NCBI GenBank assembly: GCA_029266425.1
Contig: JAQSWY010000010.1
Location: 1 to 64,000, forward strand
Direction of reading: 5' to 3'
Origin: Xanthobacteraceae bacterium
GTDB taxonomy: Bacteria > Pseudomonadota > Alphaproteobacteria > Rhizobiales > Xanthobacteraceae
Length of the DNA: 64,000 nucleotides
A program made the position numbers and the translations under genes. Under the pieces are notes generated by a model. The model saw only the letters and a list, made by a program, of their open reading frames with translations. It was not told the DNA's origin and ran no database searches. Each line of letters starts with the position of its first letter. Position 1 is the stretch's first letter. Below are positions 1-64,000 of the stretch, piece by piece.

Positions 1-859
1 CCAGGGCTTCACCGGCAAGAACGGCACCTTCCACTCCGAGCAGGCGCTGGCCTATGGCTCGAAGGTGGTCGGCGGCACCTCGCCGGGCAAGGGCGGCTCC
101 ATCCATCTCGGCCTGCCGGTATTCGACACCGTCGCCCAGGCGCGCGAGAAGACCGGAGCCGACGCCTCGGTGGTCTATGTGCCGCCGCCGGGCGCGGCCG
201 ACGCCATCTGTGAGGCGATCGCCGCGGAGATCCCGCTCATCGTCTGCATCACCGAGGGCATTCCGGTGCTCGACATGGTGCGGGTGCGCCGCGCGCTCGA
301 CGGCTCCAGGTCGCGTCTCATCGGGCCGAACTGCCCGGGCATCGTCACCGCCGGGGAATCCAAGATCGGCATCATGCCGGCCAATATCTTCAAGCGCGGC
401 TCGGTCGGCATCGTCTCCCGCTCCGGCACGCTGACCTATGAGGCGGTGTTCCAGACCTCGCAAGAAGGCCTCGGTCAGACTACGGCGGTCGGCATCGGTG
501 GCGACCCGGTGAAGGGCACCGAATTCATCGACGTGCTCGAACTGTTCCTGGCGGACGACGAGACCCACTCGATCGTCATGATCGGCGAGATCGGTGGCTC
601 GGCCGAGGAAGACGCCGCGCAGTTCCTGCGCGACGAGGCCAAGCGCGGCCGCAAGAAGCCGATGGTTGGTTTCATCGCCGGCCGCACCGCCCCTCCCGGC
701 CGCCGCATGGGCCATGCCGGCGCCATCATCTCCGGCGGCAAGGGCGGCGCCGACGACAAGATCGCGGCGATGGAAGCAGCGGGCATCACCGTCTCCCCCT
801 CGCCCGCGCGGCTTGGCAAGACGCTGGTCGAAGTACTGAACAAGCGCGCCGCGGCCTGA
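1..859 (+). CDS. sucD: Succinyl-CoA ligase (ADP/GDP-forming) alpha subunit, 5' end outside window
   Basis: Alpha subunit of the TCA-cycle enzyme that interconverts succinyl-CoA and succinate with substrate-level phosphorylation, working with SucB/SucC beta. The reading frame is open from the first bases of the window and starts inside the conserved [15 protein letters not shown] segment, so roughly a dozen N-terminal residues are missing. CoA-binding Rossmann motifs (GGTSPGKGG), the GPNCPG segment and the phosphohistidine motif RRMGHAGAI are all present. The stop is followed 25 bases later by a strong terminator, so this is the end of its operon. The usual downstream neighbours sucA/sucB are not here. 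The malate-CoA ligase paralogue is less likely, because the motif set fits SucD. Confidence 0.95.
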
Positions 860-884
860 TCCGTACCGCGCCGGAAACGACAGA

Positions 885-915
885 CGCCCCACGCCGGAAA
901 GCGCGGGGCGTTTTT
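885..915 (+). terminator. Rho-independent terminator after sucD
   Basis: A GC-rich hairpin (CGCCCC pairs with GGGGCG, a one-base mismatch, then CGC with GCG, loop CGGAAA) runs directly into TTTTT. It lies 25 bases after the sucD stop. Confidence 0.85.
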
Positions 916-919
916 GCTT

Positions 920-1288
920 TTAGCGTGTCGGTTCGAAGGTCATTCTTGCTGCACTGCAACAAGGGAGTCGATGGCGGCAAACCTCCGTCGCCGGGACGAC
1001 AAATTGATGAAGTTCAGGCCGGAAAACTCTCCGGCGGCAGCGCGAAGATGGACTCGTCGCTTAAAGTGTGGGCTATGATCATCGTCATCCAGGCATGGGC
1101 AACGATGAGCGCCGGCAGCACGGGGAAGACCGTCTGTAACATGCGTGGGCTCCGATCAAGCAGCTTCTGTTGCATCGCAACATAGAGCTTTCATCGGCTT
1201 TTGGTATACCAGATACTTTATACCAGCCCTGCGCTCTGTGCATGCCGGAATCTACGCGCGGCAGTCGGGCTTCGGGTGGCCAATGTTT
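920..1288. other. Intergenic stretch without a supported gene
   Basis: About 370 bases between the sucD terminator and a palindromic repeat. Short open frames exist, but none has a convincing start, ribosome site or recognisable protein. The only structure I see is a GTATAC-centred palindrome, listed separately. Confidence 0.5.
1202..1225. promoter_or_regulatory. Operator-like palindrome TGGTATACCA with nearby inverted half
   Basis: A perfect 10-base palindrome TGGTATACCA (1202-1211) also forms a 7-base inverted repeat TGGTATA/TATACCA with 1219-1225. GTATAC-centred palindromes of this kind are typical operators of GntR-family (FCD type) regulators. No GntR gene and no convincing downstream gene on either side explain it. 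Confidence 0.35.
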
Positions 1289-1396
1289 CAGCATCCTTCA
1301 AGGCTCGCTGCACGAGCGCCTCAGGATGAGGTTGTTCTTGTAATGCACCCTCATCCTGAGGCGCCGGCAACGCCGGGGCTCGAAGGATGCTCAAGC
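1289..1396. repeat. Palindromic intergenic repeat, family A, copy 1
   Basis: Two inverted modules: CATCCTT.AAGGC...CCTCAGGATGAGG followed by CCTCATCCTGAGG...CTCGAAGGATG. The same architecture recurs at about 5389, 21519, 23046, 39926 (half copy), 54131 and 63190. It lies downstream of the convergent pair sucD / 1446-2843. Confidence 0.85.
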
Positions 1397-1445
1397 AGAG
1401 CTAGAGCCATGCTCTGGCAATGCCGAAGCGCCGCTCGAGCAGCAC

Positions 1446-2843
1446 CTATTGCTGCGCCGGCTGCTCTGGCGGGACCGGGAGGCCCCAGGCGGCATAGGCC
1501 TGGCGAAACACCTGGTCGCCGGGCACACCCTTCTCCAGCGCCAATATGCCCCGGCGTCCATTGCTGAACACCATCGGCAGATCGAGCCAGTTGCGGGTGA
1601 TGAGCAGGCCAAGATTGCGCTGGCGATCCATTTCCTGCGCGGAGAGGCCGACCAGGAAGAAGCCCGGCGTCACCCGCACCGCGAGACCTATCAACGGCAA
1701 GCCCTGCGCCGATTCCGACGCCTTGGCGCGCAAGCCGGGCACATTCGCGACATTGCCGAGGTCGAAATTCTGCGGCAGGTCGAACTGGATCTCGATGATG
1801 TGCGAAGCCGGCAGGCTGGCGTCTTGATTGCGGCGGATGGTGAACTCGACCTTGAACTGACGATCCGGGATCTCGACCGTGCCCCGGATGCCGAGATCCG
1901 GTTGCCTGCCGTTGCCGGGATCGAAGTTCTCCGCCTTCCACACCACCGTGCCGACGAACTGCTGCAGCCCCTGCTGCCCGCCGCCGGGATTCTCCTCGAA
2001 CATCACCGCGCGCTGCGCCACCATCGCCTGCGGGCCCGAGGTCGTCGCCTGCGGCGCGGCCCGGCGCGTGGTGTCCGGCGCGGCCTGGGCAATGCGATCG
2101 GTGGATTTCGGCACCTCGGGGGTTGCCGGCTTTTGCGCTTCCTGCGGCGGCGCGGAGCTGCCGGCCCGCATGTCGCGGATCATCGCGATGATGTGCTCGC
2201 GCTGGGTATAGCCGAGCGCCGCGGCGCCGCCGACCACCAGGAGGACCACCAGAAGCAGCACCAGCCGCCCCCAGCGCCCGCCGCGCGATGCCGGCTCTTC
2301 CTCTTCGACCGTGCTCCGCGGCGCCGGCCGCGGCCGCGCGGTCTCGCGCGCCGGAGGACGCTCGCGCTCGGCGCGCATCTCTTCGCCCCGCGGGGCAGCC
2401 GCCGGCGGCTCGCTCGGGCGGATGCGGCCATCGCCGCGCGGCGCCAGACCGGAGCGGATCATGCCCGGCGCCGGCTCGGCCGCCGCCTCATGAGGCGGCT
2501 CGGCGCGGGCCGGACCCGTGGTCGCGGCGGCCGGGCTGGGACGCGGCGGAGCATGGGACGGCTCGGGCACCACCACGCGTTCCGCGGCGGGCGTCGCTGC
2601 GACGCGCAGCCCACCGGTGGAAGCGGCGGCCATGGCGGAATATTCGGTCTCGACGCGCCGCACCGCCTCTTCGAGCGCCAGGCGCTCGCGGGTCACCTCT
2701 TCGTCCGGCAGCGGCGGATCCGCGCCGCGCAGCTGGGCGAGCAGAGCCGAGCGCGCGCGCTCATAGACAGTGCGCCGCGCCTCCCCGTTATTCTCGGGAA
2801 GCGCGGAGATCGCACGCGCCAGCAGCGGATAATAGTCGGCCAT
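1446..2843 (-). CDS. Conserved single-pass membrane protein of unknown function
   Basis: 465 residues, function not recognised. The first about 70 residues (YYPLLARAISALPENNGEARRTVYERAR and on) form a charged helical segment that I recall next to purA in other Hyphomicrobiales. Residues about 75-190 are a Pro/Ala/Arg/Glu-rich low-complexity linker. One strong transmembrane helix lies at about 193-213 (WGRLVLLLVVLLVVGGAAAL), followed by a soluble C-terminal region rich in beta-strand-like segments. Topology suggests a cytoplasmic N-terminus and a periplasmic C-terminal domain. The gene starts 46 bases after purA on the same strand and is probably co-transcribed with it. Confidence 0.8.
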   Translation of the reverse strand: MADYYPLLARAISALPENNGEARRTVYERARSALLAQLRGADPPLPDEEVTRERLALEEAVRRVETEYSAMAAASTGGLRVAATPAAERVVVPEPSHAPPRPSPAAATTGPARAEPPHEAAAEPAPGMIRSGLAPRGDGRIRPSEPPAAAPRGEEMRAERERPPARETARPRPAPRSTVEEEEPASRGGRWGRLVLLLVVLLVVGGAAALGYTQREHIIAMIRDMRAGSSAPPQEAQKPATPEVPKSTDRIAQAAPDTTRRAAPQATTSGPQAMVAQRAVMFEENPGGGQQGLQQFVGTVVWKAENFDPGNGRQPDLGIRGTVEIPDRQFKVEFTIRRNQDASLPASHIIEIQFDLPQNFDLGNVANVPGLRAKASESAQGLPLIGLAVRVTPGFFLVGLSAQEMDRQRNLGLLITRNWLDLPMVFSNGRRGILALEKGVPGDQVFRQAYAAWGLPVPPEQPAQQ

Positions 2844-2867
2844 TACGCTACGGTGTCACACCAGACG

Positions 2868-2887
2868 GGCGCCGTTTCGGCGGCGCC
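2868..2887 (-). other. Hairpin between purA and the downstream membrane-protein gene
   Basis: A perfect 7-base stem GGCGCCG/CGGCGCC with a 6-base loop lies 2 bases after the purA stop codon. There is no T-run, so it is more likely an RNA-stabilising or processing hairpin than a full terminator. Confidence 0.4.
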
Positions 2888-2889
2888 GT

Positions 2890-4182
<1,293 letters not shown>

Positions 4183-4504
4183 GCGCAACGCTCCTGATAA
4201 CCGTGTGCGGCCCGGCATTTGCGTAGTGCCGGGGATCGGAACAGCCCCCGGCGAAGCAAGCGGGCCGGAGCCGGACCCCTCTTAAGCGATGGATATCGGC
4301 GAGGCAAGGAAATCGCTCCACGTCGGAACGATTCGCCCCGGTTTTGTACCGTACCAAGGTACGTCGTTGCGCCCTGAGCGGCGCGCCGGTGAACATAATT
4401 TATTGCATTGGCGCAAACGACATCCGCTTGCCAGAGCCGCAGCCTTGCACGACATCTTAGGGACCACGCCCGAATGGCCGGCCGAAACCCGATGGACCCT
4501 GCTC
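4183..4504. other. Divergent intergenic region purA / VOC gene
   Basis: 322 bases separating the divergently transcribed purA and the VOC-family gene. It contains an AT-rich patch near 4393-4410 and a GTACC-AA-GGTAC inverted repeat at 4351-4362, preceded by a further GTACC. No gene is supported, although an open frame runs upstream of the VOC start to 4289. Confidence 0.5.
4351..4362. promoter_or_regulatory. Inverted repeat GTACC-AA-GGTAC, candidate operator
   Basis: A 5-base inverted repeat with a 2-base spacer, directly preceded by another GTACC. It sits about 140 bases ahead of the VOC gene start and could be an operator. No adjacent regulator gene supports a specific assignment. Confidence 0.25.
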
Positions 4505-5377
4505 ATGGACACGCTCGCCGCGACCACCTCAACCCTCCCAGCCGCGCTGAGACTCGGCGAAGTTCGTCTCAGGGTACGCGATGCCGCCGGCACCGCGGCG
4601 TTCTATCGCGACGTGGTCGGGCTCACTCTCCTCGGCGAGGAGGACAAGGTGGTGCGGCTCGGTGCGGGCGATCGCGTGCTCGTCGAGCTCGTTGGGGCGC
4701 CGAATGCGCCGGCCCGTCCGCGCGGCAGCATCGGCCTGTTCCACCTCGCCATATTGGTGCCGGATCGTCCGGCGCTCGCCGTGGCATTGCGCCGCCTCGT
4801 CGCGCGCGGGGTGCGGCTCGGCGCCTCCGACCATATCGTCAGCGAGGCGCTCTATATCGACGATCCCGAGGGCAACGGCATCGAGATCTATCGCGATCGC
4901 CCGCGCGACGAATGGCACTGGCAGTCCGGCACCGTGGAGATGGCGACCGCCCAGCTCGACCTGCGCTCGGTGCTCGACGACGTGCCGGACCGCATGCAGT
5001 TGGATGCACCGATGCCGGGCGGCACGGTGATGGGCCATGTCCATCTGAAGGTCGGCGACCTCGCCGCCGCGCGCCGCTTCTATGTCGACCGGCTAGGCTT
5101 TGCGGTGACCACGGACCGTTACCCCGGCGCGCTCTTCGTCTCGGCCGGCGGCTACCATCACCATCTCGGCCTGAACATCTGGGAAAGCCGCGGCCGCGGC
5201 CCTGCGCCCGAAGGCGCGCTCGGCCTTGCGCACTACGCGATCGTGCTGCCGGACGCCCCGTCGGTCGCGGCGGCGCGGACAAGCCTGGAGGGCGCCGGCG
5301 AGACGGTGCGCGGGATCGAAGGCGGTTTCGCCGTCACCGATCCCTCGGGCACTGAAGCGCACGTGGTGGCGGAGTAA
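4505..5377 (+). CDS. Two-domain VOC (glyoxalase/ring-cleavage dioxygenase) family protein
   Basis: 290 residues with two tandem vicinal-oxygen-chelate modules. The first begins LGEVRLRVRDAAGTAAFYRDVVGL and the second begins MGHVHLKVGDLAAARRFYVDRLGF. The second module carries the typical metal-ligand pattern: His in GHVHLKV, then HHHLGLNIWES, and a late Glu. The layout matches the CatE/YfiE-like catechol 2,3-dioxygenase group, but the substrate cannot be read from sequence. The ATG at 4505 is preferred because it begins just before the first module. The frame stays open to 4289, but that part has no domain similarity. It is monocistronic, followed by a palindromic repeat. Confidence 0.82.
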   Translation: MDTLAATTSTLPAALRLGEVRLRVRDAAGTAAFYRDVVGLTLLGEEDKVVRLGAGDRVLVELVGAPNAPARPRGSIGLFHLAILVPDRPALAVALRRLVARGVRLGASDHIVSEALYIDDPEGNGIEIYRDRPRDEWHWQSGTVEMATAQLDLRSVLDDVPDRMQLDAPMPGGTVMGHVHLKVGDLAAARRFYVDRLGFAVTTDRYPGALFVSAGGYHHHLGLNIWESRGRGPAPEGALGLAHYAIVLPDAPSVAAARTSLEGAGETVRGIEGGFAVTDPSGTEAHVVAE

Positions 5378-5388
5378 GTGCGGCCTTC

Positions 5389-5501
5389 GGCTTGAACATC
5401 CTTCGAGGCCCGGCTTCGCCGGGCACCTCAGGATAGGGTCGCGTTGAGTACGTCCTCATCCTGAGGTGCGAGCGCAGCGAGCCTCGAAGGATGTTCAAGC
5501 C
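5389..5501. repeat. Palindromic intergenic repeat, family A, copy 2
   Basis: The most symmetrical copy. Terminal segments beginning GGCTTGAACATCC are perfectly inverted at the other end, with an inner CCTCAGGAT...CCTCATCCTGAGG module. It lies between the VOC gene and the EamA permease gene. Confidence 0.9.
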
Positions 5502-5579
5502 GAGCACCGCCCTCCCCATTGACCACGCATACCCGGCGGCCTAGACCGTTCGCCCGCAAACGGTGCTGCCGGTCGTGCC

Positions 5580-6527
5580 ATGTTCCGCCGCCTACTCGAC
5601 GCGCCCTATGTGCTGCTGACGCTGGTGCCGCTGCTGTGGGCGGGCAATATCGTGCTGGGGCGCTACGTGGTCGGCGCGGTGCCGCCGATCGCCCTCTCCT
5701 GGTTCCGCTGGACGCTCGCTTTCCTCATCCTGCTGCCCATCGCCTGGCGCGCCCTGCGCCAGGACTGGCCGATCATCCGGCGCCATATGGGCGTGCTGAC
5801 GCTGCTCTCGCTTTCCGGCATCACCCTCTACAACACGCTCTATTATTGGGGCCTGCAATTCACCCCGGCGCTGAACGGGCTGCTGATGCAGTCGACCGCG
5901 CCCCTCCTGATCGCGCTGTGGGCGTTCGTGATCTCGGGGGAGAGGCTCCGACTCGGCCAGGCGGCCGGCATCGCCCTCTCGCTCGCCGGCGTGCTGGTCA
6001 TCATCTCGCGCGGCGACCTCGATGTGCTGATGAGCATCCGGTTCGAGGTGGGCGACCTCTGGCTCATCGCGGCCATCCTGCTCTACGCCTTCTATTCGGC
6101 GCTGCTGGCGAAGCGGCCGAAGATGAGCCAGCTCGGCTTCCTCGCCGTCTCGATCGGCTGGGGCGCGGCGATGCTGACGCCGGCCTTCGTCTGGGAGCGC
6201 ATCGCCGGCCCGCCGCTACATTTCGATGCGCTGACCGTGGCGTCCTTCGCCTATGTGTCGATCTTCGCCTCGGTGCTGGCCTATCTGTTCTTCAATCGCG
6301 GCATCGAACTGGTCGGCCCCAACCGCGCCGCGCCCTTCTTCCACCTCATGCCGGTGTTCGGCTCCGCGCTTGCGATCATGCTGCTGGGCGAGACGCCGCA
6401 TCTCTATCATGCCGCCGGCTACGCGCTGGTGCTGACCGGGGTCGCGATCGCCACCTTCGCCGGCCAGCGCCGCAAGAGCACGATGCCGAAAAGTGCGCGG
6501 CGGTTGTCGGACAACATCAAGCTCTAA
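5580..6527 (+). CDS. EamA-family drug/metabolite transporter-type permease
   Basis: 315 residues with about ten hydrophobic helices arranged as two EamA repeats (the first starts VLLTLVPLLWAGNIVLGRYV, the second near VGDLWLIAAILLYAFYSALL). These are inner-membrane exporters of small metabolites; the substrate is unknown. The start is placed at the first ATG, immediately before the first helix. The gene stands alone: a palindromic repeat precedes it and a convergent acetyltransferase operon follows. Confidence 0.88.
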   Translation: MFRRLLDAPYVLLTLVPLLWAGNIVLGRYVVGAVPPIALSWFRWTLAFLILLPIAWRALRQDWPIIRRHMGVLTLLSLSGITLYNTLYYWGLQFTPALNGLLMQSTAPLLIALWAFVISGERLRLGQAAGIALSLAGVLVIISRGDLDVLMSIRFEVGDLWLIAAILLYAFYSALLAKRPKMSQLGFLAVSIGWGAAMLTPAFVWERIAGPPLHFDALTVASFAYVSIFASVLAYLFFNRGIELVGPNRAAPFFHLMPVFGSALAIMLLGETPHLYHAAGYALVLTGVAIATFAGQRRKSTMPKSARRLSDNIKL

Positions 6528-6549
6528 TTCACGTCACGAACGTGCTCGG

Positions 6550-7401
6550 TCAGCCCAACTCGAAGCTCGTGACCCCATAGAGCCGGTCCAGCGCCAGCGG
6601 CCGGATCGGTCCGGTATACATGCGCGCGGTCTCAAACACCGGGGCGAGGCCATGGCGCTGGGCGAGCCGCAGCGCCGGGCCGTTCGGCTCCGGAACGTCG
6701 AGGAAGAGCTGATTTTCCGCGGCTATTTCGGCCAAGGCGAGGAACACCTCTTCCGCAGCGGCCCAGTCCTCGGCGACCAGGGGACCGATCTTGAAGCCGG
6801 AGCGTGCCGGGCGGATCACGCCCCACGCCGCGAGCCGGCCATCCTGCAACAGGGCGCGGCCGTGGTGGCCCTGCGTTCCCAGCCAGGCCCGCAGGAAGGC
6901 GCTGCGCGCCGCCGGGAACACGAGCGCATCGCTCGCCTCGACAAGCGTGAACGGCACTTCGGCAAGCGGAACGCTGCGCCCCTTGACGCCTGCTGGCGCC
7001 AGCCCGCCGAATCGGATGTTGCGATGGGAGAGCGCGAAGCCGTCCTTCGCATAGTTCGCCTGCTGCGCGACAACGCCGTCGAGCCCGATGGTGCGGCCAC
7101 CCGCATGGACGCGCCCGGCCTGCCAGATCTTCCAGCCTATGCCGCGCCCGCGCAGATCCTCGCGCACGATGTAGAAGCCAAGAAAGGCGAAGCGCTCGTC
7201 GTAATTCACCACCGAGATCACCGCCGCCGGCTGGCCGCCCTGCTCGGCGACGAGGAAACCCTCGGGATCCGTGATGCCGAACGCGTCGGCGTCGTTAAGC
7301 CCGGGATTCCATCCTTCCTTCGCGGCCCAATCGACGGCGAGCCGGATTTCGTCCGGCCGGAGCGCGCGGATCGAGAGGTCGCTCGTCCCCAGCGTGTTCA
7401 T
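6550..7401 (-). CDS. GNAT-family N-acetyltransferase, two-domain type
   Basis: 283 residues from the ATG at 7401. The N-terminal GNAT domain shows LSIRALRPDEIRLAVDWAAKEGWNP and the acetyl-CoA pyrophosphate loop RGRGIGWKIW after FLGFYIVRED. The C-terminal half resembles the second GNAT-like domain of YitH-type proteins. The acyl acceptor is unknown. The start codon overlaps the mliC stop in an ATGA, which implies translational coupling and fixes the start. It is the last gene of the puuE-mliC-GNAT unit. Confidence 0.83.
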   Translation of the reverse strand: MNTLGTSDLSIRALRPDEIRLAVDWAAKEGWNPGLNDADAFGITDPEGFLVAEQGGQPAAVISVVNYDERFAFLGFYIVREDLRGRGIGWKIWQAGRVHAGGRTIGLDGVVAQQANYAKDGFALSHRNIRFGGLAPAGVKGRSVPLAEVPFTLVEASDALVFPAARSAFLRAWLGTQGHHGRALLQDGRLAAWGVIRPARSGFKIGPLVAEDWAAAEEVFLALAEIAAENQLFLDVPEPNGPALRLAQRHGLAPVFETARMYTGPIRPLALDRLYGVTSFELG

Positions 7402-7754
7402 GGCGTGGATTTGCACGAGACCGGCGGCGCGCCCTCGCCCTTGGTCAGGTCGTAGAGATCGGCATTGTCGCCCTTGGTCCACCAGATGTATTGGCCACCG
7501 GCATATTTCGCGCCGGAGCCGGCCAGCACATTGGCGAGCACCACGAAGTCCTTCTTGAAAGCGATGGTCGCCAGCGCGATGGGCTGCGCATTGAAATACT
7601 CTGCTTGAACCTTCAGCCCGCCATTGCAGCTATAGGCGACTTTCATCCGCTCCACCTTCTGCCCACCCGGCAGCGGGATGGCGATGGTCGAGTTCTGCGC
7701 CGCTGCCGGCGTAGCCAGTAGAACGGCGGCGAGCGCAACAGCTGACGGCCGCAT
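7398..7754 (-). CDS. MliC/PliC-type lysozyme inhibitor domain protein
   Basis: 118 residues with a cleavable signal peptide (MRPSAVALAAVLLATPAAAQ, cleavage probably after AAA). The rest fits the MliC fold: VAYSCNGGLKVQAEYFN near the start, GSGAKYAGGQYIWWTKGDNADLY as the core, and a final Cys. There is no lipobox, so it is probably a soluble periplasmic form. These proteins inhibit C-type lysozyme. The ATG at 7754 has a GGGAGGAAG ribosome site. It sits between puuE and a GNAT gene and overlaps the latter. Confidence 0.8.
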   Translation of the reverse strand: MRPSAVALAAVLLATPAAAQNSTIAIPLPGGQKVERMKVAYSCNGGLKVQAEYFNAQPIALATIAFKKDFVVLANVLAGSGAKYAGGQYIWWTKGDNADLYDLTKGEGAPPVSCKSTP

Positions 7755-7777
7755 GTCTTCCTCCCGGTTCCGCCGGA

Positions 7778-8704
7778 TCATTCCGGCCGGTGGTGTTCGT
7801 GCCAGTGCCGCGCAATGTCGATGCGCCGCGCCACCCAGACCCGATCATGGGCTGCGATATGATCGAGGAAACGCTCGAGGCCGACAATGCGTCCCGGCCG
7901 CCCGACGAGGCGGCAGTGCAGGCCGACCGAGAGCATCTTCGGCGCGCTCGCGCCCTCGGCATAGAGCGCATCGAAGGCGTCGCGCAGATAGGCGTAGAAC
8001 TGATCGCCCGAATTGAAGCCCTGCGCCACCGCGAACCGCATGTCGTTGGTGTCGAGCGTATAGGGGATGGTGAGGTGCGGCCCGCGCGGTCCCAGGATCC
8101 AGTAAGGCAGGTCGTCGGAATAGGAGTCCGAATCATAGAGGAAGCCGCCCTCCTCCATGACGATGCGCCTGGAATGCACCGAGGTCCGGCCGAGATACCA
8201 GCCGAGCGGGCGGGTGCCCGTCACCTCTTCATGGATGCGCAGCGCGGCGAGGAAATCCTCACGCTCGTCCTCATAGGAATGGTCGCGGTAGTCGATCCAT
8301 TTCAGCCCGTGGCTGGCGATCTCCCAATCCGCCTCGCGCATCGCCGCGACCGCATCGGGATTGCGGGCGAGTGCGGTGGCGACGCCATAGACGGTGACCG
8401 GCAAATTGCGCGCCGTGAACAGCCGCCAGAGTCGCCAGAAGCCGGCGCGCGACCCGTACTCATAGATCGATTCCATATTCATGTGCCGCTGGCCGGGCCA
8501 TGCCTGCGCGCCGATGATTTCGGACAGGAACGCCTCCGAGCCGGCGTCGCCATGCAGGATCGAATTCTCCCCGCCTTCTTCGTAATTGATGACGAACTGC
8601 ACCGCGATGCGCGCGCCATCAGGCCATTTCGGGTCCGGCGGATTGCGGCCGTAGCCGATCAGGTCGCGGGGATAGGATGAGTCGATCTTGAACATCCGGG
8701 TCAC
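7778..8704 (-). CDS. puuE: Allantoinase PuuE-like polysaccharide-deacetylase-family protein
   Basis: 308 residues of the NodB/polysaccharide deacetylase fold in the PuuE subgroup. It has the N-terminal YPRDLIGYGRNPPDPKWP signature, the FVINYEEGGENS segment, EIASHGLKWIDY and LSVGLHCRLVGRPGR. PuuE hydrolyses allantoin to allantoate without the metal of classic allantoinases. No other ureide or purine-degradation gene is nearby, so the substrate rests on family similarity. The start is GTG at 8704, with an ATG at 8695 as alternative. It is the first gene of the unit puuE-mliC-GNAT. Confidence 0.85.
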   Translation of the reverse strand: MTRMFKIDSSYPRDLIGYGRNPPDPKWPDGARIAVQFVINYEEGGENSILHGDAGSEAFLSEIIGAQAWPGQRHMNMESIYEYGSRAGFWRLWRLFTARNLPVTVYGVATALARNPDAVAAMREADWEIASHGLKWIDYRDHSYEDEREDFLAALRIHEEVTGTRPLGWYLGRTSVHSRRIVMEEGGFLYDSDSYSDDLPYWILGPRGPHLTIPYTLDTNDMRFAVAQGFNSGDQFYAYLRDAFDALYAEGASAPKMLSVGLHCRLVGRPGRIVGLERFLDHIAAHDRVWVARRIDIARHWHEHHRPE

Positions 8705-8730
8705 TCGGCGGAACGGGCAGTGCTGAGGCT

Positions 8731-8779
8731 AGAGCATGTTCCGCAAAAGTTGGAAGACTTTTGCGACCAGAGCATGCTC
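8731..8779. repeat. Palindromic element AGAGCATG...CGCAAAAGT/ACTTTTGCG...AGCATGCTC
   Basis: An extended hairpin: CGCAAAAGT (8742-8750) pairs with ACTTTTGCG, flanked by AGAGCATG and CATGCTC arms. Elements of this form are scattered between genes in many Hyphomicrobiales genomes. Only this full copy is in the window. Confidence 0.65.
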
Positions 8780-8810
8780 CAGCTTATTGAAGTTAGAGCA
8801 CTATCTCATA

Positions 8811-8832
8811 GCTCGGATGATTCCATCCGAGC
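8811..8832. other. Perfect hairpin upstream of eda
   Basis: GCTCGGATG and CATCCGAGC form a 9-base stem with a 4-base loop. There is no T-run. It lies within the intergenic region between puuE and eda, beside the palindromic element at 8731. Confidence 0.45.
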
Positions 8833-8965
8833 GGATAGGGCTCTGGCGGGTTCTGTGCCCACGCGGAACTTTATCTCGCAGCTGCGGTAAAAACTCCGCC
8901 CGGCCCCTCGACAAGCGGCCAGCCAGCGTTTCAATGGTAGGGGTCAAATCCACCGGTGGTCCAGA

Positions 8966-9613
8966 ATGTCGCTTCCCGATCCCAGTTTCCTGCTCGCCCG
9001 CGCGCCCGTGGTGCCTGTCGTCACCGTGCAGAGCGTCGCCGCCGGCGTGAAGCTCGCCCGTGCGCTGGTGGATGGCGGACTGCCGCTGATCGAGGTCACA
9101 CTGCGCACCCCGGCGGCGCTGGAAGCCATTGCCGCCATCGCCCAGGAAGTGCCGGATGCCATCGTCGGCGCCGGCACGGTGACGCGCCCGGACCTGATCC
9201 AGAAATCGATCGATGCCGGCTCGCGCTTCCTGGTCAGCCCCGGCTGCCCTCCCCGCCTGATGGAAGCCCTGGCCGAGGCGCCGGTGCCGGTGATGCCGGG
9301 CTGCGCCACCGCGACCGAGGCGATGGCGCTCGCCGCCATGGGCTTCCCGGTGCTGAAGCTGTTCCCGGCGGAAGCCGTCGGCGGCGTCCCGCTCTTGAAG
9401 TCGCTGGCCGGTCCGCTGCCGGACCTGCGCTTCTGCCCAACCGGGGGCATCGGCCCGGACAATGTCGGCACCTATCTCGCTCTGCCGAACATCGTCGCGG
9501 TGGGTGGCTCCTGGGTGGCGCCGGGCGACGCCATCTCGGTCGGCGATTTCGCCAAGGTGACCGCGCTCGCCAAGGCCGCGTCGAAGCTGCCAAGGGCTGC
9601 GTTCCCGGCGTGA
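8966..9613 (+). CDS. eda: 2-dehydro-3-deoxy-phosphogluconate (KDPG/KHG) aldolase
   Basis: 215 residues, class I aldolase TIM barrel. The Schiff-base lysine is Lys131 in VLKLFPAE, and the general-base Glu43 lies in LIEVTLRT. The phosphate-binding segment FCPTGGI is present. It splits KDPG into pyruvate and glyceraldehyde-3-phosphate in the Entner-Doudoroff pathway, and may also act on 4-hydroxy-2-oxoglutarate. No edd, zwf or pgl is adjacent; the gene stands alone between palindromic elements. Confidence 0.93.
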   Translation: MSLPDPSFLLARAPVVPVVTVQSVAAGVKLARALVDGGLPLIEVTLRTPAALEAIAAIAQEVPDAIVGAGTVTRPDLIQKSIDAGSRFLVSPGCPPRLMEALAEAPVPVMPGCATATEAMALAAMGFPVLKLFPAEAVGGVPLLKSLAGPLPDLRFCPTGGIGPDNVGTYLALPNIVAVGGSWVAPGDAISVGDFAKVTALAKAASKLPRAAFPA

Positions 9614-9620
9614 CAAGATC

Positions 9621-9725
9621 GACGTCATCTCGGCCCTGTGCCGAGGATCTCGATTCCGAACCGAGCCCCAAGAATCGAAATGGCCGGCACAAGGCCGGCC
9701 ATGACGTAGTCATGAGACGTCATCC
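9621..9725. repeat. Palindromic intergenic repeat, family B, copy 1
   Basis: GACGTCATCTCGGC..TGTGCCGAGGAT and ATGGCCGGCACAAGGCCGGCCATGAC arms, each a small hairpin, in the eda/serA convergent gap. Related copies occur near 14845, 30211-30360, 42658 and 58515. Confidence 0.75.
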
Positions 9726-9750
9726 TGACGCAATCGCCGGGAGCGCCGGG

Positions 9751-9864
9751 CTCCCTCTCCCCGAGGGGGAGAGAGGGTTGGAGTGAGGGGCGCTACGGCT
9801 CCGCGATCACGCCTCCCCTCACCGACCCGCTTCGCGGGCCACCTCTCCCCAACGGGGAGAGGGA
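9751..9864. repeat. Palindromic intergenic repeat, family D, copy 1
   Basis: CTCCCTCTCCCCGAGGGGGAG...GGGTTGGAGTGAGGG and, inverted, CCCTCACC...CCTCTCCCCAACGGGGAGAGGG. It lies between eda and serA. The second copy is at 44850, inside the choline transporter operon. Confidence 0.8.
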
Positions 9865-9883
9865 AGTGCACGTCGAGCTGCCC

Positions 9884-11470
9884 TCAGAACACCAGCGGCT
9901 TCGCCTGCTTCACCGCCGGCAACGCTTGCACCTTGGCGATGATCTCGGCCGGCACCGTGCCGTCCACCTCGACCAGCGCGATGGCGTCGCCGCCCTGGCG
10001 GTCTCGGCCGAGCGCGAAGGTGGCGATGTTAAGGCCGGCGTCGCCGAGCAGGCTGGCGAAACGACCGATGAAGCCCGGCTTGTCCTCGTTCGTGACATAG
10101 ATCATGGACGGGCCGAACTCGGCGTCGACCCGGATGCCCTTGATCTCGACGATGCGCGGGCGGCCATCGGCGAACACCGTGCCGGAGACCGAACGCTCCA
10201 TCTTCTCGGTGACGACGGTGAGCGTGACCAGGCTCTCGAAATCGCCGGTCACTTCGCGGGTCATCTCCTCGACGACGATGCCGCGCTCCTTGGCGACGCT
10301 CGGCGCCGAGACCACATTGACCTCGGCAAGCGCCGGACGCAGCAGGCCGGCCACCGCCGCCGAGGTCAGCGCCTTCACCTTCAGCTCGGCCACCGCTCCC
10401 TCATAGGTGATGCGCACGGTCTTGATGTCGGTCTCGGTCAGTTGGCCGGCAAAGGAGCCGAGTTTCTCGGCGAGCTCGATGAAGGGCTTCAGCTTCGGCG
10501 CCTCTTCCGCGGTGATGGAGGGAAAGTTCACCGCATTGGAGATGGCGCCGCGCAGCAGATAATCACTCATCTGCTCGGCGACCTGGAGCGCGACATTCTC
10601 CTGCGCCTCCGAGGTCGAGGCGCCGAGATGCGGCGTGCAGATCACATTGGGATGGCCGAACAGCGGGTTCTCGGTCGCCGGTTCGGTGACGAACACGTCG
10701 AACGCCGCGCCGCCGACCTGGCCGCTGTCGAGCGCGGCACGCAGCGCCGCCTCGTCGACCAGGCCGCCGCGCGCGCAATTGATGATGCGCACGCCTTTCT
10801 TGGTCTTGCCTATGGCCTCGGCGGAGAGGACGTTCTTGGTCTTCTCAGTCAGCGGCGTGTGCAGCGTGATGATGTCGGCTCGGGCGAGCAGGTCGTCGAG
10901 CTCGACCTTGTCGACCCCAAGATCGAGCGCGCGCTCCGGGGAGAGGAAGGGATCATAGGCGATCACCTTCATCTTCAGGCCCAGCGCACGGTCGGCAACG
11001 ATCGAGCCGATATTGCCGCAGCCGATGATGCCGAGCGTCTTCGCGGTGAGCTCGACGCCCATGAAGCGGTTCTTCTCCCACTTGCCGGCCTGGGTCGAGG
11101 CGTCCGCCGCCGGGATCTCCCGGGCGAGCGCGAACATCATCGCAATGGCGTGCTCGGCGGTGGTGATGGAGTTGCCGAACGGCGTGTTCATCACGATCAC
11201 GCCCTTGGCGGTCGCGGCCGGGATGTCGACATTGTCGACGCCGATGCCGGCGCGGCCGATTACCTTCAGGCGCGCCGCCTGTTCCAGGATCTTCGGCGAG
11301 ACCTTGGTGGCGGAGCGGATGGCAAGCCCGTCATAATTGCCGATGATCTCGGCGAGCTTGTCCTTGTCCTTGCCGAGGTTCGGCTGGAAATCCACCTCGA
11401 CGCCGCGATCCTTGAAGATCTGCACGGCGGCGGGAGAAAGAGCGTCGGAAATCAGAACGCGGGGTGCCAT
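9884..11470 (-). CDS. serA: D-3-phosphoglycerate dehydrogenase
   Basis: 528 residues, the long form. It has a substrate/nucleotide-binding catalytic core with LGIIGCGNIGSIVADRALGL as the NAD-binding loop and catalytic His in CTPHLGAST, then an intervening (ASB) domain, then a C-terminal ACT domain beginning MIYVTNEDKPGFIGRFASLLG. It oxidises 3-phosphoglycerate to 3-phosphohydroxypyruvate, the first step of serine biosynthesis. The ACT domain suggests allosteric control by serine. It follows serC on the same strand (190-base gap) and is probably co-transcribed. Confidence 0.96.
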   Translation of the reverse strand: MAPRVLISDALSPAAVQIFKDRGVEVDFQPNLGKDKDKLAEIIGNYDGLAIRSATKVSPKILEQAARLKVIGRAGIGVDNVDIPAATAKGVIVMNTPFGNSITTAEHAIAMMFALAREIPAADASTQAGKWEKNRFMGVELTAKTLGIIGCGNIGSIVADRALGLKMKVIAYDPFLSPERALDLGVDKVELDDLLARADIITLHTPLTEKTKNVLSAEAIGKTKKGVRIINCARGGLVDEAALRAALDSGQVGGAAFDVFVTEPATENPLFGHPNVICTPHLGASTSEAQENVALQVAEQMSDYLLRGAISNAVNFPSITAEEAPKLKPFIELAEKLGSFAGQLTETDIKTVRITYEGAVAELKVKALTSAAVAGLLRPALAEVNVVSAPSVAKERGIVVEEMTREVTGDFESLVTLTVVTEKMERSVSGTVFADGRPRIVEIKGIRVDAEFGPSMIYVTNEDKPGFIGRFASLLGDAGLNIATFALGRDRQGGDAIALVEVDGTVPAEIIAKVQALPAVKQAKPLVF

Positions 11471-11660
11471 GGCAATCGGTCCGTAATGGTTGCGGTCTCC
11501 CGCCGCTGGCGGGAAGGGACGGCGAAGCGTTCGTGGGACGGGCAGGTTTTTTGAAGCTGAGATACGCGGCTGGGAGGAGAAGCCATTCTCCGCTTTGAAA
11601 AGCCAGGATGCCGGCCCCTTCGCCGTCCCCTCGCGTCAGCGGCGGGGGACGGGATAAGGG

Positions 11661-12836
11661 TCAGGCGGCCTTCTTCAGCGTCGCCTTGGCGTCGCCATAG
11701 GCCCAGTCGAGCCAGGGCAGCAGGGCCTCGATGTCGGATGCCTCCACCGTCGAGCCGGCCCAGATGCGCAGGCCCGCCGGGGCGTCGCGATAGGAGCCGA
11801 CGTCAAGCGCGACACCGGCCTTCTCCAGCGCGGCGGCGATCGCCTTGGCGAAGGCGGCCTGCTGGTCGGCGGGAAGCGCCTTCACCTCCGGATCGGAGAC
11901 GACGAGGCAGACGCTGGTGTTGGAGCGCGTCTCCGGCACCTTGGCGAGGAAGTCGATCCAGTCGGTCTTGGCCACCCAATCGGCCAGCACCTTGGTGTTG
12001 GCGTCGGCGCGCGCCTGCAGGCCCTTCAGCCCGCCGACCGACTTCGCCCAGCCGAGCGCATCGAGATAGTCCTCGACGCACAGCATGGACGGCGTGTTGA
12101 TGGTCTCGCCCTCGAACAGGCCGGCGATCAGCTTGCCGCTGCTCGTCATGCGGAAGATCTTCGGCAGCGGCCAGGCCGGGACATAGGTTTCGAGCCGCTC
12201 CACCGCGCGCGGCGAGAGGATCAGCATGCCGTGCGCGGCTTCGCCGCCCAGCACCTTCTGCCAGGAGAAAGTGGTCACATCGAGCTTGTCGAACGGCAGG
12301 TCCTGCGCGAAGGCCGCCGAGGTGGCGTCGCAGATGGTCAGGCCGGTGCGGTCCGCGGCGATCCAGTCGCCGTTCGGCACGCGCACGCCGGAGGTGGTGC
12401 CGTTCCAGGTGAAGACCAGATCATGGTCGAAATTCACCTGGGCGAGGTCCGGCAGGTCGCCATAGCCTGCCTTGAAGACGCGGGTGTCCTTGAGCTTGAG
12501 CTGCTTCACCACATCGGTGACCCAGCCTTCCGAGAAGCTCTCCCAGGCGAGCACGTCGACCGGACGCTGGCCCAGCAGCGACCACAGCGCCATCTCGACG
12601 GCGCCGGTATCGGAAGCCGGCACCACCGCGATGCGGTAGTCGGCCGGCACTTCCAGGATTTCTCGGGTGAGGTCGATGGCCCGCTTCAGCTTGGCTTTGC
12701 CGGCCTTGGCGCGGTGCGAGATGCCGAGCGGCGCATCGCCGAGCGCATCCAGCGTCCAGCCGGGACGCTTAGTGCAAGGACCGGAAGAAAAGCGGGGATT
12801 AGCCGGCTTGAGCGCCGGCTGCGCAGTAATCGTCAT
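11661..12836 (-). CDS. serC: Phosphoserine aminotransferase
   Basis: 391 residues from the ATG at 12836. A PLP-dependent class V aminotransferase converting 3-phosphohydroxypyruvate plus glutamate to phosphoserine. The N-terminal [15 protein letters not shown] is the alphaproteobacterial SerC signature, and the PLP lysine lies in [16 protein letters not shown] chose 12836 because GAGAGG lies 9 bases upstream; the ATG at 12845 directly abuts that ribosome site and is too close. The leader between this gene and the upstream outer-membrane gene resembles the serC RNA motif. Confidence 0.95.
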
Positions 12837-12841
12837 GATAG

Positions 12842-12920
12842 CCATCCTCTCAGATGGACGCCCCTCGGTGGGAAGGGGTGGCCCGTCGAGAGCGATACGC
12901 CGGAGGAAGGTCCGGCGTCA
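12842..12920 (-). promoter_or_regulatory. Structured 5' leader of serC, resembling the alphaproteobacterial serC RNA motif
   Basis: On the minus strand the leader holds ACGCCGGA/TCCGGCGT (12897-12918, perfect 8-base stem, 6-base loop), then ATCGCTCTCG..GGGCCACCCC, a CCCCT/AGGGG hairpin (12861-12878), and finally CCATC/GATGG (12842-12857), which encloses the GAGAGG ribosome site. A conserved serC RNA motif is known upstream of serC-serA in alphaproteobacteria, and position and shape fit it. The match is from memory, not from a covariance search. The last hairpin could control translation start. Confidence 0.6.
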
Positions 12921-12929
12921 AGGGGGCCG

Positions 12930-13655
12930 TCAGTCGATCAGATAGCGGGCGCCGATGCGCACTTCCTGGCTGCTCTGGTCCCGTACATAGAGCTGGTTGT
13001 CCGCGGCGTCGCGGAAATCCATGTCGTCGATCGCGACATAGCGATAGCCGACATCGATCGCCCAGTTCGGCGACAGCGCGATGCTGGCGCCGGCCATCAG
13101 CCCCCAGGCGAAGGCCCATTCGCTGTCGAAATCGGCGGTGATGATGCCGTCATTGACCCCGCTTGGCGCGAGGCTCGCCGCGCCGATGCCGGCGCCGACA
13201 TAGGGCGTGATGCCGCCCCAGGTGCCGAGGTCGAGATAGGCATTGGCAAGCAATACCCAGCTGTCGGCGTTGCCGCTGAAAGTCGGTCCCAAAGTATCGC
13301 CGGAGAAATCGGCGTTGCTGCGATAGTCGACGGTGAAGTCGAGGCGCAGCCAATCGGTCGCCTTGACGCCGAAGCCGAACCCGACGCTCCAGCTGTCGTC
13401 AAACGAGACGCCGCTCAGCCCGAGAGGCCCCCAGGCGATGTCGTCCTCGGTGATGCCGGCGACCGCAAGGCTCGGCGTGTCGTGCCAGACATAGCCGACA
13501 TCGCCGCGCAGATACCAGTTGGAACCGAATTCCTGAACTTCCGGCGGGGCGAAGCCGATATCCGGCATGTCCGCGGCAAAGGCGGCACCGGGGACAAGCG
13601 CGGCACCGGGAAGCAGAAGCGCGGCCAGCACGAGACTCAGGCGGAGGTTGGACAT
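12930..13655 (-). CDS. Outer-membrane beta-barrel protein (Omp25/RopB-like)
   Basis: 241 residues with a Sec signal peptide (LVLAALLLPGAALVPGAAFA, cleavage near AFA). An eight-stranded barrel pattern follows: alternating aromatic strands such as WYLRGDVGYVWHD, FGFGVKATDWLRLDFTVDYRS, YLDLGTWGGITPYVGAGIGAAS and WAIDVGYRYVAIDDMDF. It is a paralogue of the next gene upstream on the same strand (13830-14621). Such proteins are abundant surface porin-like or structural proteins. It ends in ARYLID rather than the usual aromatic residue, which is mildly atypical. Confidence 0.82.
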   Translation of the reverse strand: MSNLRLSLVLAALLLPGAALVPGAAFAADMPDIGFAPPEVQEFGSNWYLRGDVGYVWHDTPSLAVAGITEDDIAWGPLGLSGVSFDDSWSVGFGFGVKATDWLRLDFTVDYRSNADFSGDTLGPTFSGNADSWVLLANAYLDLGTWGGITPYVGAGIGAASLAPSGVNDGIITADFDSEWAFAWGLMAGASIALSPNWAIDVGYRYVAIDDMDFRDAADNQLYVRDQSSQEVRIGARYLID

Positions 13656-13770
13656 GGCTGCAACTCAGCTCTTGCGCCGCCGGGCGGCAGGATGGACCCT
13701 TGAGCCGGATGCTGGCGGATTATGGTAAACATTTCGATAAAATCGCGCACTGGATAAGCTCTGCTGAAGA

Positions 13771-13802
13771 CAAAACGGGCGCCGTATCGCTACGACGCCC
13801 GT
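13771..13802 (-). terminator. Rho-independent terminator after the 13830-14621 outer-membrane gene
   Basis: Read on the minus strand, ACGGGCG...CGCCCGT forms a stem extended by CGTA/TACG across a one-base mismatch, followed by TTTT. It lies 28 bases after the stop codon and separates the two outer-membrane genes. Confidence 0.8.
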
Positions 13803-13829
13803 AGTTCTTCACAGACGGTCAGACACTTC

Positions 13830-14621
13830 TCAGTATTTCGACACCACAGTGCCGCCGCCACCCAGCGCCCAGCGGAAGCCGACCTTAAGGTCGTGCGAGG
13901 TCAGGTCGTTGAAATAGAGCGGATTGTTCGGCACCGGATTGCTGCCATCGGGCAGCCTCGGGTCGCCGGACTGCGCATCGCCGAGACTCATGTAGCGATA
14001 GGCGAACTCGATGGTGAAGTCCGGTGTCACCCGATAGGCGAGACCGGCATAGAGCGCCCAGGCAAAATCCCATTCCGCATGCGAGCCGGCAATACCGATG
14101 GCGCCCTCATTGTAGGGATCGATGTCGCTGAAATTCGAGATGGTGTTGCGCGAGGTGCCGATGCCGGCGCCGATGAAGGGCGTGACGCCGTACCAAGTGC
14201 CGAGATCGACATAGGCATTCAAGAGGAACGTCCATTCCGACTTGTCGGCCTCGTAGAAATTCTGGCCTTCATCATAGGTGTCGAAGCCGCGGAAGCTCGC
14301 CTTGGAGCGATACTCGCCGGTGACGTCCATGCGGAACCAGTCGTTGAACTGGTAGCCGATGCCGAGCGCAAAGAGCGGCGAGGCATCGAAATCCTTCTGG
14401 TGCACCTCGAAGGTGGGGTTCTCGTCATATTCGATGGCGCCGAGGCTATCGACCTGCTGGTTGGTGAAACCGATATCGCCGCGCAGGTACCAGCCGGCGG
14501 CAACAACCTCGACTTCAGGCGCCTTGTAGATCGGGGCTTCCGGCATGTCCGCCGCGTGAGCGTGGCCGGCAGCGCCGAGCGTGGCCGCGGCGACCAGCGC
14601 CGGAAACGCAAAGCTGCGCAT
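13830..14621 (-). CDS. Outer-membrane beta-barrel protein (Omp25/RopB-like)
   Basis: 263 residues with a signal peptide (MRSFAFPALVAAATLGAAGHAHA, cleavage AHA|A). Barrel strands parallel the neighbouring paralogue: WYLRGDIGFTNQQ, LFALGIGYQFNDWFRMDVTGEYRS, YVDLGTWYGVTPFIGAGIGTS, FTIEFAYRYMSLGDA and the terminal strand DLKVGFRWALGG. Its own terminator lies downstream. The upstream region has an exact TTAA-N7-TTAA box, so cell-cycle control by CtrA is possible. Confidence 0.84.
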   Translation of the reverse strand: MRSFAFPALVAAATLGAAGHAHAADMPEAPIYKAPEVEVVAAGWYLRGDIGFTNQQVDSLGAIEYDENPTFEVHQKDFDASPLFALGIGYQFNDWFRMDVTGEYRSKASFRGFDTYDEGQNFYEADKSEWTFLLNAYVDLGTWYGVTPFIGAGIGTSRNTISNFSDIDPYNEGAIGIAGSHAEWDFAWALYAGLAYRVTPDFTIEFAYRYMSLGDAQSGDPRLPDGSNPVPNNPLYFNDLTSHDLKVGFRWALGGGGTVVSKY

Positions 14622-14844
14622 GTCTCGTTCCTCTCCATTCCGGAGCGCGGCAGAGGCAGCCCCGATGCTTTTGACGGAACGAAAATCGCAGCGATTATTT
14701 AACGAGCGCTTAACCTTAACGCTTAACCACGTTTATTAGGCAGGTTTTTCGCGAGAATAAGCGAATGCAGCCACTTACCGTTGAGGTATGAGCTCGCAAA
14801 GCGGGAACGCAGGACGCGAAAACTTAACAAGATCTTACGCGCTG
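14622..14844. other. AT-enriched intergenic region upstream of the outer-membrane gene
   Basis: About 220 bases of unusually AT-rich sequence for this genome, between the outer-membrane gene and a family-B repeat. It carries a run of TTAA motifs (14699-14726). It probably contains the promoter of the outer-membrane gene. No coding region is supported. Confidence 0.5.
14699..14726. promoter_or_regulatory. CtrA-like box TTAA-N7-TTAA with two further TTAA repeats
   Basis: TTAA-CGAGCGC-TTAA is an exact match to the core TTAA-N7-TTAA recognised by the cell-cycle regulator CtrA in alphaproteobacteria. TTAA follows again at 14716 and 14723. It is 78 bases upstream of the start of 13830-14621. A second near match (TTAA-N7-TTAC) lies at 14824-14838. 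Confidence 0.5.
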
Positions 14845-14928
14845 TCGTCATGCCCCGGCTTGTCCCGGGCATCCGCGTCCGTGCACCGGCACCAACCGTG
14901 GATGGCCGGGACAAGCCCGGCCATGACG
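14845..14928. repeat. Palindromic intergenic repeat, family B, copy 2
   Basis: CGTCATGCCCCGGCTTGTCCCGGGCAT and, inverted, ATGGCCGGGACAAGCCCGGCCATGAC, separated by about 30 bases. It lies directly downstream of the YebE/TerB-like gene. Confidence 0.8.
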
Positions 14929-14956
14929 GTGTGATGGATAGGATCGCCGCGCAGCC

Positions 14957-15757
14957 CTACCCCTGCTTCGCCGCGCGTGCCGCCGCCTCCAGATGCGGGG
15001 TCAGCGCCGGATCGAGCTTGAGCGCCATCGCCAGCCGGGCGAGGAAGGCGCGCTCGGAGCTGACATCGGGATCGATCGCCAGCAGTGCGGCGATATAGAC
15101 CTCGGCGGCTTCCTCGGGGGAGGCCACCTCGCGGGCGATCGTCTCGACGCTCGCCGGATTGGCCAGCTCCTGCGTGAGGAAGCGCTCGGCCTCGTCGCGC
15201 GCGGCGCCGGGCCGCTCGTTCAGCTTGCCGGAGATGGCGGCGCGCTCGGTCGCGTCGATATGCCCGTCGGCGAGCGAGGCGGCGATCATCGTGCGCAGCA
15301 GCGTCACCGGCAATTGGGTCTGCGCCACCTGCGCGGGGTTGAAGGGGGATTCCGGCGGCGGCAATTGCGCCGGGGACTGCACGGGCGCTGTCGCCTGTGC
15401 CGGTGCATTGCCCTGGCTGTAATTCTGGTACGCCTTGTAGGCGAGCGTGCCGACCAGCGCGAGACCGCCAAGCGCCACCGCGTTGCCGCCGACCTTGCGC
15501 ACCGTCTTGTTGCCCATCAGAAGCGAGACCAGGGCGCCGGCGGCCGCGCCGCTCGCCATCGAGCCGCCCTGCCCGCCGAGGAATTCCTTCGCCTTGGCCA
15601 TGAGGTCGCCGTTGCCCTGGGGCGCAGCCGCCTGCTGCCAGGGCTGCGCGGCGCCACCCGTGTGCGGCTGGCCGGTCGTGGCCGGCGGCGTGCCCGCCTG
15701 CGGGGTGAGGAACTGGTCGAGAAGCCGCTTGGCGTCGAAATTCCTGGTGTCGAACAT
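14957..15757 (-). CDS. DUF533 / TerB-like (YebE family) protein
   Basis: 266 residues from the ATG at 15757. The N-terminal part is MFDTRNFDAKRLLDQFLTP, followed by a Gly/Ala-rich stretch (GGQGGSMASGAAAGALVSLL) and one membrane-compatible helix near VALGGLALVGTLAYKAYQ. A helical TerB-like domain follows (TLLRTMIAASLADGHIDATERAAI...AFLARLAMALKLDP). Family members are inner-membrane-associated and of unknown function. An AGGACAGG ribosome site supports this start; an ATG 21 bases upstream is less likely. Confidence 0.85.
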   Translation of the reverse strand: MFDTRNFDAKRLLDQFLTPQAGTPPATTGQPHTGGAAQPWQQAAAPQGNGDLMAKAKEFLGGQGGSMASGAAAGALVSLLMGNKTVRKVGGNAVALGGLALVGTLAYKAYQNYSQGNAPAQATAPVQSPAQLPPPESPFNPAQVAQTQLPVTLLRTMIAASLADGHIDATERAAISGKLNERPGAARDEAERFLTQELANPASVETIAREVASPEEAAEVYIAALLAIDPDVSSERAFLARLAMALKLDPALTPHLEAAARAAKQG

Positions 15758-16018
15758 CGCCTGTCCTGTTCGTTGCATTGCCCGGGGCAGTTAGGCAAGG
15801 CGCCAGCATCCCGCAAGGGAAGGCAACATTAAGTTTTCGTCAGGCAGGCCGCTTGTCGCGTCCAGCGCGATGCGTCCAGCGACCCGCGTGCCAGCCCCGG
15901 GCACGTCGCCCCCGATGTCGCATCCGTACAACCCCGCCGCCGAATGAATGCTCGCTTGTCACGCGGCGCCGGTAGAACATGCGGAAAATGTAACGGCTTG
16001 CGTCGAGGAGGCCGACCC

Positions 16019-17272
16019 TTGCAGAAATTCTCAGGCTTCGAGCTGCTCCGCCGCGCGCTCGGCGGGCACCAGGGTTGGCAGCCGCAATGGCGCAACCCCG
16101 AGCCGAAGGCGGAATACGACGTCATCATCGTCGGCGCCGGCGGCCATGGCCTCGCCACCGCCTATTATCTCGCCAAGGAGCACGGCATCACCAATGTCGC
16201 CGTGATCGAACGCGGCTGGCTGGGTGGCGGCAATACCGGGCGCAACACCACAATCGTGCGCTCCAACTATCTGTTCGACGAGAGCGCCGCGCTCTATGAC
16301 CACGCGATGAAGCTGTGGGAAGGCCTCTCCCAGGACCTGAATTACAACGTCATGTACTCGGCGCGCGGCGTGCTGATGCTCGCCCACAACATCCATGATG
16401 TGCAGAGTTTCAAGCGCCATGTCCATGCCAACCGGCTGAACGGCGTCGACAATGAATGGCTCACGGCGGAGCAGTGCAAGGAATTCTGCCCGCCGCTGAA
16501 TATCGGCCCCGGCATGCGCTACCCGATCCTCGGCGGTGCCCTGCAGCGGCGCGGCGGCACCGCGCGGCACGATGCGGTGGCCTGGGGCTATGCCCGCGGC
16601 GCGGATTCCCGGGGCGTCGACATCATCCAGAATTGCGAGGTCACCGGCATTCGCCGCGGCGCGGACGGCGAGGTGCAGGGGGTCGAGACCTCCCGCGGCT
16701 TCATCCGCGCGCCGAAGGTCGGCGTGGTCGCGGCGGGGCACAGCAGCGTGGTGATGAACATGGCCGGCGTGCGCATGCCGCTGGAGAGCTATCCGCTGCA
16801 GGCGCTGGTGTCGGAACCGGTGAAGCCGGCCTTCCCGTGCGTCGTCATGTCCAACACCATCCATGCCTATATCTCGCAGTCCGACAAGGGCGAGATGGTG
16901 ATCGGTGCCGGCACCGACGCCTATACCAGCTATTCGCAGCGCGGCGCGCTGCACGTCACCACCCACACGCTCGACGCCATCTGCGAACTAGTCCCGCAGT
17001 TCAGGCGGCTGCGCATGCTGCGCAACTGGGGCGGCATCGTGGATGTCACGCCCGACCGCTCGCCGATCATCGCGAAGACCCCGGTGAAGGGGCTTTATGT
17101 GAATTGCGGCTGGGGCACCGGCGGCTTCAAGGCGACCCCGGGCTCCGGCCATGTGTTCGCCCACACCATCGCCCGGGACGAGCCGCACGCCATCAACGCG
17201 CCCTTCTCCATGGAGCGTTTCCGCGACGGCTTCCTAATCGACGAGGCGGCGGCCGCCGCCGTCGCGCACTGA
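16019..17272 (+). CDS. soxB: Sarcosine oxidase beta subunit
   Basis: 417 residues from a TTG start at 16019, preceded by GAGGAGG with a 7-base spacer. The frame is open further upstream, but only this start fits the family length and signal. It has an N-terminal FAD-binding Rossmann motif ([18 protein letters not shown]) and the D-amino-acid-oxidase-like fold with covalent-FMN-type context ([22 protein letters not shown]). It is the catalytic subunit of the heterotetrameric enzyme that oxidises sarcosine to glycine, with H2O2 and 5,10-methylene-tetrahydrofolate. It is first in the operon soxB-cupin-soxD-soxA-soxG. Confidence 0.94.
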
Positions 17273-17283
17273 CGGAGGCGTAG

Positions 17284-17637
17284 ATGGCGCAAGCGGTCAA
17301 TCTCGCGAACAAGCTCTCCCTCTTCTCGGAGCACTGGAAGCCGAAGATCGTCGCCGGCTTCAACGGCAACGACATCATGGTCGTGAAGCTGAAGGGCGAG
17401 TTCCAGTGGCACTCGCATGCCGAGACCGACGATTTCTTTCTGGTGCTGAAGGGCCGCCTGACCATCCGCCTGCGCGACGGCGACGTGCATCTCGGTCCCG
17501 GTGAGCTCTATGTGGTGCCGGCCGGTGTCGAGCACTGCCCGGTGGCCGAGGAAGAGGTCCATTTGCTGCTGATCGAGCCGGCCGGCACGCCGAACACCGG
17601 TGACCCGGCGACGGCCGTGGTGAAGACGGCGCTCTAG
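17284..17637 (+). CDS. Small cupin-domain protein in the sarcosine oxidase operon
   Basis: 117 residues, a single cupin barrel. Motif 1 includes FQWHSHAETDDFFLVLKG (metal ligands His, His, Glu-like) and motif 2 is LGPGELYVVPAGVEHCP with a conserved His. The metal-binding residues look intact, so it could be an enzyme or sensor. The function is unknown. It is 11 bases after soxB and 11 bases before soxD, so it is co-transcribed with sarcosine oxidase, which does not normally contain such a subunit. A role in handling formaldehyde, peroxide or folate products is speculation. Confidence 0.85.
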   Translation: MAQAVNLANKLSLFSEHWKPKIVAGFNGNDIMVVKLKGEFQWHSHAETDDFFLVLKGRLTIRLRDGDVHLGPGELYVVPAGVEHCPVAEEEVHLLLIEPAGTPNTGDPATAVVKTAL

Positions 17638-17648
17638 GGGGGGAATTC

Positions 17649-17939
17649 ATGCTGATCATCAATTGCCCCTGGTGCGGCAAGCGGCCCGAGATCGAGTTCC
17701 GCTATGGCGGCGAGGCGCACATCGCCCGACCGGCCGATCCATCGGCCCTCTCCGACGCCGAATGGGCGGACTTCCTCTACAACCGCACCAATCCCAAGGG
17801 GAAGCATGCCGAGCGCTGGCGCCACATCCATGGCTGCGGCCGCTTCTTCAACGCGGTGCGCGACACGGTGAGCGACTTCTTCGTCGTCACCTACAAGCCG
17901 GGCGAGGCGCGGCCGGACGCGCAGGAGAGCAGACAATGA
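17649..17939 (+). CDS. soxD: Sarcosine oxidase delta subunit
   Basis: 96 residues, the usual size. The zinc-binding pattern is visible: NCPWCGKRPEIEF near the N-terminus, then RWRHIHGCGRFFN. The delta subunit is structural within the SoxBDAG complex. Its stop overlaps the soxA start in ATGA (17936-17939), indicating translational coupling. Confidence 0.94.
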   Translation: MLIINCPWCGKRPEIEFRYGGEAHIARPADPSALSDAEWADFLYNRTNPKGKHAERWRHIHGCGRFFNAVRDTVSDFFVVTYKPGEARPDAQESRQ

Positions 17940-20926
17940 GCGGCAAGTTCCGCACCCCGGTCGGCGGGCGCATCGATCGGCTGAACCCGGTCACTTTCGC
18001 CTTTGACGGCGTCTCCTATCGCGGCTTCAAGGGCGATACGCTCGCTTCCGCGCTGCTGGCGCACGGTGTCCATCTCATCGGCCGCTCGTTCAAGTATCAC
18101 CGCCCGCGCGGCATCGTCTCGGCCGGCTCGGACGAACCAAATGCCCTGGTCGGCGTCGGCCGCGAGGAATCCCGCTACACGCCGAACCTGCGCGCCACGC
18201 AGGTCGAGATCCATGACGGCATGATGGCCGAGAGCCAAAACCGCTGGCCCTCGCTCAAGTTCGACGCCGGGGCGATGAACGATCTCGCCGCGCCGTTCCT
18301 TCCGGCGGGCTTCTACTACAAGACCTTCATGTGGCCGGCGGGTGCCTGGAAGCGCTTCTACGAGCCGAAGATCCGCGCCATGGCCGGCCTCGGCCGCGCG
18401 CCGATCGTGGCAGATGCCGACCGCTACACCCAGCATTACGTGCATTGCGACGTGCTGGTCGTCGGCGCCGGCCCTGCCGGCCTTGCCGCGGCCCTGGCCG
18501 CCGCCGAGAGCGGCGCCCGGGTGATCCTGTGCGACGAGCAGCAGGAATTCGGCGGCTCGCTGCTCGCCGAGACCGAAGCCGCCATCGAGGGCAAGCCGGC
18601 GTCCGACTGGCTGGCGCGCACCGTGGCGAGCCTCGCGGCGCGCGACAATGTCACGCTGCTCACCCGCACCACGGCGTTCGGCTATTTCCCGCACAACATG
18701 ATCGCGCTCGCCGAGCGCGTCACCGACCACGTCCCCTCGCCCAATCCGAAGCTGCCGCGCGAGCGGCTGTGGCAGGTGCGTGCCCGCGAGGTGGTGCTGG
18801 CGACCGGCGCGCTGGAGCGCCCGCTGGTGTTCCCGGACAATGACCGCCCCGGCGTCATGCTGGCGGATTCGGCCCGGACCTATCTCAATCGCTGGGCGGT
18901 GAAGCCCGGCTCGCGCGCCGTGGTCTTCACCGCCTGCGATGCCGGCTATCGCGCCGCGCTCGACCTCGCCGCCGGCGGCGTGTCCATCGCCGCCATTGCC
19001 GATCTGCGTGCCGCGCCGCAAGGCGAATTGCCGGCCCGCGCGCTACGCGCCGGCATCGATATCCGCCCCTCGACCGTGGTGGTCGGCACCAGGGGCCGGC
19101 TGCGCGTCTCCTCCGCCCAGCTCGCCAAGGTCACGCCGGACGGCGTCGGCCCCGCCGACAACATCGCCTGCGACCTAGTGCTGATGTCGGGCGGCTTCAC
19201 CCCGAGCGTGCATCTGTTCTCGCAGTCGCGCGGCAAGCTCGCCTGGAACAAGGCGCTGCAGGCCTATGTACCGGGCTCCTCGGTGGAGCGCGAGCGCTCC
19301 GCCGGAGCCTGCCGCGGCGTCTATGGCCTGGAAGCGTCGCTCAAGGACGGCTACGCCCAGGGCGAAGCGGCGGCGGGCATCGCCGCGCCGGCGCGCAGCC
19401 TCACGGCGAAAGCGATCAATGCCGGCACCGACGGCTTCATCGGCGCCACCCCGCATGCCCGCAACCCGGCCTTCACCAAGGCCTTTGTCGACTGGCAGAA
19501 CGACGTCACCTCGAAGGACCTGAAGCTCGCGACCCGCGAGGGCTTCCGCTCCATCGAGCACATCAAGCGCTACACCACGACGGGCATGGCCACCGACCAG
19601 GGCAAGACGTCGAACATGAACGCGCTCGGCATCGTCTCCGAGGCGCTGAAGACGCCGGTGCCGCAGATCGGGCTGACCACCTTCCGCACCCCCTATACGC
19701 CGACCACCTTCGGCATCTTCGCCGGCTCCTCGCGCGGCGAACTGTTCGACCCGGTCCGTACCACGCCGATCCATGACTGGGCGGCGGAACAGGGGGCGGC
19801 GTTCGAAGATGTCAGCCTCTGGAAACGCGCCTGGTACTTCCCGAAGCCGGGCGAAGATCTGCACGCCGCGGTCGCCCGCGAGTGCAAGGCGGTGCGCGAG
19901 GGCGTCGGCATTTTCGACGCCTCGACCCTCGGCAAGATCGAGATCGTCGGCCCGGATGCCGCCGAGTTCATGAACCGCATCTACACCAATGCCTGGGCCA
20001 AGCTCGAGCCCGGCCGGCTGCGCTATGGCGTGATGCTGCGCGAGGACGGCTTCGTCACCGATGACGGCGTCGTCGGCCGCATGACGCCGGACCGCTTCCA
20101 TGTCACCACCACCACCGGCGGCGCGCCGCGCGTGCTGGCGATGATGGAGGATTACCTCCAGACCGAATGGCCGGACCTCGACGTCTGGCTCACCTCCACC
20201 ACCGAGCAGTGGGCGGTGATCGCGGTGCAGGGGCCACGAGCCCGCGAGGTGCTGGCGCCGCTCGTCGAGGGCATCGACCTGTCGAAGGAATCCATGCCGC
20301 ATATGAGCGTGAAGGTCGGCCGCATCTGCGGTGTGCCGACCCGGCTGTTCCGTGTCTCCTTCACCGGCGAGCTCGGCTTCGAGGTGAACGTGCCGGCGGA
20401 AAACGGCCGCTTCGTCTGGGAGGCGATCTTCGCTGAGGGGTCAAAGCACGGCATCACGCCCTACGGCACCGAGACCATGCACGTGCTGCGCGCCGAAAAG
20501 GGTTACATCATTGTCGGTCAGGAGACCGACGGCACCGCGACGCCGGACGATGTCAATCTCGGCTGGGCGGTCGGCAAGGCGAAGAAGGACTTCGTCGGCA
20601 AGCGCTCGCTTGCCCGCGCCTCCATGTCGGCCCCAGACCGCAAGCAACTGATCGGCCTGCTGACCACCGATCCGGCCATCGTGCTGGAGGAAGGCGCGCA
20701 GGTCGTCGTCGATCCCAAGGCGCCGGTGCCGGTGCCGATGCTCGGCCACGTGACCTCATCCTACCACAGCGCGGTGCTCGGCCGTTCCATCGCGCTTGCC
20801 ATGGTGAAGGGCGGGCGCGCCCGTATCGGCGAACGCTTGAGCGTGCCGATGCCGGACAAGGTGATCGAGGTCGAGGTGACCGAGCCGGTCTTCTACGACC
20901 CAAAGGGAGAGCGCCTCGATGCTTGA
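17936..20926 (+). CDS. soxA: Sarcosine oxidase alpha subunit
   Basis: 996 residues. Domains in order: an N-terminal ferredoxin-like Fer2_4 segment (LNPVTFAFDGVSYRGFKGDT), a FAD/NAD-binding region with VLVVGAGPAGLAAALAAAESG at about residue 178, a second nucleotide-binding part with APQG..ALRAGIDI, and a C-terminal GcvT-like folate-binding aminomethyltransferase domain from about residue 610. The start overlaps the soxD stop; the frame is open upstream but that part is antisense-like. The folate domain traps the methyl carbon as 5,10-methylene-tetrahydrofolate. Confidence 0.94.
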   Translation: MSGKFRTPVGGRIDRLNPVTFAFDGVSYRGFKGDTLASALLAHGVHLIGRSFKYHRPRGIVSAGSDEPNALVGVGREESRYTPNLRATQVEIHDGMMAESQNRWPSLKFDAGAMNDLAAPFLPAGFYYKTFMWPAGAWKRFYEPKIRAMAGLGRAPIVADADRYTQHYVHCDVLVVGAGPAGLAAALAAAESGARVILCDEQQEFGGSLLAETEAAIEGKPASDWLARTVASLAARDNVTLLTRTTAFGYFPHNMIALAERVTDHVPSPNPKLPRERLWQVRAREVVLATGALERPLVFPDNDRPGVMLADSARTYLNRWAVKPGSRAVVFTACDAGYRAALDLAAGGVSIAAIADLRAAPQGELPARALRAGIDIRPSTVVVGTRGRLRVSSAQLAKVTPDGVGPADNIACDLVLMSGGFTPSVHLFSQSRGKLAWNKALQAYVPGSSVERERSAGACRGVYGLEASLKDGYAQGEAAAGIAAPARSLTAKAINAGTDGFIGATPHARNPAFTKAFVDWQNDVTSKDLKLATREGFRSIEHIKRYTTTGMATDQGKTSNMNALGIVSEALKTPVPQIGLTTFRTPYTPTTFGIFAGSSRGELFDPVRTTPIHDWAAEQGAAFEDVSLWKRAWYFPKPGEDLHAAVARECKAVREGVGIFDASTLGKIEIVGPDAAEFMNRIYTNAWAKLEPGRLRYGVMLREDGFVTDDGVVGRMTPDRFHVTTTTGGAPRVLAMMEDYLQTEWPDLDVWLTSTTEQWAVIAVQGPRAREVLAPLVEGIDLSKESMPHMSVKVGRICGVPTRLFRVSFTGELGFEVNVPAENGRFVWEAIFAEGSKHGITPYGTETMHVLRAEKGYIIVGQETDGTATPDDVNLGWAVGKAKKDFVGKRSLARASMSAPDRKQLIGLLTTDPAIVLEEGAQVVVDPKAPVPVPMLGHVTSSYHSAVLGRSIALAMVKGGRARIGERLSVPMPDKVIEVEVTEPVFYDPKGERLDA

Positions 20927-21500
20927 TGTCTCCGCCCGCCGCACGCCGCTCACCGCGAGCCCGCTCGACGTGCTCGCGCCCGCCGCCAAGGCGGTGCCGG
21001 TCGCCATTCTGCGCGCCCTGCCCTCCGCAGCGCGGCTCGCCTTCCGCGGCCGCGAGGCCGCGATCGGCCGGGCCGGCGCGGTCTTCGGCGTCGAGCTGCC
21101 GCGCGAGGCCTGCCGCTTCAACAATGCGCAGGGCAAGTTCGCGCTCTGGCTCGGCCCGGATGAGTGGCTGCTGCTGGCGCCGGCGTCGTCCCCCGCCCCG
21201 ATCTTCGAGGCGATGGAGGCCGCGCTCGGCGACCTGCCGCATGCGCTGGTCGACGTCTCGGCGCGCAGCGTTGGTATCGAGGTCTCCGGGAGCGAGGCGG
21301 CGCGGGTGCTGAACCATGGCTGCCCACTCGACCTGCATCTCTCCGCCTTCCCGATCGGGATGTGCACCCGCACTTTGCTCGGCAAGGCCGAGATCGTGCT
21401 GATGCGCACCGGCGAGGACACGTTCCAGATCGATGTCTGGCGTTCCTTTGCCAGCTATGTATGGAAGTTCCTGGAAGAGGCGCGGCGGGAGTTCGAGTGA
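20919..21500 (+). CDS. soxG: Sarcosine oxidase gamma subunit
   Basis: 193 residues. It overlaps soxA by 8 bases, as is typical for the operon. The SoxG signature is present: FALWLGPDEWLLLAP, ALVDVSARSVGIEVSG and ARVLNHGCPLDL, ending in DVWRSFASYVWKFLEEA. It is a small subunit with a GcvT-like fold, needed for complex assembly. The operon ends here; a family-A palindromic repeat follows. Confidence 0.93.
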   Translation: MLDVSARRTPLTASPLDVLAPAAKAVPVAILRALPSAARLAFRGREAAIGRAGAVFGVELPREACRFNNAQGKFALWLGPDEWLLLAPASSPAPIFEAMEAALGDLPHALVDVSARSVGIEVSGSEAARVLNHGCPLDLHLSAFPIGMCTRTLLGKAEIVLMRTGEDTFQIDVWRSFASYVWKFLEEARREFE

Positions 21501-21518
21501 GCTTTGAACGTGCACGGC

Positions 21519-21628
21519 TTCAGCATCCTTCGAGGCCCGGCTTTGCCGGGCACCTCGGGATGGGTCGCGCAAAATGAACGACCTCATCCTGAGGTGCGAG
21601 CGCAGCGAGCCTCGAAGGATGGTCAAAC
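21519..21628. repeat. Palindromic intergenic repeat, family A, copy 3
   Basis: TTCAGCATCCTTCGAGGC...ACCTCGGGATGGG then ACCTCATCCTGAGGTGCGAG...GCCTCGAAGGATG. It lies between soxG and sdaA. Confidence 0.9.
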
Positions 21629-21667
21629 AGGACGACGCCCTCTCCTCATAACGCCCGGCGGCAACCC

Positions 21668-23032
21668 ATGATCGGCGTGTTCGAGTTGTTCAAGATCGGC
21701 ATCGGCCCCTCCTCCTCGCACACGGTGGGGCCGATGAAGGCGGCTTTCGCCTTCGTCGACACACTCGCGAGCGCCGGCACACTCGCCAGCGTCACCCGCG
21801 TCGAGGTCGCGCTCTATGGCTCGCTGGCCTGGACCGGCAAGGGTCATGGTACCGACAAGGCCGCGATCCTTGGTCTTGCCGGCGAGTTGCCGGACACCAT
21901 CGATCCCGACAACGCCGACGCCATCGTTGCCGAGGTGCGCAATCTGCAGCGACTGGACCTCGGCGGCCGCCATCCGATCCGCTTCGACGCCGCCACCGCC
22001 ATCGTCTTTGACGGCGTCTCCGACACGCCGAAGCACCCCAACACCCTCGCCTTCCGCGCCTATGATGCGGACGGCGCCCTCATCGCGGAGGAGCGCTGGT
22101 GTTCGATCGGCGGCGGCTTCGTCGTGCCGGAGGCCGAAGTCGGCCAGCCGACGCCGCCGGCGGCGGCAAAGGTGCCCTACCCGTTCCGCAACGCCCGCGA
22201 ACTCCTCGCCTTGGCCGAGCGCGCCGACCTCACCATCGCCGGCCTGGTCATGGCGAACGAGCGCGCCCTGCGCCCGGCCGAGGAGGTGGTCGCCCATCTC
22301 GACCGCGTGGTCGATGCGATGATGAGCTGCCTCGACCGCGGCATCTCCACCGAGGGCGAACTGCCCGGCGGGCTGATGGTGCGCCGCCGCGCCAAGGCGA
22401 TCCGCGACCGGCTGCTCGCCCGCAACGATCCCTCGCCGCACGAGATCATGGACTGGGTGAGCCTCTACGCCATTGCGGTGAACGAGGAGAACGCCGCCGG
22501 CGGGCGTGTCGTCACCGCGCCGACCAATGGCGCGGCCGGCGTGGTGCCGGCGACGCTGCGTTATTATCGCGACCACACCCCCGGCGCCTCGCGCGAGGGC
22601 ATGCATGTCTTCCTGCTCACCGCCAGCGCCATCGGCGCGCTGTTCAAGATGAACGCCTCGATCTCCGGTGCCGAGGTCGGCTGCCAGGGCGAGGTCGGGG
22701 TTGCCTGCTCCATGGCAGCTGCCGGGCTCGCCGCGGCGCTCGGCGCCACCAACGCCCAGATCGAGAACGCCGCCGAGATCGGCATGGAGCACCATCTCGG
22801 CATGACCTGCGATCCGATCGGTGGCCTCGTCCAGGTGCCCTGCATCGAGCGCAACGCCTTCGGCGCCATCAGCGCGGTGAACGCCGCTTCGCTCGCTCTG
22901 CACGGCGACGGCACGCACATCGTCTCGCTCGACAAGGTGATCGTCACCATGCGCGAGACCGGCCGCGACATGGCCTCGAAATACAAGGAGACCTCGCTGG
23001 GTGGGCTGGCGGTGAATTTGCCGGAGTGTTGA
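21668..23032 (+). CDS. sdaA: L-serine ammonia-lyase (iron-sulfur, single-chain)
   Basis: 454 residues. The N-terminal beta domain begins [22 protein letters not shown] (substrate-binding SSSHT). The C-terminal alpha domain holds the 4Fe-4S cysteines ([24 protein letters not shown]). It converts L-serine to pyruvate and ammonia. Its placement after the sarcosine oxidase operon makes sense: glycine from sarcosine becomes serine through serine hydroxymethyltransferase and then pyruvate here. A repeat of about 110 bases separates it from soxG, so co-transcription is uncertain. Confidence 0.95.
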
Positions 23033-23045
23033 GAGGTTGCTCTAT

Positions 23046-23154
23046 TTCAGCATCCTTCGAGGCTTGCTGCGCTCGCACCTCAGGATGAGGTGGTTTCTAA
23101 CAGCGACCTCATCCTGATGTACCCGGCAACGCTTGGCCTCGAAGGATGCTGAAG
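23046..23154. repeat. Palindromic intergenic repeat, family A, copy 4
   Basis: TTCAGCATCCTTCGAGGC...CACCTCAGGATGAGG, then GACCTCATCCTGA...GCCTCGAAGGATGCTGAA, perfectly inverted ends. It lies downstream of sdaA. Confidence 0.9.
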
Positions 23155-23282
23155 CCAAGCGACCGCCACAATCCATCGCCTTTCGTTGCCGGGGCCATTC
23201 GTAAAACTCATTTGTCCCCAAGCGCCGCCTCCCCATATTGCACCGCGACATGCCGCCAGCGCGCGGCGCGGGAGCCCGCCTC

Positions 23283-24224
23283 ATGGACGCTACCCCTTCC
23301 CCGCTGCCGACGACGCTGGAAGCCGCCGCGCGGCGCGATCGCCTGATCGGCATCGGCGCGGCGTTGTTCGCGGTCTCCATCTGGGGCGCCTGGATCGTTG
23401 CCACCCGGCACGCCGTCTCGGGTCATCTGCCGCCGGCCGCCGCCGGCTGGCTGCGCTTCGTCGTCACCGCGGTGGTGCTCGCCCCGGCCTGGTGGCGGGT
23501 CGGCCTCATCCCCAGGACCGGCCGCATCCCCTTCCTGTTCTGCTTTCTCGGATCCGGGGTCTGCTTCTTCCTCGTCGTCGGCAATGCGATGCGCTTCGTG
23601 CCCGCCGCGGATGTCGGGCCACTGCTGCCGGGCACCATGCCGCTCGTGGTGGCGATCATCCTCGTCACCTTCTTCGGCGAGAAGCTGGGCCCGCTGCGCG
23701 TCATCGGCTTCGCCTGCATCGCGCTGGGCGTGCTGGCACTCGGCGGCCGCGGCATCCTCGAAGCCCATGACGGTTCCTGGAAAGGCCATCTGCTGCTCGT
23801 CACCGGCGCGGTCATGTGGTCGGGCTACACGATTGCCTTCCCGCGCGCCGGCATGAGCTCGGCGGAGATCGTCGGGCTGATCGGGATCTGGTCGCTCATC
23901 CTGCTTACCCCGTTCGGCCTGCCGCCGCTGATCGCAGCTGTCCAGGCCGGCCTGGGCCTGGAAGTGCTGGTGCAGCTCGGCATCCAGGGCGTCGGCGCGC
24001 TGGTGGCGCTGCTCGCCTTCGGCGTCGCCATCGAGAAGCTCGGCTCCTCGCGCGCCGCCGCCTTCACCGGGCTGGTGCCGCCGCTCGCCGCCTTGATCGC
24101 GGTGCCGGTGCTCGGCGAGCACCCGGATGCTGCTGCGATCACCGGCATTGTCGCGACTGGTCTCGGCGTCGCGCTGGCAAGCGGCGCCGTCAGCTTGCGC
24201 CATTCGCGCGCACATAGTCGATGA
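23283..24224 (+). CDS. EamA-family permease
   Basis: 313 residues from the ATG at 23283, which has a GGGAG ribosome site about 10 bases upstream. An in-frame ATG at 23238 lacks one. Ten predicted helices form two EamA repeats (GIGAALFAVSIWGAWIVATR; HLLLVTGAVMWSGYTIAFPR). The substrate is unknown. Its 3' end overlaps the convergent LysR gene by 35 bases, an uncommon tail-to-tail overlap. Confidence 0.87.
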   Translation: MDATPSPLPTTLEAAARRDRLIGIGAALFAVSIWGAWIVATRHAVSGHLPPAAAGWLRFVVTAVVLAPAWWRVGLIPRTGRIPFLFCFLGSGVCFFLVVGNAMRFVPAADVGPLLPGTMPLVVAIILVTFFGEKLGPLRVIGFACIALGVLALGGRGILEAHDGSWKGHLLLVTGAVMWSGYTIAFPRAGMSSAEIVGLIGIWSLILLTPFGLPPLIAAVQAGLGLEVLVQLGIQGVGALVALLAFGVAIEKLGSSRAAAFTGLVPPLAALIAVPVLGEHPDAAAITGIVATGLGVALASGAVSLRHSRAHSR

Positions 24225-25089
24225 AGGCGCGGAGTGGCGCCGGCAGCAGGCGCCGGCTCGGATAATAGAGAAACGGCCCCTCGAACTCCTGCCACCACTC
24301 GGCGAGCACCGGCACCAGCGCGCCGCTGGCGAAGGACGGAGCCAGCAGTTCCTCGAAGCTGAAGAGGACGCCAAGCCCGCCAATGGCGGCGGCGAGCCCC
24401 AGCTCGATGTCGGTGGCGATGAGTGGTCCGCCGGGATCGACCCGCACCACCTCGCCCTCGCGCTCGAACTCCCAGACCGGCAGCACACCGCTCGGAAAGC
24501 GGTAACGAATGCAGGCGTGGTCCAGCAGGTCGCGCGGATGCGTGGGCACGCCATGCGCCGCCAGATAGGCGGGCGAGGCGCCTGCGACGAAGCGCTGTCG
24601 CCGCGGCCCGATCGGCACCGCGATCATGTCCTGCTCCAGCCGCTCCCCATAGCGCACGCCGGCATCGAAGCCGGCGGCGAGCACATCGACGAAATTGTTC
24701 TCCGCCACCACGTCCAGCGTGATGCCGGGGTGCGCCTTGAGGAAGCCCTCGACCAACGCCGGCAGCATGACGCGCGCGACGATGATCGGCACGTTGAGCC
24801 TGAGCGTGCCGGTCGGGCTGTCGCGAAAGCTGTTCACCGTGTCGAGCGCGGCGGAGACTTCGCCGAGCGCCGGCAGCAGCCGGTCGAGCAGGCGCGCGCC
24901 GGCCTCGGTCACGGTGACGCTACGGGTCGTGCGATTGAGCAGGCGCACCCCGAGCCGCTCCTCCAGCCGCCGCACCGCCTCGCTCAGCGTCGAGGGCGAG
25001 ACGCCGCGCAGCGTTGCCGCGCCGCGGAAGCTGCGGTGGCGGGCGACGTCGGCGAAGGCCCCGAGATCGGCGAGATCGACGTCCGGCAT
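24190..25089 (-). CDS. LysR-family transcriptional regulator
   Basis: 299 residues. The N-terminal winged helix-turn-helix (LGAFADVARHRSFRGAATLRGVSPSTLSEAVRRLEERLGVRLLNR in two parts) is followed by a periplasmic-binding-protein-like effector domain. It is divergent from the aldo/keto reductase gene across a 108-base gap, the usual arrangement for a regulator controlling its neighbour, so the reductase is the likely target. The effector is unknown. Confidence 0.9.
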   Translation of the reverse strand: MPDVDLADLGAFADVARHRSFRGAATLRGVSPSTLSEAVRRLEERLGVRLLNRTTRSVTVTEAGARLLDRLLPALGEVSAALDTVNSFRDSPTGTLRLNVPIIVARVMLPALVEGFLKAHPGITLDVVAENNFVDVLAAGFDAGVRYGERLEQDMIAVPIGPRRQRFVAGASPAYLAAHGVPTHPRDLLDHACIRYRFPSGVLPVWEFEREGEVVRVDPGGPLIATDIELGLAAAIGGLGVLFSFEELLAPSFASGALVPVLAEWWQEFEGPFLYYPSRRLLPAPLRAFIDYVRANGAS

Positions 25090-25197
25090 TGTTCGATATT
25101 CCGTACGACCCGTGCTGGAATCAACGGATTATCGCACAAAGCCGAGGCGTGCATAGTCCCGCCGTCCAGCCGGGTTGCCGGCTGAGGAGGCAGGACC

Positions 25198-26193
25198 ATG
25201 GAACAGCGCAAACTCGGGGCGAGCGGCCCCACCACTTCCGCCCTCGGCCTCGGCGCCATGGGCATGTCCGACATGTACGGCCCGTCCGATCGCGCCGAGA
25301 GCATCGCCACGATCCATGCCGCGCTCGATTCCGGCGTCACCCTGATCGACACCGGCGATTTCTACGGCATGGGGCACAATGAGATGCTGATCGCAGAGGC
25401 GGTGAAGGGTCGTCCGCGCGACAGCTACCAGCTCAGCGTCAAGTTTGGGGCGCTGCGCGATCCCGCCGGCAACTGGCTCGGCATGGATCTGCGCCCGGAG
25501 GCGATCAAGACTGCCCTCGCCTATTCGCTGAAGCGCCTCGACGCCGATCACATCGACATCTATCGCCCGGCCCGTATCCCGACCGGCGTGCCGGTGGAGG
25601 AAGTGGTTGGCACCATCGCCGATCTGGTGAAGGCCGGCTATATCCGCCACATCGGCCTGTCCGAAGTCGGTGCCGATACCATCCGCCGCGCCGCCGTGGT
25701 GCATCCGATCTGCGATCTGCAGATCGAATACTCGCTGATCTCGCGCGGCATCGAGGAGACCATCCTGCCGACCCTGCGCGAGCTCGGCATCGCGGTGACC
25801 GCCTATGGCGTGCTCTCGCGCGGCCTGATCTCCGGCCATTGGCAGGCGAAGCCGCTGGCGGCGCGCGATTTCCGCAGCCACAGCCCGCGCTTCCAGGACG
25901 GCAATGTCGACGCTAATCTCGCCTTGGTCGAAGCCCTGCGCAATGTCGCCGAGGCGCGCGGCGTGTCCGTCGCCCAGATCGCAATCGCCTGGGTGGCTGC
26001 GCAGGGAGCGGACATAGTGCCGCTCGTCGGCGCCCGCCGCCGCGATCGGCTCACCGAATCTCTCGGCGCGCTGGAGGTGAAGCTGTCCACCGACGATCTC
26101 GCCGCCATCGAGCGCGCCGTGCCGAAGGACGCCGCCGCTGGCACCCGCTACCCCGCCATGGCCATGGCGGATCTGGACAGCGAGAAGAAGTAA
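25198..26193 (+). CDS. Aldo/keto reductase family protein lacking the catalytic histidine
   Basis: 331 residues, (beta/alpha)8 aldo-keto reductase. Asp and Tyr of the tetrad are in LIDTGDFYGMG and Lys in LSVKFG. The position that normally carries His (YQ-x-H-R type) reads DIYRPARIP, i.e. Ala. I believe this change is shared by a subfamily rather than unique to this gene. NADP-binding residues near the C-terminus (PLVGARRRDRL) look normal. A GAGGAGG-type ribosome site precedes the ATG. It is divergent from LysR. Confidence 0.88.
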   Translation: MEQRKLGASGPTTSALGLGAMGMSDMYGPSDRAESIATIHAALDSGVTLIDTGDFYGMGHNEMLIAEAVKGRPRDSYQLSVKFGALRDPAGNWLGMDLRPEAIKTALAYSLKRLDADHIDIYRPARIPTGVPVEEVVGTIADLVKAGYIRHIGLSEVGADTIRRAAVVHPICDLQIEYSLISRGIEETILPTLRELGIAVTAYGVLSRGLISGHWQAKPLAARDFRSHSPRFQDGNVDANLALVEALRNVAEARGVSVAQIAIAWVAAQGADIVPLVGARRRDRLTESLGALEVKLSTDDLAAIERAVPKDAAAGTRYPAMAMADLDSEKK

Positions 26194-26207
26194 TTCGTCT
26201 TGCCGGA

Positions 26208-26311
26208 TGTCATCCCGGCCGAAGCACAGCGGAGAGCCGGGATCGCGTGACGAGAGTGCGCCTCTTACGGCGCGCGATCCCGGATCGGCCTGATGGCCGT
26301 CCGGGATGACA
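26208..26311. repeat. Palindromic intergenic repeat, family C, copy 1
   Basis: GTCATCCCGGCC...GAGCCGGGATCGC followed by GCGATCCCGGATCGGCC...GGCCGTCCGGGATGAC. It lies between the aldo/keto reductase gene and ruvC; the second copy is at about 50083. Confidence 0.75.
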
Positions 26312-26371
26312 GCCATGGGAATTGCCTCACCGCCCTAGCCGTTCGTCCTTTGTTCGGCTACGCCCTACTTC

Positions 26372-26887
26372 ATGGTGCAACGTCCGATTCGCATCCTCGG
26401 CCTCGATCCCGGCCTCCGCCGCACCGGCTGGGGGGTCATCGACGTTCTCGGCACCAGGCTCGCCTACGTCGCCTGCGGCACCGTGCTGCCGCCGGAGGAC
26501 GCGCCGCTGGCGGTGCGCCTCGCGCATCTGCACGACGGGCTCGCCGCCGTCATCCGCGCCCACACACCGGAGGAGGCTGCGGTCGAGGAGACCTTCGTCA
26601 ATGTGAACCCGGCGTCGACCCTGAAGCTCGGCCAGGCCCGCGGCGTGGTGCTGCTCACCCCCGCGCTCGCCGGCTTGCCGGTCGCGGAATATGCCGCGCT
26701 GCTGGTCAAGAAGACCGTGGTCGGCGCCGGCCGCGCCGAGAAGGCGCAGATCCGTATGATGGTGAAGGTGCTGCTGCCGCGGGCCGATTTCGAGACCGAC
26801 GACGCGGCCGACGCGCTTGCCGTCGCCGTCACCCACGCGCAGCATAGGGGCGCGGCGGCGCTCAAGGCTGCCGTCATGGCGCGGTAG
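26372..26887 (+). CDS. ruvC: Holliday junction resolvase RuvC
   Basis: 171 residues, normal length. RNase H-like endonuclease with catalytic acidic residues in [28 protein letters not shown] and [14 protein letters not shown]. It cleaves Holliday junctions with RuvAB during recombination repair. It heads the ruvC-(DUF1772)-ruvA-ruvB operon. yebC, often just upstream of ruvC, is instead about 37 kb away in this window. Confidence 0.96.
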
Positions 26888-26896
26888 GTGGCGGAA

Positions 26897-27328
26897 ATGC
26901 TGGTGCTTCTCGGCCTGACGCTGGCAGCGCTCTTCACCGGTGCCGCGCTATATATCAACGTCGCCGAGCAGCCGGCGCGCCTCGCGCTGGACGACGCCAG
27001 CCTGCTGCGCGAATGGAAGCCCTCCTACAAGCACGGCTTCGCGCTCCAGGCGCCGCTGGCGGCCATCGTTTTCCTCATCGGCGCCGCCGCCTTCTGGCAG
27101 GACGGCGACGGGCGCACCCTCACGGGCGGCCTGCTCATGCTGGCGAACTGGCCCTTTACACTCTTCGTGATCTTCCCCACCAATAACAGCCTGCTCGCCA
27201 CCGAGGAGGCGAATGCGGACGCCGACACCCGCCGGCTGGTCGAGCGCTGGGGCTCGCTGCACATGGTGCGCACCGCCTTCGGCGCGGCCGCGACGCTCCT
27301 TTTCCTCCTGGCCGCGGCGGACGCATGA
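26897..27328 (+). CDS. DUF1772 (anthrone oxygenase-like) membrane protein inserted in the ruv operon
   Basis: 143 residues from the ATG at 26897; a GTG at 26888, directly after the ruvC stop, is the alternative. Four hydrophobic helices ([57 protein letters not shown]) and the conserved NPFTNN-like segment [10 protein letters not shown] fit DUF1772. Function unknown. The stop overlaps the ruvA start (ATGA), so it is translationally coupled to the repair genes although nothing suggests a role in recombination. Confidence 0.82.
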
Positions 27329-27942
27329 TCGGCAAACTGAAGGGTCTCGTCGATTCCTATGCCGACGATCACGTCATCCTCGACGTGCAGGGCGTCGGCT
27401 ATCTCGTGCATTGCTCGGGGCGCACGCTCCAGGCGCTGCCCTCCGCCGGCGAGGCGACGACGCTGTTCATCGAGACCTTCGTCCGCGAAGACATGATCCG
27501 GCTATATGGCTTCGTCTCGGAGGCCGAGAAGGCGTGGTTCCTGCTGCTGCAGAACGTGCAGGGCGTCGGCGCCAAGGTGGCCCTGAACGTGCTCTCCACC
27601 CTCTCGCCTTCGGAGCTTGCCAATGCCGTGGCGCTGGGCGACCGGGCGATGGTGGCCCGCGCCAATGGCGTCGGCCCGAAGGTCGCCGCCCGCATCGTCG
27701 CCGAACTGAAGGACAAGGCACCCGGCTATGCCAGCGTCGACCCGGTGGTGGCGCAACTCGCCGGGCAATTGGAAGCCAAGCGCGCGCCCGGGCCGGTGTC
27801 GGACGCGGTCTCCGCTTTGGTCAATCTCGGCTATGCCCAGATCCAGGCCAGCGCCGCAGTCGCCGCCGCGGTGCGCGAGGCGGGCGAGGACGCCGACACC
27901 GCAAGGCTGATCCGGCTCGGCCTGAAGGAACTGGCACGGTGA
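27325..27942 (+). CDS. ruvA: Holliday junction branch migration protein RuvA
   Basis: 205 residues. The N-terminal OB fold ([26 protein letters not shown]) is followed by the helix-hairpin-helix DNA-binding region ([38 protein letters not shown]) and a C-terminal RuvB-contact domain ([18 protein letters not shown]). It forms tetramers that bind Holliday junctions. The start overlaps the upstream DUF1772 gene. Confidence 0.96.
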
Positions 27943-27955
27943 AGGCGTCGCTTCG

Positions 27956-28993
27956 ATGAACACTAGGCGCCTCATCACCCCGGAACGGCGCGAGGAGGAC
28001 GCAGCGGAAGCCTCGCTGCGCCCGCAATATCTCGCCGACTTCATCGGCCAGGAGCAGGCCCGGGCGAACCTCAGCGTCTTCATCCAGGCGGCGAAGGCGC
28101 GCAACGAGGCGCTCGACCATGTGCTGTTCGTCGGCCCGCCCGGCCTCGGCAAGACCACGCTGGCCCAGATCGTGGCGCGCGAGCTCGGCGTCGGTTTTCG
28201 GTCGACGTCCGGCCCGGTGATCGCCAAAGCCGGCGATCTCGCGGCGCTGCTGACCAATCTCGAAGAGCGCGACGTGCTCTTCATCGACGAGATCCACCGG
28301 CTCAATCCGGCGGTGGAGGAGATCCTCTATCCGGCGATGGAGGACTATGAGCTCGACCTCATCATCGGCGAGGGTCCGGCGGCGCGCTCGGTGAAGATTT
28401 CGCTGTCGAAATTCACGCTCGTTGGCGCGACCACCCGCTCCGGCCTGCTCACCACGCCGCTGCGCGATCGCTTCGGCATTCCGGTGCGGCTGAACTTCTA
28501 CACGGTGGAGGAACTCGAACTGGTGGTCTCGCGCGGCGCCCGGGTGCTGGGCATCCCGATTTCCAAGGACGGCGCCCGCGAGATCGCCCGCCGTGCCCGC
28601 GGCACCCCGCGCATCGCCGGTCGCCTGCTGCGCCGGGTCCGCGATTTTGCCCATGTGGCGGGGGCAGAAACCATCGACCGCAAGGCCGCAGACCATGCGC
28701 TCAGCCATCTGGAAGTCGACCAGTCTGGCCTCGACCAGATGGACCGGCGCTATCTCACCGTGATCGCCATGAATTATGGCGGCGGCCCGGTCGGCGTCGA
28801 GACCATCGCCGCAGCGCTCTCCGAGCCGCGCGACGCCATCGAGGAGATCATCGAGCCTTTTCTCGTGCAGCAGGGTTTCATCCAGCGCACGCCACGGGGC
28901 CGTATGCTCACCGCCCACGCCTTCAAGCATCTCGGCCTCGCCGCCCCGCCGAGCGCCAACCAGATGCCGCTGTTCGATGAAGGCAGTGACTAA
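27956..28993 (+). CDS. ruvB: Holliday junction branch migration ATPase RuvB
   Basis: 345 residues, AAA+ motor. Walker A is [10 protein letters not shown], Walker [10 protein letters not shown], sensor 1 region [19 protein letters not shown], sensor 2 [16 protein letters not shown], then the C-terminal winged helix. It is 13 bases after ruvA and drives branch migration. Confidence 0.97.
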
Positions 28994-29047
28994 ACCGCTT
29001 GCCGTCGACATCGACGCCGGCCCTCGCCTGATGTAAGTGCTCTTCAC

Positions 29048-29680
29048 ATGAGCTGGTCGAAGAATGACGGGCCGCGCGGCTATCATCACGGCAACCTGCG
29101 GGAAGCCTTGATGAAGGCCGCGCTCGACCTGATCGCCGAGCGCGGCCCGGCCGGCGCCACCTTCGCCGAGGCGGCGCGCCGCGCCGGGGTGAGCCCGGCC
29201 GCGCCCTATCGCCACTTCCGCGACCGCGACGAATTGCTGGCGGCGGTCGCCGCCTCCGGCTTCGAGCGCTTTGCCGACGCGCTCAAGGCCGGCTGGGACG
29301 AGGGTCGGCCGAAGCCGGCGGAGGCCTTCGAGCGCATGGGCCGCGCCTATCTCGACTTCGCCCGCAGCCGCCCGGCGGACTTCGTCGCCATGTTCGAATC
29401 CGGCATCGCTGCCGATGCCGATCCCGCGCTCGCGCGGGCGAGCCAGCGCGCCTTCGGCGTGCTGCGCGAGGCGGCCGAGATCCTGGTGGCGCAGATGCCG
29501 GCCGCCGGCCGCCCGCCGGCCCTGATGGTGGCGCTGCATATGTGGGCCATGGCCCACGGCGTCGCTTCGCTGTTCGGCCGTGCCGACAGCGCCCGCCGGC
29601 GCGTGCCGATGCCGCCGGAAGAATTATTGGAAGCCGGTTTTCTGATCTATCTCAAGGGCTTGGGCGGAAGCCCCGATTGA
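29048..29680 (+). CDS. TetR/AcrR-family transcriptional regulator with WHG-type C-terminal domain
   Basis: 210 residues. The N-terminal DNA-binding domain reads YHHGNLREALMKAALDLIAERG then [31 protein letters not shown]. The C-terminal ligand domain contains the MWAMAHGVASLFGRA segment characteristic of the WHG group. Ligand and targets are unknown. It lies 54 bases after ruvB and directly upstream of the DUF2852 gene, which has its own promoter. Confidence 0.88.
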   Translation: MSWSKNDGPRGYHHGNLREALMKAALDLIAERGPAGATFAEAARRAGVSPAAPYRHFRDRDELLAAVAASGFERFADALKAGWDEGRPKPAEAFERMGRAYLDFARSRPADFVAMFESGIAADADPALARASQRAFGVLREAAEILVAQMPAAGRPPALMVALHMWAMAHGVASLFGRADSARRRVPMPPEELLEAGFLIYLKGLGGSPD

Positions 29681-29696
29681 TCCGCCAGAGCCGGCA

Positions 29697-29726
29697 TTGA
29701 CAAGCCGAGGTCCGGCATCTAACTAT
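29697..29726 (+). promoter_or_regulatory. Sigma-70-type promoter of the DUF2852 gene
   Basis: TTGACA (29697-29702), a 17-base spacer and TAACTAT (29720-29726), 35 bases ahead of the ATG. This is an unusually good consensus match for the window. The stretch after it (ATGTAAATGTACTTAACATTAA) is AT-rich. Confidence 0.65.
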
Positions 29727-29761
29727 GTAAATGTACTTAACATTAACTAGGAACCGATGCC

Positions 29762-30202
29762 ATGGAGCTTGCACAGAAGCTCGACTCATACGGCAAACCG
29801 GCCTGGATTGCCCTCACGGTCCTGGGCTTCATGGTCTGGTGGCCGCTGGGTCTGGCGATCCTGGCTTTTTCGATAGGGAGCGGACGCATGGGATGCGGCA
29901 GACACAAGGATTTCGGCAATTGGCAGGAGCAGGGCCGCGCGGCCTTCCGCGACGCCTTTGACGGACGCTGGGGTCGTGGCGGTCAATGGGGCCGCGGCTT
30001 CCGGCCGAGCGGCAACCGCGCCTTCGACGATTATCGCGAAGAGACGCTGCGCCGGCTTGAGGACGAAGAGCGCGAGTTCAAGGATTTCCTTGAGCGCCTG
30101 CGCCAGGCCAAGGACAAGGCCGAGTTCGACCAGTTCATGACCGACCGCCGCAACCGTCCCGCCCCCCCGCCGCAGCCGCCGGCGGAGAACACCGGCAGCT
30201 GA
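29762..30202 (+). CDS. DUF2852 domain-containing membrane protein
   Basis: 146 residues. One strong transmembrane helix near the N-terminus (AWIALTVLGFMVWWPLGLAILAF), then a Gly/Arg/Trp-rich stretch, then a charged helix probably forming a coiled coil (EETLRRLEDEEREFKDFLER). Family function is unknown; it is widespread in Hyphomicrobiales. It has its own consensus promoter and a downstream hairpin with T-rich tail. Confidence 0.85.
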   Translation: MELAQKLDSYGKPAWIALTVLGFMVWWPLGLAILAFSIGSGRMGCGRHKDFGNWQEQGRAAFRDAFDGRWGRGGQWGRGFRPSGNRAFDDYREETLRRLEDEEREFKDFLERLRQAKDKAEFDQFMTDRRNRPAPPPQPPAENTGS

Positions 30203-30216
30203 GCTGAGCTGACGTC

Positions 30217-30247
30217 ATGGCCGGCCTCGTGCCGGCCATTTCGTTTT
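30217..30247 (+). terminator. Probable terminator after the DUF2852 gene, built from a family-B arm
   Basis: ATGGCCGGC/GCCGGCCAT stem with a 5-base loop, followed by TTTCGTTTT, 15 bases after the stop. The stem is identical to one arm of the family-B repeat, so the repeat seems to double as a terminator. Confidence 0.6.
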
Positions 30248-30271
30248 CTGACGGCCTGCAATTACCTAATG

Positions 30272-30360
30272 GACGTCATCCCCGGCCGTGTGCCGGGGAT
30301 CTCGATTCCCGACAGTGCATCAGAGGCCCGAGATGGCCGGGACAAGCCCGGCCATGACGA
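30272..30360. repeat. Palindromic intergenic repeat, family B, copy 3
   Basis: GACGTCATCCCCGGCCGTGTGCCGGGGATCTCGATTCC... and ATGGCCGGGACAAGCCCGGCCATGAC, downstream of DUF2852 and before ybgC. Confidence 0.8.
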
Positions 30361-30458
30361 TGGAAACGGTGCATCTCACCTGGTTGCGCTGACTAACGGG
30401 CCAGACACAAACCGCCCCATTTGTTCACAAGGGGCGCGGCCTCGTCTATAGGGGCGCC

Positions 30459-30989
30459 ATGAACGAGCGCCTCGATCTCCTGAAGTCCGATCCCTTCCTC
30501 GGCCTCGCCGGGCGGCTGGTGCCGGGCGGCCATGTGCTGGCGGTCCGCGTCTATTACGAAGACACCGACTTCACCGGCATCGTCTATCACGCCAATTATC
30601 TGAAATTCATGGAGCGCGCGCGCACCGACCATCTGCGCCTGATCGGTGTCAGCCAGAGCGAGTTGTTCGGCCAGGCGCTGGAGGAGGCCCCGGGCTTCGC
30701 CTTCGTGGTCCGCTCCATGAGCATCGACTTCCAGCGCCCGGCCCGGTTCGACGACGTGCTGGAGATCCACACCTCCCCGATCGAGGTCGCCGGCGCCTCC
30801 ATCACGCTGCTGCAGCGGGTGATGCGCGGCTCCGAACTGCTGGTCGAGGGCAAGGTGAAGGTCGCCTTCGTGGCGCAGGGCCGTGCCCGCCGCATTCCCG
30901 ATGGGCTGCGCGCGGCGATGAAGGCAGCGCAATCCGAAGGCATCCCGGTGGCCGGAGGCACCCCGGCACAGGCGCCTACCGCGACCTGA
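30459..30989 (+). CDS. ybgC: Tol-Pal associated acyl-CoA thioesterase YbgC
   Basis: 176 residues, hot-dog fold. The motif RVYYEDTDFTGIVYHANYLKFMERARTD, here in two overlapping parts (YYEDTDFTGIVYHANY and LKFMERARTD), is the 4HBT catalytic signature with the Asp. It acts on acyl-CoA or acyl-ACP and is a regular first gene of tol-pal clusters. tolQ starts 272 bases downstream behind a CtrA-like box, so the tol genes may also have their own promoter. Confidence 0.93.
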   Translation: MNERLDLLKSDPFLGLAGRLVPGGHVLAVRVYYEDTDFTGIVYHANYLKFMERARTDHLRLIGVSQSELFGQALEEAPGFAFVVRSMSIDFQRPARFDDVLEIHTSPIEVAGASITLLQRVMRGSELLVEGKVKVAFVAQGRARRIPDGLRAAMKAAQSEGIPVAGGTPAQAPTAT

Positions 30990-31017
30990 CGCCGCGGCCT
31001 GTTGCACGGCAGCAACG

Positions 31018-31034
31018 CTAACCGGCGATTAACC
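31018..31034. promoter_or_regulatory. CtrA-like box CTAA-N7-TTAACC upstream of tolQ
   Basis: CTAA-CCGGCGA-TTAACC is one base from the TTAA-N7-TTAAC consensus of CtrA. It lies 228 bases upstream of the tolQ start, in a 272-base region with no gene. The remainder of that region (31035-31261) shows no recognisable element. Confidence 0.4.
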
Positions 31035-31261
31035 TTATCAAGGGCTAAATGACCGCGGTGCGGGCCTTTGCACGCCCAAGTTTCGTCGGATTCCCCGCAG
31101 AACACGGGCCGTGGGTGACGGGGCGGATGTGACGGGACGACGGGCGTCGTCGGGTCCGTGGATTTCGGAATGCCACACCTACTAAAGGGCGTTGGTGAGT
31201 ATCTGCGTACCGGCCGCCGGCCGGGCGAACCGCCCGATTTGGGTGCCGAGGTTGAGGTCCT

Positions 31262-31975
31262 ATGAATCCTGCCGATGTGGCGCAGACGGCGATGGCCGCC
31301 CCAAGTGCCGACCTGTCCCTGATCGGGCTGTTCCTTCAGGCCCACTTCATCGTCAAGCTGGTGATGGCGGGCCTCGTCATCGCCTCGGTGTGGGTCTGGG
31401 CGATCATCATCGACAAGACCATCCTGTTCACCCGCATGAAGCGGCAGATGGACCGCTTCGAGCAGGTCTTCTGGTCCGGCCAGAGCCTCGAGGAGCTCTA
31501 TCGCTCGCTTTCCGGCCGGCCGAACCATTCCATGGCCGCGATCTTCGTCGCCGCGATGCGCGAATGGAAGCGCACCTATGAAGGCGGCGCCCGCTCCTTC
31601 GCTGGGCTGACGCAGCGCCTCGACAAGGTGATGGACGTCACCATCGCCCGCGAGGTCGAGCGGCTGGAGAGCAAATTGCTGGTGCTGGCGACCGTCGGCT
31701 CCGCCGGCCCCTTCATCGGCCTGTTCGGCACGGTGTGGGGCATCATGACCAGCTTCCAGTCGATTGCCGCCTCGAAGAACACCAGCCTCGCGGTTGTGGC
31801 GCCGGGCATCGCCGAAGCCCTGTTCGCGACAGCGATTGGCCTCGTTGCCGCCATTCCGGCGACGATTTTCTACAACAAGTTCATTTCTCAAGTGAATCGC
31901 CAGGCATTGCGGCTGGAGGGCTTTGCGGACGAGTTCTCCGCCATCCTGTCGCGCCAGATCGACGAGCGGGGCTGA
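31262..31975 (+). CDS. tolQ: Tol-Pal system proton-channel subunit TolQ
   Basis: 237 residues with three transmembrane helices (FIVKLVMAGLVIASVWVWAIII near the N-terminus; VVAPGIAEALFATAIGLVAAIPA and the preceding GSAGPFIGLFGTVWGIMTSF helix). It is an ExbB/MotA-family channel that with TolR uses the proton gradient to power TolA during outer-membrane constriction. tolR follows after 6 bases. Confidence 0.95.
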   Translation: MNPADVAQTAMAAPSADLSLIGLFLQAHFIVKLVMAGLVIASVWVWAIIIDKTILFTRMKRQMDRFEQVFWSGQSLEELYRSLSGRPNHSMAAIFVAAMREWKRTYEGGARSFAGLTQRLDKVMDVTIAREVERLESKLLVLATVGSAGPFIGLFGTVWGIMTSFQSIAASKNTSLAVVAPGIAEALFATAIGLVAAIPATIFYNKFISQVNRQALRLEGFADEFSAILSRQIDERG

Positions 31976-31981
31976 CACGCC

Positions 31982-32434
31982 ATGGGGATGGCATCGGGAG
32001 GGGCAGGCGGCAGGCAGTCGCGGCGTTCACGCCGGCGCGGCGGTGGCGCCGTCATGTCCGAGATCAACGTCACCCCGATGGTCGACGTGATGCTGGTGCT
32101 GCTCATCATCTTCATGGTGGCGGCGCCCCTGCTCACCGTCGCCGTGCCGCTCGACCTGCCGCAGACCGAGGCCAAGGCGGTCGAGCAGGATCGTGAACCG
32201 CTTGTCATCTCCATCAACGACAAGGGACAGGTCTATCTCCAGGACACCGAGATCGACGTGACCGAGCTGGTACCGAAGCTCCAGGCCATCGCCAAGTCCG
32301 GCTATGACGAGCGCATCTTCGTGCGCGGCGACCGGGCCGTCGACTACGGCACGGTGATGAAGGTGATGGGGCGGCTCTCGAGCGCCGGCTTCAAGCGCGT
32401 CGCCCTCGTCTCCGAAGTCGAGCAGGGAGGCTGA
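31982..32434 (+). CDS. tolR: Tol-Pal system protein TolR
   Basis: 150 residues. One transmembrane helix with the proton-path Asp (MSEINVTPMVDVMLVLLIIF) and a periplasmic ExbD/TolR domain (IFVRGDRAVDYGTVMKVMGRLSSAGFKRVALVSE). It partners TolQ. The N-terminal about 25 residues are Gly/Arg-rich. Confidence 0.95.
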   Translation: MGMASGGAGGRQSRRSRRRGGGAVMSEINVTPMVDVMLVLLIIFMVAAPLLTVAVPLDLPQTEAKAVEQDREPLVISINDKGQVYLQDTEIDVTELVPKLQAIAKSGYDERIFVRGDRAVDYGTVMKVMGRLSSAGFKRVALVSEVEQGG

Positions 32435-32440
32435 GCGGTC

Positions 32441-33421
32441 ATGCGCGCGGGCATCGCCTCCTCCACGGCACTTCATGCCGGTCTCCTCGGCTTCATGATC
32501 TTCTCGTTCGCCACGCCGCACCCCTTCAACGTGCCGCCGGCCGAATCGATGCCGATCGACATCGTCTCCGACGCCGAGCTGTCGCAGATGATGGCGGGCA
32601 AGAAGACCGCGCCCAAGGCGGAAGTGCCGAAGCCTGTGGTCGAGAAGGTCGACACCCCGAAGCCGGCCGAGAATCTCGACGACAAGCCGACCGACAAGCC
32701 CGAGATCAAGGCCGCCAACGAGCCGGCGCCGCCGCCCCCTCCGCCGCCGGAGGTCAAGCCGCCCGAGCCGAAGCCCCCGACCCCGCCCAAGGCCGAGGTG
32801 AAGCCGCCGGAGCCGGCGCCGACCCCGCCGAAGGAAGCCGAATCGCTCAAGCAGAAGCCGCCCGAGAAGAAGGACGAGCCGAAGCCCGAGCAGCAGGCCA
32901 AGATCCCGCCGCCGCCTCCCCCGATGCCGCCGAAGAAGCCGCCACCGCCGAAGCCCGTGGTGCAGGCGCCGCCGAAGGAGCAGGAAGAGCGCAAGTTCGA
33001 CGCCAACCAGATCGCGGCGCTGCTCGACAAGCGCACGCCGCAGCGCACCTGGTCGGCCGGCGAGACTATCAACAACACCGCCTCGCTCGGCGCGACCCGC
33101 GGCAGCGCCGCGACCCTGTCGCAGACCGAGCTCGACGCCTTGCGCGCGCGGCTGATGCAGCTGTGGAATCCGCCGGCCGGCGCCTCGAATCCCGAGGAGC
33201 TGATCGTCACGGTGCGCATCCGGCTCAATATCGACGGCACGCTGTCCGGACCGCCGCAGGTGGTCTCCTCGGGCCAGAGCGGCTTCTACATGACGGCGAG
33301 GGAGAGCGCGGTCCGCGCGGTCTTCCGCGGCCAACCCTTCGACATGCTGAATCCTTCCAAGTACGACGCCTGGAAGGACATCGAGATCACCTTCGATCCG
33401 CGCGAACTTGGGCGCGGCTGA
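32441..33421 (+). CDS. tolA: Tol-Pal cell-envelope protein TolA
   Basis: 326 residues. An N-terminal membrane anchor ([17 protein letters not shown]) is followed by a long Pro/Lys/Glu-rich region (about residues 50-185) that spans the periplasm, and a C-terminal TonB-like domain ([46 protein letters not shown]). It bridges the inner-membrane TolQR motor to TolB/Pal. The linker is proline-rich rather than the Ala/Lys helix of enterobacteria, as is usual in alphaproteobacteria. Confidence 0.92.
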
Positions 33422-33449
33422 CAGTACGAATTGTTTCGAGATATTGGAC

Positions 33450-34817
33450 ATGAACAGGTTCATCAGCCCCGCCCGCCCCCTGCCCTATCCGGGCCCCAGT
33501 CGCCGTTCCGTGCTCACGGGCGCGGGAGCGCTCGGCGGCCTCGCACTGCTCGGCAGCAGCACGGCGAACGCGGTGCTGAAGCTCGACGTCACCCAGGGCA
33601 CGGTGCAGCCGCTGCCGATCGCCATCTCCGACTTCCAGGGCGGCGGCAGCGCCCAGGACGCTGAGGCGGGACGCGGCGTCACCCAGATCATCACCTCGGA
33701 CCTGCGCCGTTCCGGCCTGTTCGCCCCGATCGACCCGGCGGCGTTCGTCGAGAAGATCGCCAATCCCGACGCCTCGCCGCGCTTCCAGGACTGGCGCGTC
33801 ATCAACGCGCAGGCGCTCGTCACCGGCCGCATGACCCGCCAGCCGGACGGCCGGGTGAAGGCCGAGTTCCGGCTGTGGGACGTGTTCGCCGGCCAGCAGT
33901 TGATCGGCCAGCAATATTTCACCCAGCCGGAGAATTGGCGCCGCGTCGCCCACATCATCGCCGATGCCATCTATGAGCGGCTCACCGGCGAGAAGGGCTA
34001 TTTCGACACCCGTGTCGTCTTCGTCGACGAATCCGGCTCCAAGGAGAAGCGCGTCAAGCGCCTCGCCATCATGGACCAGGACGGCGCCAACGTGACCTAC
34101 CTCACGCGCGGCGACGATCTCGTGCTCACCCCGCGCTTCTCGCCGACCAGCCAGGAAATCACCTACATGTCCTATGGGCGCGGCGAACCCCGCGTCTATC
34201 TGCTCAACATCGAGACCGGACAGCGCGAAGTGGTCGGCAATTTCCCCGGCATGAGCTTCTCGCCGCGCTTTGGGCCGGATGGGCAGAAGGTGATCCTCAG
34301 CCTGCAGCAGGGCGGCAATTCCAACATCTTCGTCATGGACCTGCGCTCCAAGGCGACGACCCGGCTCACCGACACCGCAGCGATCGACACCGCGCCCTGC
34401 TATTCGCCCGACGGCTCGCAGATCGTGTTCGAGAGCGACCGCGGCGGCACCTCGCAGATCTACGTCATGGGCGCGGACGGCTCGAATGCGCGCCGCATCT
34501 CGTTCGGCGAGGGGCGCTATTCGACCCCGGTCTGGTCGCCGCGCGGCGACGTCGTCGCATTCACCAAGCAGGCCAATGGACGGTTCGCCATCGGCATCAT
34601 GCGCATCGACGGCCAGGGCGAGCGCATCCTGACCGAGGGCTACCACAATGAGGGCCCGACCTTCGCCCCGAACGGGCGGGTCATCATGTTCTTCCGCGAC
34701 CCCGGCGGGAGCGCCGGTGCGCAGCTCTATACGGTCGATATCACCGGCTATAACGAGCAGCGCATCCCCACCCCGAGCTATGCGTCCGACCCCGCCTGGT
34801 CGCCGCTGCGCTCGTAA
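33450..34817 (+). CDS. tolB: Tol-Pal system beta-propeller protein TolB
   Basis: 455 residues from the ATG at 33450; the frame is open to a TTG at 33408, inside tolA, but that part is not conserved. The signal region [22 protein letters not shown] carries a twin-arginine motif before the hydrophobic stretch and ends ANA. After an N-terminal alpha/beta domain ([20 protein letters not shown]) come six WD40-like PD40 repeats (e.g. [38 protein letters not shown]). It binds Pal in the periplasm. Confidence 0.94.
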
Positions 34818-34829
34818 GCAAACGCTGTC

Positions 34830-34848
34830 TTAAGGGACTGCTAACCAT
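34830..34848. promoter_or_regulatory. CtrA-like box TTAA-N7-CTAACCAT upstream of pal
   Basis: TTAA-GGGACTG-CTAACCAT differs by one base from TTAA-N7-TTAACCAT, the extended CtrA consensus. It lies 136 bases before the pal start, in the 166-base tolB-pal gap. Confidence 0.5.
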
Positions 34849-34983
34849 AAGAAACGGTTTGCGAATTATGGTGAATCCGCGTGCTTTGCGGAAAGGTCTC
34901 GTAAAGGTTGACGGATCATTCATCGTAGCTAGTGAACTGCAAGGCCAGACCATTCGGCCCAAAGATATTCAGGAGTCGCCGGT

Positions 34984-35484
34984 ATGATCCAAACGATGCG
35001 CATCCTCGGCGGTACGCGCGCCGCTTTCATTGTCGCGCTCGCGCTGCTCGCCGCGGCCTGCGCCAAGAACCCGATGGACGGTGCCGGAGCCGGCGGCGCG
35101 CTCGGCTCGGCGCCTCCCGGCAGCCCGCAGGAATTCGTCGTCTCGGTCGGCGACCGCGTCTTCTTCGAGAGCGACCAGACCGACCTCACCCCGCAGGCCC
35201 GCGCCACCCTCGACAAGCAGGCGCAGTGGCTGCAGCAGTACAACCGCTACAGCTTTACCATTGAAGGCCACGCCGACGAGCGCGGCACCCGCGAATACAA
35301 CATCGCGCTCGGCGCCCGCCGCGCCCAGAGCGTGCGCGATTATCTCGCCAGCCGCGGCATCAATGCGGGCCGCATGCGCACCATCTCCTACGGCAAGGAG
35401 CGGCCGGTGGCAGTGTGCAACGACATCTCCTGCTGGTCGCAGAATCGCCGCGCCGTCACCGTGCTGAACGCCGCCGGCTCGTAG
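34984..35484 (+). CDS. pal: Peptidoglycan-associated lipoprotein Pal
   Basis: 166 residues. It has a lipoprotein signal with lipobox LLAAAC (lipidated Cys). The OmpA-like peptidoglycan-binding domain includes FFESDQTDLTPQARATL, FTIEGHADERGTREYNIALG and RRAQSVRDYLASRGI. It anchors the outer membrane to peptidoglycan and binds TolB. It has its own upstream CtrA-like box and a strong terminator behind it. Confidence 0.96.
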   Translation: MIQTMRILGGTRAAFIVALALLAAACAKNPMDGAGAGGALGSAPPGSPQEFVVSVGDRVFFESDQTDLTPQARATLDKQAQWLQQYNRYSFTIEGHADERGTREYNIALGARRAQSVRDYLASRGINAGRMRTISYGKERPVAVCNDISCWSQNRRAVTVLNAAGS

Positions 35485-35507
35485 CCAACGCGCGACGCCG
35501 ATCCGAA

Positions 35508-35545
35508 CCGGCCCGCGTCGCATCCGCGGGCCGGTTTCGCAATTT
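35508..35545 (+). terminator. Rho-independent terminator after pal
   Basis: CCGGCCCGCG/CGCGGGCCGG perfect 10-base stem, 7-base loop, then a T-rich tail (TTTCGCAATTTT). It is 24 bases after the pal stop. Confidence 0.85.
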
Positions 35546-35739
35546 TAGGGATCGGGAATGTGCCGGAAGCGCCCAAGCATGATGTCGCCCGACAGAGGCG
35601 GCGCGCCTTTCGGCATCATGTTCCGGTGAAAACTGTTGGGAAGTCACACTTTGGACGATATCCCTGCGGTATGCTGGAGTATGGATCCGGCGGATTGGAA
35701 TCACCGCCGGAAGGTACGTCAAAGCTCCCCGCTGTTGCC

Positions 35740-36771
35740 ATGATTATCCGTTTCTCGCGCCCCCGCGCCGTGCTTTTCGCCGTCTCGCTCGCCGGCGCCG
35801 TTGCGCTTGCCCTGGCACTTGTGCCCACTGCGGCACTCGCCCAGCAGAGCAACAACAATTTCTTCGGCAATCTCTTCAAGCCGCCCGGCCAGGTCGGCCA
35901 GCAGCAGCAGGGCGGCTACGGCCAGCAGGGCGCCTCGCCCGAGACTGACCCCGGCGAACTCACCGTGCGCATCGACCGGCTGGAGAACCAGATCCGCCAG
36001 CTCACCGGCCAGATCGAGCAGTTGCAGTACCGCAACCAGCAGCTCGAGGGCCAGGTGAAGCGCTACGAGATGGAGCTGGACTACCGCGGCGGCGCGCAGC
36101 CGGCACCGGGCGGACCGGCTCCGACCACGACCGGCGGCATGCCCCCGGCCCGCACTCCGGCAGCGGCCGGCGGCGGCGTCCCGCCGATCATGACTCCCCC
36201 CGTCGGCGCGCCCGCGCCCGGCCGACGGTCCGACGCTTTCGATCCCAATGCCAATCCCGGCGCGCCGGGAATGCCGCAGCAGCTCGGCACCACCCTGCCC
36301 TCGCCCGCAGCGGCGCCCGGCGGCGCCCCGGTGGACGCCGGCGGCCCGCGCCCCGGCGGCACCCAGGTGGCGACCCTGCCGCCCACCAATAGCCCGAAGG
36401 ATCTCTACGATCTCGCCTACGGCTACGTGCTGCGGCAGGAATACGCCCAGGCCGGCGAGAGCTTCCGCGCCTTCCTCGAGCAATATCCGTCCGACCGCGC
36501 TGCCCCCGACGCCTATTACTGGCTCGGCGAGAGCGACTATCTGCGCCAGCAATACAAGGAGGCGGCGCAGAGCTTCCTGAAGGTCTCGACCGACTACCCG
36601 AATGCCACCAAGGCGCCCGACGCGCTGCTGCGGCTCGGCCAGTCGCTCGCCGCCATCGGCGAGACCGACGCAGCGTGCGCGACCTTCAATGCGATCGGCA
36701 ACAAATATCCCCGCGCCTCGGCCAATGTCCGCCAGGCGGTCGAGCGGGAGCAGAAGCGTGTCCGCTGCTGA
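35740..36771 (+). CDS. cpoB: Cell division coordinator CpoB (YbgF)
   Basis: 343 residues from the ATG at 35740, directly before the signal peptide (VLFAVSLAGAVALALALVPTAALA, cleavage at ALA). A trimerising coiled coil follows (LTVRIDRLENQIRQLTGQIEQL), then a Pro/Gly-rich linker, then a C-terminal TPR domain (LYDLAYGYVLRQEYAQAGES..., YYWLGESDYLRQQYKEAAQS). It coordinates peptidoglycan synthesis with Tol-driven constriction. The frame is open upstream to 35560 without homology. Its end overlaps tilS by 14 bases. Confidence 0.92.
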   Translation: MIIRFSRPRAVLFAVSLAGAVALALALVPTAALAQQSNNNFFGNLFKPPGQVGQQQQGGYGQQGASPETDPGELTVRIDRLENQIRQLTGQIEQLQYRNQQLEGQVKRYEMELDYRGGAQPAPGGPAPTTTGGMPPARTPAAAGGGVPPIMTPPVGAPAPGRRSDAFDPNANPGAPGMPQQLGTTLPSPAAAPGGAPVDAGGPRPGGTQVATLPPTNSPKDLYDLAYGYVLRQEYAQAGESFRAFLEQYPSDRAAPDAYYWLGESDYLRQQYKEAAQSFLKVSTDYPNATKAPDALLRLGQSLAAIGETDAACATFNAIGNKYPRASANVRQAVEREQKRVRC

Positions 36772-37795
36772 GGCGGGCCCGATCGCTCCGGCCCCGAAGC
36801 AGCTCGACGCCGCACGGCTCCTCGCCTCGTTCGAACCACACCAGGCGGTCCTGCTCGCCGTCTCCGGCGGGCCGGATTCCACAGCGCTCATGCTGCTCGC
36901 CGCCCGCTGGCGGGCCGCGCGGACCGACGGCCCCCGCCTCTACGCTGCCACCATCGATCACGGCCTGCGCGCCGAGGCGCGGGCGGAAGCGCAAGCCGTC
37001 GCCGCGCTCGCCGGCACCCTCGGAATCCCCCACGCCATACTCGACTGGGCCGGCATCAAGCCGGCGCAGGGCCTCCAGGAGGCGGCGCGCGACGCCCGCT
37101 ACGAGCTGCTCGCCGGACATGCGCGCGCAATCGGTGCCGATGCCATCGCCACCGCTCACACCCTGGACGACCAGGCCGAGACCGTGCTGTTCCGCCTGAT
37201 GCGCGGCTCCGGCATTGCCGGCCTTGCCGGTATTCCCACCGAGCGGCCTCTCGGGGAACTCGCTTTGCTGCGCCCCTTGCTCGGGGCGCCGAAAGCCGCG
37301 CTCATCGCATATTGCCGGGAGGCCGGCGTCGCCTTCATCGAGGATCCGTCGAACCGTAATCCGCGATTCGCCCGTGCGCGGCTGCGCAAGCTTCTCCCGC
37401 TGCTTGCTGCCGAGGGCCTCGATGCGGAGGCGCTGGCCCGGGTCGCGTCCCGCATGGCGCGGGCCGACGCCGCGCTGGAGGCGGCCAGCGATACCGCAGC
37501 CGCGACCATCTACCTCATCCCACCCTCCGACACCCTCGTCCGCCTCGACAAGGCCGCGCTCATCGCCCTACCGGACGAGATTGCGCTGCGCCTCCTTGGC
37601 CGGGCGATCGCGCGGACGGCACGCGAAGGCCCGGCGGAACTCGGCAAGCTGGAGGCGCTGCTCGCCTGGTTGCAGGCCAGCGCCGGTACCCCGGGCGCCG
37701 CCCGGACACTGGCCGGCGCGCTGGTCCGGGTGGAGGCCAAGGCGGTGTCGGTGCGCGCTGCGCCACCTCGCCGTGCACCTCTTTCTTCACTCTGA
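36758..37795 (+). CDS. tilS: tRNA(Ile)-lysidine synthetase
   Basis: 345 residues from a GTG at 36758 with GGGAG about 8 bases upstream. The N-terminal PP-loop is LAVSGGPDSTALMLLAARW, followed by ATIDHGLRAEA, ATAHTLDDQAETVLFRLMRGS and the RNPRFARARLR segment. It ligates lysine onto C34 of the AUA-decoding isoleucine tRNA and is essential. The frame stays open to 36602 inside cpoB, but that part is not conserved. Short C-terminal domains are normal in alphaproteobacteria. Confidence 0.93.
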   Translation: MSAAEAGPIAPAPKQLDAARLLASFEPHQAVLLAVSGGPDSTALMLLAARWRAARTDGPRLYAATIDHGLRAEARAEAQAVAALAGTLGIPHAILDWAGIKPAQGLQEAARDARYELLAGHARAIGADAIATAHTLDDQAETVLFRLMRGSGIAGLAGIPTERPLGELALLRPLLGAPKAALIAYCREAGVAFIEDPSNRNPRFARARLRKLLPLLAAEGLDAEALARVASRMARADAALEAASDTAAATIYLIPPSDTLVRLDKAALIALPDEIALRLLGRAIARTAREGPAELGKLEALLAWLQASAGTPGAARTLAGALVRVEAKAVSVRAAPPRRAPLSSL

Positions 37796-37944
37796 CGCGA
37801 AATTGCGCGGCCGCTGACGTCACGGTTCTGACCCGACATCTTGGCAAGCAAGGAGCCGGGACCTAAATTACGATGCGAAATGGGAGGGACCGCCAGCGCC
37901 GGCGGTACCGCGCGCCGGTATCATCCGGCGTCGAAAGGACAATG

Positions 37945-39861
<1,917 letters not shown>

Positions 39862-39886
39862 GCCGATAGGCCGCTCTGAAATAGAA

Positions 39887-39916
39887 ACGCCCGCTGCGAC
39901 AAGCAGCGGGCGTTTT
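39887..39916 (+). terminator. Rho-independent terminator after ftsH
   Basis: ACGCCCGCTGC/GCAGCGGGCGT perfect 11-base stem with a 5-base loop, followed by TTT. It is 26 bases after the stop. Confidence 0.88.
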
Positions 39917-39925
39917 CAGTTCACG

Positions 39926-39970
39926 ACGTCATCCTGAGGTGCGAGCGCAGCCAGCCTCGAAGGATGACGT
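39926..39970. repeat. Palindromic intergenic repeat, family A, half copy
   Basis: Only one module is present: GTCATCCTGAGGTGCGAGCGCAGCCAGCCTCGAAGGATGAC. It lies between the convergent ftsH and ROK-like genes. Confidence 0.75.
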
Positions 39971-39986
39971 TGCGGGGTCTGGTTCC

Positions 39987-41081
39987 TCACCCCTTCTTCT
40001 TCTTCACCTTCCCCCGATTGGTGAAGCGCGCATTGCCGAGCCCGGTGCCGACCGTGAGCACCCCCCAGCGCTCGACATCCTGCATGAACGACGCCTGGCT
40101 CAGCCCCTGCACCACGGCGTCATTGTGCAGGATGACGGCAGTGTCGGCGCCACCTATGCGCGGGATCGCCTTGCGCAGCGCCGCCGGCAGATTGAAGCGC
40201 CGGCTCTCCCAGTTGCCCGGCAGGTTCTGGGCGCCCGTCTCGATTCCGCCATCCTCGGAAATCTCTCCCGGGCAGCCTATGCCGATGAAAGGCGCGAGCT
40301 TCAGATCCTGCTTCTCGGCATCGTGGATCAGGTCCTCCAGCATCGCCACCAGCCCGTCGATCGCCGCTTCCCGATCGAGTTCCTCGTCATCGGCGTGCCG
40401 CCACAGTTCGAACCGCAACACCGAAGCCTTGGAAAGATCCTCGCGCTTCCCGAGGTTCAGCTCGACGATGCCCGCCCGCATATTGGTGCCGCCAATATCG
40501 ACGGCGAGGATGCTGTCATGGCCGGAGAACAACCAGCTCGGCGCCAGATGTGCCGCGCCGATAAGCCCGGCCTCGTTCGGCTCATGGCGGATCGGCTGCA
40601 GCTCGATGTCGATCTCGCCCTCGCGCAGCAGCAACTCGGCGCGGGCGAGGGCAATTGCGGTGAAGCGGTTGGCGCTCATGCCGCCGCCCACGACGACGCG
40701 CTGCGTGTCGCGCCATTCTTTAGTGCGCAGCAGACGCCGCAGCACCTTCGCCAGATCCTGCGCATAGTCCTCGGCCGCGCTCAGCACCATGGCCTGGTCG
40801 AACGGCTCGCCGTTCTTGAGGAGACGGTCGAGCTGCTGCTTCGACACCTTGCCGGTCATCGGCTCGCCGAATGGATCCTTGCGCCGCTGCGCCGCGAGCG
40901 CCCGCCAATGGTCCAGCGCCTCGAAGAAGGCATCTCGCCGGGCACGATCGCCGACGAAGCCCTCTTCGTCGCGCAATTGGCTGTTATAGCCGTCGACGGT
41001 CACCGAGGGCAGCAGCGCGGCGCCATGGCCTGCTATGGCGGGACCGGGGATAGCCGTCGCCGCCGCGTTGTTCTTCGCCAT
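39987..41081 (-). CDS. ROK/ASKHA-type sugar-kinase-like protein with circularly permuted motif order
   Basis: 364 residues. The ROK motifs are clear but in unusual order. Motifs normally found at the C-terminus come first: RVVVGGGMSANRF at 128-140 and EAGLIGAAHLA at 170-180. Those normally at the N-terminus follow: ILAVDIGGTNMRAGIVE (phosphate 1, 191-207), IGIGCPGE (266-273), HNDAVVQG with the catalytic-base-like Asp321, and GTGLGNARF (345-353) almost at the end. I see no CXCGXXGCXE zinc motif. A sugar-phosphorylating role is inferred only from motifs. It lies between ftsH and glmM on the opposite strand. Confidence 0.82.
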   Translation of the reverse strand: MAKNNAAATAIPGPAIAGHGAALLPSVTVDGYNSQLRDEEGFVGDRARRDAFFEALDHWRALAAQRRKDPFGEPMTGKVSKQQLDRLLKNGEPFDQAMVLSAAEDYAQDLAKVLRRLLRTKEWRDTQRVVVGGGMSANRFTAIALARAELLLREGEIDIELQPIRHEPNEAGLIGAAHLAPSWLFSGHDSILAVDIGGTNMRAGIVELNLGKREDLSKASVLRFELWRHADDEELDREAAIDGLVAMLEDLIHDAEKQDLKLAPFIGIGCPGEISEDGGIETGAQNLPGNWESRRFNLPAALRKAIPRIGGADTAVILHNDAVVQGLSQASFMQDVERWGVLTVGTGLGNARFTNRGKVKKKKG

Positions 41082-41290
41082 ATGTAGGGGTACCTTCGCC
41101 GTAGATGCACGGACAACGGCGCCGTAGTGCGAATGGTTTCACAGTGTATGCGATAGCTGATCCCTGTTTCGGCGAAAGGTTGCCGTTAGGGAACAATTGG
41201 TAATATCTGCTCACCATATGTGAACGCGGACGTTGCACGATCCGTCTAGAAGAAGAATCGGGTGGACGCGCCGGACAGAGGGCTACGATC

Positions 41291-42634
<1,344 letters not shown>

Positions 42635-42657
42635 GCGGCGCGATCGACTTCGAAGTA

Positions 42658-42741
42658 CGTCATGGCCGGCTTGTCCCGGCCATCTCGATTTCGGATGCAT
42701 TGGCGGTCATGGAGATCCCCGGCACAAGGCCGGGGATGACG
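42658..42741. repeat. Palindromic intergenic repeat, family B, copy 4
   Basis: CGTCATGGCCGGCTTGTCCCGGCCAT...GAGATCCCCGGCACAAGGCCGGGGATGAC. It lies between the convergent glmM and choV genes. Confidence 0.8.
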
Positions 42742-42766
42742 TCGAACTGGAATTGCAGCGCCAGAT

Positions 42767-43960
42767 CTACCCGTCCAGCCGTCGCAGCAGCCCGCGATAG
42801 ATCTCGTCATCGTCGCACAGCCCGGCGAGCCGGCCGAGATTGTCGACCAGCAGGATCGGCAGCTCGGTGTGCCGCTTCAGTTCGATCGCCGCCTTCAGCC
42901 GGAGGTCGACCGGCGCGACGATGCAGTCGCAATCATGCGCCAGCTTGGGGTCTATCAGCCCGGCCTCGCCGTCAGCGACCGCGAGCAGACCCTCGCGGCC
43001 GTCGAGATCGAGCGAGAGCGGACGGTTCTCGCCATCGACCTTGACCCGCACCCGCCCGCTCTTGTCGAGCATGAACGCATCGCCCTCGCGCGGCAGGCTC
43101 GCCGTCGGGCGCATCACCGCGGTGCCGCGCAGCACGTTCAGCGGGTTCATGTGCTTGACGAATTCGGCGACATAGGCGTTCGCCGGCCGCAGCAATATGT
43201 CCTCCGCCGTGCCGGCCTGCACGATACGCCCGCCTTCCATGATGGCGATCGTATTGCCGAGCTTGAGCGCCTCGTCGAGATCGTGGCTGACGAAGACGAT
43301 GGTCTTCTGGATGCGCTTCTGCAGGTCGAGCAGTTCGTCCTGCAGCTTGTCGCGGATCAGCGGATCGAGCGCGGAGAACGGCTCGTCCATCAGGAGGATC
43401 TCGGCGTCGGTGGCAAACGCCCGGGCGAGGCCGACGCGCTGCTGCATGCCGCCGGAGAGCTCATGGGTGTATTTGTTCGCCCAATTGGTGAGGCCGACCA
43501 TGGCGAGCTTCTCGTCGACGATCCTGGTGCGCTCCGCCGCCGGCGTGCCGCGCAGCTCCAGCCCGAAGCCGACATTGTCGCGAACCGTGCGCCACGGCAG
43601 GAGGCCGAACTGCTGGAACACCATGGAGACGGTGTGCATGCGGATCTCGCGCAGCGTGTCCTCGTTGCACTTGGCGACATCGACGGCGGAGCCCTCATGC
43701 TCCACCAGCACCTCGCCGCGCGCGACCTCGTTCAGCCGGTTGACCGCGCGCAGGATCGTCGACTTGCCGGAGCCGGAGAGCCCCATCAGCACGCAGATCT
43801 CGCCGCGCTCGATCTTCAGGCTGACGCCGGCGGCGCCGAGCACAGCGCCGGTCTTGTGCAGGATCTCGTCGCGCGTGCCGCCCTTGTCGATGAGGGCGAG
43901 CGCGGCCTTCCGTTCGGCACCGAACACGATATCGACATTGCGGAATTCGACGACGGCCAC
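42767..43960 (-). CDS. choV: Choline/glycine betaine ABC transporter ATP-binding protein
   Basis: 397 residues, ProV/OpuAA-type ATPase. Walker A is GLSGSGKSTILRAVN, the signature LSGGMQQRVGLARAF, Walker B EILLMDEPFSALDP and the switch His in IVFVSHDLDEAL. A C-terminal regulatory CBS-like region follows. It is last in choX-choW-choV; 3 bases separate it from choW. Choline as substrate is inferred from the ChoX ligand residues and the adjacent bet genes. Confidence 0.92.
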   Translation of the reverse strand: MAVVEFRNVDIVFGAERKAALALIDKGGTRDEILHKTGAVLGAAGVSLKIERGEICVLMGLSGSGKSTILRAVNRLNEVARGEVLVEHEGSAVDVAKCNEDTLREIRMHTVSMVFQQFGLLPWRTVRDNVGFGLELRGTPAAERTRIVDEKLAMVGLTNWANKYTHELSGGMQQRVGLARAFATDAEILLMDEPFSALDPLIRDKLQDELLDLQKRIQKTIVFVSHDLDEALKLGNTIAIMEGGRIVQAGTAEDILLRPANAYVAEFVKHMNPLNVLRGTAVMRPTASLPREGDAFMLDKSGRVRVKVDGENRPLSLDLDGREGLLAVADGEAGLIDPKLAHDCDCIVAPVDLRLKAAIELKRHTELPILLVDNLGRLAGLCDDDEIYRGLLRRLDG

Positions 43961-43963
43961 GGC

Positions 43964-44815
43964 TCAGCTCCTTTTCGAGCGGCGTTCGGGTTGCTTGCAG
44001 ACGCGGTCGAGCACGATGGCGAGCACGACGATGGCAAGTCCGGCCTCGAAGCCCATGGAGATGTTGACCGAGTTCAGCGCCCGCACCACCGGCTTGCCGA
44101 GGCCGTCGGCGCCAACCAGGGCCGCGATCACCACCATGGACAGGCTGAGCATGATGCACTGGGTGACCCCGGCCATGATGGTCGGCAGCGCACAGGGCAG
44201 CTCGACCTTGAACAGCAGCTGCCGCTTGGTGGCGCCGAACGCCTTGCCGGCCTCATAGAGATTGGTCGGCACCGAGGAGATGCCGAGATGGGTCAGCCGG
44301 ATCGGCGCCGGAATGGCGAAGATCACGGTCGAGATCAGTCCCGGCACCGCGCCGAGGCCGAACAACACCAGTGTCGGGATCAGGTACACGAAAGTTGGGA
44401 TCGTCTGCATCAGGTCCAGCACCGGACGGATCGCGGTGTAGAGCCAGGGCCGGTGCGCGGCGGCGATCCCGATCGGCACGCCGAGGACGACGCACACCAG
44501 GGTCGCGCAGATCACCAGCGACAGCGTCTCGATGGTGGCCTGCCAATAGCCGAGATTGGCGACCAGCAGCAGCGCGGCGAGGATGAAGATCACCAGCCCG
44601 ATGGAACGGTGCATCAGCCAGGCGCCCAGCGCGAACAGCGCAATGAGCAGCAGCGGCGGCACGAACAGCAGCCCCGCCGTGAGCCCGTCGATCAGCCCGC
44701 CCAGCACCAGCGAGATGAAGTCGAACACGCTCTGGCCGTGTTCGGTCAGGAAGTCGACGAAGGTCTTCAGCCAGTTTCCCAGCGGGATCTTGTTCTCGGT
44801 CAGCCAGTCATACAT
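43964..44815 (-). CDS. choW: Choline/glycine betaine ABC transporter permease
   Basis: 283 residues from the ATG at 44815, which has GGGAG with a 6-base spacer; an ATG at 44839 is less well placed. About six transmembrane helices and the EAA-type loop contacting the ATPase (YEAGKAFGATKRQLLFKVELPCALPTI, visible in part as EAGKAFGATKRQLLFKVELP). ProW-family. A family-D palindromic repeat separates it from choX. Confidence 0.91.
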   Translation of the reverse strand: MYDWLTENKIPLGNWLKTFVDFLTEHGQSVFDFISLVLGGLIDGLTAGLLFVPPLLLIALFALGAWLMHRSIGLVIFILAALLLVANLGYWQATIETLSLVICATLVCVVLGVPIGIAAAHRPWLYTAIRPVLDLMQTIPTFVYLIPTLVLFGLGAVPGLISTVIFAIPAPIRLTHLGISSVPTNLYEAGKAFGATKRQLLFKVELPCALPTIMAGVTQCIMLSLSMVVIAALVGADGLGKPVVRALNSVNISMGFEAGLAIVVLAIVLDRVCKQPERRSKRS

Positions 44816-44849
44816 CGGGCGCTCCCGGCGGGCAGGCATGAGGGATTAG

Positions 44850-44944
44850 CTCCCTCTCCCCGACGGGGAGAGGGATGGGGTGAGGGGGGCCACGACCGCG
44901 ATCTCGGCGAACCCCTCACCCGACCCTCTCCCTCAAGGAGAGGG
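44850..44944. repeat. Palindromic intergenic repeat, family D, copy 2, inside the choXWV operon
   Basis: CTCCCTCTCCCCGACGGGGAGAGGG then TGGGGTGAGGGG and, inverted, CCCCTCACCCGACCCTCTCC..AAGGAGAGGG. It fills most of the 145-base gap between choX and choW, where an RNA hairpin could stabilise the choX part of the transcript or limit readthrough. Confidence 0.82.
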
Positions 44945-44960
44945 CCTTAGCCACGTTGAG

Positions 44961-45917
44961 TCAGATCTTCAGGGCCTTCTTCACCGCGTCCACCGCCGGC
45001 TTGCCGTCGATGGTGGTGACGCCGTTGAGCCAGGGCGTCCACACGGTCGGGTTGGCCTTCAGCCACTTCTCGGCGGCCTTGGCCGGATCCATGCCGTCGA
45101 ACAGGATATAGCCCATCACCACATTCTCGGCCTCGAGCGAGAATTTCAGGTTCTTGGTGAGCGCCCCGACATTCGGGCATTCGGTGACATAGCCGGCCCG
45201 AGTGTTGGTGTAGACGGTGGCGCCGCCATAGTTCGGGCCGAACACATCGTCGCCGCCTTCGAGATACTTCAGTGGATACTTGGTGTTCATCGGGTGCGGC
45301 TCCCAGCCGAGGAAGACGATGGCTTCCTTGCGCTTGGAGGCGCGCTCGACCTGGGCCAGCATGCCCTGCTCCGAGGATTCGACGACATCGAAGCCCTTGA
45401 GGCCGAACTTGTCGGCCTTGATCATGTCGAGGATCAGCCGATTTCCGTCATTGCCCGGCTCGATACCGTAGATCTTGTTGTTGAGCTTGTCCTTGAACTT
45501 GGCGATGTCGGCAAACGACTTGAGCCCGGAATCATAGAGATAGGCCGGCACCGCCAGCGTGTATTTTGCGCCTTCGAGATTGACGCCGAGAACGTCGACG
45601 CTCTTGTCTTCGCGATAGGGCTTGAGGTCGGCTTCCATGGTCGGCATCCAGTTGCCGAGGAAGATGTCGATGTCCTTGGTCTGCATCGACTTGTAGGTGA
45701 CCGGCACCGAGAGCACCTGCGTCTTCGGCGTATAGCCGAGCGCCTCGAGCAGATAGGAAGTGATGGCCGTGGTGGCGGTGATGTCGGTCCAGCCGACATC
45801 GGCGAACCTCACCGCCTTGCAGGACGCCGGCTCGGCCGCATGAGCGGGTCGATCGAAGGGGACGACGAGGACGGCCACACCGAGGGCCATGGTCGCCAGA
45901 ATCTTGAAGCTGCGCAT
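44961..45917 (-). CDS. choX: Choline-binding periplasmic protein of the ABC transporter
   Basis: 318 residues with signal peptide (ILATMALGVAVLVVPFDRPAHA, cleavage AHA|A). It is ChoX/ProX type II binding protein. Aromatic residues that would form the quaternary-ammonium cage are present: Trp43 in VGWTD, Trp in LGNWMP, Tyr in PAYLYDSG and Trp in LGWEPHPMN. It is transcribed divergently from betI-betB across a 347-base palindrome-rich region, so choline induction is likely. Confidence 0.92.
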   Translation of the reverse strand: MRSFKILATMALGVAVLVVPFDRPAHAAEPASCKAVRFADVGWTDITATTAITSYLLEALGYTPKTQVLSVPVTYKSMQTKDIDIFLGNWMPTMEADLKPYREDKSVDVLGVNLEGAKYTLAVPAYLYDSGLKSFADIAKFKDKLNNKIYGIEPGNDGNRLILDMIKADKFGLKGFDVVESSEQGMLAQVERASKRKEAIVFLGWEPHPMNTKYPLKYLEGGDDVFGPNYGGATVYTNTRAGYVTECPNVGALTKNLKFSLEAENVVMGYILFDGMDPAKAAEKWLKANPTVWTPWLNGVTTIDGKPAVDAVKKALKI

Positions 45918-46035
45918 CGTTCGCTGTTCCCGTTTGTCTGAACGCCGGTGCGATGCGGATCGCGCCTCCTCGACGCGGGCGCATCGACCCTACAATCCGG
46001 CGTTCCCGTACCGCGAGGTGCAAGGAGGCGCCGCG

Positions 46036-46077
46036 GCCCTTAAGGGCTCTCTTGAACAGCTATTCAAAAGCGCTTTT
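46036..46077. promoter_or_regulatory. Cluster of three palindromes in the choX / betI-betB divergent region
   Basis: GCCCTTAAGGGC (46036-46047, perfect), TTGAACAGCTATTCAA (46052-46067, one mismatched pair) and AAAAGCGCTTTT (46066-46077, perfect) lie within 42 bases. The middle one resembles TTGAAC...TTCAA operators reported for BetI. A further related sequence, TTGAACGGCTTTTCA, is at 46120-46134. Confidence 0.55.
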
Positions 46078-46206
46078 GCTATTTTGTCACGCGCAATTTT
46101 CGATCATTCGCCCTTTATATTGAACGGCTTTTCAGCATTCATAATACCAGAGACAGCAAGGCTGCACGGACCCGACACGCCTCGCGAGGCGGCGCGGCTT
46201 GCCTCG

Positions 46207-46247
46207 TTGCGTTCGCCGATACGATATGTATTGTCTGAGCGTTCAAT
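46207..46247 (+). promoter_or_regulatory. Candidate promoter with BetI-type operator ahead of betI-betB
   Basis: TTGCGT (46207-46212), a 16-base spacer and TATTGT (46229-46234) could form the -35/-10 elements. TGAGCGTTCAAT follows at 46236-46247, one base from the palindrome TGAACGTTCA, which is the core of known BetI operators. A repressor there would cover the transcription start. Confidence 0.45.
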
Positions 46248-46264
46248 TAGCGGCGGACGACCCC

Positions 46265-48394
<2,130 letters not shown>

Positions 48395-48407
48395 TGGCGC
48401 CGTACTG

Positions 48408-50063
48408 ATGGACCTGTTCGACTACATCATCATTGGCGCCGGCTCGGCCGGCTGCGTGCTGGCCGACCGCCTGTCCGCCGACGCGCGCAATCGCGTGCTC
48501 GTGCTGGAATATGGCGGCTCCGACCGCTCCATCTTCATCCAGATGCCGAGCGCGCTCTCCATCCCCATGAACATGGCCAAGTACAACTGGATGTATGAGA
48601 GCGAGCCGGAGCCAGGCCTAGGCGGCCGGCGCATCCATTGCCCGCGCGGCAAGGTGCTGGGCGGCTCTTCTTCCATCAATGGCCTCGTCTATGTCCGCGG
48701 CCATCCGGCCGATTTCGACCGCTGGGAAGAGGAAGGCGCGAACGGCTGGTCCTATGCCGACGTGCTTCCCTATTTTCGCCGCGCCGAAAGCCGGCGCGAC
48801 GGCGGCGATGAGTATCGTGGCACTGAAGGCCCGCTCGCCAATCGCTATGGCGAACTGAAGAACCCGCTCTACCACGCCTTCCTCGAGGCGGCGCTCGAGG
48901 CCGGCTATCCGGCGACCGGCGACATCAACGGCCATGCCCAGGAAGGCTTCGGCCGCATGGACATGACGGTGAAGGACGGGGTGCGCTGGTCGGCCGCAAA
49001 CGCCTATCTGAAGCCGGCTATGAATCGGGCGAACCTCAAGGTCGAGACCCATGCTCGGGTCGAGCGGATCGTCTTCGAGGGTCGCCGCGCCGTCGGCGTC
49101 GTCTATGAACACGGCAGTACGCGCCGCGAGGTGCGCGCCGCGCGCGAGGTGATCCTCTCCGGCGGCCCGATCAACTCGCCGCAATTGCTGAAGGTCTCCG
49201 GCATCGGCCCGGCCGAAGAGCTTCGCGAGCACGGCATCACGGTGCTGGCCGATCGTCCCGGAGTCGGCGAGAACCTGCAGGATCATCTGGAGTTCTACTT
49301 CCAGATGGCCTGCCGCCAGCCGATCACGCTCTATTCCTCCATGGGCCTCATCGCCCGCGGCATGATCGGCCTGCGCTGGCTGCTCAGGAAGGATGGCCTC
49401 GGGGCCACCAACCATTTCGAGGCCTGCGGCTTCGTCCGCTCGCGACCGGGCATCGCCTATCCCGACATCCAGTATCATTTCCTTCCCCTCGCCGTGACCT
49501 ATGACGGAAGGGGTCTGGCTTCCGAGCACGGCTTCCAGGCCCATGTCGGGCCGATGCGCTCCAAGAGCCGCGGCTGGGTCCGGCTCAGATCGGCGGATGT
49601 ACGGGACAAGCCACGAATCTTCTTCAACTATATGAGCCACGAGGACGACCGCGCAGAGATGCGCGCCTGCGTCCGGCTCACCCGCGAGATCTTCGCGCAG
49701 AAGGCGTTCGATCCCTATCGCGGCCGGGAGATCCAGCCGGGCGCGGATGTCGTCTCGGACGAGGCGATCGACGCCTTCATCGCCGAGAAGGTGGAGAGCG
49801 CCTATCACCCCTCCTGCACCTGCAAGATGGGCGCGGCATCCGATCCCATGGCGGTGGTGGATACCGAGGCGCGGGTGTTCGGCGTCGCCGGACTGCGCGT
49901 GGTGGATTCCTCCATCATGCCCTCGGTGACGACCGGCAACCTCAACGCCCCGACCATCATGCTGGCGGAGAAGGCCTCCGACCACATACTGGGGAAGCCG
50001 GCGCTGGCGCCGTCCAACACGCCTTACTACATCGCCGACAACTGGCAGACCGCGCAACGGTGA
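48408..50063 (+). CDS. betA: Choline dehydrogenase
   Basis: 551 residues, GMC flavoprotein. It has an N-terminal FAD-binding [22 protein letters not shown] signatures [18 protein letters not shown] and [18 protein letters not shown], and a C-terminal catalytic His region ([29 protein letters not shown]). It oxidises choline to betaine aldehyde, passing electrons to the respiratory chain. It lies 13 bases after betI-betB, so it is in the same operon. Confidence 0.95.
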
Positions 50064-50082
50064 ACTGCCCTCGCGTCCTCAC

Positions 50083-50224
50083 AGCGTCATCCCGGACGGC
50101 CGAAGGCCGATCCGGGATCGTCCGCGGAATCCGGGCGCATTGCCCTTGGATCGCGCAGGCAAGAAGGTCCGCCCAGCCTCGGCGATCCCGGCTCTCCGGC
50201 TTCGCCTCCGGCCGGGATGACGGC
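50083..50224. repeat. Palindromic intergenic repeat, family C, copy 2
   Basis: GTCATCCCGGACGGCCGAAGGCCGATCCGGGATCG...GGCGATCCCGGCTCTCCGG...CCGGCCGGGATGAC, in the gap between the convergent betA and etfB genes. Confidence 0.75.
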
Positions 50225-50231
50225 ATGAGAC

Positions 50232-51008
50232 TTAGGACGACGTGGTGTCCGAGCGCCTCAGCACCCCGATCTCGCGCAGGAAGGCGATGATCTCCCGCGC
50301 CGCCTCGTCCGGCGTCGGCTCGACCAGCAGCCGCCCGCCGCCGCTCGCCGCTTCGGTCGCGGCCCTCAAGCGGTCCGCCGCGGAAGCGCTGGCCGCGGCC
50401 TTGGCGATCAGCTTCGGCCGCTTGCGATACGCGCGCTCCTCGATGGCGCGGGCCGCCAAGGGCGCGGCAATGCCGGCCCGCGTCTCGACCGTGCCGCGCC
50501 GTGCCGCGCCATAGGCGAAGGGCAGTGGTGCCGGCGCCGCAGGATGCACGGTGACGAACGCCGGCAGCCGGACCGTGACGCGCCGCCGCGCGCCCTTCGG
50601 CAGCGCCTGCTCGACGATGAGCGTGCCGTCCCCGCCTTCATGCAGCGCCACCGCATCGGCGACGATCGGATTCCCGAGCCGGCTGGCCAGCACATAGGGC
50701 AGCAGCCCGGAATCCTCCCCGCCCTGCCCCGAGCGGCCGGCGAGGATCAGGTCCGGCGTGTCCGCGCCCAGCACGGCAGCGAGGCTGTCCAGCGGATCGC
50801 TGCCCTCCGGCAGTACGATATGGCTGATGCGCGGCAGGCCGTGGCCGAGCGCGTCATGCACCGCGCTCGCATCGGGCCCGGCATGCAGCCCGGCGATGTC
50901 CGCCGGCAGCGAGCGCGCGAGGCGGATCGCCTGAAGTTCGACCGGCACCGGGCAGGCACGGCCGGAGACCGGATGGCGGCCCCCGGAGAGCAGCACGCTG
51001 ATCCTCAT
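50232..51008 (-). CDS. etfB: Electron transfer flavoprotein beta subunit, dimethylglycine demethylation cluster
   Basis: 258 residues from the ATG at 51008 (GGAGGGGG ribosome site, overlapping the etfA stop as ATGA). The ETF beta fold is seen in MRISVLLSGGRHPVS, DLILAGRSGQGGEDSGLLPYVLA and LPAFVTVHP. It probably accepts electrons from DgcA/DgcB and passes them towards ubiquinone. It is more divergent than the fatty-acid-linked EtfB, typical of this cluster. It is last in dgcA-dgcB-etfA-etfB. Confidence 0.85.
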   Translation of the reverse strand: MRISVLLSGGRHPVSGRACPVPVELQAIRLARSLPADIAGLHAGPDASAVHDALGHGLPRISHIVLPEGSDPLDSLAAVLGADTPDLILAGRSGQGGEDSGLLPYVLASRLGNPIVADAVALHEGGDGTLIVEQALPKGARRRVTVRLPAFVTVHPAAPAPLPFAYGAARRGTVETRAGIAAPLAARAIEERAYRKRPKLIAKAAASASAADRLRAATEAASGGGRLLVEPTPDEAAREIIAFLREIGVLRRSDTTSS

Positions 51009-52192
51009 GCCCCCTCCTCTGCCTTCAGCGCAGCAATTATGGCGGGCATCACCTGCTGCGCATCGGCGACGACGGCGAGACCGGCGCGCTCGATCATCGC
51101 CGCATGCAGATCGGTGTTCACCGCGACGACGTGCTCGCATTTGGCGACGCCCTGCAGATGCTGCGGCGCGCCGGCAATGCCGAGGGCGAAATAGCAATTG
51201 GCCTCCAGCACCGTGCCTGAGGCGCCGACCTGCGCGCCGCGCGGCATCAACCCGGCATCGCACACCACGCGGCTCGCGCCCGGCGTCGCTCCGAGGGCAA
51301 CGGCAAGCGCGCGAAAGACGTCGAAATCTGTCACGCCATTGCCGGCGGAGACCACGAATGCCGCTTCCGCCAACGGCACGGTCGCGGGATCGGCCGGAAC
51401 CAATTCGGCAGCAAGGATGCCTCGTGCCGTCGATGCGGCGGCGAGCGGCGCCTCGATCGCCTTCGCCTCGTGGGTCGTCCCGCGATGCGGTGCCACCGCA
51501 TCGGCGGCAATGGTCATCAGGCGCGGCGGCACCATGCGCTGCTCAATCCGGCGGCCTTTCGCCGGGCGAGTGACGGCCTTGGCGGTCAGGCTTTCGACCC
51601 CCGTGAACAACGGCTCGCCGAGATCCGCGGCGATGCGCCGGGCGAGGTCGCCGCCATCCGCGGTCTCGGGCAGCAACGCGTGGCGGACGCTCAGCGCCGC
51701 GAGCGCCGCGGCGAGCGCCCGCGCCTGCCCCTCGGGATCGAACTCGTCGGCTCTGAGGACCAGCGCGCGGTCGGCCCCCGCCGCGCCGAGCCCTTCGATC
51801 GTGCCGAGGGAGACCGCCACCACCGCGCCGCCGCCGGCATCGGCGAGCACGCGCGCGGCACCGAGGAGTTGCCGGTCATGCGGAGTGAGACGCCCGGCCG
51901 GCGCATCCGGCACCGCGGCGACGAGGAATGCCGGTTGGGTGATGATCCGGAGCTGCGGCGCCGCCTCGACGACCTGGCGCTCGGGCGCCGCAACCGCGAT
52001 TGGGGTACGCTGACTCCGGTCGAGCCGCAGCCGCGCAGCGCCCGGCACCGTTGCCTGCCGCTGCTCGGCGCGCGGATCACGACGCGGGCGCTTGCCCGTT
52101 GGCAGCGCGGCGAGATCGAAGCGCGGCCGGACGCCGCCCTCCACGCTGTGTGCGGCGCGCTCGGTGCGTGGATCGCGGCGCAGCCGGCTCAT
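51005..52192 (-). CDS. etfA: Electron transfer flavoprotein alpha subunit, dimethylglycine demethylation cluster
   Basis: 395 residues, longer than usual EtfA (about 310) through an Arg/Pro-rich N-terminal extension of about 80 residues. The FAD-binding C-terminal domain is clear: VVSAGNGVTDFDVFRALAVAL, VCDAGLMPRGAQVGASGTVL, YFALGIAGAPQHLQGV and AVNTDLHAAMIERA. The ATG at 52192 overlaps the dgcB stop (ATGA), and the etfB start overlaps this stop, so dgcB-etfA-etfB are translationally coupled. Confidence 0.86.
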   Translation of the reverse strand: MSRLRRDPRTERAAHSVEGGVRPRFDLAALPTGKRPRRDPRAEQRQATVPGAARLRLDRSQRTPIAVAAPERQVVEAAPQLRIITQPAFLVAAVPDAPAGRLTPHDRQLLGAARVLADAGGGAVVAVSLGTIEGLGAAGADRALVLRADEFDPEGQARALAAALAALSVRHALLPETADGGDLARRIAADLGEPLFTGVESLTAKAVTRPAKGRRIEQRMVPPRLMTIAADAVAPHRGTTHEAKAIEAPLAAASTARGILAAELVPADPATVPLAEAAFVVSAGNGVTDFDVFRALAVALGATPGASRVVCDAGLMPRGAQVGASGTVLEANCYFALGIAGAPQHLQGVAKCEHVVAVNTDLHAAMIERAGLAVVADAQQVMPAIIAALKAEEGA

Positions 52193-54117
52193 GCCACCCG
52201 CTCCGGCGTGGCGCGCGTGGCCGGCGCCACCTCCACCGCCATCAGCACCAGCTCGGCGATGTCGCGCACCTCGAGCCGTGCGCCGGTGACGCCCTCCAGC
52301 ATCGCCGTGCATTGCGGGCAGGCGACCGCGACGATGCCGGCGCCGGTCTCCCCCGCCTGCGCCATGCGCAGATCCGAAATGCGTCGTTCGCCTTGAATGT
52401 CGGTCACCGGCGCTCCGCCGCCACCGCCGCAGCACATGGAGCGGCGGCCGGAGCGCTCCATCTCGACGCGCTCGATCCCGAGCCGGTCGAGCAGCCGGCG
52501 CGGCGCGTCGAACTCGCCATTGTAGCGGCCGAGATAGCAGGGGTCGTGATAGGTGACGCGCGCGACATCGAGCGCGCCGGGATCGAGGCGGCCGGCCGCG
52601 ATCAGCTCGTCGAGGAACGCGGCATGGTGCACCACCTCGTACGTAACGCCGAACGCCTTGTACTCGTTGCGCAGCGCGTGCAGCGCGTGCGGGTCGGCGG
52701 TGAGGATGCGGCGGAAGCGGTAGCGCGCCAGCGTCGCGACATTGTCGCGGGCGAGACGCTGGAAGGTCGCCTCGTCGCCGAGCCGGCGGGCGAGATCGCC
52801 GCAATCGCGCTCCTCGGCTCCCAGCACGGCGAAATCGACGTTTGCCAGCTGGAGCAGCTTCACCAGCGCCCGCAACGTGCGGCCATAGCGCAACTCGTAA
52901 GCGCCCTCGCCAAGCCAGAGCAATATCTCCGCCTCGCCCTTGTCCGCCATCAGCGGCAGCGGCGCACCGGCGGCGAAATCGGTGCGGCTGCCAAGCGCGC
53001 GGCCACCGATCTCATCGGCGAAGCGTAGCTCCATCAGCGGGGCGGCGCCCTTCTCCGGAATGGCGCCGAGCTCCAGCGTCTGGAAGCGCCGCAAATCGAG
53101 GATCGCGTCGACATGCTCGATCATCATCGGGCATTCCTCGACGCAGGCGCGGCACGTAGTGCAGGACCACAGGGTGTCCGGATGGATCATGGCGCCAGCG
53201 CCGACCAGCGGCAGCTCCGGCCCGCCGCGCCCCGCCACCGGGCGGGCGGCCGGATAGGGGCTGCCGGCATAGCCGGCGTTGCTGCCGCCGGGCTGGATCG
53301 CAGCGGCGAGATCCTGGATCAGCCGTTTCGGATTCAGCGGCTGGCCGGCGGCGAAGGCCGGGCACGCCACTTCGCAGCGCCCGCACTGGATGCAGGCGTC
53401 GAAGCCAAGCAGCTGGTTCCAGGCGAAGTCCGACGGGGTCTCGACGCCGAGTTTCTCGGCATCGAGTTCGAGCGGCTTGAGCGCGGTCTCGCGCCGCCCT
53501 TCGAACCGTCCCGGGCGGGGATGCGCGACGAGATGCGCGGCGCCGGCAAAGGCGTGACGCATCGGCCCGCGATCAATCTGGAGCATGAGGCCCATACCGG
53601 CAGCCGCCGCGAGCCACAGCCCCAGCCAGGCGAGCGGCCAGAGCACGCCGCCCAAGGCGGCATCAAGCGCCACCAGCAGGGCGCCGCTACCATAGCCGAT
53701 CATCAGCCAGGGCAGCATCTGGAAACGGCCACCGGAGAGCCGCGGCGGCTTTGACGGATAGCGCCGCCGCGCCACCATGGCGCCACCGACGAGCATCACT
53801 GCGAACAGGAGCGCGACCAGCGCCCAGTAGGCGCGCCAGCCGCCAAGCCAGGGCAGTGCTCCCAGCATGGCGAGCAGCGTGCCGCCGATCAGCCCGCCGG
53901 CGACCAGCGCATGCATGCGCGCGGCGAAAGCATCGCGCGCCACGATGTGATGGACATCGACCAGATAGCGCTTCGGCAGCGCGATCAGGCCGCGCACCCA
54001 ATCGACCTTTGCCGCCCGCCCCGCGCGCCACAGCAGCGCGCGCCGTCCCGCCGCGACCACGGCGACGACCGCGAGCGCCCAGAGGAAGAGGGAGAGGCTA
54101 AAGGCGGTGTCGGTCAT
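52189..54117 (-). CDS. dgcB: Dimethylglycine demethylation protein DgcB (membrane Fe-S / DUF3483)
   Basis: 642 residues from the ATG at 54117; a TTG 12 bases upstream is possible. The N-terminal half holds several membrane helices (FSLSLFLWALAVVAVVAAG; ALVAGGLIGGTLLAML; YWALVALLFAVMLVGG). Two 4Fe-4S motifs follow (CIQCGRCEVACP and CTTCRACVEECP), then heterodisulfide-reductase-like CCG elements (DPCYLGRYN; MCCGGGGG; ACPQC). It probably takes electrons from dimethylglycine oxidation to the membrane. Downstream etfA and etfB are coupled. Confidence 0.9.
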   Translation of the reverse strand: MTDTAFSLSLFLWALAVVAVVAAGRRALLWRAGRAAKVDWVRGLIALPKRYLVDVHHIVARDAFAARMHALVAGGLIGGTLLAMLGALPWLGGWRAYWALVALLFAVMLVGGAMVARRRYPSKPPRLSGGRFQMLPWLMIGYGSGALLVALDAALGGVLWPLAWLGLWLAAAAGMGLMLQIDRGPMRHAFAGAAHLVAHPRPGRFEGRRETALKPLELDAEKLGVETPSDFAWNQLLGFDACIQCGRCEVACPAFAAGQPLNPKRLIQDLAAAIQPGGSNAGYAGSPYPAARPVAGRGGPELPLVGAGAMIHPDTLWSCTTCRACVEECPMMIEHVDAILDLRRFQTLELGAIPEKGAAPLMELRFADEIGGRALGSRTDFAAGAPLPLMADKGEAEILLWLGEGAYELRYGRTLRALVKLLQLANVDFAVLGAEERDCGDLARRLGDEATFQRLARDNVATLARYRFRRILTADPHALHALRNEYKAFGVTYEVVHHAAFLDELIAAGRLDPGALDVARVTYHDPCYLGRYNGEFDAPRRLLDRLGIERVEMERSGRRSMCCGGGGGAPVTDIQGERRISDLRMAQAGETGAGIVAVACPQCTAMLEGVTGARLEVRDIAELVLMAVEVAPATRATPERVA

Positions 54118-54130
54118 TCTACTTACCAAC

Positions 54131-54247
54131 CAACCTCATCCTGAGGTGTGAGCGTAGCGAGCCTCGAAGGATGCTCAAGCAGGACAAGTCCGCTCGGCGT
54201 GAACATCCTTCGAGGCCCGGCTGTCGTCGGGCACCTCAGGATGAGGT
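54131..54247. repeat. Palindromic intergenic repeat, family A, copy with modules in reversed order
   Basis: CCTCATCCTGAGGTGTGAG...GCCTCGAAGGATGCTCAAGC comes first, then GAACATCCTTCGAGGCCCGG...CACCTCAGGATGAGG. The two modules are swapped relative to the other copies. It lies between dgcA and dgcB. Confidence 0.88.
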
Positions 54248-54261
54248 CGTAGAGCGGGGCC

Positions 54262-56301
54262 TCACAAATCCTTGCACAGCCTGAGCGAATCATAGATCGC
54301 GGCGTGGATGTTGCGGCCGGTCCAGGCATCGCCGACGCGGTAGAGCGCGAAGCCATGCTGCCCGGTCCAGCGCTGCGGACGTCCCTCGACCAGCGCGTCG
54401 AGATCGGTCTCGCCGTCATTCACCGATTGGCCCCGCAAATCCTCGAACAGCCCCTCCACAGGGAGCGTGCCGTAATCGACCACGACGCGGTCGACCACGC
54501 GCTCTTCCTCGGCGTCGGTCATGGTGTTGCGCAGCGCCGCGATCAGCCGGTTGCCCTCCGGATAGATCTCGATCAGCTCCATGTTCGGCGTCATCACCAC
54601 GCCGAGCTTGTAGAGTTCCTTGAGATGGATCGGCTGGTTGGTGGTGCCGACCTCCTCGGCGACCATCCGGTCGTGCGTCGCCACCTCGACGAGGCAGCCC
54701 TTCTTTGCCAGCACCTCGGCGGTGGAGGCGGCATTGTGGCCGCCGATCTCGTCATAGAGCAGCACCGTGCCGGTCGGCTCGACCTTGCCGGTCAGCACGT
54801 CCCAGGTCGAGACCGCGTGTTCGTGACCCTTGGCGTGGCCGGGATTGGGCACGCCGCCGGTCGCCATGATGACGATTTCGGGGGCCTCCGCCAGCACCTG
54901 CTCCGGCGTCGCCTCGGTGGAAAGGCGGATATCGACGCCCTTCTTCTGGACCTGCGTGAACAGCCAGCGCGGAATGCCGGAGAGCGCCTCGCGCCAGGTG
55001 GCCTTGGCCGCGATGTTGATCTGGCCGCCGGCACGATCCGACTTCTCGAACAGCACCACCTTGTGGCCGCGCTCCGCGCACACCCGGGCGGCCTCCAGCC
55101 CGCCTGGGCCGGCGCCGACCACCACCACCTTGCGGGAGATGTCGGCCTTGGGGATGACGTGGGGCATGGTCGCCTCGCGCCCGGTCGCCGCATTCTGGAT
55201 GCACAAGGCGTCGCCGCCGACATAGATGCGGTCGATGCAATAGCCGGCGCCGACGCACTGCCGGATATCGTCCTCGTGGCCTTCCGAGAGCTTCTTGACC
55301 AGATGCGGGTCGGCGATGTGGGCCCGCGTCATCGCGATCATGTCGACATGGCCCTCCGCCACCGCGCGGGCGCCGGTGGCGAGATCGGTGACGCGCTGGG
55401 CATGGAAGATCGGCACGTCCACTTCGCGCTTGATCGCGCTCGGCAGATAGAGGAACGGCGCCACCGGGAACGACATGTTCGGCACGGAGATGGCGTGGCC
55501 GATGTGGTCGCGCGCCTGCGCGCCCATGATGTTGAGGAAATCGACCAGCCCGGCCCGCGCATATCCCGCGGCAATAGTCACGCACTCCTCGTGGCTGAGC
55601 CCGTCGGCGATCATCTCGTCGCCCGACATGCGCATGCCGATGACATAGTCGTCGCCGGCCGCCTCGCGCATCGCTTCCAGCACCTCTTTGCCGAAGCGCA
55701 TGCGGTTCTCGAGCGAACCGCCATACTCGTCCGTGCGCTCATTCACGCTCGGCGACCAGAACTGGTCGACGAGATGGCCATGCGCGGCAGAGACCTCGCA
55801 GCCGTCGAGCCCGCCTTGCTTGCAGCGCCGCGCCGCATCGGCGAACGCCTTCACCACCCGGCGTATGTCGTTCTTGTCCATCGCGCGCGGGACGGTGCGC
55901 GAGGCCGGCTCGCGCCGGACAGACGAGGAGATGGTGGGGAACCAGTTCTCGGTGTCCCATTTGGTGCGCCGGCCCATATGGGTGAGCTGGATCATCAGCT
56001 TGGCGCCGTGGCTGTGCACTCGCTCGGCAAAGCGCTGGAAATGCGGGATCACGGTGTCGTCTGCGACCGAGATCTGCGCCCAGGGCGCTGCCGGGCTGTC
56101 GATTGCGACGGACGAGGAGCCGCCGAACATGGTCAGCCCGATGCCGCCCTTGGCCTTCTCCTCATGATAGAGCTGATAGCGCTCCTGCGGCTTGCCGTCC
56201 TTGCCGTAACCGGGCGCGTGGCTGGTGCTCATCACCCGGTTGCGGATGGTGAGGCCCTTGATGGTCAGGGGTTTGAGCAGTGCCTCGGCATTGGCGATCA
56301 T
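54262..56301 (-). CDS. dgcA: Dimethylglycine demethylase subunit DgcA
   Basis: 679 residues. An N-terminal FMN TIM barrel of the old-yellow-enzyme type (LTIKGLTIRNRVMSTSHAPG; AAHGHLVDQFWSPSVNERTD) is followed by a Fe-S binding segment with CVGAGYC and GGDALC, a FAD domain (VVVVGAGPGGLEAARVCAERG) and an NAD-like domain. The pattern is that of DgcA, which removes one methyl group from dimethylglycine to give sarcosine. It is separated from dgcB by a family-A repeat of about 120 bases. Confidence 0.9.
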   Translation of the reverse strand: MIANAEALLKPLTIKGLTIRNRVMSTSHAPGYGKDGKPQERYQLYHEEKAKGGIGLTMFGGSSSVAIDSPAAPWAQISVADDTVIPHFQRFAERVHSHGAKLMIQLTHMGRRTKWDTENWFPTISSSVRREPASRTVPRAMDKNDIRRVVKAFADAARRCKQGGLDGCEVSAAHGHLVDQFWSPSVNERTDEYGGSLENRMRFGKEVLEAMREAAGDDYVIGMRMSGDEMIADGLSHEECVTIAAGYARAGLVDFLNIMGAQARDHIGHAISVPNMSFPVAPFLYLPSAIKREVDVPIFHAQRVTDLATGARAVAEGHVDMIAMTRAHIADPHLVKKLSEGHEDDIRQCVGAGYCIDRIYVGGDALCIQNAATGREATMPHVIPKADISRKVVVVGAGPGGLEAARVCAERGHKVVLFEKSDRAGGQINIAAKATWREALSGIPRWLFTQVQKKGVDIRLSTEATPEQVLAEAPEIVIMATGGVPNPGHAKGHEHAVSTWDVLTGKVEPTGTVLLYDEIGGHNAASTAEVLAKKGCLVEVATHDRMVAEEVGTTNQPIHLKELYKLGVVMTPNMELIEIYPEGNRLIAALRNTMTDAEEERVVDRVVVDYGTLPVEGLFEDLRGQSVNDGETDLDALVEGRPQRWTGQHGFALYRVGDAWTGRNIHAAIYDSLRLCKDL

Positions 56302-56416
56302 GATGGCGGCGCGCGCTCCTGTACCTATGCTGGCACGATAGGTCCGCGGTGCAAGTCACAGACATAATAATTGCGCCATCAAGCCGGTAGCTTTGCGACC
56401 GGGTCTTTCTGCCGGC

Positions 56417-56680
56417 TCATATTCGCGCCATCCGGCTCCGCAGGGCGGGCGCGGCCAGCACCAGCAGCACCACCGCCAGCGGCACCGCGAAGACAAAGCC
56501 GAAATAGCTGAAGCCGAACGCCCCGGTCACCCGCCAAGGAAGAAGGCGAGGAGGAACAGGCCGAGGATGCGCAGCTTTTGCCGGTCGGCCGGCACCAGCG
56601 GCGCATTGGCCGCGTGACGACGGCGGTTGCTGTAGACGAGCTTGCCGAGCTCCATTCCGACATCGGTGACGATGCGCACT
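56417..56680 (-). pseudogene. Frameshifted C-terminal remnant of a DUF1275 (YoaK-like) membrane protein
   Basis: Directly after the regulator stop, one frame reads VRIVTDVGMELGKLVYSNRRRH...LRILGLFLLAFFLGG and stops at 56527. One base shift restores VTGAFGFSYFGFVFAVPL...RMARI, ending at 56417. Together they match the end of DUF1275 proteins (TDxGxELG motif, a helix ending FxxGG, then GAxGFxxxGF). The N-terminal two thirds are missing; the break abuts the 56681-57658 gene. This is a decayed fragment, not a working gene. Confidence 0.65.
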
Positions 56681-57658
56681 TCACATATGGTCCTTCCGCT
56701 CCTCGCGCGGCGAGCGGCCGAAGCGGCGGGCATAGGCGGTGGAGAAATGCGCCGCCGACTGGAAGCCGCAGGCAAGCCCGACATCGGTGACCGGCAGCGG
56801 CGAGAGGCGCAGCAGTTCGCGCGCCCGCTCCAGCCTGAGCCCCAGTTGGTAGGCGGCGGGACTTGCGCCGAGATGGCGGCGGAACAGCCGCTCCAATTGC
56901 CGCGGCGAAACGTCGAGCCTCTCGGCCAGCGCGGCAATCGCCAAAGGCCGCTCGATCGCCCCTTCCATCAGCCGCACCGCGCGGGCAAGCGTCGGGTCGG
57001 CGAGCTGGCGGCGCGGACGGGCCTCGCGGCGGACGCCCGGAGCACGCGCAGCGCGGTCCAGGATGAACTGCTCCGACACCTTGTCGGCCAGCGCCTTTCC
57101 GCCCTGCGCCGCAATCAGCTCCAGCATCATCTCCAGCGGCGCCACGCCGCCGGTGCAGGTCAGCCGGTCGCGATCGATGACATAGGCATCCTCGACGAAG
57201 TCGATCTCCGGGAACTCCTCGCGAATCGCGGGCAGGTTCTCCCAATGGATGGCGCAGCGGTGGAAATCGAGCAGGCCGGCATCGGCCAGGACGAAGCTGC
57301 CGGTGCAGAGCGCGCCGAGCGCCGTGCCACGCCGGGCAAGGCGGCGCAGCGCATCCTCCAGCCCCGGCGCCACCGAATGGCGCACATCGATGCCGCCGCA
57401 GACCAGGACGAGATCGAGCGGACCGGCGTCCGCGAGCGCGACGGTCGGGCTCAGGCTCAGGCCGTTGCTGGCCGGTACCGAGGCACCGTCGAGCGTCACC
57501 ACGCTCCAGGAGTAAATCTCGCGCTCGGAAGCATAATTCGCCATGCGCAGGGCTTCGAGCGCATTGGCGCAGGCGATCATCGAGTGGTTCGGCAGTGTGA
57601 GGAAGCCGATGCGGGTGAGGCCGGCAAGTACGGGAGGTGCTGCGGGAGCTGCGGCCAT
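56681..57658 (-). CDS. GlxA/AraC-family transcriptional regulator, GbdR-like
   Basis: 325 residues. The N-terminal DJ-1/PfpI-like sensor domain (RIGFLTLPNHSMIACANALEA...LGALCTGSFVLADAGLL) precedes a C-terminal AraC helix-turn-helix pair (LAIAALAERLDVSPRQLERLFRRHLG; VTDVGLACGFQSAAHFSTAYARRFG, each seen in part). This is the architecture of GbdR and SouR, activators responding to glycine betaine/dimethylglycine and sarcosine. Position next to dgcA supports such a role; which ligand applies cannot be read here. Confidence 0.86.
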   Translation of the reverse strand: MAAAPAAPPVLAGLTRIGFLTLPNHSMIACANALEALRMANYASEREIYSWSVVTLDGASVPASNGLSLSPTVALADAGPLDLVLVCGGIDVRHSVAPGLEDALRRLARRGTALGALCTGSFVLADAGLLDFHRCAIHWENLPAIREEFPEIDFVEDAYVIDRDRLTCTGGVAPLEMMLELIAAQGGKALADKVSEQFILDRAARAPGVRREARPRRQLADPTLARAVRLMEGAIERPLAIAALAERLDVSPRQLERLFRRHLGASPAAYQLGLRLERARELLRLSPLPVTDVGLACGFQSAAHFSTAYARRFGRSPREERKDHM

Positions 57659-57799
57659 GATCTCAGCCTCGGTCGGGTTTCAGGTCGTAACATTTCTTGA
57701 ATGTGAGGCGGCGAACCGACATGGCATTGAGCCATTGCCGCCGTAAAATCGCCGCGTGCCACACCGTGAATGGCGTGATCGGTTTCGGGGGAGGAAATG

Positions 57800-58492
57800 A
57801 TGCGGCTGGATGCGGTTTCCGTGCCGAGGATCATGCTTCAGGTCGGGTTCTGCGGCGCCTTGGTGGCGGGCACTTACCTTATCGCGCAAGAGCGGCCGAA
57901 GGACAGCGCGCGCCTCTTGAGCGAGGCCGAGGAAGCCCAGTTCACGCTCGGCACCAAGGGTGACCGGATGATCGTCGCACTCCACCAAAGCGCGGACGAG
58001 GCGCAAAAGCCGGCCGAGCAAAAAACGGGCGAGCCAAAGCCCGTCGAGCTCGCCATGGCGCCCGAGACGGCAAAGCCCGCGCCGGTGGCGGCAGCCCCGA
58101 CGCCGCCTGTCCCGCCGAAGCCAAAGCGTGTCTCCGTGAGCGCGGCGCCGGCCACCGTCGAGCATCGCGAGGTCGCGGCGCCCCCGGTTCAGACGCAAGT
58201 CCCGGCATCCCCGGCATGGGCGTCGCAGCCGGCCCCCGTCGCGGCGCAGCCTGGCCCGCCGCCGGTATTCTCCGCGCTGGTCGCCGCGCAGTCCGGCCCA
58301 CCGCCCGTTTACTCCGCCCCTATCGCGGCGCAGCCCGTCGTGCCGCCGCCTCCTCCGCCCAAGCCCAAGGAGGAGACCTTCCTAGGCCTGCCGCCGATGC
58401 CGACGCCGCGGGAGTTCTTCGACAACACGGTGAAGGAGACCAACGCCGCCTTCGGCAAGATGAAGCAGGCGATGGAAGACGCGTTCCGGTAA
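57800..58492 (+). CDS. Proline/alanine-rich protein of unknown function
   Basis: 230 residues from the second of two adjacent ATGs, spaced best from GGAGG. One hydrophobic N-terminal segment (MLQVGFCGALVAGTYLIA) suggests a membrane anchor or signal. A long Pro/Ala/Lys-rich part contains imperfect repeats of the form VAAQPGPPPVFSA, VAAQSGPPPVYSA and IAAQPVVPPP. It ends in a short amphipathic helix (FFDNTVKETNAAFGKMKQAM). No domain is recognised. It is divergent from the GlxA-type regulator and convergent with gbcB. Confidence 0.65.
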   Translation: MRLDAVSVPRIMLQVGFCGALVAGTYLIAQERPKDSARLLSEAEEAQFTLGTKGDRMIVALHQSADEAQKPAEQKTGEPKPVELAMAPETAKPAPVAAAPTPPVPPKPKRVSVSAAPATVEHREVAAPPVQTQVPASPAWASQPAPVAAQPGPPPVFSALVAAQSGPPPVYSAPIAAQPVVPPPPPPKPKEETFLGLPPMPTPREFFDNTVKETNAAFGKMKQAMEDAFR

Positions 58493-58514
58493 CGCTCAGC
58501 ACATGTCGTCATCG

Positions 58515-58599
58515 TCGTCATGGCCGTGCCTTGTCCCGGCCATCAACGGTTGATCCGTCGTCCCGGACGTGGATGCCCGGGACAAGCCCGGCCATGACG
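58515..58599. repeat. Palindromic intergenic repeat, family B, copy 5
   Basis: CGTCATGGCCGTGCCTTGTCCCGGCCAT...GGATGCCCGGGACAAGCCCGGCCATGAC, in the gap between the convergent hypothetical gene and gbcB. Confidence 0.8.
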
Positions 58600-58628
58600 G
58601 CCTGAATGCGTGACGGCGGCAATCCCGG

Positions 58629-59810
58629 CTACCGATCCACCACCAGGTCGCTGGTCGGCTTCGAGCAGCACAGCAGCACCATGCCGGCGTCGATCTCGCG
58701 CTGGCGGATGCCGCCCTGGTGCTTCATGTCGACCGTGCCGGAGTTGAGCTTCGACTTGCAGGTGCCGCACAGCCCCTTGGAGCAGGAGGATGGCAGCCGC
58801 ACCCCGGCGCGTCGCGCCATGTCGAGCACGAACTTGTCGGAGGGGACCTCTATGGTCCGCCCGGTCTTGGCGAACGTGACCTGATAGGTGGTCACCGGCG
58901 CGTCGACCGGGGCCTCGGCCATGGGAACGGGCTTCGGCTCGGCGGCTCTGGCGGCTTCCGCGAGCTCGGCTGCGGCGACGTCCAGCGCCACTTCCGGCTC
59001 CGCAGCCGCCAGCTCCTCGAAATTGAAGCTCTCTTCATGGTGGCGGGCCATGTCGAAACCGGCCTCGCCGAGCATGATCCGCACCGCCGCCATGAAGGGC
59101 GACGGCCCGCAGACGAAGATCTCGCGCTCCATGAAGTCCGGCGCCATCAGCCCCAGCATCGGCAGCGACAGCCGGCCCTTCAGCCCGTGCCACGGCTCGC
59201 GTGCGCCGTCCGCCTCGCACACCGGCACGAACTTGAATGCCCCCGCCTGGTTGCGCGCCATCAGCTCCAGCTCGTCGCGGAAGATGATGTCGGCGGGCGA
59301 GCGGGCGGCATGGACGAACACGATGTCGCGTGGAACGGCGAGATCGTGGAAGGTCCGCGCCATCGACATCAGAGGCGTGATGCCGCTGCCGCCGGACAGG
59401 AACAGATACTTGCCCGCGGCATGGCGGAAGCAGGTGAAATCACCCATCGGCCCGACGGCGCGCAGCTCCGAACCGGGCTTCAAGGTGTCGTGCAGGAAGT
59501 TCGACACCGGCCCGCCCGGCACCCGTTTCACCGTGATCGAGATGGCGTGCGGGCGCGTCGGCGCGGACGAGATGGTGTAGCAGCGATTGATCCCCTCACC
59601 CTTGATCTCGAGGTCGAGGGTGAGGAACTGGCCGGGCTCGTAATGGAACGCAGTCGGATTCTTCGGCGCCAGCACGAAGGTCTTGACGTCGTGCGTCTCC
59701 TCGCGCACCGCCTGCACCACGAGGACATCGTCGATATCGGGGTTCCACGCCGGGAGCGCGGACCCGAGCCGGCGGGCGGCGGCTTCACTGCGTGCGGCGA
59801 TCGCGTCCAT
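58629..59810 (-). CDS. gbcB: Glycine betaine monooxygenase reductase subunit
   Basis: 393 residues from the ATG at 59810, 4 bases after the gbcA stop. Domains: FAD-binding (RCYTISSAP), NAD-binding (LSGGSGITPLMSMAR; FVCGPSPFMAAV), an Ala/Glu-rich linker and a C-terminal plant-type 2Fe-2S ferredoxin (SSCSKGLCGTCKSKL...LLCCSKP). It supplies NADH electrons to the Rieske oxygenase GbcA, which converts glycine betaine to dimethylglycine and formaldehyde. Confidence 0.93.
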   Translation of the reverse strand: MDAIAARSEAAARRLGSALPAWNPDIDDVLVVQAVREETHDVKTFVLAPKNPTAFHYEPGQFLTLDLEIKGEGINRCYTISSAPTRPHAISITVKRVPGGPVSNFLHDTLKPGSELRAVGPMGDFTCFRHAAGKYLFLSGGSGITPLMSMARTFHDLAVPRDIVFVHAARSPADIIFRDELELMARNQAGAFKFVPVCEADGAREPWHGLKGRLSLPMLGLMAPDFMEREIFVCGPSPFMAAVRIMLGEAGFDMARHHEESFNFEELAAAEPEVALDVAAAELAEAARAAEPKPVPMAEAPVDAPVTTYQVTFAKTGRTIEVPSDKFVLDMARRAGVRLPSSCSKGLCGTCKSKLNSGTVDMKHQGGIRQREIDAGMVLLCCSKPTSDLVVDR

Positions 59811-59814
59811 CGTT

Positions 59815-61074
59815 TCAGCGCCCGAGATGCTCGGCCATGCGGCCGACATACCAGTTGCAGAACTTCTCCACGAGCATCTCGGTGTGCGGGGAATAGGGGC
59901 CGGGCTCATAGGCCGGGCTGCGCGCACCGTGCTGGCAATAGCCGACCAGCTCGGAATCCTGATCGTTGGTCGCTTCCCACACCGCGGTGAGATTGGCGAT
60001 GTCGTAATCGACGCCTTCCACCGCGTCCTTGTGCACCAGCCACTTGGTACGCAAGAGGGAGCGCTCGGCATCGAGCGGCAGCACCGAGAACACCACCGCG
60101 TGGTCGGACATGAAATGGTGCCACGAGTTCGGCTGCGTCCAGAAATGCAGCGCGCCGTGCCTCGGGTCGTTGATGGAGCCGAGCAGCTTGGTGCACGCCG
60201 CCTTGGTGTCGCCGGTGTGGCTCTCGCCGTCGCCGGCGAGCGGCAGGCGCTCGGTGCGGAAACCGGTCACCATGTCGTCGAGGTGCTCCAACATCTCTGA
60301 GGGGAAGCCGCAGCTCTCCCATTCGCGATGGCTGCTGGTGACGAGCTTGGCGTAATTCTCCGCCTCGGCCCGCTCATGCTCGTCGAGCTCCTCCGGCGCG
60401 AAGCCGAAGCCATAGGCGAACAGCGGCACGGTGAGCTCGGGATGGTTGCCCGCGCAGTGATAGCACTCGCGGTTGTTCTCCATGGTGAGCTTCCAGTTGC
60501 CCGGCTCGATGATGTCCTTCTCGAACGCCACCTTGGCGTTGCGCAGGTCGTGCGGGGCGAGATAGGGCGCCATCTGCGCCGCCATCACGTCGAAGTCGGC
60601 CGGCGGATCGTCGGACAGGCAGATGAAGATCAGCCCTTCCAGCGAGCGCACATGGACCGGCTTGAGACCGTGGCAGGAGGGATCGAAATCCGCGCCCATA
60701 TGCTCGGCGAACAGCAGCTTGCCGTCGAGCCCGTAGGTCCAGGAGTGATAGCGGCAGACGATATTGCCGACGGTGGTCTTGTAATCATGGATCAGCGGCG
60801 CGCCGCGATGGCGGCAGACATTGTGGAAGGCGCGCAGGCCCATATCGTCGTCACGCACCACGAACACCGAGGTGCCGCCGATAGTGAAGCTCATCGCGTC
60901 GCCCGGTTCGGGCACGTCCGGCTCGACGCCGACGAAGATCCAGTGGCGATGGAAGATGATGTCGAGATCGGCCTGGAATACCTCGGGGCTGGTGTAGAAC
61001 GGCGCCTCCAGGCTGAAGCCCGGCTTGCGGCGGCGGATCAGCGACTGCAACGGGGTATCGGTAGTGTCGAGCAT
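59815..61074 (-). CDS. gbcA: Glycine betaine monooxygenase oxygenase subunit (Rieske)
   Basis: 419 residues. The Rieske 2Fe-2S ligands lie in VCRHRGAPLIHD and VCRYHSW; the mononuclear iron site is in ENNRECYHCAGNHPEL with a later Asp. It is an aromatic-ring-hydroxylase-type alpha subunit in the GbcA group. A GAGGGAGA ribosome site supports the start. Its promoter must lie in the 139 bases before the neighbouring regulator. Operon gbcA-gbcB. Confidence 0.94.
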   Translation of the reverse strand: MLDTTDTPLQSLIRRRKPGFSLEAPFYTSPEVFQADLDIIFHRHWIFVGVEPDVPEPGDAMSFTIGGTSVFVVRDDDMGLRAFHNVCRHRGAPLIHDYKTTVGNIVCRYHSWTYGLDGKLLFAEHMGADFDPSCHGLKPVHVRSLEGLIFICLSDDPPADFDVMAAQMAPYLAPHDLRNAKVAFEKDIIEPGNWKLTMENNRECYHCAGNHPELTVPLFAYGFGFAPEELDEHERAEAENYAKLVTSSHREWESCGFPSEMLEHLDDMVTGFRTERLPLAGDGESHTGDTKAACTKLLGSINDPRHGALHFWTQPNSWHHFMSDHAVVFSVLPLDAERSLLRTKWLVHKDAVEGVDYDIANLTAVWEATNDQDSELVGYCQHGARSPAYEPGPYSPHTEMLVEKFCNWYVGRMAEHLGR

Positions 61075-61213
61075 GGCCGTTCTCCCTCGCGCGATGTCCC
61101 GGCGCGCGCCGTCTGGAATTGTTCGACGGAAGGCACTGCAGGACTTTCACGAATACGACGGCTAGTTTTCTAAGGGCGACATTTCCGGCACTGTGCGCGC
61201 TTCTCTGCCGGTC

Positions 61214-62272
61214 TCACTCGAACAGCCGCTGCGCCGCCATGCTCTGCGCCGCCGGGCCGGGGCCGTGGGCGCGGGCGTCGGACGGGGTGAAGCCGTGCAT
61301 CGCCTTGAACTGCCGGGAGAAATGCGCGCAGTCGGAGAACCCGGCCTCCAACGCGATGTCGGTCACCGAACGCACCGTCGTATCCAGCAGGAAGCGCGCA
61401 TAGCGTAGACGCAGGCGCCGGTAGAATTCCGCCGGGCGCTGGCCCATCACCGTCTGGAACAGCCGCTCGATCTGCCGGGTCGAGAGTTGCAGCCGCCGGG
61501 CGATGTCGGCGATCGGCAGCGGATCGGCCATGTGCTGCTCCATCATCAGCAGCGCGCGGCGCACCCGATCATCGGCGACGAGATCGGCGATCGGCGGGTG
61601 CGGTTGCGCCTCGGTGCCGGGACGGGCGCGGTCAAGCAGCAGCACGTGGCGGCTCTTCTGCGCGACCGAGCGGCCGATGTGCTTTTCCACCAAGGCCGCC
61701 GCCAGATCCGCCGCCCCGCCGCCGCCGGCGCAGGTGATGCGGTCGCCGTCGATCACAAAAAGCCGGTCGGCGACCGGGGTGTGGTGCGGGAATTCCTCGA
61801 GGAAATCCTGATAGTGGTACCAGCTGACGCAGCACCGCCGGCCGGTCATCAGCCCGGCGCGGGCCAGCACGAAGCTGCCGGTGCACACCCCGACCAGCGA
61901 TACGCCGAGCTTCGCCGCCTTCTTGAGATAGGCGACCGTCTCGGCATCGAGCTGGGGTCCGGTATGCAAGAGGCCGCCGACCACGACGATGTAGTTGAAG
62001 GCCGACGGGTCGGTCAGCGGCCCGGTGGCGGAGACGGTGACGCCGCAGCTCGCCCGGATCGGCTCGGCCTTCGATGCCATGATCTGCCAGCGGGCGAGGA
62101 TCGGGCGCGAGCGGTCGCCTTCATCCGCGGCGAGGCGCAGATGGTCGACGAACAGCGAGAAGGGCGACAAGGTGAAATTGTCGGTCAGGATGAAACCGAC
62201 ATTGAGCGCCGGCGCGGGCGCGGCCGGGCTGGCACCGGGGCCGCGGAACTGGGCGGGTCGCTGCTCGTTCAT
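61214..62272 (-). CDS. GlxA/AraC-family transcriptional regulator upstream of gbcAB
   Basis: 352 residues. The DJ-1/PfpI-like sensor domain (VGFILTDNFTLSPFSLFVDHLRL; VSLVGVCTGSFVLARAGLMTG) and AraC helix-turn-helix (ADIARRLQLSTRQIERLFQTV; VTDIALEAGFSDCAHFSRQFK) are intact. It is transcribed in the same direction as gbcA, 139 bases ahead. As with the 56681-57658 protein, a role in sensing a betaine-pathway intermediate is likely, but the ligand is not established. Confidence 0.86.
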   Translation of the reverse strand: MNEQRPAQFRGPGASPAAPAPALNVGFILTDNFTLSPFSLFVDHLRLAADEGDRSRPILARWQIMASKAEPIRASCGVTVSATGPLTDPSAFNYIVVVGGLLHTGPQLDAETVAYLKKAAKLGVSLVGVCTGSFVLARAGLMTGRRCCVSWYHYQDFLEEFPHHTPVADRLFVIDGDRITCAGGGGAADLAAALVEKHIGRSVAQKSRHVLLLDRARPGTEAQPHPPIADLVADDRVRRALLMMEQHMADPLPIADIARRLQLSTRQIERLFQTVMGQRPAEFYRRLRLRYARFLLDTTVRSVTDIALEAGFSDCAHFSRQFKAMHGFTPSDARAHGPGPAAQSMAAQRLFE

Positions 62273-62438
62273 GGCCTGCTCCGCCTGATGGATCGAGATC
62301 GAGCCTGGAATGATAGCAAAGAATGGGCCATGGCGTGCAAGTTGTGCACGTAGCTCTGCTTGAGCATCCCGCCTCGCGATTGACCCCCGCCCCCCGCGGG
62401 TCTAGCACGAGGGCTCCTTCCACCGGCTTCCCCCTCCC

Positions 62439-63185
62439 ATGTCCTTCGACCTGGCCCTCGTCTGGGCTGCCGCCACCGCGCTGGTCGCCGGTGTGACCCG
62501 CGGCTTTTCCGGCTTCGGTGGCGCGCTGATCTTCGTGCCGCTGGTGAGCGCCGCCTTCGGTCCCGAAGTTGCCGCCCCGGTGCTGCTGATCATCGACGCC
62601 GTGCTCACCGCGCCGATCACGCTGCGCGTCCTGCGCGACTGCACCTGGCACGAGGTGGCCCCGCTTGCCGCCAGCGCCATCATCGCCGTGCCGTTCGGCG
62701 TCTTCGTGCTCAACCATGCCGATCCGGTGCTGCTGCGCTGGGCGCTGGCGATCCTCGCGCTCAGCCTGCTGGCGCTGCTGGTGTCCGGCTGGCGTTACTC
62801 GGGACGGCCGAGCCTGCCCGTCACCCTCGGCGTCGGGCTGGTAGCCGGCACCTTCGGCGGCGCGGCGCAGATGTCGGGCCCGGCCGTCGTCGCCTATTGG
62901 CTCGGCGGCGGCCATTCGGCGGCGCAGGTGCGTGCCAACCTGTTCGGCTTCTTCGCGCTGGCGACGATTGCGAGCGCCGCCGGCTATGCCTGGACCGGCC
63001 TGTTCACGATCGAGGTCGGCCGGCTGTCGCTGCTCCTCGGCCCGCTCTATGCGGTTGGCCTCTTCATCGGCGCGAGGGCCTTCCGCGGCGCGTCCGACGC
63101 CCATTACCGCAAGGCGGCCTATGCAGTGATCGCGCTCGCCGCGCTGGCGAGCCTGCCCTTGTTCGACGGCCTGCTGCGGCCGTGA
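62439..63185 (+). CDS. TauE/SafE-family sulfite/anion exporter-like permease
   Basis: 248 residues with about eight hydrophobic helices. The typical N-terminal FSGFGGALIFVPLV and the second repeat GLVAGTFGGAAQMSGPAVVAYWLGG identify the family. Substrates in the family include sulfite, sulfonates and organic acids; this one is unknown. It is divergent from the GlxA-type regulator. Confidence 0.85.
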   Translation: MSFDLALVWAAATALVAGVTRGFSGFGGALIFVPLVSAAFGPEVAAPVLLIIDAVLTAPITLRVLRDCTWHEVAPLAASAIIAVPFGVFVLNHADPVLLRWALAILALSLLALLVSGWRYSGRPSLPVTLGVGLVAGTFGGAAQMSGPAVVAYWLGGGHSAAQVRANLFGFFALATIASAAGYAWTGLFTIEVGRLSLLLGPLYAVGLFIGARAFRGASDAHYRKAAYAVIALAALASLPLFDGLLRP

Positions 63186-63189
63186 ATGC

Positions 63190-63303
63190 GAACATCCTTC
63201 GAGGCTCGTTGCGCGAGCACCTCAGGATGAGGTTCATCTTAAAATAAAGAATCACCTCATCCTGAGGTGCCCGGCAAAGCCGGGCCTCGAAGGATGCTGA
63301 AGC
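63190..63303. repeat. Palindromic intergenic repeat, family A, copy 7
   Basis: AACATCCTTCGAGGC...CACCTCAGGATGAGG, then an AT-rich spacer, then CACCTCATCCTGAGGTGCC...GCCTCGAAGGATGCTGAA. It lies between the convergent permease and yebC genes. Confidence 0.9.
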
Positions 63304-63314
63304 AGAACCTCGGA

Positions 63315-64000
63315 TCAGGCACTCAGCTTCGCCATCAGCGATTCCGAGATCTCGAAATTCGCATAGACGTTCTGCACGTCGTCATTGTCTTCCAGCGTCT
63401 CGACCAGGCGCAGCAACTTCTCGCCGGTCTCGTCGTCGACCGCGATGGTGTTCTGCGGCCGCCAAATGAGGCCGGACTTGCGCGGCTCGCCGAACTTCGC
63501 CTCCAGCGCATGCGCCACCTCATTGAGGTTCTCCACCGTGGTCTGCACGCTGTGGCCGTCCTCGGACGAGGTGACATCGTCGGCGCCGGCCTCGATGGCG
63601 GCCTCCAGCATGTCGTCGGCCGACGCCTTCGCCACGTCGAACTCGATGATGCCGACGCGATCGAACATGAAGGACACCGCACCGGTCTCGGCGAGATTGC
63701 CGCCGGACTTGGTGAAATAGGAGCGCACCTCGGAGGCGGTGCGGTTGCGGTTGTCGGTCAGCGCCTCGACGATCACGGCGACGCCGCCGGGGCCATAGCC
63801 CTCGTAGCGGATCTCGTCATAGTTCTCGCTGTCGCCGCCGGCGGCCTTCTTGATGGCGCGGTCGATATTGTCCTTCGGCATGTTCTCGGCGCGCGCGGCA
63901 AGGATTGCGGCGCGCAGGCGCGGGTTCATGGCCGGATCGGGCAGGCCGAGCTTGGCGGAGACGGTGATTTCACGCGCCAGCTTGGAGAACAGCTTGGAAC
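63315..64000 (-). CDS. yebC: YebC/PmpR-family regulator, 5' end outside window
   Basis: About 228 residues are in the window; the N-terminal about 20-25 residues lie beyond its edge, because the frame continues upstream of the internal Met at 63929 as [20 protein letters not shown]. Conserved parts include [53 protein letters not shown] and the C-terminal [17 protein letters not shown]. Family members are DNA-binding regulators or translation factors for polyproline stretches. Confidence 0.95.

Follow-up and report, generated by a model that had tools for sequence, protein, structure and literature searches.

A conserved ROK-family protein with circularly permuted halves, a candidate stress-induced sugar kinase

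Is a ROK-like protein whose conserved motifs occur in reversed order a true circular permutation of the kinase fold, and what would such a protein do? The question is raised by a minus-strand open reading frame in the stretch of 64,000 nucleotides analysed here (the window), which starts with ATG and is open throughout its 364 codons. A sequence-only reading had suggested a circular permutation of the ASKHA fold, having noticed that motifs normally found late in ROK proteins precede those normally found early. All motifs were located at the residues given in that reading, and the single open frame agrees with its statement that no broken or rearranged gene pair is involved. The ROK zinc motif CxCGxxGCxE, which that reading had looked for without finding it, was indeed not present in the protein. 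Natural circular permutation of large two-domain enzymes is unusual. The gene and its parts are the following.

39987..41081, minus strand: gene of the circularly permuted ROK-type protein, 364 amino acids, with its stop codon at the lower coordinates
40518..41042, minus strand: N-terminal half, residues 14-188, equivalent to the C-terminal half of an ordinary ROK protein; holds H19, D45, VVVGGG and EAGLIGAA
40008..40517, minus strand: C-terminal half, residues 189-358, equivalent to the N-terminal half of an ordinary ROK protein, from DIGGTN to GTGLGNARFTNR
41025..41027, minus strand: codon of His19, invariant in 21 of 21 homologues, aligned with the His of the ROK ExGH motif in one MAFFT alignment
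40947..40949, minus strand: codon of Asp45 (in GFVGD), invariant in 21 of 21 homologues
40680..40697, minus strand: VVVGGG, residues 129-134, the late glycine-rich strand of ROK proteins
40551..40574, minus strand: EAGLIGAA, residues 170-177, the C-terminal helix motif of ROK proteins
40482..40499, minus strand: DIGGTN, residues 195-200, the phosphate-1 and metal motif
40263..40277, minus strand: GCPGE, residues 269-273, counterpart of the ROK GxPG motif
40119..40124, minus strand: Asn320-Asp321 (HND), with the predicted catalytic base
40035..40049, minus strand: GTGLG, residues 345-349, the phosphate-2 motif
39990..40013, minus strand: GKVKKKKG, the short charged tail at the new C-terminus

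The reversed order was visible in searches with family profiles. Of the 294 positions in the Pfam ROK profile (PF00480), 2-141 matched residues 192-355 (E 2.3e-9; 37.7 bits, the cut-off being 22.9), and of the 288 in NanK, an NCBIfam ManNAc kinase profile, 209-286 matched residues 102-180 (E 3.9e-5, with a score far under the cut-off of that model), thus the late part of the profile precedes the early part. The PF00480 score was over the curated cut-off also in all four other homologues scanned. When the window's own genome was searched with PF00480, four other ROK matches were listed and the window gene was not among them, which we take as a loss in the loose first pass of the search.

The genome containing the window is an assembly of 222 contigs with 7.5% contamination, and the gene might be an annotation or assembly artefact made of two scrambled ROK fragments. 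The distribution of homologues leaves practically no chance for this, and refutes it by genome, locus and plasmid counts alike. Matches were present in 48 other genomes of relatives (one of them a mere remnant), they were collinear in 63 of 65 genome loci, and in 203 plasmid records at least 80% of the query was covered. The search for homologues with the same motif order, proposed together with the sequence-only reading, thus yielded many, in several genera.

A match was found in 49 of the 101 genomes of relatives, and in 48 it covered most of the protein (in G001 as two pieces in one open frame). The match in G021 was limited to residues 303-358 and contained an internal stop. The 65 loci collected from genome contigs, among them loci of Ancylobacter, Bradyrhizobium, a Microvirga MAG and Acidovorax, included 63 in which the match began at residue 17 or earlier and reached at least residue 356; the two fragments were L094, at a contig end, and L095. 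In a sample of the phylum 53 of 398 genomes had a match at E 0.001. The matches were near full length in 22 of these (E below 1e-80; 24 places, two of them with one in-frame stop), and in the other 31 consisted of pieces starting at residue 177 or later, mostly 190-355, a pattern as a normal-order ROK protein would give. Matching plasmid records numbered 206, with 111 from Rhizobium, 79 from Sinorhizobium and 9 from Shinella; several of them are titled complete sequences. Many bacteria of soil and root nodules have kept the permutation. Sinorhizobium meliloti (on pSymB) and Rhizobium leguminosarum carry the permuted gene, which, where annotated, is usually called simply 'ROK family protein'.

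Proteins could be extracted from 91 of 99 loci (82 distinct sequences). L094 to L099 yielded none, and L086 and L087, which had no accepted start, were added by hand to the alignment and to the promoter counts described below. The order GGG, DxGG(T/S)N, ND, GTG was found in all 21 aligned homologues, whose mean column identity was 59%, and in all 91 extracted proteins (copies included). Three further observations were made in the course of these searches. In Ancylobacter moscoviensis (L095:5990-6178) the gene is broken, with only residues 324-358 and the tail left, behind an unrelated region which from our own reading of its translation is autotransporter-like. G295 and G312 each have two near full-length permuted copies. 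A segment of a Bradyrhizobium barranii plasmid (NZ_CP121645.1, 362161-362472), lying under a gene annotated as response regulator, resembles residues 245-358 of the C-terminal half (40% identity, E 1e-9).

To compare the permuted and the normal order, a profile of the 21 homologues was aligned by hhalign with a profile of 37 ROK proteins of normal order, obtained from 41 loci after four (L096, L129, L130 and L155) had been dropped at extraction. In the native order the second half aligned with ROK columns 4-149 (score 100.6) and the first half with columns 197-299 (score 56.6). Swapping the halves back produced one alignment of 288 columns over 4-299 (P 99.2, score 139.7). With the columns of the N-terminal half shuffled or reversed P was 0.1 and 0.3, respectively, and profiles cut at two wrong points still aligned as two pieces. 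ROK columns 150-196, the zone of the zinc motif, were aligned solely in the swapped-back run, and poorly. Single-sequence scores hardly changed after swapping: there was a slight gain with Pfam (39.0 as compared to 37.7 bits) and none with phmmer against the PDB, thus the strong effect is confined to the profile-profile comparison.

Structure prediction and topology comparison, also proposed earlier, placed each half on its ROK counterpart. The AlphaFold2 model of the whole protein, built from the 21-sequence alignment, had a mean pLDDT of 80.1 and a pTM of 0.80. VIA-align superimposed the C-terminal half (187-356) on residues 405-554 of the human ManNAc kinase 2yhw (Z 12.4, 147 aligned residues, rmsd 2.2), and the same human ManNAc kinase was at the top of the Foldseek results. 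The N-terminal half, when folded alone, gave a weaker model (pLDDT 68.9). Foldseek found no match for it at E 0.001; the best had an E of 5.5e-3, and the first six matches were all ROK proteins. With VIA-align the best match of this half was to residues 141-313 of 3vgk (Z 8.9, 140 aligned, rmsd 3.8), a Z little higher than the best values of 7 to 8 that are typical of this method without a true match. The next three were sugar kinases, covered from 109-144 to 273-293 with Z of 7.7-8.3, and on 2yhw (552-709) Z was just 5.4. Because of this background, the assignment of the N-terminal half leans equally on the sequence profiles and on the structure. The two halves together cover adjoining parts of one ROK fold, strongly for the C-terminal and more weakly for the N-terminal half, and were not found to be unrelated domains.

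Domains I and II of ASKHA proteins have a common fold, and the permuted order might be only apparent if two such look-alike RNase-H-like domains had been fused. Some actin and pantothenate-kinase chains did align sequentially over residues 27-337 of the model with Z of about 9, and the resemblance of the N-terminal half to ROK structures is modest. The position of the break points to the opposite. In the model strand 27-33 opens the chain and strands 338-343 and 350-355 close it, which places the break within domain II rather than at the boundary of the two ASKHA domains; the C-terminal hairpin formed by the latter two strands would have to complete the sheet of the N-terminal half. Moreover, in the profile comparison each half is matched to its proper ROK counterpart, one continuous alignment results from swapping back, and the best structures for the N-terminal half are ROK-type sugar kinases covered from about 110-145 onward. 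We therefore regard a fusion of look-alike domains as very unlikely.

The circular permutation suggested from the sequence is thus backed by profile-profile comparison with controls, by two structure searches and by conservation in many genera. That suggestion had placed the new termini after the GTGLG strand. The opening of the chain in this region was supported, but the exact site was not: the cut lies one strand later, in the loop leading to the ExGH position, and in the multiple alignment of the swapped-back sequences the break fell between NARFTNR and the H19 region. We assign a probability of about 0.8 to a permuted ROK fold with kinase-type chemistry.

Is the active site consistent with catalysis? 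In the excerpts of PMC10031466 available for PsNagK, D6 is the metal ligand, D105 the catalytic base and T10 and T132 are phosphate ligands, whereas the sugar is bound by S78, N104, D105, E154, H157 and D187. The same excerpts report that changing D6 or D105 abolished activity and that a Glu to Gln mutant of the ExGH motif had a substantially reduced rate. D195, N320, D321 and T346 of the permuted protein, which by motif correspond to PsNagK D6, N104, D105 and T132, were invariant in 21 of 21 homologues. At T199, the motif counterpart of T10, there was Thr in 18 and Ser in 3 of the 21. The position of the ExGH Glu (E154) was non-acidic in 20 of 21 homologues and Asp in one, and the zinc motif CxCG was absent from all 21, the window protein included. 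The invariant H19 fell on the ExGH His (H157) in one alignment, in which the local alignment was weak, and D45 of GFVGD may replace the last of the acidic sugar ligands, which was lost with the zinc motif.

Loss of the structural zinc site together with the ExGH Glu suggests that the sugar pocket was rebuilt; phosphoryl transfer was probably retained and the sugar pocket altered. The missing acidic counterpart of the ExGH Glu could mean an unusual substrate, or a non-catalytic relative. Many ROK proteins are regulators, and the permuted fold might serve, without catalysis, as a sugar- or nucleotide-sensing or a scaffold protein. Such a role would agree with the simultaneous lack of the ExGH Glu and the zinc cysteines, and with the lack of a consistent metabolic operon among the loci. 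It is unlikely, because the strict invariance of D195, N320, D321 and T346 in all 21 homologues would be needless without catalysis, and Pfam listed no DNA-binding domain for the window protein. The permuted protein is likely to have kinase activity; a glucose-like substrate is possible, though less likely than not.

The permuted protein shares motifs and half-folds with the ROK sugar kinases (PF00480; PsNagK, the kinase domain of human GNE, 2yhw, and the Streptomyces griseus glucokinase 3vgk), including the catalytic Asp, the metal Asp and the phosphate Thr. It differs from them in its reversed halves and in lacking the zinc motif and the ExGH Glu. It exceeds the reference ROK protein used in hhalign (302 residues) by about 60 residues, and even after swapping back its identity to any of the 37 normal-order ROK proteins was at best 23.5%. 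As neither the usual order nor the zinc motif was found, it should be regarded as a homologue, but a non-canonical member, of the ROK kinases. The best sequence relative of solved structure after swapping back was the polyphosphate/ATP glucomannokinase 1woq (E 0.059, not significant). Two normal-order ROK proteins of the window's genome, L097 (1225-2328, minus strand) and L099, which we take to be polyphosphate-glucokinase-like, lack the zinc cysteines as the permuted protein does but, unlike it, still have ExxH where ExGH is expected; like 1woq they have the normal order and are shorter. Each of these two genes adjoins a similar gene, which is by our own reading a glycoside hydrolase. An origin from L097/L099-type proteins was considered and rejected, as these did not group with the permuted family in a tree constructed, without support values, from 11 of the 21 swapped-back homologues and the 37 normal ROK proteins. 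The permuted family stood alone on a long branch, thus the tree identifies no ancestor.

The region upstream of the gene contains a sequence resembling the promoters of EcfG sigma factors.

41115..41140, minus strand: EcfG-like promoter, GAAAC-N17-CGTT, whose -35 box starts 59 bases before the ATG

According to the accessible part of PMC3892343, the motif of R. etli EcfG1 is GGAAC-N16-CGTT. The window copy is a variant of this box, not the strict form, and the relaxed motif occurs twice in the 64-kb window, once at the permuted gene. Upstream regions of the homologues were searched for three forms of the motif in a set of 84 non-identical sequences of related species, which cannot count as independent. 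The strict form, GGAAC-N16/17-CGTT, was found in 24 regions as compared to none on the opposite strand and 0.15 in shuffled sequences. The relaxed form, G[GA]AAC, was present in 54 regions (3 on the opposite strand, 0.65 in shuffles) and the loosest, G[GAC]AA[CT], in 75 (4 and 1.55, respectively). The relaxed forms were chosen after the sequences had been seen and the species are related, therefore the strict count and further plasmid loci are fairer tests. The strict form was found in seven of nine further loci on rhizobial and related plasmids; two of these nine, one being the S. meliloti 1021 copy, share 99.5% identity. No form, the loosest included, was detected at the two Shinella loci L162 and L166 or at a tenth locus, L159 of Methylobacterium. 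The nine of the 84 regions without even the loosest form were those of all four beta-type loci (L085-L088) and of L044, L047, L068, L077 and L089; absence from all four beta-type loci is expected of a motif recognized by an alphaproteobacterial sigma factor. GCAAC and GAAAC variants were seen in Bradyrhizobium, and GAAAC in the clade of the window. From the promoter motif, induction of the permuted gene by stress appears quite probable.

The location of the gene between ftsH and glmM, whose identities were both confirmed, had been taken in the sequence-only reading as a hint of amino-sugar or envelope metabolism. This was not supported. The setting was limited to the window, L031 and L032, that is 3 of 64 loci, and the promoter, together with the neighbours found elsewhere, points to the general stress response. 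That the protein is a kinase of amino-sugar or cell-envelope metabolism is quite improbable. The location itself would suit such a kinase, and NCBIfam ManNAc kinase models did match weakly, one of them end to end once the halves were swapped back. However, the top NCBIfam models were glucokinase and polyphosphate-glucose phosphotransferase, all far under their cut-offs, and the permuted gene, being convergent to ftsH and divergent from glmM, is co-transcribed with neither.

By our own reading of the translations, the neighbours differ between clades: rplU-rpmA-obgE lie on one side in most Bradyrhizobium, polyol genes adjoin in several other Ancylobacter, and an aldehyde dehydrogenase gene is near some beta loci. 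As the neighbours in the 64 loci vary by clade and no operon function can be read from them, genome context was rejected as a guide to function. In four of eight annotated plasmid loci the divergent neighbour was otsB, encoding trehalose-6-phosphate phosphatase; among the 64 genome loci, whose neighbours were judged by reading translations, none of this kind was noticed.

L158:7023-7781, L162:5005-5817, L164:5022-5801 and L166:4995-5807: divergent otsB neighbours, in Rhizobium, Shinella and a plasmid labelled Roseateles

The divergent neighbour was a peptidase of the osmoprotectant NAGGN system in S. meliloti, a ferritin-like gene on the Bradyrhizobium plasmid and a hypothetical protein gene in Sinorhizobium sp. 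B11. In Phyllobacterium a co-directed aldolase gene lies upstream of the permuted gene. The available sections of PMC8092242 state that otsA and otsB of B. diazoefficiens are under EcfG control and that glucose 6-phosphate is a substrate of OtsA. A link of the permuted protein to the trehalose pathway is tentative, with somewhat less than even odds. Replacement of the standard glucokinase was also considered. The Pfam family Glk matched in 73 of the 101 genomes of relatives and in 44 of the 49 with a permuted match (it was absent from G045, G053, G054, G056 and G079). There was no anticorrelation, and the permuted protein is thus not a simple replacement of Glk.

Our best reading is a putative, probably stress-induced, permuted ROK kinase that would act in osmoprotectant sugar metabolism. 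A short linker, LAPSWLFSGHD or nearly so, would join the old N- and C-termini, and the new opening would lie in the loop that connects the strand following GTGLG with the ExGH position. The permuted protein should keep the two-domain ASKHA clamp fold, with Mg-ATP bound via DIGGT and GTG and with Asp321 as the base activating a sugar hydroxyl. The EcfG-like promoter and, in some clades, the otsB-type neighbours point to a role in stress and in the metabolism of osmoprotectant sugars of the trehalose type, for example in the supply of hexose 6-phosphate under stress.

The new ends of the chain are often charged. In 82 of the 91 extracted homologues (copies included) the chain continues for 10 or more residues beyond the last strand, more than 40% of them K, R, D or E; the tail of the window protein has 8 residues only. 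In Acidovorax-type proteins a long stretch rich in K, D and E is N-terminal instead, and both termini of some Ancylobacter proteins carry charged stretches. The new termini should be adjacent, and we infer that both tails would leave the protein at one spot near the sugar site. The permutation itself might then be functional, the mobile, strongly charged tails at the opened loop, C-terminal in most alphaproteobacterial copies, gating the rebuilt pocket or binding a charged partner, in a stress-switched osmoprotectant kinase with a substrate outside the usual ROK range. This is a speculative and rather unlikely extension. The partner could be polyphosphate, acting as phosphate donor, or another anion made under stress.

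How does this compare with known systems? In the parts of the text at hand, PMC2213659 documents a segment swap between ADP-dependent glucokinase and ribokinase-like kinases, with equivalent segments in different order. That enzyme has a ribokinase-like fold, not an ASKHA fold, as described in the accessible part of PMC1079889, and its swap is local, whereas the permutation of the ROK protein involves the whole chain. The same part of PMC1079889 states in general terms that circular permutation may connect the cores of kinases in one fold group, and a permuted ROK protein is not named there. The motif upstream of the permuted gene is of the same type as that of the EcfG/RpoE2 regulon, which includes trehalose genes (PMC3892343 and PMC8092242, in the sections available); the words 'ROK' and 'glucokinase' are absent from the main texts of both papers. 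In the excerpts of PMC1976428 ('circular permutation' and 'ROK family') and PMC7701253 ('circularly permuted' and 'ROK') the terms are unconnected, and those of PMC9611204 deal with ROK-family regulators only. Our searches of the open-access literature found no description of a permuted ROK or ASKHA kinase, or of its enzyme activity.

Among proteins with this textbook enzyme fold the one described here is unusual, and it stands for a class of putative sugar kinases visible to family profiles by halves only. It offers a good case for asking why the ends of a protein moved. As the permuted form is a conserved family present in well-studied symbionts, the purpose of the permutation is open to ordinary genetics and enzymology.
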